A stretch of 64,000 nt of DNA from Neopestalotiopsis rosae (Eukaryota; Ascomycota; Sordariomycetes; Amphisphaeriales; Sporocadaceae), in assembly GCA_023078685.1 (NCBI GenBank), contig JALGAS010000002.1, forward strand, positions 5,580,001 through 5,644,000, given 5' to 3'. Within the stretch, counting starts at the first letter, position 1. Each line of letters opens with the position of its first letter. Shown piece by piece: positions 1 to 64,000 of the stretch. The translations under genes and the position numbers were made by a program. The notes under the pieces were generated by a model. It saw nothing but the letters and a program-made list of their open reading frames with translations, did not search any database and had not been told where the DNA came from.

Positions 1-1492
1 GAAAAAAGAGAGACCACGACCAGAGCAAAGAAGCCAGTTCATTAATTGTCACCCCGGGTTCGCTTAACCTAAATCGCATTATGCTCATGTTGGTGCAAAT
101 TGGACGATTGCCCAAGGTCGGATTCGCAGAACGTCGTATCCAAAAATTCTACAGCGTCGCCTTTCACGGTGATGATGGACCTTGTCGCTTAGCTATTTTT
201 GCAAACACACTCAAGGTGCTGTGGTATGGTGCAGTATATTTCATGATTTAGCGAATACAACAGATCAAATATATATCATCAACTTTCATCGACACAAACC
301 TCTTTTTTCACGAATCTTTACATGTCTTCGGTCTGGGTAATAAGGGGTACATCCCCCCAAGCTTGCATCTCGTCTCAAGATGGCTTGATGTCTGTCTGGT
401 TTCCCACCCCTCATCTGCAGATTGGAGATTGGGAAGAAAAAGTGGCGTGCGTCGCATCCAGTGCAGATCACCTTCATGGTTCGAGCGGGATTGATTGGTG
501 CGAGAAATTTGTTCCTCTTTTTTGATCTTCTTGCTGCTGCTGCATACAGAGAGAGAAGAGTTCAGACGAAAACGAGAAATCTCTCTCTTCTTTCGTAGCC
601 ACGAAAAAGAGACACCAATGACATGCAAAATTAAAGCAACACGGCGTGTTATCAAAGGTATATGTCCGATGTGTATACTGACTGTGTAGAGACAAATTCC
701 CGCCCCGTCCCCCCCTCTGCACGCTAATCAATGTGCATTGCCACATGCTATCTACATAGTACTGCTGTTGCTGCTGCTGCTACCTTGCCGCACATGTGTA
801 TTTGTATGTGGACGAAACCTAAAAATCCGGACCTAACGTTTTGTAGTGGCGGCTTAACAGACGACCGACTTCTTCTGGAACGGCGGCTGATTAAAGCTGT
901 AGAAGAAGCTTAAAAAAAAGCTGCAACGGCAAAAAGCAAGGTAAAATAGAGTATGAACCAAATGTGCTAGGTATGCGGCTGAGAATAGAATAAAACTCTA
1001 CTAAATCTCGACTGGTCGAAAACTCCTGTGAGATGAAATTATGTCTTTTTCTTTCTTTCGCCAGAATCCTAAAGAATACACAAGATGACATGATGTCGAG
1101 CAAAGGTGTAAATCTGTACACTAAGATGACGGGGGATTGATATGCAGGCCGGCTAGAACAGAATCAGATCCGACCCGAGGACACCCCTTGTACCTTTCTT
1201 GGCTGGGGTGGTGGGAAGAGGGCAGCGAGGGGAGGGGGCCGGATGAACCCTTGAGTCCTTGGACCTGATTTGTTCCCCCTCCCCTGGAATCAAGAGAGGC
1301 CCTACAGGTACACTAGAGAAGAAGAAGCAGAAGCAGAAGCAGCAGCAGCAAAGTCAAGAGAAGCTTGAGGGGCGGCCAGCAATTCATTAAGCAACTCTTG
1401 GCTCTACTGAAAAGTCACTCTGAAGCGGGCAGGTGGAAGTGGGAAGTCAAAGTTTAAGTAGGGCAAGGTAGGTACAGTAATGCAAGGCTTGC

Positions 1493-1535
<43 letters not shown>

Positions 1536-3122
1536 CAAGCTTGCAAGCCTTCAATGGTTCTGTGCTTCCTTCTGCTCCTTCTTCAGCCTGTATGTAATGA
1601 ATGTATCAGTAAAAGGAAATGTAAATGGAGCCTCAATCAATACCGGGACAAATCAAGATGCGGCGCCCTATCCACCAGTTCATCAGCCAAGTCCCATCAG
1701 ATCAACATCATCGCCCTTTTAGCACTCCCGACCGACCAAGAGCATTGGCCTTTTTCCGATCAACCATTTCTCGGGATCGTCGATTAAGCCTTTTTCGTCT
1801 TTATTTTGCCAAGTTGCGATTGCCAATGGAAAGAGAAGGAGGGTCCCCAAGGTCCCCCCAGTTCCCCTCTATTCTGCCCTCCACCATCTGCGCCCCAGCT
1901 TGAGCTTGCCTAATAGTAGAGAGCCCAGACAAAGTGCTACAGACCACCCACTAGGCCAGGTACTGCTTGCGTGCAGGGCACCAAAAAAGTGGCCATCTGC
2001 CGTCTTGGCACTCTACTGGAAGGGGCCAGAGGAAAAACGATCGACATGGGAACAAAAAAAAAAAGGCCAGCGAGCTACCAAAGCAGAGAAGCAAGCACAA
2101 CCAACCGGAAATCCACCACCCTACTTTTAGCTGTACCCACCCCTGGATTGATTTGATTGATTGGGATCAGTAACGAAAGATAAATCCAAGGACTGCTGCT
2201 AAGGTCGCACATTGCTTGCTTGTTCGCCGCTCGCTCGCTTGAATAAATTAATTGCATGGGCTTGCCTGCCTGCCTGCTTGCCGACTTGCTGCTGGCTATG
2301 TACATGGTAACTGGGTTTTGCTGCTTGCCAGGTTTAGTTGCAGATGATAAAGGCAAAAAAAGAACAACGTTCAAATCATCTTTCACTCTCTCTCACTCTT
2401 TCGGCTACAAACAAGAACGACGTCCAGGTGTGCTGTGCGTTTCGGACTAAAGTAGCTAAGGAGCTTGGATCACACCTTTTTTTGGCCCTTCTCTTTCAAT
2501 CCTCTTCTTCTCTTCTCATTCATCCTCCTCCTCCATCCATCCTTTTTTTTTTTTTCATCCCATCTTTCTTCCTTGTACGTACTTTGGTTTGACCCATTCG
2601 TACTAAAAAGCGTTTTTGGGGCCTTTGCTCTGTGTTTTTGCAACAGCAGGCTCTGGAAGTCGTCATGATTCAATTGCCTCTCCTATCTCAGCATTGATTA
2701 ACGTTACAGGTGGTTGCGTTACTCTGGCAAGGAAAACGCGTACAGGACCTAGGTAGCTACAAGCTATAAACAGGTCTCAAACGCACGGCTTTTTGGGGGG
2801 TTTGGATTTTGCTCCAACTGAAGGGGACGCCGCGTCATCCTTATCTGATTACGGTTGCATAACCTCCATACGTTTGGTGCCTGGACCCAGTCAATTGGCC
2901 TGCAGCACTCTGGAGACACGCAGCGGGCAGTCGTCGTCGTCTGAAGCTTTTCTTCTCTCAATTAAACACAACAGAAAAAAAAAAAGAGAGACAAGCGGCT
3001 CAACAACGGCCAACGGCCCCCCACACGCAAAAAAAGAACTATTATTATATCAGAGACACGGGGCGCTGCCGCCGTCAACCATGGTCTTATAATAATACTA
3101 GTAATTGCAGTCTGGAACTCCA
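1..3122. other. Gene-free 5' flank with simple repeats
   Basis: I see no supportable gene here. Reading frames are short, overlap on both strands and lack domain character. The stretch contains CAG/GCT-rich runs, a CAGGAG hexamer array, CTTGC/CTGC-rich sequence near 2255-2295 and homopyrimidine tracts near 2500-2560. The right end is presumably the promoter and 5' leader of the glycosyltransferase-like gene that begins at 3123. Confidence 0.6.
1495..1536. repeat. CAGGAG hexanucleotide array
   Basis: Six perfect copies of CAGGAG are followed by one CAGGAC copy. On the plus strand the array could encode alternating Gln-Glu, but the surrounding 80-codon frame has no other coding character, so I treat it as a microsatellite. 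Confidence 0.9.
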
Positions 3123-4622
3123 ATGTCGAAGGCGGAAGAGCTCATGAGGCGGGTGCCTACCCGGCCTCTGATTACACGCTACAGCCTGGCCTTGTGCGCC
3201 GCCTTGATGATTTACTGTCTCTTTGTGTATCCAGCGCTTCACCACCACGAGCGCCACCCGCAACTGCCAAATGGCCCAAATGTCGACCAGGCAGCAGACG
3301 CCGCGGCTGTCCCACTGACTGGCCCGGTCAATGACGACCAAGCTGCACAACAAGCACTAGAGGATGCAGCGCCGAGAGAAAAGGTGTACAAGCCAATGCC
3401 AGTGGGCTATGCGAAAATCGAGGACCCATTCCCATGGCTGACGGTAAACAAGAGGGCGCCACCCATCTCGCCAGACAATTTACCGCCAAACCCTCATGTG
3501 CCCGAGCACACACCACTATTCATTGGCTTCACGAGGAATTGGCCAATGCTGCTCCAATGTGTTTCGAGCTACATAGCAGCCGGTTGGCCCGCGGATGATA
3601 TCTTCGTGGTCGAGAACACTGGCACTTTTCGCGCCAACAAGGACGGAAAGCTCTCCCTGCAGAATCCTTTCTTCCTGGATCACGCCCAGCTCAGATTGCT
3701 TGGTGTGCACGTACTCACGACACCGACTTTGATGTCCTTTGCTCAGCTGCAGAACTATTACCTAAACATTGCCCTCCAGCGGGGCTGGGAGAACTTCTTT
3801 TGGAGCCACCAGGACGTAATTGTCTTTTCCGATGAAGAGGTTCAGAAAAAGGACCGCGATCACGACTATGACCAAGATCCCTACGCCACCATTTACGAGC
3901 GGGCTGTAGGGCTGCTCCGCTACCTCAATGGGCCGGACATGCCCCCATGGGCCACGCATTTCTTTGCTTACGACCACCTCACCTTGGTCAATCGCGACGC
4001 CTATCTTGAGGTGGGCGCCTGGGATACCCACATTCCCTTCTACGGCTCCGACTGCGACATGTACCTTCGCCTCCACTGGGCCGGTTATTGGCAGCCGCAG
4101 AGCGAGGCTGGGCTGGTCTTTGATGTCAGCTCCCGCCTCGACGACGTCGGCGCCCTCTTCCGGATACCGCGCGCCCACGCCAGCTTTGAGGGCGATCCGT
4201 TATTCAACGATCCCAACCGGCCTATGCTCGAGGCTGAGCAGAAGCAGGAATATGAGGTCCGCGCCTGGACCGAGAAGGAGGGTGAGAGCTTCCAGCACCT
4301 TGTCGCCGTTGCCGAGCGCATGCAAGAGGCCAAGTGGATGGACGACGGCATCTGGCGCAACACATGGCAGGCCAAGCAAGGTGGCGGCGCCGGCGAACCC
4401 TTTTACCGTGATCCAGCCGGGTTCGAAGAAGGCGTCCGGACATTGATTGATGCCGGCCGCCGCGTTTTCGCTGACAAGTGGGGACACCGCGGCTGCAACC
4501 TTATTGAAATGGGCATCGAGCCTCAAGACGCTTGGCGGCTAGAGCCCGACTGGGACGCCGCGACCGAGGGCGATGGCGCTGATGGCGGCGACTGGGGCAA
4601 GGACTGGACGGGCATCGACTAA
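3123..4622 (+). CDS. Putative type II membrane glycosyltransferase-like protein
   Basis: A single-exon frame of 499 residues. I chose the ATG at 3123 (MSKAEELM...); the frame is open a few codons further upstream but without an ATG. The N-terminus has a short basic cytoplasmic stretch (RRVPTRP), one hydrophobic anchor at about residues 18-37 (YSLALCAALMIYCLFVYP) and a Pro/Ala-rich stem. This is the layout of a Golgi type II membrane enzyme. The lumenal part has GT-A-like features: an FIGFTRNWPMLLQCVSSY beta-alpha start, FFWSHQDVIVFSDEE, which may hold an acidic metal-binding site, and FYGSDCDMYLRLHWAGYW. The family is recognised by overall look as a conserved fungal glycosyltransferase-like group; donor and acceptor are unknown. 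The frame is uninterrupted and ends in TAA. Confidence 0.8.
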   Translation: MSKAEELMRRVPTRPLITRYSLALCAALMIYCLFVYPALHHHERHPQLPNGPNVDQAADAAAVPLTGPVNDDQAAQQALEDAAPREKVYKPMPVGYAKIEDPFPWLTVNKRAPPISPDNLPPNPHVPEHTPLFIGFTRNWPMLLQCVSSYIAAGWPADDIFVVENTGTFRANKDGKLSLQNPFFLDHAQLRLLGVHVLTTPTLMSFAQLQNYYLNIALQRGWENFFWSHQDVIVFSDEEVQKKDRDHDYDQDPYATIYERAVGLLRYLNGPDMPPWATHFFAYDHLTLVNRDAYLEVGAWDTHIPFYGSDCDMYLRLHWAGYWQPQSEAGLVFDVSSRLDDVGALFRIPRAHASFEGDPLFNDPNRPMLEAEQKQEYEVRAWTEKEGESFQHLVAVAERMQEAKWMDDGIWRNTWQAKQGGGAGEPFYRDPAGFEEGVRTLIDAGRRVFADKWGHRGCNLIEMGIEPQDAWRLEPDWDAATEGDGADGGDWGKDWTGID

Positions 4623-5023
4623 AAGCAATAAGTCGTGCCCAATCAACGACGCCCATTTTGAAACCGAAATCGGATATCTGTAGATAAAATCTCGTGTACA
4701 TGGATGGCTCATATCCCTTCAAAATATGGTGCAAAAGAGAAACATTCAAAGTGGCATTTGAAGGCGGCGAAGAGCACGACCAATGGATTTTTCTTGGTGG
4801 GCCTCTGTTATTCTGATATACCCTGTTATTTTACTTATTTTCCCAATGTTTTTATAGTTGTCTCAGACCGGCATGAATGATGATACTGTTGGATATGATT
4901 GTCTTTTAAGCTTTTCCATCCTTTGTTCATTGTCCCGGAAAATTACGATTCATCGAGAAGCATACATATAGTTATATACACGTACGAGTATACATCCAAG
5001 TAAGCAATTCAAATACGACTGCC
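4623..5023. other. Convergent 3' intergenic region
   Basis: AT-rich stretch between the 3' ends of two convergent genes (glycosyltransferase-like on plus, secreted protein on minus). It holds presumed 3' untranslated regions; no reading frame or repeat stands out. Confidence 0.6.
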
Positions 5024-5548
5024 TTAACACCCATTCACAGCAGCAGTAAAGGACGACGGGCCGACGTAGTGCTGAGAGGTGCTGGCGCCGTCATTCTGCG
5101 TGTTGATCTGGTCCGGGGTGATGGGGTGGCAAAAGATCTCAATGTCGTTGGTGTACGGCGACAGCCACTGAATATCGAGGAAGAGGTTGCTCGAGAGGGC
5201 GGTCCGGGCCGTGAACCACGTGTAGGCGCTGTCGCCGTCGCAGGTCCCGCTGGTCACGGGCAGGCTGCCGTCGCTGGTGGCGGTGCCGCTGCAGTGGATG
5301 GGCGTGGTCACGCCGGGTGGCGCAATGTCGAAGCTGTAGCTTTATTGTGAAATGGTTTTTGTCCGTTAGAAATGTTTCTCCTGTGGTTTGTTGTGGGAGG
5401 AATAATAGTCTTCCTACCTGCATTGCGAGCTGTGAGGAGTACAATCTGCGGCAAAGTTGTTGATGGTGACTTCAGTGGTCTGCCTCTTTTCTTGTACGAC
5501 GCTCCCTGATGCCACGGCGGCAAGAGAGATAGTATTGATGAATTTCAT
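5024..5548 (-). CDS. Small secreted cysteine-rich protein
   Basis: Two exons, 5548-5418 and 5333-5024, joined across an 84-nt GT-AG intron. The join completes a Ser codon (C-S-F) and gives 146 residues. The start MKFINTISLAAVASGSV is a short signal peptide. It is followed by a KR-Q dibasic site (residues 21-23) that looks like a Kex2 propeptide cleavage site. The mature part has six cysteines, enough for three disulfides, in a pattern VTINNFAADC...HSSQCSF...IHC...GTC...IFC...NGC. The layout recalls fungal AA1-like/Alt a 1-like or hypersensitive-response-inducing small secreted proteins, but that family link is only from general resemblance. It probably acts outside the cell. The genomic neighbours give no functional clue. 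Confidence 0.8.
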
Positions 5549-6275
5549 GGTTTTGGAAGGCGTTTTGAGTTTTTGAAAAAGGCTTGGTGAGATTATGATT
5601 ATACGTTTATACAGCGTGTATGAGCAGGTGTGATCTTGGCATGTAGATAGGCTTTAGGATGATGAACTGGTCACACGTATATATAGATGTACATGAAGTG
5701 ACGCAGGCGATTACTCACGATGCAGCGCCTTTGGGTGGTCGGCGTGACCGTTACATCATTGTGATCATGGGTTGCGTTCGATTTGCTCTTGACAGAAACT
5801 AATGTGCACATATCAGTAACCTCTAAATATATCTTTTGGCACGTGAAGTTAATTACATTGCGCTAGTACACAGACACGAACATATAGTCCAATACAAGGA
5901 CAATGTTGTGAATGGCTACTAGAATATTGTCAACTATTTTTGTTACGCACTCATAATGCAAGCGTGGAAATCATAAGAACTTAAACCAAGCTTATGCATG
6001 GTGTTGGAATACCAAACCTATGTAATGAATCACTGAGATGGAAATTTCTGGACATAACACGATATGTTTCAGTATAGAGTTGCTCTACACGTAAATTTTC
6101 ACTTAGAGTTGCAACCACTGACCTTAGCGCAAATGAATGACGATTTATTTTTACCCCGAACTCGTGAATAGCTGACCTGATGTCATGGCGAGTCTCTCCG
6201 CACTTGTTATCTTGCCGTCGGGAAGCATGGCAGATTCCCGGCCTCTTGTTGTCACTGAGATCATGAGACATCCCA
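5549..6275. other. Intergenic region, secreted protein to NRPS-like gene
   Basis: AT-rich sequence upstream of the secreted protein gene (its promoter side) and downstream of the NRPS-like gene. A 96-codon minus-strand frame at 5981-6271 has no domain character and lies just past the natural stop of the reductase, so I do not call it. Confidence 0.55.
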
Positions 6276-9200
6276 TCAGAAGGCCCACTGTGTCAACCAA
6301 TTTTCTACCCACACGTCACTAACTGCATCCAATTTCTGCAGCGTCTCCGACATGCCCACCGAGGCTTTAGTATCCAAGACAAGAGGGTATTCCTCCATCC
6401 TCGCTAACCCCTTGAAATAGTCAACAAGTTTGACCCCAGGGTTGAGTGATGCGTCCTCTGCCCGAGAAGCGCTTTCACCCAATGCATCTATCCACTTCTC
6501 AAATGGCACAGTCTCCATCTCTCCCGTAGGGTCAATGATCCGGCGAACAGTGGGTAGCAGTTGGGCCCAGGTGGTATGCCTCGGGTTCATCGCGTGGTAG
6601 ACCTTTGCGCCGTGTGGGACGCTCGCCAAATCCGGCTGCGCCGTCACCATTTCCACAATCACCCGCGCGAGGAGGTCCACCGGAACCCAAGTGATGGTCT
6701 CCGCCTGCCCGAGCGACGAGGGAAACTGGCGCAGGTATTTCGAACTGGCAATCAAACGGGGAAACCACTCCTTCTTTGGCCAGACCCCAGCGGCGGTCGT
6801 GGGACCAGCAATCTGGCCGACGCGGCAGATTGTAGTGGCGACGCCTGCCTCTCTGGCCGCCTGGTCCATCAGGCGTTCGGCAACAAACTTTGCCTGCGCG
6901 TAGCCAATCGCCTGGGGGGTGCGCCAGTCCTCGCAGACGCCCTCGGGGATCGGTGCGGTGCCTGGCTGGTCATTGACAGCGTGCCAGTTGGAAACAGCGC
7001 CGACGCTGGACGTGAAGAAGATGTCAGCATTGCGGGCCGAGTGCGCCGACAAGTCGATGAGGCGGCGGACGGCTCCGATCTGGCTGCGAAATGAGTCGAG
7101 GCTGAGATTGAAGTCGACGTGCCAGGCCATGTGGACAATCGTCGTGACTTCTTGCTGGAGGGTCGCGTACAGCTCTTGTGGCTCCAGACCAAAGTATGGC
7201 TCTGCAAGATCCGCTTCGAAACACTGGACCTCCTTGGGGAGTGGCCCAAAGTCGAGGTTGGCCCGTAGGTTGTTCAATCGCTCTAGACTATCCTGACCCC
7301 GTATAGGGCAATATATCATTGACACTCGGGGGCTCTTGATCAGGGCTTCAAGCACACACGCGCCAAGCGAGCCGGATGCACCGGTCAACAAGACAACAAG
7401 TGTATCAGAGGGTGTCTTGTGGATCGACCTAGCGGGACGCGGAAGATCTTGAGCATAAACGCTGTACAGGCTTTGCATCTTCTGCTCGCCGGTCATTGAT
7501 CCCTGTATGGGTGTTTTGCCCTCTGCTATATCGGACGTGACTTGGATGAGAGATTCCACAGTGGGGTTGTAGTAGATAGTTCTAGCTTCCAATGTCTGCG
7601 TCTTTCCAAGTGCTGAGATCAGTCGGTTGAGCTTCTTCAGAATAATGACGACTTGTAGTGAATCGAGCCCTCGCTCGAATAAGTCCATGTTGGGGGCTAG
7701 TTCATCAATGTTGATGTCTGTAGATGTGGCGACAATAGTTCGAACCTTGCGAGGTATGTGGCTGAGGTCCTCTGTGGTATCATGGGGTATAGAATCGGAG
7801 TCTCCCTCGTTTCGTTCATAAGAGCATCAATCTCTGCTGAGTACGAGTCTAGCGTCATTTTACGCTGTACTGTGCCCTTCCCCGTCTTCTGCATCGGCTT
7901 GGTGGCTGATGTGAACATGATCATGTTCTTGTGGATTCTACCATAAGATGGAATTTTCTTGTTTGCTTCTTGTACAACTGACCAGATTGTGTCCAGCAGC
8001 TCTGCCTCCCCGGTACTACTCTCTGGGGGAGCGGATGACGGCTCGATGAGTAGACTTGATTGAGGTCGTCCAAAACCCATGACGAGAGCTGCGCCAACGG
8101 CTGGGCATGTCTCAATAACGCTTTCCATCTCATAAGGATTCAGCTTCTCGGCCGTAGAAAAGACGATGGGGTCATCGACACGGCCTTTGTACAGCCAAAT
8201 GTCATCCTTGGAAGGATGCTTCTGGAAAATATCCTTTGTGGGCCATTCATCTAATTCGGGATAGGTACTGAAGATTCCTTGGTAGATCTCGAGCTTGGGA
8301 TTACGGATTATGACCTGTTCGTACAAGTCGTCCGAAACGGGTCGATACTCATGCCCCAGGACTGGACTGACCTTGATATAGGCCCAGTCTTCGCGATCAC
8401 ACACTTGAATTGGAAACACTCCAGTTTCCGTCGTGGCGAAACAATTCAGCAACCGGGTACGAGAGCTGAGACGGTCGCCTACGTCTTGAGGCAAAAAGCC
8501 GCCGCCGAATGTAATCTGCTTAAGCCGGCCCAGATTCTCCAGATACGTGGGATCTTTGGCTAGGTCGATCAACGTCCATGGAGCTAGGACAGTGTGCTGC
8601 GGATTGCCGTGGACATGGATGCCGTTGACAATATCAGCAGACGGCGGAAATGGGCCAAGGATAGCGGTGAAGCCAGAGTAGATGCATCCAGGTAAGAACA
8701 GCGAGAAGCCCGCAGAATGGAAAACGGGAACTGGTAGATAAACTCGAGTACCTCTGCACATAGCGGGAAATGTTTCTTGGTGTCCCAATGAAGGTAGTGC
8801 CGTAAATGCATCAAGCGGCGCAATCGTACCGTGAGTCTGAATGACAAGCTTCGGTAGACTAGTTGAACCCGATGTATGCAGAACGACGAACGGGTCTGAT
8901 TTGGCTTCTTCAAAGGTCTTGTTGTATGGATATGGGCTGTTGAGTCTATCATCATCGTCGCCAAGCCAGTATTGCAACCCAGGAATCTCAAGAACCCGCA
9001 TTGGCCTCGCGGACAAGACTTGGCTGACCATGGGGAAGGGGAAGTTTTCAGCTCTCAAATACACGTGGCAATCGGCTTCCTCGAACAGGGACAAGTTGGC
9101 ATCAAGGGTGTTTCGCAGTGAGGTGAGAAGGACCTTGTAACCGGTCTTCACCGATGCTAGAACCAAGATGGCATACACAACATCCTGAGGCCCCATGTAG

Positions 9201-9430
9201 GCCAGAGTCGGGAAGTTCTTCAGCGGTTTTCCAAGATTGTGCTCAATGTACCACGAACAACGGTCCACGGCCCGCGAGAATTCTTTCGCAGTGATATCAC
9301 GAAAGCCATCTGCGGGATCTCTGGCCTTTGCAACAGAGTAGAGGACGCGATCTGGGTCTGATTGTGCTATCTCTTCGACTAGGGTAGGCAGCAGCCGCCT
9401 CCCAGCGTTTTCGGGTAGAATTGATGTCAT
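6276..9430 (-). pseudogene. NRPS-like A-T-R reductase, interrupted by one frameshift
   Basis: The order is adenylation, carrier and thioester-reductase domains, as in fungal NRPS-like carboxylate reductases, which activate an acid with ATP, tether it to phosphopantetheine and release an aldehyde or alcohol with NAD(P)H. The first frame (9430-7697, ATG at 9430) has A3 HTSGST (185-190), A5 FATTETG (331-337), GRVDD (416-420) and the A10 lysine motif KTGKGTVQRK (515-524). The second frame (to 6276) has the carrier motif LFERGLDSLQ, the Rossmann motif TGASGSLG, TSSVG and the SDR pair YAQAK. After EIDAL the frame is lost. The other frame, opening at about 7819, continues YERNEGDSDS... into the carrier domain, so one base is missing in CTTAT at about 7817-7822. 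No GT-AG intron bridges this. It is either a sequencing error or a real inactivating deletion. The enzyme would otherwise be about 1050 residues and complete. Confidence 0.85.
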
Positions 9431-9779
9431 TTCGAAGTACGTTTCTGATCAAGTTTCAATACAAATGGGACCATAATTGATTGTCATGACAAGAAGTGGC
9501 CAAAGGATGGAGAGAAGCGATCAACTCGAGACCCTTTGTACTAGAGCTTCGGTCATACTGTGGGAGTCGGTATTGGTGCCTTTACCTTGTCATGAAAGGC
9601 TATCCCAACAGCCTGCAGCTTGTCCGTTGGTGTTGCCAACCCGCAGTTAACATTCAAGTAACGGGCAATCAGCCTGGGTCGACAACAGAAATCCACCTCC
9701 AATCCTACATAGTGTCAAGTTGAGGTAAATCCATGCATTAAAGCGGATGAAGCAAAGGATCATCAGTAGTCTTGCATCA
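9431..9779. other. Intergenic, upstream of NRPS-like gene
   Basis: Promoter side of the NRPS-like gene. No coding sequence or repeat is visible. Confidence 0.5.
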
Positions 9780-10420
9780 ACTTATCCACACTATATTGGA
9801 TATCGGATTTGACGTCGTAACTGTACAACCAGTGCTGTGCCGTAGGGTTGGCAAATGGGATTGCGGGGACCGGACTGGACTCTGCCTTGGACAGGACCCG
9901 GGCAGGTAAGGGCAACGTTGATCATGTTGTTCCATGGGATTTCGTATGTAATTGCATGAGACTTCGGGCCCAACCAACAGTTAATGGTAGGCGGCTCGAA
10001 CTTGAGGATCCGCATGGACAGTATTCGGCTCTACCAAAAATCGCTGAATGAGTTTGCCGGTAAACTGAAGCTGATGCGAGCTGTTTAGTAGACATCGGCA
10101 GAAACTGTTCTCGCCGTTGGCACTGATGATCACGTCAGCTGGAAAGTGTGCACCTCGGGCAGTGATGATTGATCCGTTCGTTAGGTCGATTCTCACAATC
10201 TGGCTGTCAAGCCCCAGGTCTGCGCCAAGTTGTAGAGCCTCTTTGACATGAATAATAAGCACTTCCTTCCAATGAATATAGACGTATGGGTCACCGCAGC
10301 GATCTTCGAGATCGGGCCATCGTTCGATGTTGTGCAAAGTTCCTCCACCATAATACGTATGCTCGGGTGATCCATAGGACGGAAGTCTGGACTGCCCAAG
10401 TTGAACTTTCGGATTGGATT
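9780..10420 (-). pseudogene. Remnant of FAD-dependent monooxygenase (salicylate hydroxylase-like)
   Basis: Minus-strand fragments show the middle of an aromatic-ring FAD monooxygenase. One frame reads ERWPDLEDRCGDPYVYIHWKEVL, then GADLGLDSQIVRIDL, then FPADVIISANGENSFCR, which matches the usual ADVVIGADGxxSxxR motif. It runs to ADPQVRAAYH and stops at about 9981. The next piece, FEPPTINCWLGPKSHAITY followed by NVALTCP, sits in a different frame starting near 10015. The frame therefore shifts near 10000. The N-terminal GxGxxG nucleotide-binding segment and the C-terminus are not recognisable, and no intron model repairs the join. The upstream neighbour on the same strand direction is the NRPS-like gene, so it was probably a tailoring enzyme of the same pathway. 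Confidence 0.7.
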
Positions 10421-11205
10421 CTTTCTAATAGTTTACCGCTAATTGGAGGTGGTGGATGGCTCCAGGTCTATCAATAAAGTTGTTGCCGAGGGCTCTCCCT
10501 GTCATTGGGACGTCTACTCTAGTTAAGTTTGAGTTTATTGTATAATATGCATCATATTGCTGTAGGTAGAGATGAATTGTTGCACTGTAGGATTTGCATT
10601 TTACTCTCTTGGTTGTGAAGGCCAGCTTTATCACTGGCGGTCTACAACCAGATTTGCCGGAACCACGTCGACAAGGACGGATGCTGCAACATGTCCGGCT
10701 ACAAATCTGTTCCACCCGGATCATGGCCACGGCAAACAGCGGACCATTGGTCTTCTGATAGGCTTATATAATTTTGATATACCATAGTGTATTCCCCCTC
10801 CTCTATCAGGTCCTTATAGTTGATGCGGTATATTCATTTTGCCGAAACGCCATGATTGAGAGGGGAGGTGCAGAGCGGGGTACTCATTACCTGGAATGGC
10901 AAGAACGATGCAGGACTGCGGCGCATGCCCCCGTGATGGATCGAATTGGCTGGATTCTCTCCCGAATGCTGAGAGTCCGGTCACTTCCTGGCCTATCATT
11001 GCTTCTAGCCGCTCGGGGCCCTGGTCAAGGTCGCTCGGACCGAGATGCAGCACTGCATAGGTGTGGCCGAGTCGGGTCACTGCATAGGTGTAGACGAGCC
11101 ACTGCGTATGTTGGCCACGACGACACGACGACGCATGGGAGAACTTCAACTGACTTGGCCGGCAAAAAGCTTACAAGTTGAAAATACAAGTCAGGCTTTT
11201 CACAA
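10421..11205. other. Intergenic, FAD remnant to NACHT receptor
   Basis: May hold unrecognisable N-terminal remains of the FAD monooxygenase (minus) and then the promoter of the NACHT gene (plus). A short imperfect tandem (CACTGCATAGGTGT twice, then CACTGCGTATG) lies at about 11049-11108. No intact gene is visible. Confidence 0.5.
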
Positions 11206-14200
11206 ATGGAGACCCTTGCTGCTATCGGTCTGGCCTCAAACATCTTGCAGTTCGCGGAGTTTGCACACAAGTTGCTCTCGACGGGCAATGAGTTGTACGA
11301 GTCCGTTTCTGGCACCTCCTCGAAGACGCTTGAGCTTGAGAAGATATACGGGAGTCTGAGCAACTTCAGTCTCAACCTCGAGAAAAGTAATGCAGCGCAG
11401 GATTTCGCCAACCTTCTGACACCGAGGGACACTGAAGAATATCTTCCCGAGTTGCATGATTTTACCCTTCGAAGTCTTGCACGCGATTGCAAGAGTGTTT
11501 GCGATGAACTTCTACAGCTGCTGAATCGTCTCAAAGTTTCCGATGGAAGATGGCGAGCTTACAAAAGCTTCAAGGTAGCCATCATGACGTTGCATGAGAG
11601 CAAAAGAATTGGTGGCATGGAGGAACGCATTGCCCGCTTTCAGCAGACTATCGCGTCCCACTTCCTTCCGATCTTGACGTATGTCAGCCAGTCTCTTAAA
11701 AGATTCGGGTTGATGGGCTAACGCTATCATAGTACCCAGCAGTCGGCCTTGATGGGCGCGGTAACCAATCTGAGGACCGAAAGCCATCAGTTGAGCGTTG
11801 ATCAATCGCAAAAGCTACTCCAAGTCTCGAAGCAGCTCAGCAAGATTGAGAGTGCGCTGAGCAGACAGCAAGCAGTCGATGAAGAGCTACCTTTCGTCAT
11901 AGCGTCAGAAGCTTCTGAAGACGACACCCGGACAGCAGCCAAGGTGCAGGTCCTAACGAAAAGTATGGTGGCCCTTTCGATCACGCAAAGAGTTATGCGA
12001 GACATAGCCAGAGAGCAAGAATTCTTGTCAAGCTTGACATTCCCCAGCAGGCCAGTACGCCATGAGAGAATACCATTAGCACACAGAAAGACTTTTCAAT
12101 GGGCGCTTAATACTGAAATGCCATCGTTGAACTCCCCCAAAGTACAACAGGAGGAATCCGACGCCGACAAGACGCTCCTGGCTTCTTGGCTTCGCCATGG
12201 CAATGGAATATTTTGGGTCAGTGGCAAGCCTGGATCGGGCAAGAGCACGCTCATGAAATATGTGGCCGATCATGAGAAGACCGAAAACATGTTACAGCAA
12301 TGGGCCCATCCAAAGCGGATTGTAATCACATCTCACTACTTCTGGAGCGCGGGAACGCCGATGCAAAGATCAGAGCTTGGTCTGCTGCGCACCCTCTTGT
12401 TTGAGGTATTTCGTGCTTGCCCCGACTTGATACCAGCTGTTTGTGCGGAACGATGGGCAGCAACTGGTACCATATCATTCAAATCTCTTACCGACTGGAC
12501 AAGCCACGAGTTATTGGGTATCCTTCGGAGTATCTCAAACGACACCAACTTGAAAACCCGGCACTGTTTCTTCATTGATGGTGTGGACGAGTTTGAGGGG
12601 AATTTTCACGATCTTTCCGCAACCTTGAAAAGCTTGGCCAACTCCGAGAACTTTAAGTTATGCTTATCAAGTCGTCCTATTAATGTGCTGAGGGACTCCT
12701 TTGGTCAGGACTCCGATAAGATGCTCTACATCCATGAGCTCACCAAGAAGGACATTCAAGAGTTTACGACAAATCGTCTAAAGGACCACCCTCGGTGGAA
12801 GACGGGCCGTTTCAGCGCGGACGACAAGATTGCCATCATCAATGAAATCACGGAAAGTGCTGAAGGTGTCTTCTTGTGGGTGTTTCTTGTCACCAATTCC
12901 TTGCTTGATGGTTTATCCAATGGAGACACAAGACGGGACTTGCAAAATAGACTTGAAAGTCTCCCCAAAGATCTGAATGGGTTCTTCAAACACATGCTTG
13001 ACTCGATAGACCCGATCTACACCGAGAATATGGCACATACTCTGCGAGTCTCAACCAATGCTCACGAGCCTTTGCATTACCTCATATTCGATATGATTGA
13101 TTCGGTGCATGATGGGCATGTTGCTGAGGCGCTGGGCTACGACTTCGGCGACCTCTACAACCTTGGAGGAGGCCGTAGTGGCGGCGGCGACCTCCACGAC
13201 ATGGTCACAACCGGACCTCTTCAACTTGAAGAAATTGCGCAAGAGGACTGTAAGCGCCGCATCAATGCACGATGCGGCGGTCTCATAGACGTCAGCTCGA
13301 GTGGCGTGGTCGAATTTCTGCATCGCACAGTTCGCGATTTCCTCGTGCTACGAGACATGAGTGATTACCTGGAGTCAAAGAGTGCTTCAATGTTCAATCC
13401 CAACATCGCTACGCTGAGGTCATACCTATCTGTACTACAAAGCGGAATGACACCATTCGGCTGGAGATTTTGGGGTGTACAAGAGGTTTTCAGACAGGCT
13501 CTTGGATACGCTAATGCCGCCCTACAGGAGGACTTCGATACCGCCTTTGAGGAACTTGAGTTTCTTGGTGTCTGGGCTCAGACTGAAGCAGCCGGTACGA
13601 TTTGGAGTCAACATTCAGAATCCCACCCCGATGAGTTATTCCGACGGGAAGTGCTCAAGGCTGGGATTGAGAAATTCGTGTGTAGAAAGCTGGAGCAAAG
13701 CCCCCTCTATTTTGACAGTCTACACTATCCGCCTCTGAGCGTGATACTCAAGGAGGCGAACTTGACACATCAACATGTCAGCATCATGGCGAGCCTTATC
13801 AGGGCCAACAAGTCCCTGAGAATACACGACGATGTAGGTCATCTGTCATCTATAACAAGGAGTTTTCTGACTTGCTTCCAGCGCTATGTCGTCATGCGAC
13901 TTGAGGAGTTCTTCTCCTATATGTTTTTGAACCATGTTGTCAAGTCCGAGGTAGTTCAGACACAGGAGGACACTGACAAGGACGAGATGGATAGTGGAAC
14001 CGAGATGACGATAATGAGCATCGATGAGCTGTTCAAGCCAAACAAGAGCCAAAGCCCAGCATCACGGCTACCGGAACGCTTCTTCTCGCATCCAGAAACC
14101 TCTGCAAATGCGATTCTAGCCTCTTTGCTGGAAGAGAAGCAGGTCGTCCCTGTCGATGCGAATTTAGAAACACAAAAGTTGGCAATGATTGCAGTAGCAC

Positions 14201-14457
14201 CGACGAGCCTCGACATAAATTGCCTCAAACGTTTCGCAGCTATAATGAACAAAGTTGCCAACATAGGAACCAGGCTTGGGTTGAATGTTGACATGTTTCT
14301 TTCTGGCTTCTTACCTCACCTACCAGTTAGTGCGAGGAGCGTCGTGGCTTACGGCACTCGCCGTACTGGTGAGCTGCCGAGGACTTTCGCAGTAAATAGA
14401 AAGAGAGATGCAGATGATTATACTGCATCGAGTCGCAAAAAGACGAAGATAGCATAA
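11206..14457 (+). CDS. Fungal STAND receptor: HeLo-like N-terminal domain plus NACHT
   Basis: Two exons, 11206-11678 and 11733-14457, separated by a 54-nt GT-AG intron; the spliced product is 1065 residues. The N-terminus (METLAAIGLASNILQFAEFA...) matches the fungal N-terminal STAND domain (Helo_like_N type), a helical domain thought to act as a cell-death effector. A coiled linker follows. The NACHT core then has Walker A GKPGSGKST (about 322-330), Walker B FFIDGVDEFEG (about 437-447) and the sensor-like LCLSSRP (about 467-473). The rest is helical, resembling the DUF7791-type region after many fungal NACHT domains. No WD40, ankyrin or TPR repeats follow, so the ligand-sensing part is absent or unrecognised. 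By family it would be a cytosolic NOD-like receptor for non-self recognition. It has no sigma-type amyloid motif at its N-terminus. The frame is intact to TAA. Confidence 0.88.
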
Positions 14458-14765
14458 TTGACACTCCCGCATTGCGACACAAATCATGTGAAATCACTTC
14501 ATGAGAACTTGATTAAAGCGCTATTTCCTGGATATGTCTTGCGACACGATGGTCACATTACATCAAAAGTATATCTCTTAATGGGCTTTAGTTTGTATCT
14601 TGACCAAAATTCTATGACACAGGCTACAGAAAATGGCTAAGTATTCTACAAAGAAGATGATACCGAATTAATCAATCCTACAAATGATCAACCCATTGAT
14701 CCTAGAGTTGCCACTGGAAGCCTCAGACGATTCAACTGACCTTGCGCCACATTGCACCCTCACCA
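14458..14765. other. Convergent 3' region
   Basis: Lies between the end of the NACHT gene (plus) and the CorA-like remnant (minus). No gene is seen. Confidence 0.5.
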
Positions 14766-15251
14766 TCACCAGTGCCTGTCACGAGCCATCCCGGGACCAA
14801 AAGCATCCCAATCCCCTCGTAGAGGCGGTGACCTTTTGTCCTCCATCTCATTGTCCGCCGCCTTATTCGACGCGAGCTTTCGCTTCGCATAGCGCGTCGC
14901 CACCCCCCAGGCACCGACCACGAGAGTCGTCAGGCCCAGCGAGATGACTACAAAGACCCAAAAGTACCGCGACACGACGGGCTCGCCCGGGCCCGCGTCC
15001 CAGGAGAAGAGAGTGGTGGAGAAGATGGACTAAGAAACGATTTGTCAACGTTTGGTTGATTAAGGTTTCTCGTAAAGAGGTAGGCAGAGCCAAGGGAGAG
15101 GTGAGGGGGAAAAAGGAAATGGTTTCCTTACGGCCATGGTCGAGATAGGCAGGAACAAGATGGTCAGCAGAGCGATATGCTTCATCTGGGAGCTGTCGTC
15201 CTGCATGGTCTGCGCGACCTTCTCGTTCGTGCTCGCCAGGTCCGTCTTCAC
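14766..15251 (-). pseudogene. CorA-like membrane protein, C-terminal remnant
   Basis: Two joined pieces encode only the tail of a fungal CorA-like Mg2+-transporter-type protein. The first reads TDLASTNEKVAQTMQDDSSQ and then a first membrane segment, HIALLTILFLPISTMA. A 102-nt intron (15131-15030, GTAAGG...TTAG) leads to SIFSTTLFSWDAGP, a second membrane segment RYFWVFVVISLGLTTLVVGAW and a basic tail (RYAKRKL). This coil-TM1-short loop-TM2 layout is the C-terminus of the CorA family. Upstream of 15251 the frame meets stops within about 15 codons, and the large N-terminal cytoplasmic domain is missing. The 3' end of the neighbouring kinase gene begins only about 210 bp away. I therefore regard it as truncated; an unusual upstream exon cannot be fully excluded. 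Confidence 0.7.
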
Positions 15252-15462
15252 TTAGCACTACGAATCTGAAGCATAGTGACAAGCTTTGATCAAGTTGTTT
15301 GTGCGAATTATTCGTATTTGAGTCTCAAACGGCTATAGAAGCAATAATGCCATTGCTGAAACAAAAGGAAACATTGGACACGAAAGTATCGGAATGACCA
15401 ACCGATGATTCCAGATCTAGCTTGCAATCATCACCTCCCCTTCCGTCGATCGCGGGTGGTGT

Positions 15463-18400
15463 CTAGTAGAAGCCTGGGGGCCCCCTCCAGTAACTTGGGT
15501 CGGCACGGCACATTCGGGAAAATAGCTCTAGCTTCTTAACCACTTTGTGAGAGTCCCATCTCTTTTTCGGCTCGGGCTCAAGCATGTGTGATTCGATGAG
15601 TTCCAGGAAATCGTTGATATAATTCGAACAGCGGGGTTTTTTCCGTAGTCTCTCAATCCACTCTGTTACGGTAGGTTTGATGACGGCAAACTTGCCGCCA
15701 CTCCCATCTTCAACCCGAAAGAAAGTATCAGTCTCAAAGCCATTCTCAGGGTCGAGTTCCATCCTTTGGGTGACGAAATCTTCACTGGCTGATTCGTAGC
15801 CTTCCAAACACCAAGTGACAAATTCCAGGAAGGCGCAGCCCAGCGAGAATATGTCGGAACTACGAGAAGGCTTTCCGTTAGGCATGTCGAATTCGGGTGC
15901 CCGATAGGTTTCGGTCCGGGCCATGGTCTCTGGATCTTGTCTAAATCTCGAGAATCTCGTAACAAGACGGGCGAGACCAAAATCATTCCTGCAACAGCGG
16001 TGTTAGTGCTGGGCGTCACCCCCGCTCTTTCTCTCTCTCTGGGTACTCCATGGAGTCTCGGGTCCAAGCAAACTTACAGTACCAGCTCGTTTTGTCTCTC
16101 AAACCATAGAATGCTTTCTGCTTTGATGTCTCCATGCATCTCAAACAGCTTTGCATAATTCTCTGTGCCCGAGGGGATTTCCCTGAGTTGCTTGTTGCGC
16201 TCGTTGTGAAAAGACTGCAGAGCCAGAGCCAGCCTGTGGCATTGATCGGCCATCCATTGAGGGAGCTTGTTTCGACTGCTAATGACATCATGCAACCTCC
16301 AGAAGTCCCACAATGTCCCATCTGCACAGGGAAATATGAGATAGTATTTAGTCGGGCCGTGCTTATTGCGTATCTCGAACGTGGCCAATAAGTTGACGAA
16401 ATTCCGGTTGCTATCGTCGTTCAATCTGAGTAGAGGCGCGACTTCTTTCTTGAACTCTTCTGGATTCGTTGTCAGATGTTTCAGAGCGAATATTTTGTAC
16501 TTTTCTCCTTTTTGTGATCCCAAGTCGAAGTGGTCGGCATGGAATACGACTCGTGTAACGGTGCTGAAGCCGCCCTCGTGATCCCCACTAGGGCCGACTG
16601 CCATCGTGTTTGAGGATCCACTTGTCTTGTTCTCTGAATAATCATTTCCAACAATGGGGAGGACATCCTCAGTACTGAAGACGTAGTGAGCATGTGGCCT
16701 CGATCGTTGGTCCGTTTGCTCAAGCCTCTTCAAGTACGGGGCATTCAGTCCATACGCCCACAAATAGAAAGTACGATGTCGCCAGGAGGTCTTGTCTTGT
16801 AGATACGAATGCTCCTTCGAGCAGTTCTGGCAGAGCATCGATGAACGATTTCCTCGCTCTTCTCGGGTAGGGGGCAGGCACATGTCACTGACCCCCTCCT
16901 GGACCAAGGAGTAAAATTTCTTTTCGAGGTCACTGCATAACAGTGCTGCCAGGAGTTTCAGACTTTTTTTCATACTCTTGCCGCCGTGGCAAACTGCGTC
17001 TGCAAAGGTTTTCTGATGCTCTTCGGAAAGTTGCTTGCTGCCGGACAGTTTGCTAATAACGACCAAGACACGCTCGGGAGTCAAGATCTCGATCAATCTT
17101 TTACGAGGTAGGAAAAATCTTGCGGCGGCCGCCCCCAATGGCGTAACAACAGAATCTTTCAATTCATCTTTGATACTGCCAATAAGTTCTTCCGGCTCTT
17201 CGGTTGGTGGTATATCTCCTGCCGGATAAGTTTGTCGGGATTGGCGTTGGTCTTGCTCATAGTAATCATTGCCGCGATCGTAGCATATATGAACTTGATC
17301 GTTAAACAACCCCTCCCAATGCCGGGAAGGGCCGACAGAAGCCCCTATGATGTTCACGTGTACCTTTGTGCCTGGAAGATATGGTGAGTTGAGATCTCCA
17401 CACTATTAGGGGAGAAGCCTGTTCTTACCAGAATCTATAGACTCGAAGGAACTACCTTCTGTATATTGACTGGAACCTAAATTGGCTCGAGACGAAGCGC
17501 CCACGCTCTCACCAAAATATTCAAGAAAACCGTCGTTCAACACAGGACTCTCGTCCTCTAGATCCCTATCTTGGTCTATTGACTTATCATCTAGCCAGTT
17601 TCTGACCTTGCGAAGCGCTGCTAGTCGTGGGCGAACCTCGGTTTCGGGCGATTCATCCGCCCACGGGAGGGATGCAAGGGAGAATTCGTGAACGTGGTCC
17701 GCAATGTGATCCAGAAGTGTTTCTGGATCAATATTATCGTCTTGAGCGTTCATAACACACAATGGACATGTCGTGATGGCAAGGGGTGTTGTTTTTTCAC
17801 AAACTTCTATTAGCTTGTCGAAGTCTTCTGCGCGGATAGCATCACCATGCTCTAATTCCATATGGCGCAGGAAATTCTCGCGACTCTGGAAAATCTCAGA
17901 AGTATCGGCCGTGGTGCAGGCAACACACTCCCAGTACTTGGACGACCTGTGTTCTTGCTGCATATGATTTTTCCACGAATCGCGCGAGATAAAAAGAGCA
18001 GCTTCTGTTCTGCAGTCTGGAAAGATGCATGTGAAGGGGTACAGATCAGAAGAAAGATGCTTTCTGTTGATTTGGGCATTAATGATGTTTTCTTGAATAA
18101 TACCTGGCTATAAGATGGCGACTTACCTCCACAAGATTTGCGACGAACCTTTCCTGAGCAAACCCAAATCTTCCTTGAGCAAAGTTTGGTGGCAGCAAGG
18201 GCAGCGGAACGACGCTCTCTTGTCGTCCCATGGAGGTGGATGCGGCCATCCCGACTTCTTCAATGATACTGACTTCAGGCTCATGGATGTTTGAGAAGGT
18301 AGTTTGCTCTTCAGAGCACGCCCTTCGACTGTTCCCTCTGAAGGCGCGGTCGCTGACATGCCGCCTTTGTGTGGTGGGTTGGGGGTAGATTGGTTTTCCG

Positions 18401-19413
18401 GTGCTGGTGGCGGCTCTTCGCTTAGGCTCTTAGCTGGTTCAGAATGTGTCTGAAGACTGACAACATGAGTAGCTCCTTCAGAAGTGGGTGCATCTGCGTC
18501 AGAGATTGTCTCATTCAGTATCGCCAGTTTCTCTGCGTGTCTCTTGGCGTAGGCAAATCGGTGGCGGCGTCGAAGATTAGCGAAGATAAGGAGCTCAATG
18601 GTCGAGCGATGAGCATCTTCTAACTTTTGAAGTTCAGATGTGAAGTTCAGATCTCGCCCGCCATCTTGCGCTATTTTCGTGGCATACTGTCTAGGATGCG
18701 CCAAAATTATAGTCATTAGATACGCCTTGAGAGCTCGGAGATCCTCAATATCGATTTTAGATGTTTGTTTGTAGTCATCGTCCTCTAGGTGGTAATAATC
18801 TTGAATGGTGAAGTTTGCATCTGCTTTCCGCAACCGAGAAGCAGTTCCAGAAGCTCTTATGGCTGTGCCTACGCGAATGAGTTGATCGAGAACGGACTCA
18901 GTGTCCGTCATAGCTTGTTCCAGAGGAGTCTTTCGTGACTGTGCATCATCGGGCTTGTTACTAACCGAAATCGATTCATCTGACCATGGAGTGAAAGTAT
19001 CAGATTCACCGCTTGATGAATTGCCGTGATCTATGGCGTCATCTTCTTGAACAGTGTATTCGCTGATGCCTGCGCATGAATCGGATCCTGCTCCGCTATT
19101 AGATGAGCACTCGCCTCTAGAATCTTATCATACCGAGATAAATGCAGTCTTGTGCAAATGTCTTAAGCGTTGAAAGAAGGCTTAATACCACAGTCCGAAC
19201 CGCCGGCTGGGAGATGAGACGCTGGTCAAGGCTGGATTGAGATGTTGCTGAAGCCCCAACTCCTGCGGCCCAAAGGTTGAAGTCCAGGACTCGATTTTCA
19301 GCCCATTCTTTTTTCACCGGGTCTTCACTTAAACAGCATGTTTCAAATGTCTGCCGTGTTTCCTCGGTGGCTTTAAAGATTGCTTGAGGTGGGAGGCCAG
19401 CGGAAACATCCAT
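15463..19413 (-). CDS. C2H2 zinc-finger / protein kinase fusion
   Basis: A five-exon model: 19413-19134, 19087-18127, 18063-17429, 17371-16078 and 15988-15463, giving about 1231 residues. Introns of 46, 63, 57 and 89 nt all keep frame; for intron 1 an acceptor 18 nt further is equally good. The N-terminal helical part (DFNLWAAGVGASATSQSSLD) belongs to a common fungal family. Next come zinc-binding segments: FRCPCC, YPFTCIFPDC...WKNHMQQEH, and WECVACTT...FLRHMELEH. The C-terminal third is a complete protein kinase: glycine loop GGFSTV (about 892), ALK lysine (about 922), catalytic loop HGDIKAESIL (about 1040; HGD instead of HRD, common in fungi), NDFGLARL formed across the last intron, YRAPE and SDIFSLGC. 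It should be a cytosolic or nuclear Ser/Thr kinase. Its place between a NACHT receptor and Ses-type genes suggests a non-self response role, which is inference. Confidence 0.85.
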
Positions 19414-20474
19414 ATTTGATGTTAAGAGAGGGATGGATGAAAGAACATGCCCCCACTTCGTCCCTCACCGCATAAAGCAAGGGTCGTGGACTCACGCTGC
19501 GTTAGCCCTTCAATGATGAATTGGCGTCACTATAATATTTCTGGAATCCGTGAGAGTGGCAGTATCTGTGAGATGGGTTGCGTTATGGATCTGATGGCTT
19601 TGGCTGGTAGGTCGTCTGGTGGTATTGACCACCAATGTGTGTTAGTTGTAAGCTGGTGGTGAGCTATTATGAACTAAGAGCGAAGTGGTATGAGCGTGTT
19701 CTTGATTGGATAGATAACATGTGTGTTGTTGTTAATGGATGGATATGGTAAGAATTCGGCTGTGCAGCTTGACCGTTGAAAATAGAGCTTGACAGGCTGC
19801 CAGGCTACGAACCACCATTTGAACCACCCTAAGACGACTGCGTGTGATGGCAATGGCAGCTGCTGCTGCACCACCAACTGGCCACTCGGCACGCCGCGGG
19901 CAAGCTCTGGTGGGGTTCGCCCCCACCACCACACCATTCGTACTGTGTACGTACAAAGTGCCAGCCGTAGCTCCGTCGATTTCCGACTCATGGTCTTTTC
20001 ATTGATATAAACCCATGGGGTAAACTTAAACATAGTCTACATGACTGTATTCGGACCGTACACAAGTCAGATGTTTTGGCGGTTGGCTTCTCTATTGCCG
20101 ACTTCACACATATGCACCAAATTAGCATAATCACCCAATTAGTTACCATTATGGCGCATCGGCATGTTTTAAGATGAACTGGTTAGGGGCATCCAAGCTA
20201 CAGCCACATCATGTGTATAGTGAATGATCAAACATCAGCAACCGCCGAGATTTCCCACGTCGAATACTGCAGGATGCCTGCTCAATTCTACAGACGGGAA
20301 ATAATGTCAGACGTGTTCAGTACCCTAAGCTTGAGAACTGTGCCTTTTCCCTTCTTCAATTCTGCCACTTCTAGTATATCCTGTGACCCAGCCGTCTCGC
20401 TATATCATCTATAGGCGTCCAAATTTGGGAGAAATACTAACGTTTAATCGAAGTCCTAAACGCCAGCAGGATAG
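19414..20474. other. Intergenic, kinase gene to SesA-like remnant
   Basis: Promoter side of the kinase gene and the region before the SesA-like frame. Small frames on both strands (for example 19674-20033 minus) show no family likeness. No repeat stands out. Confidence 0.5.
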
Positions 20475-20990
20475 AAGCATATCTCCAACCTCGTTCTGAT
20501 CTTCAGACTCAAACTGGCAGCCACCGTCGCGGACTTCTCTCGAGCACGATCACCAACCACCCTTGAGGACACCACAAATCACTATGAGGTTGTCAAAGAT
20601 GACACAGACCTCCGAGAAGCTTTCTATGAAGCGCGCCGAGATCTGTTTCTTGTCAAAGAGCCTCTACAAGCAGCCAAATGCCACTCAGCCAAAGACTCCC
20701 AAAGCGCCGTGGCCTTGCTGGAGCAGTGCAACGCCAACGGAGAGCTGGGCAAGAGAATTTTCAACTCCGTCGCCCAAGCACAGGAGACCTCAAGGTTCGA
20801 AGATTATGAAGAGTTCTTTAGGCAAGAGAGTCAGGGAAGAACGGCGGAGGTTTTGGTGTTGGGATTGATGTGAGATGTATGTGATCTGGCCGAGAACTTT
20901 GCAATTCAACACAAGGTCAAGGGATCGATTCGCGGTTACGTTGATCGAACTCTACTTGGAGAGATCGACACCCTTAACGACCCTTCCTAG
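20475..20990 (+). pseudogene. SesA-like domain remnant with premature stop
   Basis: This plus-strand frame reads through KLAATVADFSRARSPTTLED, HYEVVKDDTDLREAFYEARR, LFLVKEPLQAAK, LLEQCNANGELGKRIFNSVA and TSRFEDYEEFFRQESQGR up to LVLGLM. TGA then stands at 20871-20873, and the same frame resumes DVCDLAENFAIQHKVKGSIR until TAG at 20988-20990. The pattern (DLREAF, L.LV...L.AAK, C...A.L...IF..VA, TSR.E.Y) fits the SesA-type N-terminal domain of fungal NACHT and Ses proteins. There is an in-frame TAG just before 20475 and no credible ATG, so the 5' end is missing or lies beyond an intron. The TGA could be a mutated CGA. It ends tail-to-tail with the SesB-like gene. It lacks its own C-terminal amyloid motif. 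A frame-shifted 101-codon ATG frame over the same bases is a shadow. Confidence 0.62.
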
Positions 20991-22138
20991 GCAAAATTTA
21001 CAGGCCCAGAGAAAGTAGCCCCAGGAAAATGTTTACCGTTTCCTTTGCTAATATTCTGAGTACCGCCAAAAGCGTTGAATTGATCGCCCTGCCCGTAATT
21101 ATTATATGCCGAATTGGGTGGTTTCTTGATCTGTTCCTCTTCAACCGGTTGCTTGGCAGCTGAACTCCTGATTTGTGTTTCCCATCTGACCAGCTCGCCG
21201 AGTAGCCTTTTAAAGCCATTATCGTCCACAGAGCTAAACTTGACCATATTGCTATGGTTGGCGTGGATGCTGATTGCATTGTAACTTTCGAGGGAAGCCG
21301 ATTCCTTGGAGACCACTTTTCTATCCCCGAACAGGGGCAGTTCTTCATAAAAACACGTAACCTCGAGACCTCGGCCTGCATTTTCCTGTTCCCGTACCAT
21401 GGCCCAGAACCGATCTTGGACAGACTGTAGGTACTCGTTGTCTGTCTCTAAAATTTTCAATAACGAATTATTGGTGGACTTAACGATTCCAAGGGCCCAA
21501 GCTGGTATGCTGGTCCAGTCGGCCATCCAGGATCCCCTGTGAGGAGTGCCTAAGAATATGATGCCTTTGGTGCAGTCGAATATGCTACGGAGGTGCGATT
21601 CGGGGTTGTTTCGGGAGAGAAGAATGGCTTCCTTGCAGACGAGGCCGCCCAGACTGTGAGCGACGAAGATGATCGGTCGGTAGGATGCATTGTGACAGGC
21701 TCTATCGGTTGATAGGTCGTGCAAGAGATTCGTAGCATGATCGACCAGGCCATTTGTTGATGCGACCGATTTACGCACGATATACGCGTCGTAGCCGTAC
21801 GTGAGTATGCGAGCCCTGCTGAGCTTGGGTGGCAGGAGCGTCTCGGGCCAAGGTTTGGACTGCCCATTGGCGGTCCAAGTGCTGTCCCGGTTGCCGGTCA
21901 GACCGTGGACAAAACAGATGTCGATCGTGGCATCGCAGCAGTCGTGCAGAACTTGTACTCCATCTGGGAATGACGGACCCAGGCTGCTTTGAAGAGGTGG
22001 CCCGAGATCCGTTTCGTGGCGCGTTGGATTAGGCAGGTCGCGGTAGTGATTTGTCTCCCGCTGTTGATGAATATCTGGCGAATTGTCGGCAGCCCGATAT
22101 GGCTTCTGCCATGGAAATTTTGCTCGTAACTTACCCAT
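20987..22138 (-). CDS. SesB-like alpha/beta hydrolase with C-terminal amyloid-type motif
   Basis: A single exon of 383 residues; ATG at 22138 (MGKLRAKFPW). It is a DUF676/PGAP1-like serine hydrolase. The oxyanion region is FVHGLTGNRDSTW (about 76-88), the nucleophile elbow is AHSLGG (Ser162), FLGTPHRG is at about 195-202, and the likely catalytic His is in IHANHSNMVKF (about 291-301). After a charged linker (EEEQIKKPPNSAYNN) the last 32 residues change character: Gly/Asn-rich, GDQFNAFGGTQN, then ISKGNGKHFPGATF, then SGPVNFA. This matches the layout of SesB of the fungal sigma system: a hydrolase effector whose C-terminal motif takes up an amyloid fold templated by a receptor, followed by cell death. 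The same motif ends the DUF7580-like protein 0.9 kb upstream. The frame is intact. Confidence 0.88.
   Translation of the reverse strand: MGKLRAKFPWQKPYRAADNSPDIHQQRETNHYRDLPNPTRHETDLGPPLQSSLGPSFPDGVQVLHDCCDATIDICFVHGLTGNRDSTWTANGQSKPWPETLLPPKLSRARILTYGYDAYIVRKSVASTNGLVDHATNLLHDLSTDRACHNASYRPIIFVAHSLGGLVCKEAILLSRNNPESHLRSIFDCTKGIIFLGTPHRGSWMADWTSIPAWALGIVKSTNNSLLKILETDNEYLQSVQDRFWAMVREQENAGRGLEVTCFYEELPLFGDRKVVSKESASLESYNAISIHANHSNMVKFSSVDDNGFKRLLGELVRWETQIRSSAAKQPVEEEQIKKPPNSAYNNYGQGDQFNAFGGTQNISKGNGKHFPGATFSGPVNFA
20993..21085 (-). other. Sigma-like amyloid signalling motif, copy 1
   Basis: Codes for 31 C-terminal residues of the SesB-like protein. The pattern is D-x-[FY]-N-A-x-G-G-x-Q-N-[IV]-S-[KR]-G-x-G, then x-x-F-x-G-x-x-F-x-G-P-V-N-F. 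It aligns gap-free with copy 2 (18 of 31 identical). One Ala follows before the stop. Confidence 0.8.
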
Positions 22139-23005
22139 CAATGATTACGTTGTGGAATGGATGAAAAAATAGCTCAAGTCGGTGGAGATCACCACACTTA
22201 TGCAAGTCTTATCTACCAAAGGGCAAAGAATGTGAAGTTATGAGGAAGGAAGAGAGCCGGAAATGCCTGATGGGTGTGACTTAACCGAGGCTCGATGGCC
22301 GTACGGTGAGGGGATTCTAATCAGGCATTTCGCTCAAGACACGCCTGCACGGTGACCAATCTTTATCCACAACTGGTGTGAATTCCTGGCATCTGTTTTG
22401 TACCGTCTGCGTAACACTTTATGAGATCAATTGGATGTGTTATGTGTGTGTCGTGTGTACTTGTGAAGGAGGGGTGCGTATGGGAAAGAGGAGGGTGCGG
22501 ATGTGGACTGCCAATTATGGGCCACTAGGCACGGCCCGGACCCGTCCGCCTAGCATAAGTGGTGATACACATTGGAAGCGAATTGCTGAGTGGACTCGAA
22601 GGTGTGGATTATGGCTTCGTGTCACGAGAGGGATTTTTTGACCTTGCAGCCGCTGATACTGGTTTTAGCGGAAACTCGGGAACCCACAAGACAGTTGTCT
22701 GCTGATTTGAAAAAGGCATGGGTACAATAAAGCCTGCCTGGAGCTTCATTCACAACGGAAGGCGAGGCGCTGATGTGTCTGTCGTGGCCCCGAGAATTAT
22801 AGATGCTCCTTTGAATCCAGAACCCCAGCCCGATACATAGAGGTAATTCACAATTTTGTCGAGTGATGAAGTCTTGATCGGCTCATGACCGAGCCTTTCA
22901 CAGTTACTCTGTATACGCGTTCAAGAGAACGCGAGTTTTATTCTTCATCTCTTGATGAATAGTGTCGTCGTATTCTCGCGAAGTCTTATTAGCTGTCCGT
23001 GACAG
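22139..23005. other. Intergenic between the two motif-bearing genes
   Basis: Promoter side of the SesB-like gene and 3' side of the DUF7580-like gene; both are on minus, so they are tandem rather than divergent. An 87-codon plus frame at 22378-22641 has no family likeness. No receptor gene is hidden here. Confidence 0.55.
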
Positions 23006-24972
23006 CTAGTTGCTCCCACTCCCTTCACTGAAATTAACAGGTCCGTTAAAGATAGGCCCAGAGAAGTTGTAACCACCGCCTCTGCTAACGTTCTGATTGC
23101 CTCCACGAGCATTATATATGTCATTAGGGCCATTGTGGATAGAATTGCTACTCGCGTGTTGCAAGGTGCAATCAATTGTTGCAGCAGTACTTGGCTCCGA
23201 AAAGGCGAGTCTGCCGACATCTGGAATGCCGGTAATCCTAGCATCATCACATAAACGTTCCAGTGGAAGAACGACGTGCGTGTATAATGCGTTTCGTCTG
23301 TGTCTAACCCCTGTCTGATCCTGACCCTCAGTCGGTGACGGGACATGGAAACAGCTGGAATCCAGACACTTACTCACGGCGTCTTTGTAGATCGAGCTCG
23401 CTTCGCTATTCTGTAGACCCAGTTCAGGCCAGTTTTTGCATCTGATGATGCTCCGACACGTTGCGAGGTCGTTGTTTATTTGCTTCTCTATAGGTGATGT
23501 CTCGGCATGTGCAGAAGGTGGTCGATCATGGCATATAGCGACGAGTAGAACACCCAAAGCAAGAACTCTGGGATAGCGGTGGTAGACATGCCGGCTGTCA
23601 TAATGCTCTGCGGGCGCAGACTCTTCGGATAAGGAGGGCCTGAACGCTAAGCAAGGTTTGGCCGGGTTGATCTCCTCGGGCTCGCCTTCTCGCATGAAGT
23701 GAACAGAGTCAGTTGTCCATGGCGTTTTCATGAAGTCAGAGCTGTAGTACCGCCATACCGCTTTCGCGAGAGTATATGCTAGGAAAATTTTTGCCTTGGG
23801 TAGAAGTCGACTGTTCTTCAATATGTAGGAAAGCGACACGCTCCGAGCTTCTGTGAGCACCACTAGTTCATCGTGCATATCTGAATCGTGAAGTTCATAA
23901 AGGTGCTCATCAACGATTTTGAGTTGCATGCACACGCAGCCGAAACTGCGACTGAGGAGAGTACAGAATCTGCCCGACTGGATGATGTCCATCCCAACCC
24001 GAGGTGAAGGTGGAGGTAGAAGTTGATGTTGAGGTTGAGATTGAGGTTTTTGTGTCCCAAGATTATCTTCGGCGAATCGAACCGATTTCAATTCCCTTCG
24101 TCGGTTAATGAGCGGGGTTCTATAGGGATAGGGAAGTTGTCATACTTGGGAACCTGGAATCGCATTTGTTGCCATTCGGTCTTCTCAAGGCGTGGACTGG
24201 CAGGTACGCCGGAAAAAAGCATATCAAATAGAACATGGTTTTGAACTTCCTTTACCTGAGCTACCAGCCTTAGCCTCGCCCAGTGCTCCTTAGGCGCGCT
24301 GTGGTTTTCAACGTCGGAACATGTACATTGGAAATGCCGAGATAGTGTTGCGTGTAAAAGCTTGTGAACATTGGCAGGATACTCATCGGATGGTTCGATC
24401 AACTCCTTCAACATCTTTCCATTCGAGATCTCTGGTCGCTGCTGGTGCATACTTAAATGGTTGAGTGAGATGATGATGTCGAGATTTGAGAGAAATATTT
24501 CGACTCTCTCACGGCCGTTCAATGCAAATGCCCTTATTGATTTAGATACTTCAGGGTTGGTTGAGCGAGGTCCATAAGATGATTGACGCTTTAATTTGTG
24601 AAGTGATGGAAACAATGGGCCGGTTTTCAGTGGCTTCTTTGGCCACTATATTAGAGATCGCAAGTTAGTTCCAATGAAGCTTTCATCCTGTGCAGATCTG
24701 GGATGGGCATTCACCGTGCAAACTGCTTCAAGCTGTTTGAGGAGGCTAGGGAGTCTCTCGGCGATTCTCTCCTCAGATCCGATCAGCGGACGTTCAAGGG
24801 CCATATGAACTTCCAAGAGCTGTGCCATAAGAGTGCTCAGTTTCTTTTGCAAGTATTTCTGCTGGGTGTCTTTGCTCGTAAGTTCGAAAGCTCCATTTGC
24901 GGTTGCTTCTGCCATTTTGAGAGTGGCGTTAATGGCTAATTCCCTTAGCTCTCCGGTTTGCATGGCTTCCAT
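23006..24972 (-). CDS. DUF7580-like protein with C-terminal amyloid-type motif
   Basis: Model of three exons: 24972-24715, 24645-24146 and 24095-23006, giving 615 residues. Intron 1 (69 nt) has a CTAAC branch site and removes an in-frame TAG. Intron 2 (50 nt, GTATGA...AAG) is less certain because its acceptor is AAG; without it the frame shifts near 24090. The N-terminal half is helical. The part after KSVRFAED (AKIFLAYTLAKAVWRYYSSD, TPWTTDSVHFM, VYHRYPRVLALGVLLVAICH) resembles the DUF7580 domain of fungal proteins found with cell-death and incompatibility genes. The end carries GPNDIYNARGGNQN, VSRGGGYNFSGPIF, NGPVNF and the tail SEGSGSN. By analogy it may be an effector or regulator recruited through the amyloid motif. 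The function of the main domain is unknown. Confidence 0.75.
23030..23122 (-). other. Sigma-like amyloid signalling motif, copy 2
   Basis: Codes for 31 residues near the end of the DUF7580-like protein, collinear with copy 1. Differences are mainly conservative (F/Y, I/V, K/R). A seven-residue Ser/Gly tail follows. Confidence 0.8.
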
Positions 24973-25823
24973 AATTAAAATGATGATGACAAAATAATAA
25001 TAAATAACAATATTTCAAATGTGTAAAGTGATTAATTCTTGTAAATTACGGAGCAGTTATCACGGCGTCACACTGAACCCAGTTTATTCTGAGTATAAGG
25101 TATGACTTTAGGTATTCGCGAAGGTTCACCAGCTCGGCGAAGAATTAAATACGTAAGATGGTCGGGGCCGGGCGGGACGTGCAGCTGGCCGTGGTGGGAC
25201 CACCTGCCAGGCTGCCCGGTTGGCGCCATGTCAAGTCGAATTCCATTTCACCATGGGGCTATTCATCGATTCTATTCGATGGTCACAGATAATACTATGA
25301 CTGCACTGCAATCTGGTTACTTGGGCATATTTCATTCTGACATACAGTAATTCAAAACTTGTTCCCCCAAACTTGATATTTCAGATTGCAGTTCATTCTA
25401 ACAATTAACACATTAAATCATTTCGATACCTCCAAATAGAACTCGAGACCGAAGCCGCAACACTAGGGACACTAGAGATGTTCCGCATCGTGTTGCATAC
25501 ACTGCTATTTGTGACGGTGCAATGGTCGGAATTCGGACGACGACATGATCACGGTGGTTGATTGATTCCTCGGGTCAGCTTGATTGTCCCCCCTTACATA
25601 GCTGCGCCGTGCTGCTGAGATCCCTGGAGCTGGAGTGTCGCAACTGTTGAAGCAACACCGTGAAAAAGACGAAGTGTTGGCTGTTGGCTGTTGGCTGTTG
25701 GCTGTTGGCTGCAGGATACCATGCCAACGTTCAACCCTCTAACCTTTTCAGCATGATGTGGATACGCACCTATTTGATATCTCATACCTTTCCCCCTCAC
25801 GACATTTCCCTTTACTCGGCAAT
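24973..25823. other. Divergent intergenic region with heptamer array
   Basis: Shared upstream region of the DUF7580-like gene (minus) and the O-methyltransferase gene (plus). It contains the TGTTGGC array at 25675-25709. The methyltransferase frame is open upstream of 25824 to an ATG at 25758, so a longer N-terminus is possible. Confidence 0.5.
25675..25709. repeat. TGTTGGC heptamer array
   Basis: Five perfect copies of TGTTGGC, about 115 bp upstream of the methyltransferase start. The period of seven is not a codon multiple and the array lies outside coding sequence. Confidence 0.92.
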
Positions 25824-27351
25824 ATGACAGCAACTCGAGTCTCTCCAGTATATACTGACATGATGGCATCCAACAAAGAACACGATCTCTTGGCTCTTGT
25901 TGAGGGAGTAGAAGCTATAGCTGCAGATGCACAGAGAGGCAATCATCCTCAGAATGAATCAATTCGACGTCGTCTAGGTGAGGCGGGCCTGAAGCTATCA
26001 TTGGCCATGGAGGCACCTCACGACACCGTGCACAGGATTGGAAATACCGTCAGTTGCGAACTCTTCTCTCCACATTTCAGTGGTCACGAAGTATCCTCGC
26101 TAATAGGGAAAGGTCCAGCCTCTGCAATCAGCGCTTGCTTCCGTTGGCATCAAGACGGGAATTTTCAAGACTTTGGCCGGGTACGAAAACGGTTCAACAG
26201 TTACCAACGATGAACTATCGCAGAAGACGAATATCGATCCCGCCTTGATGAGTAAGTTACAAGTGCTTAATCTTACGGCGCGCGAGCGCGGGGACTCATC
26301 TTGTCTATAGGGCGCCTTTTGCGATACTACCAGTCCTTGGGCATGGTATCTCAGCTGGGGCCTGATAACTATGGTCCAAGTAGCACTACAAGGAACATGG
26401 TGTCGCCCATATGTAGTATTGGGATAAACTTCTAGTGAGCGCCCTCTTCCTAGCCTGACTATATTCATATTGCATGACTCACATTGAGTGTATCATAGCT
26501 CCCAAGTATTGGCCAAAGCCTTCATCTCGGTCCCTCAATTCCTGGAAAAGATTAGATATACCAGCCCATCTGATCCCAGCTTCTGTGCGTGGAACATTGG
26601 CTGGGAGACGGAAGATCCGCCGTGGGTATGGCTGCAGACTAGGCCGGAGCTCGCCAAATACGTCTCAGATTGGATGGCAGTGCAGCGCGAAGGCCTCCCA
26701 AGTTTTCTGGACGCAGTCGACTTTGAAACCGAGTTCGGAAAGGGTATTACCAATGATTCAACTCCACTCGTCGTCGACATGGGCGGTGGTCTGGGTCATC
26801 AGTGCGTCCTCTTCCGACAGAAGTATCCGAATCTTCCAGGCCGCGTCATCTTGCAAGATCAGCCGCACGTCATCGAGCAGGTTCGATCGACTCCGCTACC
26901 TGGCTTTGGAAAAAGTGCCGTAGAGGCTCAGGTTCACGACTTGATGATGCCGCAGCCTATCAAAGGTAAGTAGCCTCCAGTCCCAATTTTGATCTATAGG
27001 GAGTTGTAGTTGATCTGAACGGGTGTAGGGGCTCGCGCGTATTACCTGCGCAATGTTCTCCATGACTTTCCTGATCACGTCTGTCAAAAGATTCTAGAGC
27101 AAATCAAGGCTAGCATGACGGCAGATTCGGTGGTGTTGATTGATGAAATGGTTCTTCCCGAGTCTAATGCGCCTTCCAGAGCTGCTCAGATGGATATGGC
27201 AATGCTTCTGTGTCTGGCTGCCAAGGAACGTTCAGTGGGGGAATGGAAGGATTTGCTTCATACTTCCGGGTTCAAGATTGTTCAACAGTACACATACTCC
27301 AAGGAGTTTCAGGACGCCGTGTTGGTGGCGGTCCCTGAAGAGTGGGAATAG
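25824..27351 (+). CDS. SAM-dependent O-methyltransferase
   Basis: Five exons: 25824-26048, 26107-26251, 26311-26434, 26499-26965 and 27029-27351. The four GT-AG introns of 58-64 nt all restore frame, giving 427 residues, the usual length for fungal secondary-metabolite O-methyltransferases. The N-terminal dimerisation/winged-helix part reads PLQSALASVGIKTGIFKTLA and DPALMRRLLRYYQSLGMV. The SAM site is VVDMGGGLGH (about 256-265). The catalytic base region is LRNVLHDFPD (His at about 332), and IDEMVLPE lies before the end. It would transfer methyl from S-adenosylmethionine to a hydroxyl of an aromatic or polyketide-type substrate in the cytosol. The substrate cannot be told. The NRPS-like and FAD remnants 15 kb away may be relics of the same pathway. 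The start at 25824 (MTATRV) is preferred; 25758 is an alternative. Confidence 0.88.
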
Positions 27352-28271
27352 CGAAATGACTGCGTAGTTATGGTTAACTCAACCGCTTGCGTGTTTGTCA
27401 ATGAGACGATGCTCATCATCAGGCTTGGTGTTTCTACGCTCCATAATTAGACATATCACTAAAATGATAACCCAGGTAACCCCAAACCCTGCTTCATTTC
27501 TTGTACTTTGCGCATTCACACGCCAAGAACTCTTCACCATCCCGGGTGCGATGGTGGTTGTTTGATTTCAATTAGCCTTTCGGTGAATTGTTCCTTCGAC
27601 AGTCTACCATTATTTCCAGCGGCGTTGTCTAGGAGCAGATGCCCTTCATACAAGTTGCGGGTTGGTAACACCACTTAACCGGCTGCAGGCTATTGAGACA
27701 GACTCTATTTACCATTCTCATCCAGGATGTACGGGGATCATCAGTAAGCCGAGAGAATCGGGCGTGATCAATGAGTGGCGAACGTATGAAACAACTTGCT
27801 TGTCGCTACAACCGCAATATCTTCTTTTTGCTTCTAAGTACTTCCAGGTCGCATTGCTTATTTGTTCACGTTCTCTAGTCTGTCGCGAAGACCAGAGATC
27901 GTGCATTTGGCTTTCGTGATGTCAACGTGGAAGATTACTCGCAGCTTATATCGCCGCTATAATTCACACAGGTAGTGGAGCTTCATAGAGATAAAAAGAA
28001 GTGTTGACCAGACTTTATTTCTTATAACACAAGTTTACACCTGCGACAAAAATTTTGAAACGCGGAAGGCATTATAGAAGCCCTCGATGTGCTGGACTCC
28101 TGAACCTTAAACGAGAGAATAGCATCGAATAAAGCTGTGCTTTTTATATGATGGGCTGGCAAGATAGGCTATCTCGATAAATTGTGAATATGAGGGGAAT
28201 GAAAAATGACCTTGCAGCTCCCATAAACATAGTGAAATAGACGACTGCACATTAAGAAGGTAGAACGTTTG
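27352..28271. other. Convergent 3' intergenic region
   Basis: Between the convergent O-methyltransferase and C2H2 genes. It holds 3' untranslated regions; an 85-codon frame at 27662-27919 shows no family likeness. Confidence 0.5.
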
Positions 28272-30293
28272 CTAGAATGTGAATTGGGTCTGGCCGGGTG
28301 CAACGAATGAATTATTCGAGGCATAGCCTGAGTCTGAACCGCATTCCCCTGCATGCCCAAGCGGTTGGGTCAAGTCGTAATCCGGCAAATCTGACAGGAC
28401 ATCAAAGGGATTATGGAAGTTGAGAAGATAAGGCTCGAATCCGCCCAAGTCTGGCTCGTAGGCTTCCACCAAAGTATCAGGTGCTCTGGGTGTAGCAGAA
28501 CGGGAAGAAGGCCCTGGAGTCCCGGGTGCGGATCCTGCTTGGGGGAATCCTCGAAATATTTGGAAAACCTCATCTCGGATGATGTCACCTAGATCATGTA
28601 ATACTTCGAGCTGATGACGCGCAAGCGATTAGTGTGATAGTCTAAAATACATACTCGGGGTAAGGGCAAGGTAGTTGAGGATCTCATTCCACCAGGAACA
28701 TGAAGCCGCAGCTAGCCTCATTTGATGTATAACGAGATTTGGCGACAAAAGCAAGTGACTAGGACAGGAGTTTTGCTTACTTGAGCCCCAGCAAAGCGCT
28801 CTTCAACTCGTGTCCTGACAGCTGAGGGCAGTTTTTCTTCGATGTGCTTTCTCATCTTCTTCCATTGTGCCGCGGACTTGGCAGAGTTTCCTAGATCACT
28901 TCTGCTGTAGTCTGTTTACTATGTTAGTGCATGTTTCTGATCAAGGTGAATAGTCAATAATATGCTTACATGGACTTGGTAGGGCTTTTCGATTGGCTTC
29001 TGGAAATAGAATCATGTAAATGTCCAGCCATTTCTGTTCTTCTGTCAAGGTGCCGGTCGTCTTGCGGCGTTCCCTTAGCTTTTTATCTTGTGCATCATCG
29101 ATGCCCTGCATGCGAGTGACCTCCCTCTTTTCACAAGGCTTATCAGACCTGAGATGGTCATTGAGCTTTGACTGGTCGTCCATGCGGTCACAGCAGCGAG
29201 GGCAGGTGTATTTCGGAAGCCGATGTACACGATTGAGATGCTCCCTAGAAATCATCAGACCAGAATGCTTTTGTTGAATGTAGGATGACTTACTTGAGGC
29301 GGTGAATACTCGGCCAGCCTGGCCCCATACATGCTCTCGAGCAACAAGTCATTGTCGGATCATGTTGGTAGAAGGGGCAAGCAAAAAGCTTGACTTCGAT
29401 ATCCCTCTTCGCTCGTTTATTCCCACCTCTGTCCCCTCCATGTCTGTCACCTTCACCGCCCTCGGAGACACCGTCCTTGTCGTCGCCATCGTCACTCAAT
29501 TGCCTCTTTGAACGACCGCGACCGGAAGTTCCACTGGACTTGCTGGCATCCGAGTCACGAGAGTTAGACCCGCTCGAGGTTGTATCGGATCCGTCAGTAG
29601 CCTCAACGGCACAAGAGATCACTGAAAGCTGTTTGTGGAGCCACATGTTGAATGCGGACATGACAGCCTCGACAGCTTCTTGTCTCTTGGCGGCGACGTA
29701 CTGATCAGGACTATGAGTGCTTTGCCCTTTCCCGTCAAATTGGCGACTCGCGGTTGTTTTGGCAGCTGAGGCCGACTTTGATTTCTCCATGGAGTCGAAG
29801 TATTGCGTCACTTGATGATTCAAAGATATGAGACTTTCCAAGCCTGGAGAGCAACTTCCAATGAGTCTCGAAATTGAGTCAGTATCAATGCTTGATGCAC
29901 TTGGAGGTAGGAGGGAGGAATTGGTTGCACCAGTCCCAGATCGCCTACATCTTGTCAGTGTCTCTAGAAACTGCCGCATAGTCAATGTAGGTCTTACTGT
30001 TCGTTTGCGTCGTTTCCACCAACACTGGAAGCCTTCGCAACAGTAGTGGCCCGGGCTGATGCCACCCGATCTGGTACCTTCAAGTTGATCCCATTCGAGG
30101 GAGAAACTTCAGCCAAAGTTCGATTGCTTCGCAAGTTGGCAACTCTGTTCCACCACTTGGAGACAATGTATTTTCTTGCCGATTCCCAAGACCTGTCTGC
30201 TTGGATTGACAGAATATCGGAAGGACTGGCAAAGTAATCAGGGAGGTTCCCAGGATAGTCGTTAATTCTACTGAACGGGGCTGTGGCAAGCAT
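28272..30293 (-). CDS. C2H2-type zinc-finger protein (putative regulator)
   Basis: Six exons: 30293-29998, 29944-29294, 29244-28970, 28911-28781, 28711-28655 and 28610-28272. Introns are 53, 49, 58, 69 and 44 nt, all GT-AG and in frame, giving 582 residues. A Ser/Asp-rich, basic middle region (SSGTSGRGRSKRQ...GNKRAKR) could hold a nuclear localisation signal. The core, built across exons 2 and 3, is FACPFYQHDP...CCSRACMGPGWPSIHRLKEHLNRVHR followed by YTCPRCCDRMDDQSKLNDHLR (about 283-356). This is a fungal-specific pair of atypical C2H2 fingers. A helical stretch (TEEQKWLDIYMILFPE) and SPYYSRSD follow, then a GSDSGYASN motif near the C-terminus, all usual for this large fungal family. DNA binding is assumed, not shown. 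It sits tail-to-tail with the O-methyltransferase. Confidence 0.85.
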
Positions 30294-31074
30294 GGCCTGA
30301 GTGCATTAATGCGCTGTTTGTATGGAACGTCTTGAGCCTGGCATCAAGGACATCACGCATTGAGCCGCGATGACGTAGGAGCCAGTGAGGATATTGTCAA
30401 GACGGCGAGATTTCCAAAGTAGTTTCAGTGGAGAATATTGAAGATGCGCATTACTTCCTGTCTGGCAATGTAGATTTAGAGAACGTTGAGAATAACTATT
30501 ATTGATCTGCCAGAAGAGCGCGAGCACCAGAATTGCTGAGCGCTCTATTTATGCGGGATCAGTAACGCGCGAATGCGCAAAAAGCGGTTGCGACACACTC
30601 AAAGCCGAAGGTGGAGGGCGGCGCGGGCGCAGTCGGGCAACAACGCCAATCATGCGTGCAGCGGCCGGTCACTGCTGACTGCGCAGAGCCTTGAAGCCAT
30701 GATTGCGTGTACAAGCCATTATACAGCCTTTTGCCGCCTGTACGCAAAACCGACACTACCGAAAACTCATGTGCGAAGTTGCGCTACATTGTGGTGCTCG
30801 TTTCCCATCGCCGGCGAGAAACTCGAGGCATGATTAGAAAAACACTGAAGATGCGCGCGGCTGCGCAGCATTGTTTGCGTGGTTATATAAGTCGATGTTG
30901 AAGAAGTTATTTCAAGATGGAATACAACAATAATAAGCAGCATTGTATTACCAGATCAATTGAACGATCATTCAATCTGAATCAGTTCGAAAGTCCATTG
31001 TCAGTAACACCAGACGTAACGAAACACCTGTCATACCTCATCAGTCGCCTTTTTTCATCAGAAAAACAAGCATC
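30294..31074. other. Divergent promoter region
   Basis: Shared upstream region of the C2H2 gene (minus) and the 72-residue gene (plus). GC-rich in its middle; no gene is seen. Confidence 0.55.
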
Positions 31075-31350
31075 ATGCCTGGCCAACCAATGTTCACTCC
31101 AACATCCAGCAGCAGGTATGTGTCCGGTGATAGAGAGGTTCCGATTGACCGCATATTAACTATATGGCTTAGATCTGGGCATGGTCCATCTTATATGCTC
31201 ACGTCGTATCTGGGCAGCGAGCCCACCGTGACGGAAAGGTTGGCCATGGGAGGCACGGGTTCCTCAAGCGGCAGCAATACGGGCAATAGAGATGCGCCAT
31301 CAGGTCGAACATCAACGTCGCAGAATGGACAGGGTCGAAGTCAGAATTGA
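31075..31350 (+). CDS. Small Gly/Ser-rich protein of 72 residues
   Basis: Two exons, 31075-31115 and 31173-31350, around a 57-nt intron. The intron has a GTATGT donor, an ATTAAC branch-like site and a TTAG acceptor; the join forms an Arg codon (SSS-R-SGHGPSY). The product starts MPGQPMFTPTSSSR, continues SYMLTSYLGSEPTVTERLAM and ends in a low-complexity tail rich in Gly, Ser, Thr and Asn. It has no signal peptide, membrane segment or known domain. Support comes from the clean intron with good splice signals and an ATG in fair context. Function is unknown. Confidence 0.6.
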   Translation: MPGQPMFTPTSSSRYVSGDREVPIDRILTIWLRSGHGPSYMLTSYLGSEPTVTERLAMGGTGSSSGSNTGNRDAPSGRTSTSQNGQGRSQN

Positions 31351-34300
31351 TACATGGTTCACTTTGTTATCATGTTGTAGGATCGATGAACGTGGTGGGC
31401 TTGTGTACAAATATTTGGTCGCCGGCAAGCGTTGGTATTCAGAACTCGGCGGCAGAGCAGGAATGGATTGTATAAAGGTGATCAAAAATACCGGTACAAA
31501 CAATGTAGAAAGACAGAGAGAAGAGAGAAATAAAATGTCATCAAAAGGGTTGGGTCCATCTATCTACCAAGTGTTTCCCTTTGCTCCTTCCAATCCTCTG
31601 ACCGTTTGTTTTGGGCCCCATGCAGCTGCAACTTTCACACCGCCAGAACACTGCATCGTCACTACCTGGGAATTATCGTAGCTGTCTTCCCTCCCAGCCA
31701 GCATACAAACGAATTATTTGTCTTTTGGTGTCTATTTATTAGATGCCGGTGGGGAAAATGGAGAACAATTGGCAGTATACAGACATGCCAGAGACTCGCT
31801 CGTATAAAATCCACAGCTCAAGGGTAATGGATTGGTTTCGCACGATTGAAGACTAGTTGTTGGGCAGCAAAGCATATAACCATGAATCAACGACAGAAAG
31901 AATCAATCTCGAGATCCCCTTGCTTGCATGTCAGATATATATCACAATGAATAGAATGTCGTGATCTGTGCTCCATTGAATGATAACAATTGCATCTGAC
32001 GAGTATATCAAGCAGTCGTCTGATGTTGGCCGTCTCCCACCCCCTCTCTTATCAAGGAGAAAGAGAGCATTTCAGGAAGCTCAATTCCTATCTGTCGACT
32101 CATCCTGGTTCAATATGATATGCATGACGAGTGATTATAAGCATATACTCTCGATGAACAGATATAGCATCACGTTTGATATCGCAGCACGTGCCACGGT
32201 CGTTTTGGCAGTAACTAGACATCCATGGAGGGAACACCTCGTTTATCGTCAAGACATGACACCGATATTGAATGACGAAAGGGGGAACAATGATACCATG
32301 GATGTGCCTGAGAAAATAACGAAAAGGATGTCGGCAAATCATTATCACGATTGCTCTAGTGCCATGTGACGTGGCCGAAGCAGGACCAACAAGCAGAAAT
32401 AAAATCCCTCCCCTCAGCTTCAGCTGTAAGTCGGGGGGTTTGCTGTATAATTGCGCTTTGCTATACCGCAACCCATGTTTCATACCATCTATCATAATCC
32501 TGTCAAAAACCTTCTTTTCGCACCACCCCCAACTAGGATCTGTCACACTTCGAGATAGATTCTCTCCAAGACAGACCTCGATCGTAGGATTCAGGAATTG
32601 ATCCTCTTGAGAATCCTCAGAAGGAGGAACAAAAAAAGGGAGGGAAATGTAACAGTGGGAATCCTTTTACACGCGTGCAGACATCTTACTACTGTGTCAT
32701 CCGCCCTACAGCGGCTATGTATACATGCATGGCAGGCCACTTGTAGGCTGAATATAGAGGACATAAGCGATGGCCGCAGTAGGAAAGAAAATCCAACTGC
32801 GCATGTTTGCCCGAAAAAGTAACAAAAAAGCGAATACTCTTTTTGCCATTACGGTCGCCCGTCCTCTCTTTTTTCGCCCACTCGATTTCTTCGCAAATGC
32901 GCCATTCAATCAATGCGATCTAAACGCTCTCCGCCAAATTCTCAAAATCGCTTTTTCTATCAAGCGGCAATTCTCACTCCGTAATTGCATGCTGGCCCTG
33001 CTTCCGTCCGATATTGGCCTCTTTCCCCTCCCAGTCCCATCCCCTCCCACTTTTTGAAAGAGAGCAAGAGAGGGGGGAAAGTTTTCTGACATCTGAAGAC
33101 ACCAAAAAGATGTGCCTATTCGGCCTTCCTGCTTGGGGCAACCACCACCACCCCTCTCTCTCTCTCTCTCCCTCTATCCCCTCCCACTCCCACCACTCCC
33201 ACTCCAATTTCTATGATGCTCACTCCGGCCTGGGTCTCTCTATCTGTTTCGCTGCGCCGCGCACCACCAACTTACCACCACCAATTATCGATTTCAACCA
33301 ACCCGTCTCTCCCGTCAGCACATACAAAAAACTTATTCCTCGTGACATGCAAACCCACCCACTCATTTCAACCATTTCTTTGTGTGTCAGCACGCAGCCT
33401 GATTAGTGGAAGGATTGCAAAGAAGAAGAGATTACGGCAGTTGTTTCGTCCCAATGAACTTTCACACCTGCCCCAATATCAGTTGCTTACCCTACTCACG
33501 GATCGTTATTCAACGTGGCATATTGAAAACTCCCCCTGCCCGCATGTCATCTTTAATTGTACAACACATTTCCTGAAAGTTTTCATCGTCATTTTCATCA
33601 AACCTTCTCAAAATCACCACTTCACCTTTTCTGTTGTCAAAGTCACCCAGAGAACAAAACTTCTTGTGTTTGAAAATTCATGTCTTATGTGACTAGCTGG
33701 TATAGTATACAGTTATTTACTCCATTTACCATTTCCTCACCCACCACGTCTTCGCTTGTATATGGGAGGCTGATTCCCCCGAAGACTCCCGCGATATAAT
33801 TACAGTTTTTTACATGGACCGAAACCAAATGGCCGCCATGTTTTTGTTCGCCTGCCCTCCTCCCGCCAAAGTCCTCACCTATTACACTAGGAGACATGAG
33901 ATACAGCCAGCCTTGAGACCGAATAAGAAAAATCATTGGCCTTCGTCAAAATAAATCCGAGTACAACAAAAACAGGTAAAAAAAAGTCGACACAAGGAAA
34001 AAGAAAAAGGGGTCTCCAGAACAGCCCCGTCCATCCGCACCCAGACGGTTGCCATACTCGTTGGCAACCTTGCCAATGACCGAAACCTGGAAGCTCCTTG
34101 TTTTCACCCTGCGCCTGAGTGGTATCGTGGACATCATTATTAATGGGGGTTGTTTGTTTGTCGTCACTTTCGTCAAGCCCTCGTTTTTATCCCCCGCTCC
34201 CGAATGATTTGTTCGCACGGGGTATAGTGTATTATGAACATGTCGAACCAAGAGGAAACCCAACAACAAAGCAACGCCAAGTTGATTATTTTGTTGTTAT

Positions 34301-34653
34301 TTCAAAAGCAACGTCTTTGAATGCTGGATGCCGGGCGCCACAAATGATGAATTATGCGAGTCAATGGACTAGGAAGAGAAAGACGTGACGACGCTGTGGC
34401 TGCGCTGCGGCAATGGGGAAAGAAAGATGGATAAAAATGATTTGGTGGTGTTGAACAGAACGAAGCGGAAGAGCGCCGAACGGTGCATCGCCGAAAAGAG
34501 GAACAAGGTCGCTCAATCTATCCAGATTGAGGTGATGGTTCTGTGGGTCCCTAAGGGTATATCCTCCTGAAAAGAAATAATGAGGAAAAGAAAAAGAACG
34601 TATTTGTACACAAGCCCGCGAGAGCTTGGAGGCGACAAGCAAATGATGCAGCT
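31351..34653. other. 3.3-kb stretch without supportable gene
   Basis: Many short frames on both strands, none with domain character or convincing splice structure. It contains CT-rich and homopolymer tracts (CT dinucleotides at 33154-33171). Part next to 34654 is the 3' untranslated region of the C2H2 transcription factor. Confidence 0.5.
33154..33171. repeat. CT dinucleotide tract
   Basis: About nine CT units within a longer pyrimidine-rich stretch that runs to about 33205. Confidence 0.8.
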
Positions 34654-36049
34654 TTACATGCTCTCAAGCCGAGCACTGGGCAGCTGCATTGAGGGGTCCT
34701 CAAAGTCAGCCTTGATGGCCCATGGGTCATACACACCACCAGATCCGTAGGACGGCAGCGAGCCAATGGTGGCAACCTCAACTGGAGCCTGGTAGGGCAT
34801 ACCATTGAACCACTGTTCGTCCTGATGTGGTGCAGGTTGGAATTGCTCCTGGATGTGTACCTGCGTTGGGGCAGCTTGAGTTGTCGGGATAGTCTGTTGC
34901 ATTTGCGGCACGTATTGTACCATGGCCTGAGGTTGCGTGTCGATTGGCGAGGTTGTCTGGAGAGCATACGTCGCCTGCTGTGCTGGCTGATGTGTGTAGA
35001 AGCCTTCTTGGTGTACCGAGGGGCTGCGTCCCGAGGCTGGAGAGAAAGTCGCAGGGCTGCTTTGAAGAGATCCCGTCATGGCTGCGGCGTTGTAGGGAAT
35101 CTCAATCATGGGCCGCTCAACATGTTGCCGTGGAACGTGGTACGTTGGCATTGGGTTGGTGTTCATCGTTGCAACACCAGGGTTGGCGTGCTCAGTGACA
35201 TAGTATGAGTGCTGAGGCATACTCGCGGTCCTGTGGAGCATTTGAGCACCTGGGTGTTGCTCTTGCACGGGCTGGCTGTGGTGGAAGTCGTGTGTAACGC
35301 TGTTGGAAATGCTGTGGCGGTGGCCATATTGGTGCTGCTGCATGTTGTACTGGTTCATGGCGTGGCCAAAGTCGGCAAAGGACGCTGCTCGGTGAATCGA
35401 GTGACCGTGGATACCAGGGTGGCCGCCCATACCGACATGCGGCCAGTTGATCGCAGCCATTCTTGGGGTCGTAGGGGACTCGCCGCTCTCAGAGTCCGAT
35501 GTGCAATCATCGAGGTCTGACGAGTGGATACCCCGTTGGTGAGATCGACGCTGGTGCTTGACCATAGTGGTTTTGCGACAGAAGCTCTTCAAGCAACCTT
35601 CGTGGGCGCATTTGTACGGGCGCTTTCCGGTGTGAATTCTTCGGTGACGAGCGAGACTCGAAGACTGGGACCGTGTCAACACGATGAGGTTCAGTGGGGC
35701 CACAGCGAGGCAGGACTTACATCGGAGAATCGCTTACCGCAACCAATGTGCTGGCATTGATGCGGCTTCTCACCAGTGTGAGTGCGAATGTGGACTGTCA
35801 GCGCGCTGCGCTGGATGAAGCTCTTGCCACATCCAGGTGTGGCGCAAGAGTAAGGTCTTTCATTTGTGTGAATACGATAGTGTCTTTGCAGATCTGACTT
35901 TCGGTTGAAGCTCTATTATCGTGGTGTTAGTGCATCATGAATGAAGTGCTGCGAGCAGATCCGAGGTAGGTTACCTTGTCACAGGATTGCCAGTCGCACT
36001 GGAAGGGGCGAGCCGTGGGCTCGTTCTCGACAAGTTCCATCAATTCCAT
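34654..36049 (-). CDS. C2H2 transcription factor with four tandem fingers
   Basis: Three exons, 36049-35975, 35912-35721 and 35664-34654, with introns of 62 and 56 nt, all phase 0; product 425 residues. The ATG at 36049 ([15 protein letters not shown]) is chosen because finger 1 starts 18 residues on. The frame stays open upstream to an acceptor-like CCCAG at 36077, so a further exon is possible. Four classical Kruppel-type fingers are contiguous: C18-H40 ([16 protein letters not shown]), C48-H70 ([16 protein letters not shown]), C78-H100 ([16 protein letters not shown]) and C108-H131 ([17 protein letters not shown]), joined by TGEKP-type linkers. The third finger is assembled across intron 2. 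The rest is Gln/His/Pro/Ser-rich, like an activation region, with an acidic end ([17 protein letters not shown]). It should be a nuclear sequence-specific regulator; targets are unknown. The C-terminal half has no recognisable domain. Confidence 0.9.
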
Positions 36050-39000
36050 TTCTTCGATTTCTTTCTCTGTTCTTTGCTGGGAAGACTGAAGGTAGTTGCT
36101 TTGGAGGTGCGAGCAAGCCGTACTTATGTGTTCGTCTCAGGCAAGTCACCGTCGTTGAGCACCCTGGTCTTGTGTGACAAGGTGTTGCTGGGTTGCAAGG
36201 ATACTGTGGGTTTTCGAGGGGGGTTCAGGCACCGTGGATGGAACCTTGCGCGGGAGCGTATTGAAGTCGAATTCGATTAATGCAAGCTTGGCAAGCGAGA
36301 CTATGTGGTCGTCCTTTAAGATGGATCTTATCTGCTGGACCTTGAACAAGTCGAATGCGCCACGAAAGGTAACAAGTTCACAACACGTTGTGAGCGTCCA
36401 GCGCGGCGGCGGTGGCTGTGAGGCTGGTAAGAATATTGCTTGGTATTAAGTGTTGGAGGATGACGATGTTGTCTTGTTGCAGGCAATGAAAGTGCAAAAG
36501 AGAATTAGATGGAGGAAACGAGAGGAGAGGCAGACAAGTATGGCAATGAGTATTATACGAAACGGGCGTTGCCTGAAGGCCGGTTGATGAGTGATGTTCT
36601 TGGTGAGGTGGCGGAGGGTGGTCTGATATATATCGAAGATGGAGACGCAAAGACAGGAACAAACAGGTAATGATAGTCAACGAGATAGTGGATATGCTAA
36701 CTTACAGATAGAGAACAATGTCTACCGTGCACGAGCACTAGGTTCCAGGGTCCCTCGAGGTTTCCCTTCGAGACCTAGCTGGGAATAACGTTGCGAAGGA
36801 AACTGGATCGACCAGCTAAGGGAGGCGGCTGATGGCTGCCCTGCAAGGAACCGGAGAGATCCAGACGTCCAAGGATTTTTGAGGTCACGGGCTGATGTTC
36901 CTAGGGCGCAACCTTTTGTTTCGAACTTCGAGTGTTCAGCAAACCGGCGTGTGATAGGTTTCGGAAACCCGGCGCACTTAGGCCAAGTAGGCAATAGGAG
37001 GATCGACGACTGTAAGGCGCTTGGACACAACAAGTCCAACTGACTAGACGGACCTTAACTTGTCTGGGCAGTTTCTGGAGTCAAGTATGGTAATGATGAG
37101 GGGACAGAGGTAAGATGATGCAGTATGTGTTGATCCGTTTCCTCCTTGGTTCAATATCGTGGCTGACAATGTCGAGACCGTAGTCCACTTGAGCGGTAGA
37201 GCTAGACGTTTTGACCTCGAAACGTCTAGTTTACTATATTTCTTCCTCGTAACGGTGATGAGAGCCGAAAGTGTGGTACAAGATGCGGTCTTGAAGTACT
37301 GCACTCGACTATGCGGCCAGACTCTTATTTCAAACAAAGGTAAGATGATGATGGTCGACCTTGCTAATCTGGAAAGTTGCTCTTCGTCACAAAAAAGAAA
37401 AGTCAAGTTGAAGGTAAAAGGCTCCTTGGGCTATGAGAGTGACTGAAACGAGATGTTCTCAAGAGGTGGCGCTCTTGAGAGTTAAGTAGGGTGACGCTGC
37501 GGGTGTTGATAATCGTGGATGCATATAGGGCCTGTCAACTGTATGCAAGTCCGATTCGAGGGGACTACCTCAGAGACTGCTATATCAGATATCGCACTCT
37601 GGTGTACCTGGCAAGGAGCGTGGAACGACTTTCTTGTTTTTCGTGGGTATAGCCAGAGTAGGATATTGTGGAGTTCCAGAAGGCGGGAAAAGGAAAGAAA
37701 AGAGTGTCTGAGCACCTCGAGCTCATGGCTCGGGTGTGTGAACGAAAAGTGACTAGATCACAGGGGACCAGTTCGACAACGAGGAGTCGACCCGTGGTGA
37801 TCCTCAGATTGGAGGGGGCTCCCTGTCAGAACGTGGCAGACGCAGAGAAGATCGATTCCGGGCTAGCGTCGAGGATCAAAAGAGAGAAAAAATAAAAGAG
37901 GCCCACGGAAAAGGGAAAAGAAAAAAAGAATGTGGGAAAGACACCAATTCTGAAGTACATACAGCATGTACGTACTTTCAGGATGGGTCTGTCTACTTGG
38001 TCCTGCGTTTGATGTCCGTGAGTTCCTGAGATGGCGTCTGTTAGCGCAGGGAATGGCCAAGCATCAGGTGCCGCGAGTCGTCGATCATGGTGCGGAGGCG
38101 GACGACTGTAAGACAAGATTTCAACGTTCACTTACGTGCTTGCAGGACCGGTCTCGTCAATGGGGAAAGAGTAAAGCAAAAAAGCCAACGCTCAACGGTC
38201 GCAGGCGTTGTTGTGCTTCAAGAAACTTGATGTTGCGCAGATCTTCAGGTCATGATATGAGAGATCAAGAACAAAAGACTCTCAAAATGTGAGCAGCGGC
38301 GCGCGGGAGTACCTGGAAAAGATGGAATGTCCTTGCTTTTCTCCCCGATAGGGTCCTTTGCCAGAGAGATCGTCTTGCCCATTCATGAGAAGAGATATTC
38401 CTCAAAGAGGTTACTTTCAGTCGCCTAGCTCGGATGTGCCCGCAACATCGGAGCAGAACAGAGTGCAGTGTGTCGAGAATCGACAAGGCTCAACATCAGG
38501 TACATGACATACCTATCTACCTACGTACAGGGCGACAAAACCTTGTCTTGCGTGTGATAACGGCAGTATAATACATGGGCAGCGATTGTCGCGGCGGACC
38601 CTATGCCGTGGTGGCCTACCGACAAGGATAGAGGAAGAAGGATAGTGCCGGGGGAAGACAGGCATACTACAGTACCTAGACGCAGACAGGGACAGGGGAA
38701 GCTTGATTGCCAGATGGTCTGGTTCTGGGTAGCGTATGTATGCTCGTCCGCCCGTACGTACCTCAGTCCGTACTCCGGCATGTACTCGACGGTGTCGCTG
38801 CGCTGCAGTAGCTGCTTGTACCTTTGCTGAACAGTGGGGCAAGGGTGGCAGACGCCGCTTGCTGGTCTCTGCTGCGATGCGGGTTCAGGTTGCGGTAGAG
38901 TGGCAATCGCTAAATCATCCCCGGTCGGCTCTGGTATCAGCACCGTGGCTTGCGGGTGGGTATTGCGTGTGAGATTTGGTGCTGCTCTCCATCCAGTGTG

Positions 39001-39200
39001 TTCCCCCCCAAAAGTGCTGCTTTTGCTGCTGTTGCTGGTGGCCGATGAAGAAACCGAGGCTGGGAGGTAGTGAGCTGTGTAGTGTACACAGTAGTGAAGA
39101 GCAGTGGTCAAGTCTCCGCCTCGGAGGACTGGGGTAAACGAAGCGGAAGTGGCCCGCGTCCGCCGACATCTTGGTCTGTTCAGAAGACTTAATCGTCTAT
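36050..39200. other. Upstream region of C2H2 gene, no supportable gene
   Basis: Probably includes a long 5' leader or promoter of the C2H2 gene. A 67-codon minus frame at 36146-36349 lacks an ATG and could be a spliced leader exon, but no intron connects it in frame to the finger exons. A 231-codon minus frame at 38521-39216 starts with TTG and has no protein-like features. Confidence 0.45.
37202..37229. repeat. Perfect 10-bp inverted repeat
   Basis: CTAGACGTTT and AAACGTCTAG face each other across an 8-nt spacer. This could be a palindromic protein-binding site or an RNA hairpin; nothing nearby decides which. Confidence 0.75.
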
Positions 39201-42200
39201 TGACTTGCGGGCTCAAATAAAATCAAAATTGAATAGTAAGCGACGATATAGGTCGCACCCAGCTGAAATGAGAGCCACTGCTCACGTAACGGGAATTTCA
39301 ATTTTGTGCTCGTCTCCTCCCCTTCTCCTTTTGTCTGCTAAATCTGCAATTTCAAGACTCTTGACCGAGAAAGAGAAGCAAGAGAGGAGGTGACCTTGCA
39401 GAGGTATCATTTGTGCGGACTACATAGCGGTGGGCAAGTTTTACTGTAGTATCAAGTAGTACTTACGTACCGCACCTTGCCCAGAAACAAGTCGACCAGG
39501 GCATCATCGTCTCCTGCGCAAAAGTCAGGTAAGTGATGTAGTAACAGCAACAGTCGCTTTCTCCAATTGCCTACATACCATTGTCCAGGTAGCGGTAGTT
39601 TGCGACTCGAGTCGTGGGCTCCGTAGTATGGGCAGAGACAATAATTACAGTTGACGCGCGCAGAGCGGGAAACAAAAACTGGCATGGTGCATGGCTGCTA
39701 CTGCAGGGTGGGCGTGAGCACCACCCTCCCGCATGAGGACCCCTTGTCCGCGTCTGTATCGCATGCCTCGTAGGTGTGTGTAGAGGTTCAGGGAGGTGTG
39801 TGCGCGTGTGATGAGAATGCTATCGCAGAAAGAAAATGGCATGCTGCCGAATTATTGCTACATACCACGTCGGCCAGGCCTTGATGTTTGGAGGGGTTGA
39901 GAGGGGGGAAACCAGAGGAAGCAGATGAGGGGTTGCAGTCTGATACCTTGGGTTCTCAACAACATGACGAAAAAATCTACCTAGGTTGTGATGCAAGGCG
40001 TGATGGAAAGAAGGCATGTAGATAGCTCTTTCCCACGCAGATTGAAACATCTCTGTACGATATTGGAAGGAAAGGCTGGCTTGGTTGCTCTTGCCGGATC
40101 TACTGCCCCGGCTGCTACTGAGGCAATCTATGGATCAATCGTTGCAAGCAATATATGGAGGGGGTTGACAATTGAGTTCCCGGCGAGCGACGAGACGGGA
40201 GCAGCCAACCATTGACGAGTCTCTGTCAACGAGGGTAGCCTTCTCCTCCCCGCAGATTGATTGAGCCAATGTTTCTAGTTACACGACCCAATCGCTCTGT
40301 TCCATGGACGTCTGGTCAATACTCGAGCTGTCTTATGGCAATCGCAAGGAAACATTTCACCATTGCGGAAAGCACCCGCACAGCGAAAATGCCCTGGAAA
40401 TGTTGAGACGAGACGAAAATGTTTCTTGCACTCAACGTTGCAACCTTGGTAGTCCACCTGCTGGAGCTTTTTGCTATTCGAATTCCCACAGGCTGCGACG
40501 CCAAGATCCATAAGGTCACACATCGAAGCCCCCCCTTTTTCCTATCTGGATGAACAAAATTCCAGAAGTGTGCCCATTGTAAATTGAACAGCTGGCTTGC
40601 AATGTTCGGCAGTGAGAATGATGAAGCAAAAAGAACCATAAATCGAACCATAATCAAACCCGACAAACCACCCCCCTTGGAGGCACATGAATTCAACTAC
40701 CGGGTGTTGGTAGGGACGGCAGATTATAGTATACATGATAGTCTACCACCATAATGATGAAAGTGATTTGCCATCGACGACGGTAGCGCGCTTGTGCCTG
40801 GCGCGATCATCCCCTCCCCATTGTCCCGCCCATAGTCCACTTCTTTTCTTATTTTTATTCCCCGAATTTTCTAGGGGAGAGCTTGAGCCAGGAACAGGAC
40901 AGGGCCACCATGAGAGGGAGAGCGTGGCTGCCTGACGATTTACGTTATCCTTTTTTTATCTTGAAGATTGCAAGGAGCCAGGACTTTTGAATATGGATCC
41001 TCTTTGTCCTTGGCGAGCGAAAATCTAGGGCCTTTTCTGAACTACTCAGTACTTTGTCAAAACTCTATTCGTACGAGGCATGAATGAGCATCCGCGCCGG
41101 CCTTCTCCCTGCTGTCTGCTCATTCGGCCTAGCTTGGCCAGACTAAAACTATACGAACAGCCTCCCCTTCTGGTTTTCTCTTACCTCGCTATGCCCTTCG
41201 CAGCAAGGCTCCAATTCCCTCTCAGCCCAGCACTAGCAGCCGCCAAGCTCTTCGATCTGCGCTTATCGGTTAGGGCCGCATGGGGCAACCCTCGACGGGC
41301 TACCATACTTACTTGCACACTGGCAACAAGAAGTACAGCATATTTTTTTTTTTTTTTTTGAACACTCCCAAAGTAGTTCTCAACCCCGTTTTCCTGAAGC
41401 GCAGGAGTTCTAGCCAAGGACAGGGGTCATCCGGTCTACGGCTCACGTCTTTTCCCAAAGAGGTTTTCCCTCACTGGCTGAGTGGCAGAGCCGATGTTTC
41501 ATGGACGCTACAGTCTAGGCCCAATCGGGTCGTATGACCGGTAACACATGGAGCTCTTCTTTTTCGACAATCCTTTGCAGCTGGTTTGGCCCAAGCTAGG
41601 GCCACTGGACCCAATTTCAATCATGAGCGACGGTTGAATGAAAGATGCCTATGAGATTTTCGTTTGCTTGGTAGTGTTAGTAGTGGGTTGCTAGTCAAAA
41701 GATACCGTAGAAGCAGAGTCGATTCTGGCTGGTCACGCCGGTCAGTCTTGGTTTTGGGGGGTTCATGGTGGATAATGGAAGCCGAGTGGCGTGCTGTGGC
41801 GGCATCGTCTCTACCTAGGACATCTCCGTGTTGCAAAAAAGGCATGACGAAAGGGACATCATCGCATTATGCCTTGGACCAAGTTTTCCTTGCCCTTGGG
41901 ACTGATTCAGACTTTGGGAAGCCTTCTTCATGCACAGGAAGGCCGTAAACCAGTCGTCAGTTCTCTGGTTGCAGTCCCAACCCGTGCCGTGCTAGCAGTC
42001 AGTCTTGTGCCCGGAAGCCCCTAGGGTCTAGACGTCCCGGTCTACCTACACTCCTGGTTCCTCTGAGAACCCTGTGTCGGTATATCACGGACATCACTTG
42101 TTTCTCCCCAAGGATCGTGTGCTACGTAAGACGTGTGACCGCTTTTCGATTTTCTAGAAAGAAGAAAACTGTCTCGCCCACCAGCTTAGGTCATTGTGAC

Positions 42201-45200
42201 GCGCGACACAAACTCAGGAAGCAGCCTGGTCCGTTCGGACCGTAGCCGGATCTGGGCTCTTCGAACCACGTTACGACACTGATCAGACGAATATGGCCAA
42301 CACGCCACTCAGAATCGGTGGTCCGAATCGCCTGAAACGCCAGTTTCCGCATCACCATAACACCACACAACACCACCTACATAGGCACACACACGAGTTT
42401 GTTGCGAAGCCTGCAGCCAAGTCTACTCCGAGGTAACAATAAGGTGTCCCCCCCGGGTTTGGCTCCTCGTGGGGATGACTATCTCATTGGAGGTGCGGGA
42501 GGGGGATGGGCAGCAGTCGGCAGCCGGGTGAAGAGACAATTCACATGTCTCATTGGCTCAAACCTGTTTTGCTGTGGAGAGGGGAGAGGTGTAGACAATG
42601 GGCAGGGCCTCGAGTAGAGTATGCAAACCTGGGATACCTTATCGATAGTCTATTTAGCTGCCCGTACGTAGGATTCACCCAACCTGCCTAGTATATGGCC
42701 CTCTTGTGGCCCGAGCCCATCCTGCGCACAACGGAAACCTAGATAAAAAAAAACTGTATACAGCGGAAGAATCCATGATACAGCGGACGTCGGCAGCGGA
42801 CAATCACTGCACAACCCCTGTTTTCCGCCGCCAGTATATTTCATTCTATGGAGCCATATCTTTTTATTTTGTTGAGTTTCGGCAAGTTCCAACGTCATGA
42901 TAATCGGAGTGGCGGCGAAAGGATAAAAGTGAAAAAATCGTCCGAAATATGCTACGGAAAGAACATGGAATCTTTTTTTTTTTTCCTTGTGCGCCCGAGC
43001 CCCTCGGCGCGCCGTGGGACTCGAAAAGCGTATCAAGGCCACCACGGGCAAAACTCGCTGCGCCCGCTCAGGCTGTGCATAAGGAGATGCCACACTACAT
43101 ACACCTGCGGTATGCACGATGAACGATCATGGAGTCGTGTGGGTGTGGGTGGGCGACATGAGATGAGATCAATGCAACGCGGGACGATTATTATGCCGTT
43201 GTGGATGGAGCCCCTATGAAGATGCAAGCCTCGCACATTTATGTCGCAGAAAAAGTCTATGGTGCAGTTGCTTTGTAGTGCTGTCATGGCAAATCGATTT
43301 TCTCGAGTGCTTGGCGCGCTGGAATTGGCAATCCTGTGCATGCCATTATGTTGAAAAGCAAGGGTTGTAATGCAGCCACAGGTAGCCAGAGGATGATGAA
43401 ATAGTATGTCTTTTGGAGTCGTCTACCCAATCAAGACCCAACGTGCAGAAGGGGGACCGTGCAGAACGCTGACTTGGCTGACTACACAGAGAGCTCACAG
43501 CATTGAGGGGCAGTGGCTGTCTCGGGCTTCATACTAGTCAGCATCGAGTAACGAACGCTATCAGTTTTCTAATCCTCATGTTCTGGCTATCCATTGATGA
43601 CAGCTTGCACCACTAGAATGCGTCAATTGCAAAGAGGCTGATAAACACATGTCATTTTCGCCGTCTTGTAAATCATCTGTCAGCAGAGGATTGCGAATTA
43701 CACTCGCAATGGGACCCTCTCTCATCTCGGCCAGTCGCTGAAGGAAGACATCATAACCACGGGCAACGATAGGTAAAGTATGGGTGCGGCCGGTGATCAT
43801 GATAAGGGCTGGCTCCTGCACGACATGCTCAGCGCAGCGTGTATTGTGGGTAAAGCCCCTGTCGCTACCTATAGCATCCCTGTCGTTTCCCCAGGTTTCA
43901 ACGTCCGTATGCGGCAAAGCTGTGCTACGGGCCAGGCAATGGGTTTTGGTATCCGAAAGGCGGCAGGCACAGTTAACAAGAAACAGATACCACCTGGGCA
44001 TCATAACATGCTGCAAGCATGCCATTCCCGGGACGACACACAAAAGAAGGTGTGGTGAGTCGTTGGGTATAGCCGCTCCTGTCAACAGTTGCGTTTGGAG
44101 TACGTATACATGGGAAAAGAGAAAGAAATAGTGTTATTTGCAACCATGCGACTTTTAATGTTGATCTTTACTGCAAGCAAAGAGGTTGGTTCGCTCTACT
44201 TTACCCAGCGCCATGGACTGATTGTCTCCCGAACTTGATTAAACGAGTTCTATAGTTGTCACGCAAGGTAGTATCTCCCCCCGCAATTTAGACATACCAA
44301 AGTATGTAGGTTAGTAGTATCTGGCCGTGGATGTCACAATATTATTATTACATAGTACATTAGGCGTTTTTGCTGCAATGCGGCACGGGACAGAATGGTC
44401 GCGCATCAGACGAACTTGTTCTCAAATACAAAGAGTGTGAAAGAATGAGCGCCTTGAAGTGGTGCCCAATGGAACTCATTAGACTTGGCATAGGTGCGCC
44501 AAATTGCCTCTTTCGAAGACAGAGAAGATATGCAACATTTTCATTTTCACTGGCTTTTGGCAGACGTCTGATGTACATGCGCCGCGTCGGAGTAGTGTGT
44601 ACTGGAGGTGGAACGTAGGTACTGTGGGGGCCTGCAAGCACGGCACGATTCTGCCAATGACCAAGAGCTAGGGTGCTGCGGCCATTGTATTCCAGGCCTA
44701 GACCGTCGCCAAAGCTCAACCCATTATTGTTTCCTTCTCCAAAGCAGCGACCTTTTCAACCGGGACCATAATGCTATATTGATCAAGTTGGACCATATGA
44801 AATATTACATCAATATTTCACGCGCATTCATTCCAATTATAGCCATGTCCGCGCCCGAGTTATGTATATTTGCGCTTGTTATCGATGCCAGCAATGACTT
44901 GCTCTGCGACATTTGACTTGAAAAGCAGGAATTTGATGCAAGTATAGCCTACACAAGCCACGAACTGGCATCTCTGTCAAGGCCATTCGCCGTGGTGGGC
45001 GCGAAGCCTGTGATTGTGCGACAAAGCAGCGCTCTCTGAATATTTTGCGAAGCGCCTGTAGAACAGAAAAAAATGCCACTGGACAATGGACTTGGGCCCA
45101 GTCGGCTCGGAGTGTATATCCACCCCCCTGTTTGGCTGGGGCTAACCGAAGATGGCTTATACTGTCAAATTTACATGCGGACAAGCGACCAGGGCCTGGA

Positions 45201-48200
45201 GCTCGGCAAGGAAACAGGGTAAAATCGAAATGCATACCTACCTTAGTACATCGGACTATTGTCCTCGACGGCACATGAACGCATAGGAACAAGCAGGGGG
45301 TTGGCTTTGCTGCACGATTTGTTCTCCTCGGTGAAAATCCAGCCTGCATATTGCAAATGGGCGCGACGTTCTGGTAACGCATTCAATCTTTCCAATGCTG
45401 CTGCTGCTATTCCCACGCTTCATCCTCTCCATCTCTCTCCCCACCACGGAAGAGCGACCGAAGGCGGGGCGTACGCCGTTATCGAGGCTGGCCATGATAA
45501 GATAGGTATGCGACAGACCGCTACCACTATGATCCACAACTGCTGCATTGGCCGTGGCCAGCGCTATCGGGAACGAGATAGTAATGATAACTACCTTTCA
45601 GACAGTCACGGGATACTGCTCAACCCCGAAGTAAGATGCAGATGGGATGTCGAAGCGGGACAACATACATGCGGACAAACCAGGAAGACATCGTGAAGAG
45701 GACGGATGAATACCAGGCTGGAATGGAAGCGCCCGGCGCAATTGGATCCCTAGTGTCTCTTTGACCGACAGAAACCAAAAGAATTATTCTGCCATGATAT
45801 GGCAGCCACCCAATTCTTGTTCACTTTTTCCCGTGCCGTCGACGGCAGGTTGCCTGAGGTGTGTTGTATGAAATCCCAAATAGGATGAGCAACTACGCAA
45901 CAATTTTGTTTTTGGAGGGGACTAGGCGGCACAGTCTTTAGATCTAGTACTAGCCATCAACTTACATTGACCCTCCTCCAAGACATGGGGATCACCGTAT
46001 GGTCAAGTAAGCTTAAACAATTGCTTGACTTGATGGGGAGTGACTTTTTCTTTTGTTCCCCTCTTTCATTCTTCCCAATAGATACGTCATAAGGGACCAG
46101 AGTGCTCTGTCTTGTGGGTGCCAACCCTCACCCCGCAGCGTCGCCCGCCAACATCCCATGTGCCAATCCTCAAAAGCGCTGACCAGTTTGCAAATACCCT
46201 TGTCTGCTCGGTGCTGGCCTTTTAGCCCGTAATTATAGTGTGAACAATTATACTGTTGCGTGCTCGTCATCGTTTGACTGTTTGCCGCGCTATACATGGC
46301 AAGCCATTCTGTCTCAAGGCGCTACTCAATGGAAAACCTCTTTACTCATTCATTCAACGACGAGTTTCTCCCAGTCTACGTCGATTTCGAGAGGCAGAAA
46401 TGGCTGGGTCGGTCCAATCAATCGGCCGGCCGGCGGGGTCCTCTGGGCGTAGGTATTGACATTTTATTTCCCGCCTGGTTGATCCTTTGGTTCGCCAAGT
46501 GCGACTTCTTGTAATTCGCCAGCATTGCAACGCCCCAATTCTGGCGGCGGTCAGACAATTTGCCAGTCTGTCTCTTCGCCCATAGTCTTGACAACGGAAT
46601 TACCCATGTTTTGCCTCTGCCGCCGCTTGTCAAAGTCAAAGTGCTCGCATCGATCTCGCATGGCAACCAGGACATCTCCGTCTTGGAAATAACCCGTTGC
46701 GGGCAAAAAGGTCAAGTACCGCGACTCGTGCGGCACTCGCCTCTTGAACCCTGGTAAAAGGAGCATTTATCGACAAACCAGGACCACTTTGACATCAATG
46801 TATTCGCATCCTGGTTTTGCCTCGTCCGGCAACGAAGAAAATGCAGACCAGTAAAGGAAAACTAAAAAAAACTGGGTATCTACATTAAGTGTACGAGTTG
46901 ACTTGCAGAAATATCCTGGTGAACATCTGCAGGGTGTATTGTCTGTGACCTCGACAGATAAGCATACTGACTGAGTAAATCATCCATGCTTGTTTAACCC
47001 TGGGCGCCCGTCCAGGGTTCAATGCTACAGCAGCTAATAGGCTGTGTTAGGTCAAGGGCACGATGATCACTTGATGCCACTGACCCTAGGTAGCGAGAAT
47101 ATAGGAAGGTAAAGCAGTTCCTCTTGCGGTAATAGTGTGGCGACCACCGATTCCATAATTTCCATGGCGAGGAATCTATGCTGAGCAGACTATACCTGCA
47201 CTGGAGGCACAAAAATCTAGGGGCACTAAATGGATACGAAGTACTTGACACCCATCTGCAACGCACGGCCTTCTGACTAACAACTTACCCATCATTTCCC
47301 CTTTGCGATGAACCTGATACCGGCAGTAGAGAGATCTTCACAGCCAAAAGACCATTCTACGGCACATCAGTCTACTTTTGAGCCTGATACTAACTAAGAA
47401 AGTGCATAGGCGTAGAGGGCAAGCACAATTGACAGGTCTCAAAAGTTTGTGGCGCAAAGAGCACGCAGACATTGATATGTGATTCGATTGTTGCTATGTG
47501 TAAGTGTAAGCAACTAGTGTAAATGATTTACAAAGGTCGCCGCGCTTAGCCGCCATAATTATTTTCACAGCAGCGCTCCAATGAACGTGTGGTCGCAATT
47601 GCCAACACTGAATATACTATTCGCTCCAGGACGGGACGGGGGGAGGGGATGTGGGCGTTTTAGCTAGCGGGAGTGGAAAGGGAAAGAGCGTGGGCGGTGT
47701 GCATCCCCACCTGTCAGGGCTGTCAGTGAGGTCAGTCACTAAAAGAGATCCGGCCAAGAAAGGACTTTGAACTGAAGAAGTTTGCATCAAAAAGCTTATC
47801 AACTTACGTACACAGGTAAACCCTGCTATTCTCGACGGACATTTCGCAAATGCCATGATGCAGATCACTGCGGCGATGATTTCACCCATTATTCCCTTGA
47901 GAGAGATGCGACCGCGGACTGCCCCTCCTTTCCACACGGGCCGCGGGCAAACCAAAACCTCCACGTGGGGTTGAGCAGTCCAGAACCCGTTGATGCTATC
48001 GTGAAGAGGGGCAAGTCGGTAGGGGTTGTACAACCTTAATCGCCCGCCAAGAACACATGGCCGATGGCCAGTCTGCAATTACGATGCGGTAATCGCCCTA
48101 TGCGAGGAAGAAATACAGAAACTTTCAAAAAATGCCAGATAAAGCGCGCAAAGCACAAGCAGACGCTTGACGATGGGGTCAAGTCTGGTGATGTGCAGGT

Positions 48201-49000
48201 TGGACTACATATGCGTAAGTGACGGCGTACATGTCCGTTTTCTGTCTAGTCTGGCGAGCTACAGTATACCCGCGAAAGCTACAGGGACACTTACACAGCA
48301 GATCAGCACACAAACACTGCTATACAAGCAGCTCATCAAGAGAGCTCGAAAAAACGGACGGACGGACGTGCAGTGATAACGCACGCGAGGCTGGCAACGT
48401 GGGCACTATTCTTAGGAGGGATCATATCAAGCTTCTCTATACGGACAGCAACCCCGACGACGAGGCTGGCCGTTTCAGACTCTCCGTCGCCTATGTCGGT
48501 CTTCAGTTCGAGCGTACATAGGTTCTGCAGTAGTGAAGCATCAACTCGACACCAAAAACTCTGAAACACAGCATGCCAACCCACGAGACACACACCACAC
48601 CTGCTCGGAATATTTTTATTCGCTCTCTTCGACCTAGATCAAACCGCTGCAGCTCTCTGCTTGCTAAGGCCCGTGCTGTCTTTTGTTTTTATCTTCTTCT
48701 ACAATTCAATTCAGTAAAGAGAGCACAGAAGTCATGGCCACGCATACGTATGCACCCACTTTCGGCTGCCTCTTCTGTGAGCACCGTCCTGCAATGCCAT
48801 GTAGGTCAGGTCTGTCTGCACATTACTAGCTCGTCGTTGTCTCTGGTGCCTTGCACCAGTGTGCGCTATCGTGGCAACCCTGCCACTTGCCACACGCAAC
48901 CTACAGCACTCTCCACATCCCACCTACGACCTATACACCTCCAAGTTATACAAGACGCAGGGTTTTTATCGTGAGCTTGTGTCTTGATTGGCAGCTTGGT
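39201..49000. other. Gene desert, left part
   Basis: I found no frame with recognisable domains or a convincing exon chain. The longest frames (for example 43576-44085 and 44879-45382, both minus) are isolated. The stretch 43640-43830 minus reads somewhat protein-like (REGPIASVIRNPLLTDDLQDG), but I cannot place it in a family. Base composition is not obviously AT-rich. Confidence 0.45.
41343..41359. repeat. Poly-T run
   Basis: Seventeen consecutive T in the plus strand, in non-coding sequence. Confidence 0.9.
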
Positions 49001-52000
49001 CTTGATCGCCATGATTTACCGATAGCGCGACAACCGGGAGATGGCTGACACATGACAAAAAAACTTCCGTGCAACATTTCATGTTTCCTTGCCATTGCAA
49101 CCTTCAATCTGCAGCTACAACTTTCTGCTGGCAAATCCTCCTAGTGTCAATTATCAAATCACAATCGATACCTGGATTCACAATGCGCCTTATGTTTCAG
49201 CCTATCACGATCAATCAATGAGGTTAATAAGGTAATCTGTCTTCCATCGTAATTCCCTTTTCGCCGCGCGAAGCTGGGTCAACTGGTAAGTTCTCACCGC
49301 ACCGGCGCATTTGCTCCACAATCAATTGTTAATACAGCGATTTAGGATTTCCAGGAACGAGGCCGTTGTTTGCACGCCACACTATTCCAAACGCTCGGAC
49401 GTGGCACCGTCGCTCAGACAATGACGGCACGGTAAGACGTCTGGTCAGTAGATCCTCGTGGCGACCTTGTCGCTTACATGTCTTCAGTCTCTGGCACTTG
49501 TCTGCAAGAGCGGACATAATCTGATGCGAATATCATGACAAGATGGGCGTTTTACGCCAAGTAAAAGGCATAACCCCCACGGCTTACAGCTGCAGAGCCT
49601 GCGAAGAGCTTGGGCCACATGTTTGCCATCAGATGTCAGACTCACCGCGAGAATTGCTTGCTACGGAATGCACTTTCAGCACGTACTATAGGCTACCGAA
49701 GCCACACACGGTAAGTGAAAACGGTCAGCGGCACAGCAGCCAGCCGATGGTGAGCCACCCAAGCTCGACCAGACTGCTGGGAAAAAGTGGCTGATGTCGT
49801 GTCAGATGAAACACAAACGAAGCCAATACATGAATCGGGCCCGAATTCTATCCACGCCTGCCTCGCCTACTTACAGACTGCTAGGGCGGTGCGTGCACGG
49901 CCGACCTCAGGCCCGTGATCGTGCCCGCAATCACAAGCACACGGATTGAGGAGATCTCATCTCGCAAGCTTCCGTGCCCGCGCGAGCAGAGATCCATATT
50001 GCGGATGATCACCAGCACGCCACAGGAGCCAGCGGTTGATCCCATTCGGCTCCTCCTTTAACGTGTTCTTCAATTAAGCTTGAACTAACAGCACATCGTT
50101 GCGGGCACTAGATGTTTAACTACCGGAGTAGAGGACATCGGGGCTAACTAGCGTTTGCTCATGAGTCGACGTGCTATTTACCATCTTTTTAGAGCCGGCG
50201 TCCATCCCGATCCGGTAATGAGATGAGCCCCGAAAACAAGTTCAACGGCACAAGCGGCACGCGAATGAGTCTCGATGGCTTCCAGAGGGTCTTGTTTTCA
50301 AAGATTGACAGTCACATGTTGTCAACGTTTACCAAGCTTGGCCTTACAACCGATGCTTTGATTATTTGCAGATGAAGGTCAATTCACACACAAGTCTTTC
50401 ATTTTGCTTGTTTTGAGTCATCCGTATCACTAATTATCAACAAAGGTACGCCTCTGGAGAAGTCTGCTTTTGTTGGCAGTGACTACTGCTGACTTTACCT
50501 TGGCGGAAGACTTGAACAGGAGTAAGGCTATAATCAGCTTTCTCAGATACTACCAATGCGTCACTGCGGAGGTGGGTATGCTACAAATTACTCAGTTGCT
50601 CGTAGCTTGTCAATGTGGCTCACTAAACTACTAAGTAGGCCGATTTTGGCCAGGCCATGGTCTACGCCGGTAAGCCAGCCACAGAGGCGGTGCTCCTTAT
50701 GATTCGTATCAAGCTCTCTATGAATTGGTACGTAATCGGAACGACATCGCTGGACGTTGACAACACTTATGGGCAATATTCGAGGATAGATGCAACCTGT
50801 TCTGCTTCCATTTAGCGCCAATTGAGGGTCATTGCCAGCCAGGTTGCGGATCCAGCGTATAGTTCAGGCAGGTCTAGCCTCGCAACCTGGCCCGACAAGA
50901 ACCGCTGAAAAGCACTCAACGTGTTGAGCAAAGATGGCTAAGAAAGCAAAGTAGCCATGGATACATGATGTCGATGCTCAAACGACTACATGTCTCCTCG
51001 CAATCAGGGATGATGGTACCAGGAAGTCTTGTTCGAAGTACTGGTAACGCGTCACGGTGGCCGCCTCTGCGAAGTACAACTTGGCTCCCTGTCTATGGTA
51101 AGGTTTGAGGTTACGCTGGCTCAGTTGTCAATCACGCACACGAGATGTGGATCCTCTGTTGGTTGAATAAAATCTCCGAGCGGTTGCATGCGGCAGTCTG
51201 TGTTCTGCCTACGAATCCCTTGTAGCGATCATTGCATCCTGCTACCAACAGTATAGGGCTCTGTTCAGAACATTCTGTACTTTTGTACGACGTGCCATCA
51301 ATGATGGATCAGATATGGATCAATGACACAAACTCTGGAAGAAGAGAAAGCCGGAGATGATGTTATAGTGAGTAAATAAGGCTCCGTACGGAATGCTTAC
51401 GCAGTGCTAGTTTGCCTCAGTCGAGAATGCATCCCTGTGCACTACCCTAGAGAGACCTGGGGGAAAAATGTTCAGGGGTTCAAGGCAATGATTGGGCAGA
51501 CAGCCAGCTTGTATTGAGAACAGAGTGGCTAACGGTGAAAGGGTCGAAACGCTCCCAGGTGCAGGCATGGTGCGACTTGGAATTGCGAAATACACTCCTT
51601 GCGATGTGACGGTATAATTCCCCGGTGCTCCTGGCCGTGCGAACAAGTGGACCATAGTCCCTGCACCACACGTGTTCTTGAAAGCTGAGAATAATTCGCT
51701 CTGGGTTAGGTGTGCGCAACAGGAAATGAGGCATACAGGACTAATATTCATTGGTAAGGCAGGATTGAGAGAGGGCACGCGCAAGCTTGGACGAGTTCTC
51801 CAGCGACACTCCATCTATATCGCGAGTGTTTGGCTATTTTTGCAACGGTTTGATTGCGATGGATCGTGATACGAGTGCTTATAGTTGAAGAAGGTATAGA
51901 AGGAGGGCGGGCACTCGCAATGGATGGTGGATACAGTGCTCATTGTCAGCCCTGAAGTTTTTGGTGCTAATCGACAAGACTCCAGAGTCCCGCAAGGGAG

Positions 52001-55000
52001 ATAGATGGACTAGTTGGTGACAAGTAGTATTCTACCAAAACATTCCTGGTCCTTCCATGCCTGTGTTGCAATTTGAATTTTGTGAAACATGCGACGCTAA
52101 ACCAGATCTTCTTGTGAGCATGGTCGCTTAAAGACTTAAGTTTCCCAGGGTCTTTCAATGTACATAGTATCTCCTCCTTTTTTTTTTTTTTAAGGTCGCT
52201 ACGCTACTGACCATTACTCTTGTGTGGGGAAGAGCAGGGAAGGATTTGGGGCAATATTTCTCTAAAAGTTACATGCTGCAGTGCTGTAAAAGTGTGTGCA
52301 AGTGGTTATTCTCCCTATTCCGCACATTTGAACGTGGGTTCGACAGGATGCCCCTCATCACCTAGCCCCAACTGTACTCTGTATCCATCGTGACCCATTG
52401 TATCCATAGTCAGAATGCGACTTAAGTCATTCTTCTTCTTTTTCTTTAGCACGATTCATGGAATGCGTTTCCGCACTCTCCTGTTACTGGACAAGTGGCG
52501 TCACACCCAAAGTCACACAACTGTATGTCCTTTTTTATTCCATCGATTTGCCTGTTTCTGATGGATGTTGAGGGGGGGCAAAGGGGGGTGTGACGGTTGC
52601 CCTTTTCGTTCTGTTACGAAGATCGGTGTGACGTGAGACGTTCAAAATGCGTGGGTTACAAGGATTGGATAGTACCTAGAAGCTCCCTACTGCAGCGGAG
52701 GAAAAAAGAAGATTAAATCATACTTTGCACATACAGGACAATATCGACAGGGCGCCCATAGCAGATCCTGGCCTCTACTAATCATTAAGGTAGTGGGCGG
52801 AGCAGGGCTAGACTCTGTCCCTACATTAGTGATCCTACGGCACCAGTGGCCGTTATGGTCACCAGTTCATCAACCAACTCCATCGACAACAACTCCCGTT
52901 TGTTTTCCGTGTGTGTGATTGTGACCCAGAACAGAGACTACTTGTCGGATTGCCGATCATCCTATCGGCGAAACGGTGGTGCTGCCTCGTCCGGGGTGGG
53001 TGCTTTTGTGACAGCCAGATACTCCGGCTTACCGGAAGCCACGCCGCTGGCCAACCATTGCAACCTTGAAATCATATTTTTTCTTGTCTGTCTTTCCTTT
53101 CCCTCTGTCTGTTTCCCCACGGGCTCCTCCAACGAGGTCTGATTTCTTCCATAGTGGACATAGTAGTAGAGTCCCGCCCTTCAACCCCCGGTCACCTTAC
53201 ACCTTCAATTAGCCTCTCGAAGTGCCCAGTCAATATGGGGAATCGTAGCATCGTTCTATTGCTCATGTCATAATATTCCGACTTCCCCTGCATATGCCAC
53301 CTGCATAGACTATCGTCACCTGATACCCACAGTGAAAACAAAAAAGAACGAGTCGAGAAGAATGAAAGAAAAATGGATATGCTACTGGGAAAAGGGCGCT
53401 GTCAAGCTCTCAAAGAAATCAGTGCCCACTGAAGGAAGAACCCACTCAGAATCTCGAACGCACCCACCCCCTTGCATTGCATTCTCATCTGCCGCTCATG
53501 CTGTCATTCTGAATGGTATTGACTGGTCATGCATTCATACCTCGTACGTGGGCGAGTTTAGGTTTGGGGCTCCAGGGCTCCAAGGCTCCAGGGCTCCTCG
53601 TCGATGCGTTCATTCGGCGGCCGCCAACATCCGGAGGCGCACTTTTGCTACCGGGGATCTGCCCCTCCGTCGTTGGCCACCCGGACATTGTTCGGACGGA
53701 ACTCGCGGGCGGTGCACACTTTGGGGTTCCATTTGTTTTGACTGTTCCACTGGTGACGTTCATCCGGAGCTCAGGGAGAGGAAAACTGCATATCGGATGA
53801 ATGCATAGATGCATCATCTTCATGTTACTTGTCTCTCTTGTTATGGAGCTTCATGTGGTTTATGCTCAATGCCGCTTTTGTTCAATGCTGTCGAGCGACC
53901 TCGTCTAGTTTCTGGCTCCAGCCTGACCAGACACTGAGGGCAGCTCAATAACACCAATTTCCACCTTTGGGCCACCCTTACCCACGCGGCGGCATTCAGC
54001 CCGCCTCGCCCGCTTCAGCACTTGCCAGCTATACTAAGTACACCACCACGTACGAGCTACCGCTCTTGCATTAGCTTTCCGCACTCCAAGGAGGGCGCAG
54101 TCGCTGGAGCAGCTGGACTGACTGACTTGGGCTGCTCAGGAAATCTCTGCATAAACAGAGGATGGGAAAGAATCATCTGACACCATCTAATTGGACCCTC
54201 TGTGGAATGAGGACATGCATTTGCCATCAGCTCATGATATTGCATCATGCCTGAACCAGCTGCTATGTGGGCAGCGCCTGCGATGCGGCGCCGGTAGCTC
54301 GGCCTCCAGTTGTGCCTGACTCAACTTTTAGTGCACTGGTTTTACCTTTCAGCAGGCCCTGTCCAGTCTTTGGCGGGCTCTACAGCTGGAAGGGTGCATT
54401 CAATGCGCATCATCATTACCAACCTAGGAGGTGAGCTCCGGTCACGACGCTTCTGTCTACGATCTGTGTTTTGTGATCAATCAAATGTATGTACGGATGA
54501 GAGAGAAACCTGATCCGCGGAGCTCAATGGCCTGTTGCCAGACTGGTGCTGTTACAAGTCACAAAACCCGCTAAGTCAGGCCGCCGTTTACTGTGAGTTT
54601 CCTTTCTTTTTCTTTGGTAACTCCTAGACTCACAAATATGACAGTCGCGTGATGCAAGCTCCTCAAACAAGGGACTCTATGATGACGACAACAATGCTGC
54701 AGTCGACGAGTTCCCTTTCGAAACACCAAACATACCTACATGCACCCTTTCCAAGAGACTTACACCTCCTGGAACCCGAGGATGTGGTTCTGGTGTTGAC
54801 TAGCTTTCAGCTTGCAAAGGGATCTCAACACCCAGTGTCTCGGACCGAGACACGTTTAGCTGCCCCCAATGTCTCAGCTCGCGGGCTCCGAAGAAGCGCT
54901 GACGGAAGACGATGCCAGTCCGGCTCCGAGGACTCGGGACGCTCGCCGCCCAGCGAACATTCCATGACTTTTCTTAGTGTCGTTGGAAGGTCAGCCACTG

Positions 55001-58000
55001 CGGAATGGCCAAAACTCTATCAAGAAAGTCGCTATTGTTGTCGTTGTGCCTGACATAGCCACGCCCAATCAGCTAAGCCATGTGCTACAATACCAAGGCT
55101 AGTGTCCAAAAACCCGTGACAGCTACGTGACCGGCTCGGTTGGCAACCATCGGCTACAGTCTATTTTCAACAACATGCCACTTTCATGAATCAGAACACC
55201 ACAGCAGCTCCTCTGTGGCTGACATGCTCAAAGTTCCTCAACTACCGAAAAAGTGGGATATCGCGCTGCGATCTAAAGCTTGCGCGGATGGGTGATGGGC
55301 CGCCGCCGCATACTACTTGTCATGCAATGCTATATCGATCATCAATAGTCTGGCTTCCTAGCAGTATAGTGCTTCAGTCATCTCCGCGGTTCATTGTATG
55401 GAATCGTCATCGGATTCTCACCTCCAAGCCTCGACCTCGACTTCGCTCAACGGCTGGTCGCAATTGACGACAACAGATCGCTTACTCAGCGACCTGGGTA
55501 TGTCCACACCATTGAAAGACCATGACCTTCTCATGAATGAGATCCTGGGGACCCAGCGTCTGTGTGGTAGTTCACACTAAAGCAATCACACGGCAGTAGA
55601 TCGTTTTCAGGTTGACCCTTATTTTGTTTCAGTTGGCGTAGAGCCACTGCCGCAATAAGCAAAACCATACTACCCACAGACTTGGGCCTATCTCTTCCCT
55701 AACTAGTTGGGGATGTATACATGCCAAGACGTTAGTTCTTGGAAGGCATCGTATACAACATTACACACTGGAATGAATAGTGATCAACCAACGCATGTTT
55801 GACATGACTGCTATTGTTTACATGATTCAATCACACAAGCCGGTGGGTTTCCTCTCCGGCTCTTGTTATTTGCCTATACGACGTGGGCCGAGATGACAGA
55901 TTCTAGCAAGCTACGAGGTCGACCAGAAACGGGACCGGTAAAGTGGTTGGTGGCTGAGACTACTCAGCGACTATCCTCTAGTTCCTTCTAGAGCGCATCA
56001 AGGTGTCTCATGTACCTGAGTCCATGAAGCAAGTACCTTCAGAGGTAGATACTCGTACTCTTGCTAGTCCCAAGCAGGACGAGCTAATCCAATCCATCAA
56101 GTCGCCCATTTTCGGCCAGTTTATGCTTCGAAGTCCCTAATCGAAAGATCAACTGGTAGCGTTGATGATGCAGTCGTCCGATTGCATGGTTCATCGTCAC
56201 AAATGATGTCACTCAAGATCATTTGGCATACTGAGTACGGGCAGGTGTGTTTCAAATGGCACTCACAAGCCAAAAGCCTTGTAGAAGAAGCATTCAATTG
56301 CAGAAAATTATCCAAGACTCGATCGTGGTACGTACTAGGCATCGTGATTTCATTCGAGACAAGCTTTTCCAAAAGGCAGCGAGAAACGGCCCCAAGTGTA
56401 AGAAAATCCATTCCTTCCGTCAGGGTCTGGTCCTGGAGACATGAGCTAAAACAACGGTCCAGTCCATAGGGCCAGTGTTTCTCGGACATCGAAATCTCGC
56501 AAGAAATCTGCAGCTGAAGACGCCTCCAGTCCTTACTCTCCAGCTAAACCCGTAGAGGGCCTTCAGTGAGGATTCTCGAGTCATATTGCCCTCGCCCCCA
56601 CGACCTGACCGACTCGAGGAGCAGAAAAAAGCAACATCTCCGACACCATTCATGAACGGGTAACTGTCTGGATGCAATCTAAAATTAGCGAACAGTCAGA
56701 CGTGGATACCTCGAGTCCAGGCGCGTTGCGAATATCACAATGCTAATCTGAACTGCGGTACACAGCGGCACGCCCTGATCATATGTTGGGTTGAGCTACA
56801 TATGAGCAGAGTGTCTATTGTTCAAGGGTGTGGACCTTGACAGTCTTCCAGGCCCTTGGCGAAGCATTGACGTCCTTTGGGGTAATGACAGTGAGCTACA
56901 TTGTGTATGCGGATCATTGGCTATCCGAATCTGGGGAGAATTGATACAATGATATGAATGATCACAGGCCGACGATCGCTGCAGATCTCATCAAATACGT
57001 ACTATGTCTTTGTGGCTGGCCATGGATTTTGTTATCAACCCCACAAAGAGAGTTTTGACGTTATCGACTTCAGGACCGACTAGCTCCGAAAATGGTAGAG
57101 GCAAAAGTCCATTTTCGCCGTCTTGTCAATGCCAATTAGGTTGGTTTCCCCGGATCTAACAGTACGGTTGGCGATCCCGGATCGACCGGCACGCAAGTAC
57201 TTGACCCGTTTGACGGCGACGCACGGAGGGAACGCTCATGCAAAGTCTGGACCCATCCCGGATGTCAAGCTGTTCATGGAAAAGAACGCGAACCGAATGG
57301 CCCACCGCCACGGTCCGAGGGCCGTAGCTATCACCGGTCAGAGGAGAAGATCTCCGGTGCTATATTCCGTTTGATATTCCTGACCTTATTCAGACGACGC
57401 GAGAAAGTGTCTAGTGACGATACCAGTAGGGACATGGCAACTTCACAGCCATTCCAAATCATGGCACGCAGAGACCTTATTTTTTTCCTCTTGCGAGGCT
57501 GCCCCAGTTCTAACAAATGACAAGATCCTCCTGGTCGCACTAGCATATCCGCTATCGAACATTTCATGCCGAGGTCGTCCTTTCAATAGGGCTAGATAAG
57601 CGAGATGGCTCTCAAAATTGATTGATAAAGAGCCACTTTGAGGTTAGGGCAGGATCTCGCGCAAGCCATTCCAGTATCAAAAGCCATCGCGACCCATATC
57701 TTCCAGCCGCATTTTGTCAACATCATGCGATGCTGAAACAAAGGAACCCACATCGGAAGAGTGTCTCTCGACATCCGTACCGAGGAAATCTCTATTGGAT
57801 TCGTGATGTTTCTTGGATGCTTCATTGCTGCGGCGGATGACGCATTTCCAAAACGGCCACCTTTCTGGCCAGAGAGGTGATTTAGCTGCAAAGCACGTTT
57901 GTCAGTAGCCCAGATCGGCCACTAGCGGTACTTTTTGATCAGTCTACCCACGGATCTATACAACCTAGTCTGTGGTGATATGTGGAGTGCCCATGCCCAG

Positions 58001-58600
58001 CAGCGGGCACCCTGCTGCGTATTCAACGTATTCAGCGTATCTTGAAAACAATGTCACCTGCATTCCGCTGACGGCCCAGGGCCATGGCTGTTTTGCTAGC
58101 CACGGAGCGCCGCATGGCCAAGGGGCGCGGCCGTTGTCCATCATATCCTTTAACAAGGTCTGCTCCGCGTATAGTGTAGTTTGTAGTTCAGTACTTTGAC
58201 TGACCGTTACTGAAGTCTTGTCGATCATCTTGGAAGAGGGCTGTTCATGCAGGGCAGACCGAGACGGCCGATTTGACAAATGCCAGCGGTCAACTACCGT
58301 CCTGCATGACTCGACTCAATGATCGACAGAATCTGCCCTACGCAACAACTTTAAAAGGGAAGGAAAGTTCCGCTCTTCACCAACGCGGACATCACCAAGG
58401 TAATTTATGTCCAATCACGCGGCGCTCCTCGGGACTTTCGACGCCAGTCCTTTCCTTCATTACCAGGACCAGGACCACCGTAAGAGCCCGGCGCCTATGT
58501 CCAGGACTTCTTAGGTGGGACCTTTTGGTTCTAGCACCTTTCACTGCCTAACTCGAGGGGGGCATAATCCAGCGAAATTCAGCCCGGCCAAGTTGTCCGT
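49001..58600. other. Gene desert, middle part with possible decayed coding sequence
   Basis: No intact gene. Between about 54650 and 56500 several frames look faintly protein-like in both directions: 55398-55580 plus is Ser/Thr-rich, and 56121-56489 minus has a HDRVLDNFLQLNAS...CECHLKHTC stretch. None joins into a model. They may be remains of a regulator or chance. Confidence 0.4.
53567..53598. repeat. GGGCTCCA octamer array
   Basis: Four tandem copies of an 8-bp unit, GGGCTCCA with two single-base variants, in non-coding sequence. Confidence 0.85.
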
Positions 58601-60321
58601 GCCATAGTGTCCGAATTGGCGTGGTCAAGCTAGGACAAGAAGAAGGATTGTGCCTTTTGCTTAGTTGACAATACAGTACCAATCTACCACCAAATGGCCA
58701 TGGCACAATCAGTAATGGGTTCAAAAAGGGACAAATGGAGTAAAAATGCCAATCCGGTACGGCGCGAGCTTCTAGTACGTGTGTGTACAATACCAGGCGC
58801 GGTGGATATGGAGGACGGACACGGTTTACCATCCCCCCCGCGCAAGCTATTACTTAAGACGGGATGGACTTTTTCCTTATTTCTCACCAAAAGAACGGTA
58901 GACTAAAACAAAAGGCCGTTGCATAGAGCAAGCAGAGAAGCTTCCACACTGGCAAGTCGTAGCGAACGAACGGGCCAATAGGGAAGTCCCAGCCAGCAAG
59001 AACCAGCCAGTCAAGACACAAGCGGGGACTATAGTGTACCCATCTAGATGAGTAGAGAAAACGGGAATACAAGCCACAATTTCAGGCTCATGGTCCTTGA
59101 ATAATTTCTTGCCATCAGGTTTTCCAGCAGTGGCGGTGGTCATGGACCCAGTAGAATCTAGATGACTCCCCAAAGGCCGATTCACGGACATTCAATGGCA
59201 AGGAGATGCCAAAGATGAGCCTCGGCAAGGAGTGGGAATCCTCAATTTCGTTGGTGATAATGATGATGGGATATCCATGGAAATCAAGATATTTCGTGTG
59301 TACAATGAAGAAAGTACTGGCCCAGACTTTGCTTCATGACGACGTGATCTACCGCAAGGAAGTCTTCTCTAGCAGCAGCATGTCAAATATTGTGTTTGGA
59401 TGTTTTTGAGTGGGACGTAAAACGCTTGTGCTTGTGGCTTTTTTTCCTTTCCTTTCTCGATCGAGGTTCGCGGTGGGTAAGGCAACAAAACTCATCATCT
59501 GCCGAAAGGAAAATCTTATCGAAAGTGACTGCCCCCAGCCCTGTAGTGATGCTGCCTCCTTGATCGAGGACTAGGGGCTTGCAGCAAATAGTAGCAAAGC
59601 AGGGGGGCCTGCCAATTCAGGCTGAAATAAGATTTCGCAATGTTCGAGCTTTCGTCACTAACGAAAAAATCATCGTTCAATGATAGAGGGGAACGGTGTT
59701 TTGATTATTGATTGGGCTGAGTTTTCTGCAGCTTGCTTACTTTTGCGCAGAAGTTGGCACTGCTTCTGCCTGTTTTGGGTCAGGATTTGCATTGGCAAAA
59801 GGGCCCCCTCTCAATTGAGAATGCCTCAGAATTATGACAAATATCATAGATCATATTTTCATGATTTCAATGTGCTTGCTTGACCCCCTCAATATGGTTG
59901 TGCTTGCGAAGTGCAGGAACTATCATCACCCACCCTGTACGATCCTGACTCGATTTAGAAAATGGATATTTGTAGAGCAGCAAAAGATAATCTCCATCAT
60001 GCGGGGGGTTAGCAACTTTCTCTGAAACTGGCCTGTCAGAATAAATCTGACGTGAACGATTCAGGTTTGGGAACTGGGATGTCTTTGGGGGTGGGTTTCA
60101 ATGAGAGATGATACAGAAACCCGACGACGACGAGTCACCAAGAAAAGCAAAAACATCATCCAGAACCCTTACTATTTGCCGGGATTTAAACATCACAAGT
60201 TTTTGGGGGGGGTACACAGCAGAGGCAAAGGGATGGGAAAAGTTGAATTGTGATATATTATAGAAGCTTCTTTCTGCCTGCAGCAGAAGCCTGGAATGTC
60301 TCTCCTTTGCCGCCGAACACC

Positions 60322-60322
<1 letters not shown>

Positions 60323-60366
<44 letters not shown>
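60323..60366. repeat. 44-nt poly-C tract
   Basis: An uninterrupted run of 44 C on the plus strand (poly-G on the minus strand), flanked by further C-rich and then G-rich sequence. The minus strand has high G-quadruplex potential. Runs of this length are also prone to sequencing and assembly errors. Confidence 0.95.
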
Positions 60367-60367
<1 letters not shown>

Positions 60368-60996
60368 CCTAACCCGCCCCCTTGCCCATGTTCCTTGGGA
60401 AAAGGGACGGGACGGGGCCAAGGAAAAGAAGGGAAGGGGAGAGACATGGGGATATGGATCGGATCTGGCGGTGATGTTGATGCAAGATTCATTGGATCTC
60501 ACATAACCGAAATTTCTCCAAGTAATCTGCTACCTGTTGAACAGGAAAAAGAAAAAAGGACTTGACGTTCGTTTTTTGGCAATTGAACCACACACCACCA
60601 CCCTTGTTTCTCGGTGGTTGCATCCGGCATGGGTCGGGGAAGACAGGCGGCAGCAGCCGCTACTTTATTTCCTCCCTCTGGTATTGGCAATTGTGATTTA
60701 TTTCCCCATGTCTGGACCCTTTGAATTATGGAAATTCGCATTCCATATAGAAGCAATTATGTTTTGTTGTCTGATGAATCAATTTCGCAATTTACTTTTC
60801 CTTTATCTTGTCTGTATTCTCTCGTCTTTTTTTAACATTTGTCGTCGTGGGTCTCCCCTCTTTTTTCTATTCCCTGCTTAGGGATGCGGCCCTGTGATCG
60901 GCTGCCGCAGCTGTGAACGCAGGAGGAAAGGGAAAAAAGTGATAAGTGACCAACCAAATACCAACAAAACCCTCTCTAACCAACCGAACCAAAACC

Positions 60997-61023
60997 AAAA
61001 AAAAAAAAAAAAAAAAAAAAAAA
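60997..61023. repeat. 27-nt poly-A tract
   Basis: Twenty-seven consecutive A following AAC-rich sequence and followed by GAAAGAAG. It could be a microsatellite or the tail of a retroposed sequence; I see no flanking target-site duplication or source gene. Confidence 0.9.
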
Positions 61024-63902
61024 GAAAGAAGCCCAACTGTACGACTTTTTCCTTTCTACCCCTGCACTGTGATGATGACGGCCTGTCCGGTACATCACAA
61101 GAAGATATCGTGGCCCACAATCTGCAGTCCCGTTTCTTTATACGAGATCAGCAGATCGTGTCATGACCCGCTTCCACCGGGAGTTCCTTTTGGAAAGTCT
61201 TGTTATTATTCAATTCTCTTCGGTCAAAATCGTCAGCTTCCCCCAACCCAGACCGGTCAGCCAAAAGTGGACGTGGGGTTGTTTTTTTTTGGCCTTTCTT
61301 CTTTGTCTGGGTGGATCTTATTCCTTGCCCGTTTCGCATCGCTGGGGGTGAGAAAAGGTTTTGGCGAGACGTTTTAGGGTTATATTCGAAATTGCAATTT
61401 ATAGCCCAAAAAAAGTGATTGAATTTATAGTACTTGAAATGATCAATCGCGTGACCCAGATCCAGATTACCGGTGTCGTCTTTCTTTTCCAGACAGACAC
61501 TGGGCTGGGATTAATGGATCATCACACCGAGATAGCTGGATCGAGCAAAGCATGTGTGACAAAGCTGGGGGATTTGTTCTCAGCCCGATACATACTACAG
61601 TGCAGGGATTTCGAGGGCCATGTTAGAGAAGACAACAATTCAGATCGGGCATTTCATTTACTTGCTCAATGTTTCCAAGAAAGGCAAGTTTCCCTACCAG
61701 CCAGCATCACACCTGGGCTGAAGTGCCATTCGCTCGCCTTGTCGGAGCTGCGCCCGATCATCATAGAAACGTTGAGTGTCAAGGCAGATCGATCGGAGCC
61801 TTTCCCGTATAATCAGAAATTGTCCTTTTTCTGGTGATGCAAGAGCGGGCGGTGAGCTATCATAATCACATTACTCGTCACTTTCTCGTACGAGAAATAC
61901 CAGGGAAATTTTTAAATTCTCAATCAAAAATATCAGATTAAATAAAATTTAAAAGAATTTATCAAATGATAGTAATACCTGGTTGCAGAAAGGGACCGCA
62001 TTTCTTGGAAGTACTTTGACGATACAGCGCAGCATGTCACTCGTTTGTACTCTTTGTTCTCTCACCTTTCCCCAGAGGCCAGGATTCTCATATACAAGCA
62101 TCTAACTGGGATTGTTTGAATTCTCCACTCCTATTGCTCTTATTTGTATGTATACAATCTTCCGCATGGTCGTTCGACATGCGGTCGCGTGGTGATGAAT
62201 CATACTACTACGGCTCTCGCGTGAGGCGAATAGAAGATGCGCAAAGAACCGAGATTGACGCCTTTCGTACAGCTAGAAGCCAATGCGAAATTTGACTGGT
62301 TGAAGCAGATTGGCTTCCTGTTGCCACCGGTTGACTTGTTGCTGAAAGCGAGGACTGCATCAGTGGACCCATTGATTAATCTCCATCTGTTTTGATGTGA
62401 CTTACATCTCTGCGGTACACTATACACTTGCACAGGATTATTCTAGTAGTATAATTAATGGTGCTATACTGTATTATGTAATACGTCCTTTGGTGGTAAT
62501 GGAACCTATTCGATTCTATAGGAACTTAACGTGGTTCAACACCGGGTATCTAACACACTTGATTCAATTGCGATTAGCCCACTGCTGTTCAGAAATACAA
62601 AAGACATATCAGATAGCACAAAGTCCCATATCGATACTTTTCTTTGATGATATGGAGATTGAGAGCGAAGTTTGCGAGGTACTGCCAAGGTGATCATCGT
62701 CAGTCCAGCAAGTACACTCGCAAGCACCCAAATCATCCAGGCATTCATGACTCAAGTTGCATCGCCTTGTTGACTACGTAGTAGCGCAAAGTCTATGTGT
62801 ACTTTACTTGCAACATAATTTGAAATTGTCCGTCTTGGTGCTGATTCTCGGGCGAGTTGCTCGGACGAGTCTTGTTGATGATCTATGCGAGCGAGCCAAA
62901 TACTGGTATCAAACTCCCCCGTGACTCCTTCATGGCCATTGGATCGTGTAAAACGCACAAATAGGGCAAGTGTTCCCAGCCGAACGACGGTACCGAAAAT
63001 AGGTTTGAGCACCGACCACGAAAGAGCTTGTACGTTGAAAACCTTAATTAAGATGAGTCCGTGAGAGAGGGAAGACCGATCTAAGCCCAGTGACTACGAG
63101 AGTGCTGATGGTATTCCGGCGGACTTGATCGTGTTGAATACAGTCCACACGGCTGTCGCTGTTGCAAAAAAAGGATCCAGGAAATACAAATATCCAAAAT
63201 GAGATTGATGAACCTGAGATGCGAGGGCCCAAAGCTCCAGTCTTTGGTATTCAGTCGGCCTCCGCCTTGTTGGAATTTTTCAGTTTCTGGCTGCATTTCA
63301 CTAAGCCTCGCCGCTGCTTCTAAACACTAAATGCTCCAAGTACACCACATGCCTGATGCGTGAAAGACGCATGTTTGTTCCGTATCGTGGTGGATCGGGG
63401 GCGGCTCGATAGCATGGCGCCACACAGGAAATCGCGACATCTTTGGCTACGTGTATGGCCTAACTTGTTGGTTGCAAAGAAAATGCTTATTTTGTAGTTT
63501 GCGGTACAAACACACAAGATCTGCCCTAGGATCAAGCCTTGGGAGGGACGAAGCATTTTTTGGTCTTTCAGCCTGAGAAAACAGGGGCCTCCATAGGGCA
63601 GCATGAACTGATGGACCGTGACGGGCTTGGTGCGAGCACGGAGATGAGAAGCTGGCATCCGTCTATTTCAGCTTGCGACTAAATGCTGAATGTAGCAGCT
63701 TGTTGCTGAGAAAAAAGAGCCATCTTGCGAAGGGCCGTTGGCAGACTACGCTCTTTGGTCTGCTTGGCGTAAGCTACATGGTGGAATACGACTACATGAA
63801 TCAGGACACTGTTGAGATCTACTATCTGTACTCGATCACAATGTCTATACATCTTTGCTGTCTTTCATGGTGAAGAAGTACTTGATAGGGCGTATTTGAT
63901 GG

Positions 63903-63934
63903 CTACATTATTTGGTGCCTACATTATTTGGTGC
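63903..63934. repeat. Two-copy 16-bp tandem repeat
   Basis: CTACATTATTTGGTGC occurs twice, head to tail and without mismatches, near the right edge of the window. Confidence 0.9.
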
Positions 63935-64000
63935 CAGTAAGGTTAACAATGGTGGTTCCGGCCTGGCGGGCCTAATCATTCTCTTCCGCTGTCTTGGAAT

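Follow-up and report, generated by a model that had tools for sequence, protein, structure and literature searches.

The closest described counterpart of the locus studied here is the ses locus (sigma element) of Nectria haematococca, with sesA, sesB and HET-eN, in which sesA adjoins sesB on the opposite strand, according to the available part of that paper (Graziani, 2004; PMC516043). The HELLP/SBP/PNT1 system of Chaetomium globosum is related in design, with one amyloid motif placed on a lipase-type protein and on a second effector; however, the motif is PP, and in the available text HELLP is HeLo-like, with no kinase-like part described (PMC5485727). In the HET-S/NWD2 pair of Podospora anserina, a C-terminal amyloid motif is likewise the presumed effector switch, although the motif and the effector domains are different ones and, in the sources as available, the receptor adjoins HET-S. 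Among the sigma effectors named in the accessible literature are sesA, sesB, NAD and others, together with EEU38904.1, a Nectria protein that is left unexplained and has no STAND gene next to its own. In this work, a window of 64,000 nucleotides from Neopestalotiopsis rosae (contig JALGAS010000002.1) was analyzed. Like the Nectria locus, it contains a SesB orthologue with a sigma tail and a sesA sequence on the opposite strand. Unlike the Nectria locus, its sesA is broken and lacks a sigma tail, no NLR with a sigma motif was found in the window or in the genome, and a gene joining DUF7580 to sigma is added.

The SesB-type alpha/beta hydrolase gene occupies 20987–22138 on the minus strand and encodes 383 aa in one exon. 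Both the serine motif HSLGG and the histidine region HANHSNMV of SesB are there, and 293 of 382 aligned residues (77%) are identical to those of Fusarium SesB Q6PX79, in agreement with the original prediction of a SesB-like hydrolase. Pfam profiles (residues 2–383) matched DUF676 with 22.9 bits and NACHT_sigma with 64.2 bits, which places the tail above the curated PF17106 cut-off of 27.6 bits. The homologue search, run with residues 2–383 as well, found 1,405 proteins, the best 51 of the 120 listed all with precomputed PF17106, and the nearest relatives among the matches listed were from Fusarium, Colletotrichum and Ilyonectria. Judged by its sequence, the hydrolase is a true SesB and the orthologue of the SesB of the ses locus. 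The 31-residue core of its C-terminal sigma amyloid motif, which in full has about 42 residues, is encoded at 20993–21085 on the minus strand.

The gene for the second protein stands in tandem with SesB, also on the minus strand, at 23006–24972, and encodes 615 aa in exons 24972–24715, 24645–24146 and 24095–23006. The three open pieces can be joined via two probable GT..AG introns, 24714–24646 (69 nt) and 24145–24096 (50 nt), with the branch-like sequences ACTAAC and ATTAAC, and the splice sites are thus predicted ones. A frameshifted, dead gene was considered and tentatively rejected, since the frame change near 24100 fits the predicted 50-nt intron. Furthermore, the N-terminal start of a homologue, P0003, resembles that of the splice model. 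The DUF7580 (PF24476) profile scored 89.3 bits on the spliced model against a cut-off of 27, so the protein is DUF7580-like, as was supposed originally. The domain covers residues 177–534 (23252–24375, minus strand) and spans intron 2. The sigma core is encoded at 23030–23122 on the minus strand, within a Pfam stretch of 23027–23146, and the tail forms residues 570–609; the core and the end of the DUF7580 domain lie in one exon. Two small corrections to the original prediction concern the extents of the genes: the SesB ATG is at 22138, and the DUF7580 gene reaches 24972 with its two probable introns.

The core of the SesB tail and that of the DUF7580 protein align without a gap, with 18 of 31 residues identical, exactly the count given before. 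Outside the C-termini the two proteins are different, as had been stated: BLASTP between them gave a single significant stretch, at the C-termini, with E = 4e-10 and 22/42 identities, and the second-best stretch had E = 0.22. Shuffling the DUF7580 core (n = 20,000) produced at best 10 identities, with a mean of 3.2, vs. the observed 18, and the tail alignment score of 112 compares with a maximum of 64 for whole-tail shuffles. A control profile was made of 54 SesB-homologue tails, both window tails being excluded. On the window, this profile retrieved SesB with 71.3 bits and the DUF7580 protein with 27.8 bits (E 2.5e-7), and it gave the DUF7580 tail 32.1 bits vs. a maximum of 12.8 bits among the 4,996 reported of 5,000 shuffles. 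With PF17106 itself the proposed sigma-type profile match was confirmed for SesB, whereas the DUF7580 tail fell short of the 27.6-bit cut-off, with 21.7–22.7 bits on the protein and 27.4 bits in the genome search. The available part of Daskalov (2012) describes the sigma submotifs A (GxGxQFNxx) and B (GGTQNINT); both window tails read A-B-A by eye, the first A being degenerate in the DUF7580 tail. By profile and motif, the tail common to both proteins is of a known type, the sigma amyloid signalling motif of fungi (PF17106), as originally proposed. A PDB sequence search with the sigma alignment returned three QnrB1 rows only (E 0.14–0.15), which were taken as chance. In addition, an exact-word protein search with the DUF7580 tail alone gave four candidates, none with E ≤ 10; distant relatives would escape this search because it requires exact shared words.

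The two tails are also closest to each other. The comparison set comprised 71 SesB tails, namely that of the window and those of 70 of the 120 listed homologues, the remaining 50 being excluded because their ends lay outside a loose motif pattern. Among these 71, the closest to the DUF7580 tail was the window's own SesB, which ties with P0015 at a score of 112 and has 18 identities vs. 17. GPVNF is common to both window tails, and none of the 120 listed SesB homologues has it. Likeness of sigma motifs inside one cluster was reported in the available part of Daskalov (2012). A recent tail duplication or gene conversion was not supported: in the DNA of the two cores only 59 of 93 nt are identical, and the third base is the same in 7 of the 18 shared residues, so the match is no recent copy.

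The sesA sequence is found on the plus strand, opposite to SesB, and has an internal stop. Its first piece, 20475–20870, contains the SesA domain (61 bits) and is followed by TGA at 20871–20873; from the preceding stop to the domain it has no in-frame ATG, and an upstream exon is possible. The second piece, 20874–20987, alone has no Pfam match and ends at a TAG (20988–20990) that overlaps the SesB stop. Of seven places in the genome that match SesA (PF17107), the best is 20559–20888 on the plus strand, adjoining SesB. The broken sesA beside SesB marks the place as what is left of the published ses locus, without a working sesA, and the locus as a whole is, in its gene content and order, a partly decayed ses locus. 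RIP was rejected as the cause of the sesA decay, the RIP indices at sesA not being raised. No direct repeats were found around the genes. One inverted repeat pair lies upstream of them.

When 16 DUF7580 proteins were combined into a profile, it matched protein kinases, with the MLKL pseudokinases ranking first, although the match is weak. A structure model, built for the homologue P0003 and not for the window protein, agrees with this relation at low confidence (pLDDT 46); in its list of structural matches MLKL is at rank 34 of 50, and BRAF, CRAF and CK1 are higher. The same model has an N-terminal helix, at a confidence too low to judge a four-helix bundle, and the N-terminal part of the window protein had no Pfam match, including HeLo/4HB. 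A paralogue in the same genome, L023, consists of HeLo and DUF7580. A HeLo-type bundle with a kinase-like domain is the layout of MLKL, the executioner of animal necroptosis. The single-sequence kinase matches of L023 were weak (IRE1, E 0.08; NCBIfam MAD6, 20.5 bits vs. a cut-off of 460), the close DUF7580 subfamily found 0 matches among PDB sequences, and a crude profile comparison of DUF7580 with the window's own kinase gene returned a probability of 2.7%. On the profile evidence, DUF7580 is a kinase-like family. HRD and DFG are motifs of active protein kinases. A triplet of either type is absent from the 615 residues of the window protein, which is apparently catalytically dead. The likeness to MLKL lies in the kinase-like domain, nearest MLKL by profile, and in the joining of HeLo to it in L023. 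On the other hand, the window protein itself bears a sigma amyloid tail, unlike MLKL, and in it the four-helix bundle is only putative. A 2025 review places some HELL domains, in its available text, in proteins with a kinase or pseudokinase domain (PMC12881547), so the joining of a HeLo-type to a kinase-like domain is already known.

We hypothesize that both proteins are sigma amyloid signalling effectors at a partly decayed ses locus and that a template-induced amyloid of the tails activates both, and we consider this reading probable. Each protein has a globular effector domain followed by a sigma tail at the C-terminus, and this tail would be soluble at rest. The sigma-fold template could be an oligomerized receptor encoded elsewhere in the genome or a partner protein already in the prion state. 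On meeting the template, the tail would refold into amyloid, and the fold would spread to both proteins, which would then cluster and be switched on. Activated SesB would act as a lipase/esterase, and the DUF7580 protein would serve as a second effector, probably through its N-terminal helical part, by its resemblance to MLKL. We infer the amyloid state, the cross-seeding, the activation and the toxicity.

One possible alternative, which we regard as somewhat unlikely, is that the ses locus is an ordinary one whose pair answers to an NLR with a sigma motif encoded elsewhere in the genome, and that DUF7580 just adds one more class to the effectors sesA, sesB, NAD and the others. The genome searched (53.8 Mb, 17 contigs) has at least 188 NBD loci, merged from 279 family matches, and those scanned closely number 60. 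In the upstream regions of these 60 no sigma motif stood above the threshold, although intron-split motifs could escape, and introns near the motif of receptor genes are possible according to the available part of Daskalov (2012, HET-eN). Two of the 60 regions gave sub-threshold rows, with E 5.4 and 7.7. Non-adjacent pairs are suspected, in the accessible text of Wojciechowski (2022). The nearest NLR-like gene (NPHP3_N/NACHT; 11206–14457, plus strand; 6.5 kb from SesB) was rejected as the cognate receptor on the six-frame sigma scan of the window, which gave only the two tails above the threshold, the next row having E 5.3; here, too, an intron-split motif could escape. Against an ordinary locus, five genome-wide queries (PF17106 and four tail queries) gave only the two window genes and no sigma-bearing receptor, and three of the five found both tails, which are 53–55% identical. 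The other two returned SesB alone. Since they missed the known sigma tail of the DUF7580 protein, the absence of a receptor means less, and a diverged receptor motif could have escaped in the same manner. The receptor implied by the original prediction was not found by these queries, whose sensitivity is limited.

A second alternative, which appears unlikely, is that the two sigma proteins, their receptor having been lost, propagate themselves as a prion pair. The result of the five queries agrees with it; the Ses of Nectria haematococca was found to comprise only SesA and SesB, in the available part of the paper (PMC516043), and a precedent is het-s, a prion gene kept beside an inactivated nwd2, according to the accessible part of another (PMC3321046). 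However, the absence of the receptor is unproven, and no prion phenotype is known here. The more specific proposal that the sigma motif on an MLKL-like, kinase-type effector makes with SesB a receptor-independent prion switch, which has replaced SesA and HET-eN at the ses locus, is a doubtful one in our estimation. It is also rather improbable that the locus is a relic, in which the receptor and sesA were lost and the partnerless tails are drifting, the DUF7580 tail having diverged as a result. The broken sesA would fit such a relic, as would the weaker profile score of the DUF7580 sigma compared with that of SesB, but both reading frames are intact through the tails, the window tails are closest to each other in the set compared, and SesB has kept its high identity to the Fusarium protein. 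Chance similarity of two low-complexity, N/G-rich tails has a negligible probability: N, Q, G and aromatics do make up 25/42 residues in one tail and 23/40 in the other, but it was ruled out by the composition-preserving shuffles, which fell far below the observed match, and by the profile built without either tail, which retrieves both.

Within a known family of amyloid signalling, the DUF7580-sigma protein appears to be an effector of a new type. The pairing of sigma with a lipase is known, and sigma on a kinase-like partner appears to be new. It was not found in the available parts, supplements aside, of the fungal amyloid literature searched (PMC5485727, PMC9815663, PMC12261475, PMC7889193, PMC12881547, PMC12258605, PMC3321046 and PMC516043), and DUF7580 is not named in the literature searched; the pairing is indeed the less familiar one, as anticipated. 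EEU38904.1 might be a protein of the same kind. With this finding, fungal amyloid signalling gains a further class of effector, and DUF7580 may be a kinase-like, perhaps MLKL-related domain. Moreover, with the receptor apparently lacking, the locus is well suited to the question of whether sigma proteins can work as a prion alone. In animals, the amyloid template (RHIM kinases) and the executioner (MLKL) are separate proteins. If the doubtful proposal of a replaced switch is true, the template and an MLKL-like executioner would be fused here in one polypeptide. If the tail switches the DUF7580 protein, a fungal amyloid trigger would act directly on an MLKL-like protein, and this would bear on the evolution of necroptosis-type death.

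A broken sesA on the forward strand (20475-20987) adjoins the gene for the SesB hydrolase and represents the top SesA match genome-wide. The NLR-like gene with NPHP3_N/NACHT (11206-14457, +) shows no link to sigma, the amyloid signalling motif PF17106, and its short N-terminal ORF gave no Pfam match above the cut-off. Fragments at 15463-19413 (-) appear similar to a C2H2 and protein-kinase gene, with Pfam scores of 23.9 bits for Pkinase and 13.9 bits for zf-C2H2_2, each under the cut-off. The adjacent ORF pair at 6276-9430 (-), judged by eye only, is adenylation enzyme-like and then reductase-like. The ORF pieces at 25758-27351 (+) seem to resemble an O-methyltransferase, for which the match of 26488-26970 (16 bits) is under the cut-off. 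The same genome (G000) also encodes a paralogue of the DUF7580 protein at locus L023 (C11:3265021-3268740), in which HeLo (L023 positions 358-1023) is followed by DUF7580 (1081-2268); sigma is absent from this paralogue, and its domain order gives an MLKL-like layout. P0003 of Fusarium falciforme (FALCPG4_007813) is a long relative of the window's DUF7580 protein and diverges abruptly from the family at its annotated C-terminus. This end may be mis-spliced in the annotation, and therefore P0003 could still carry a sigma tail at its C-terminus.
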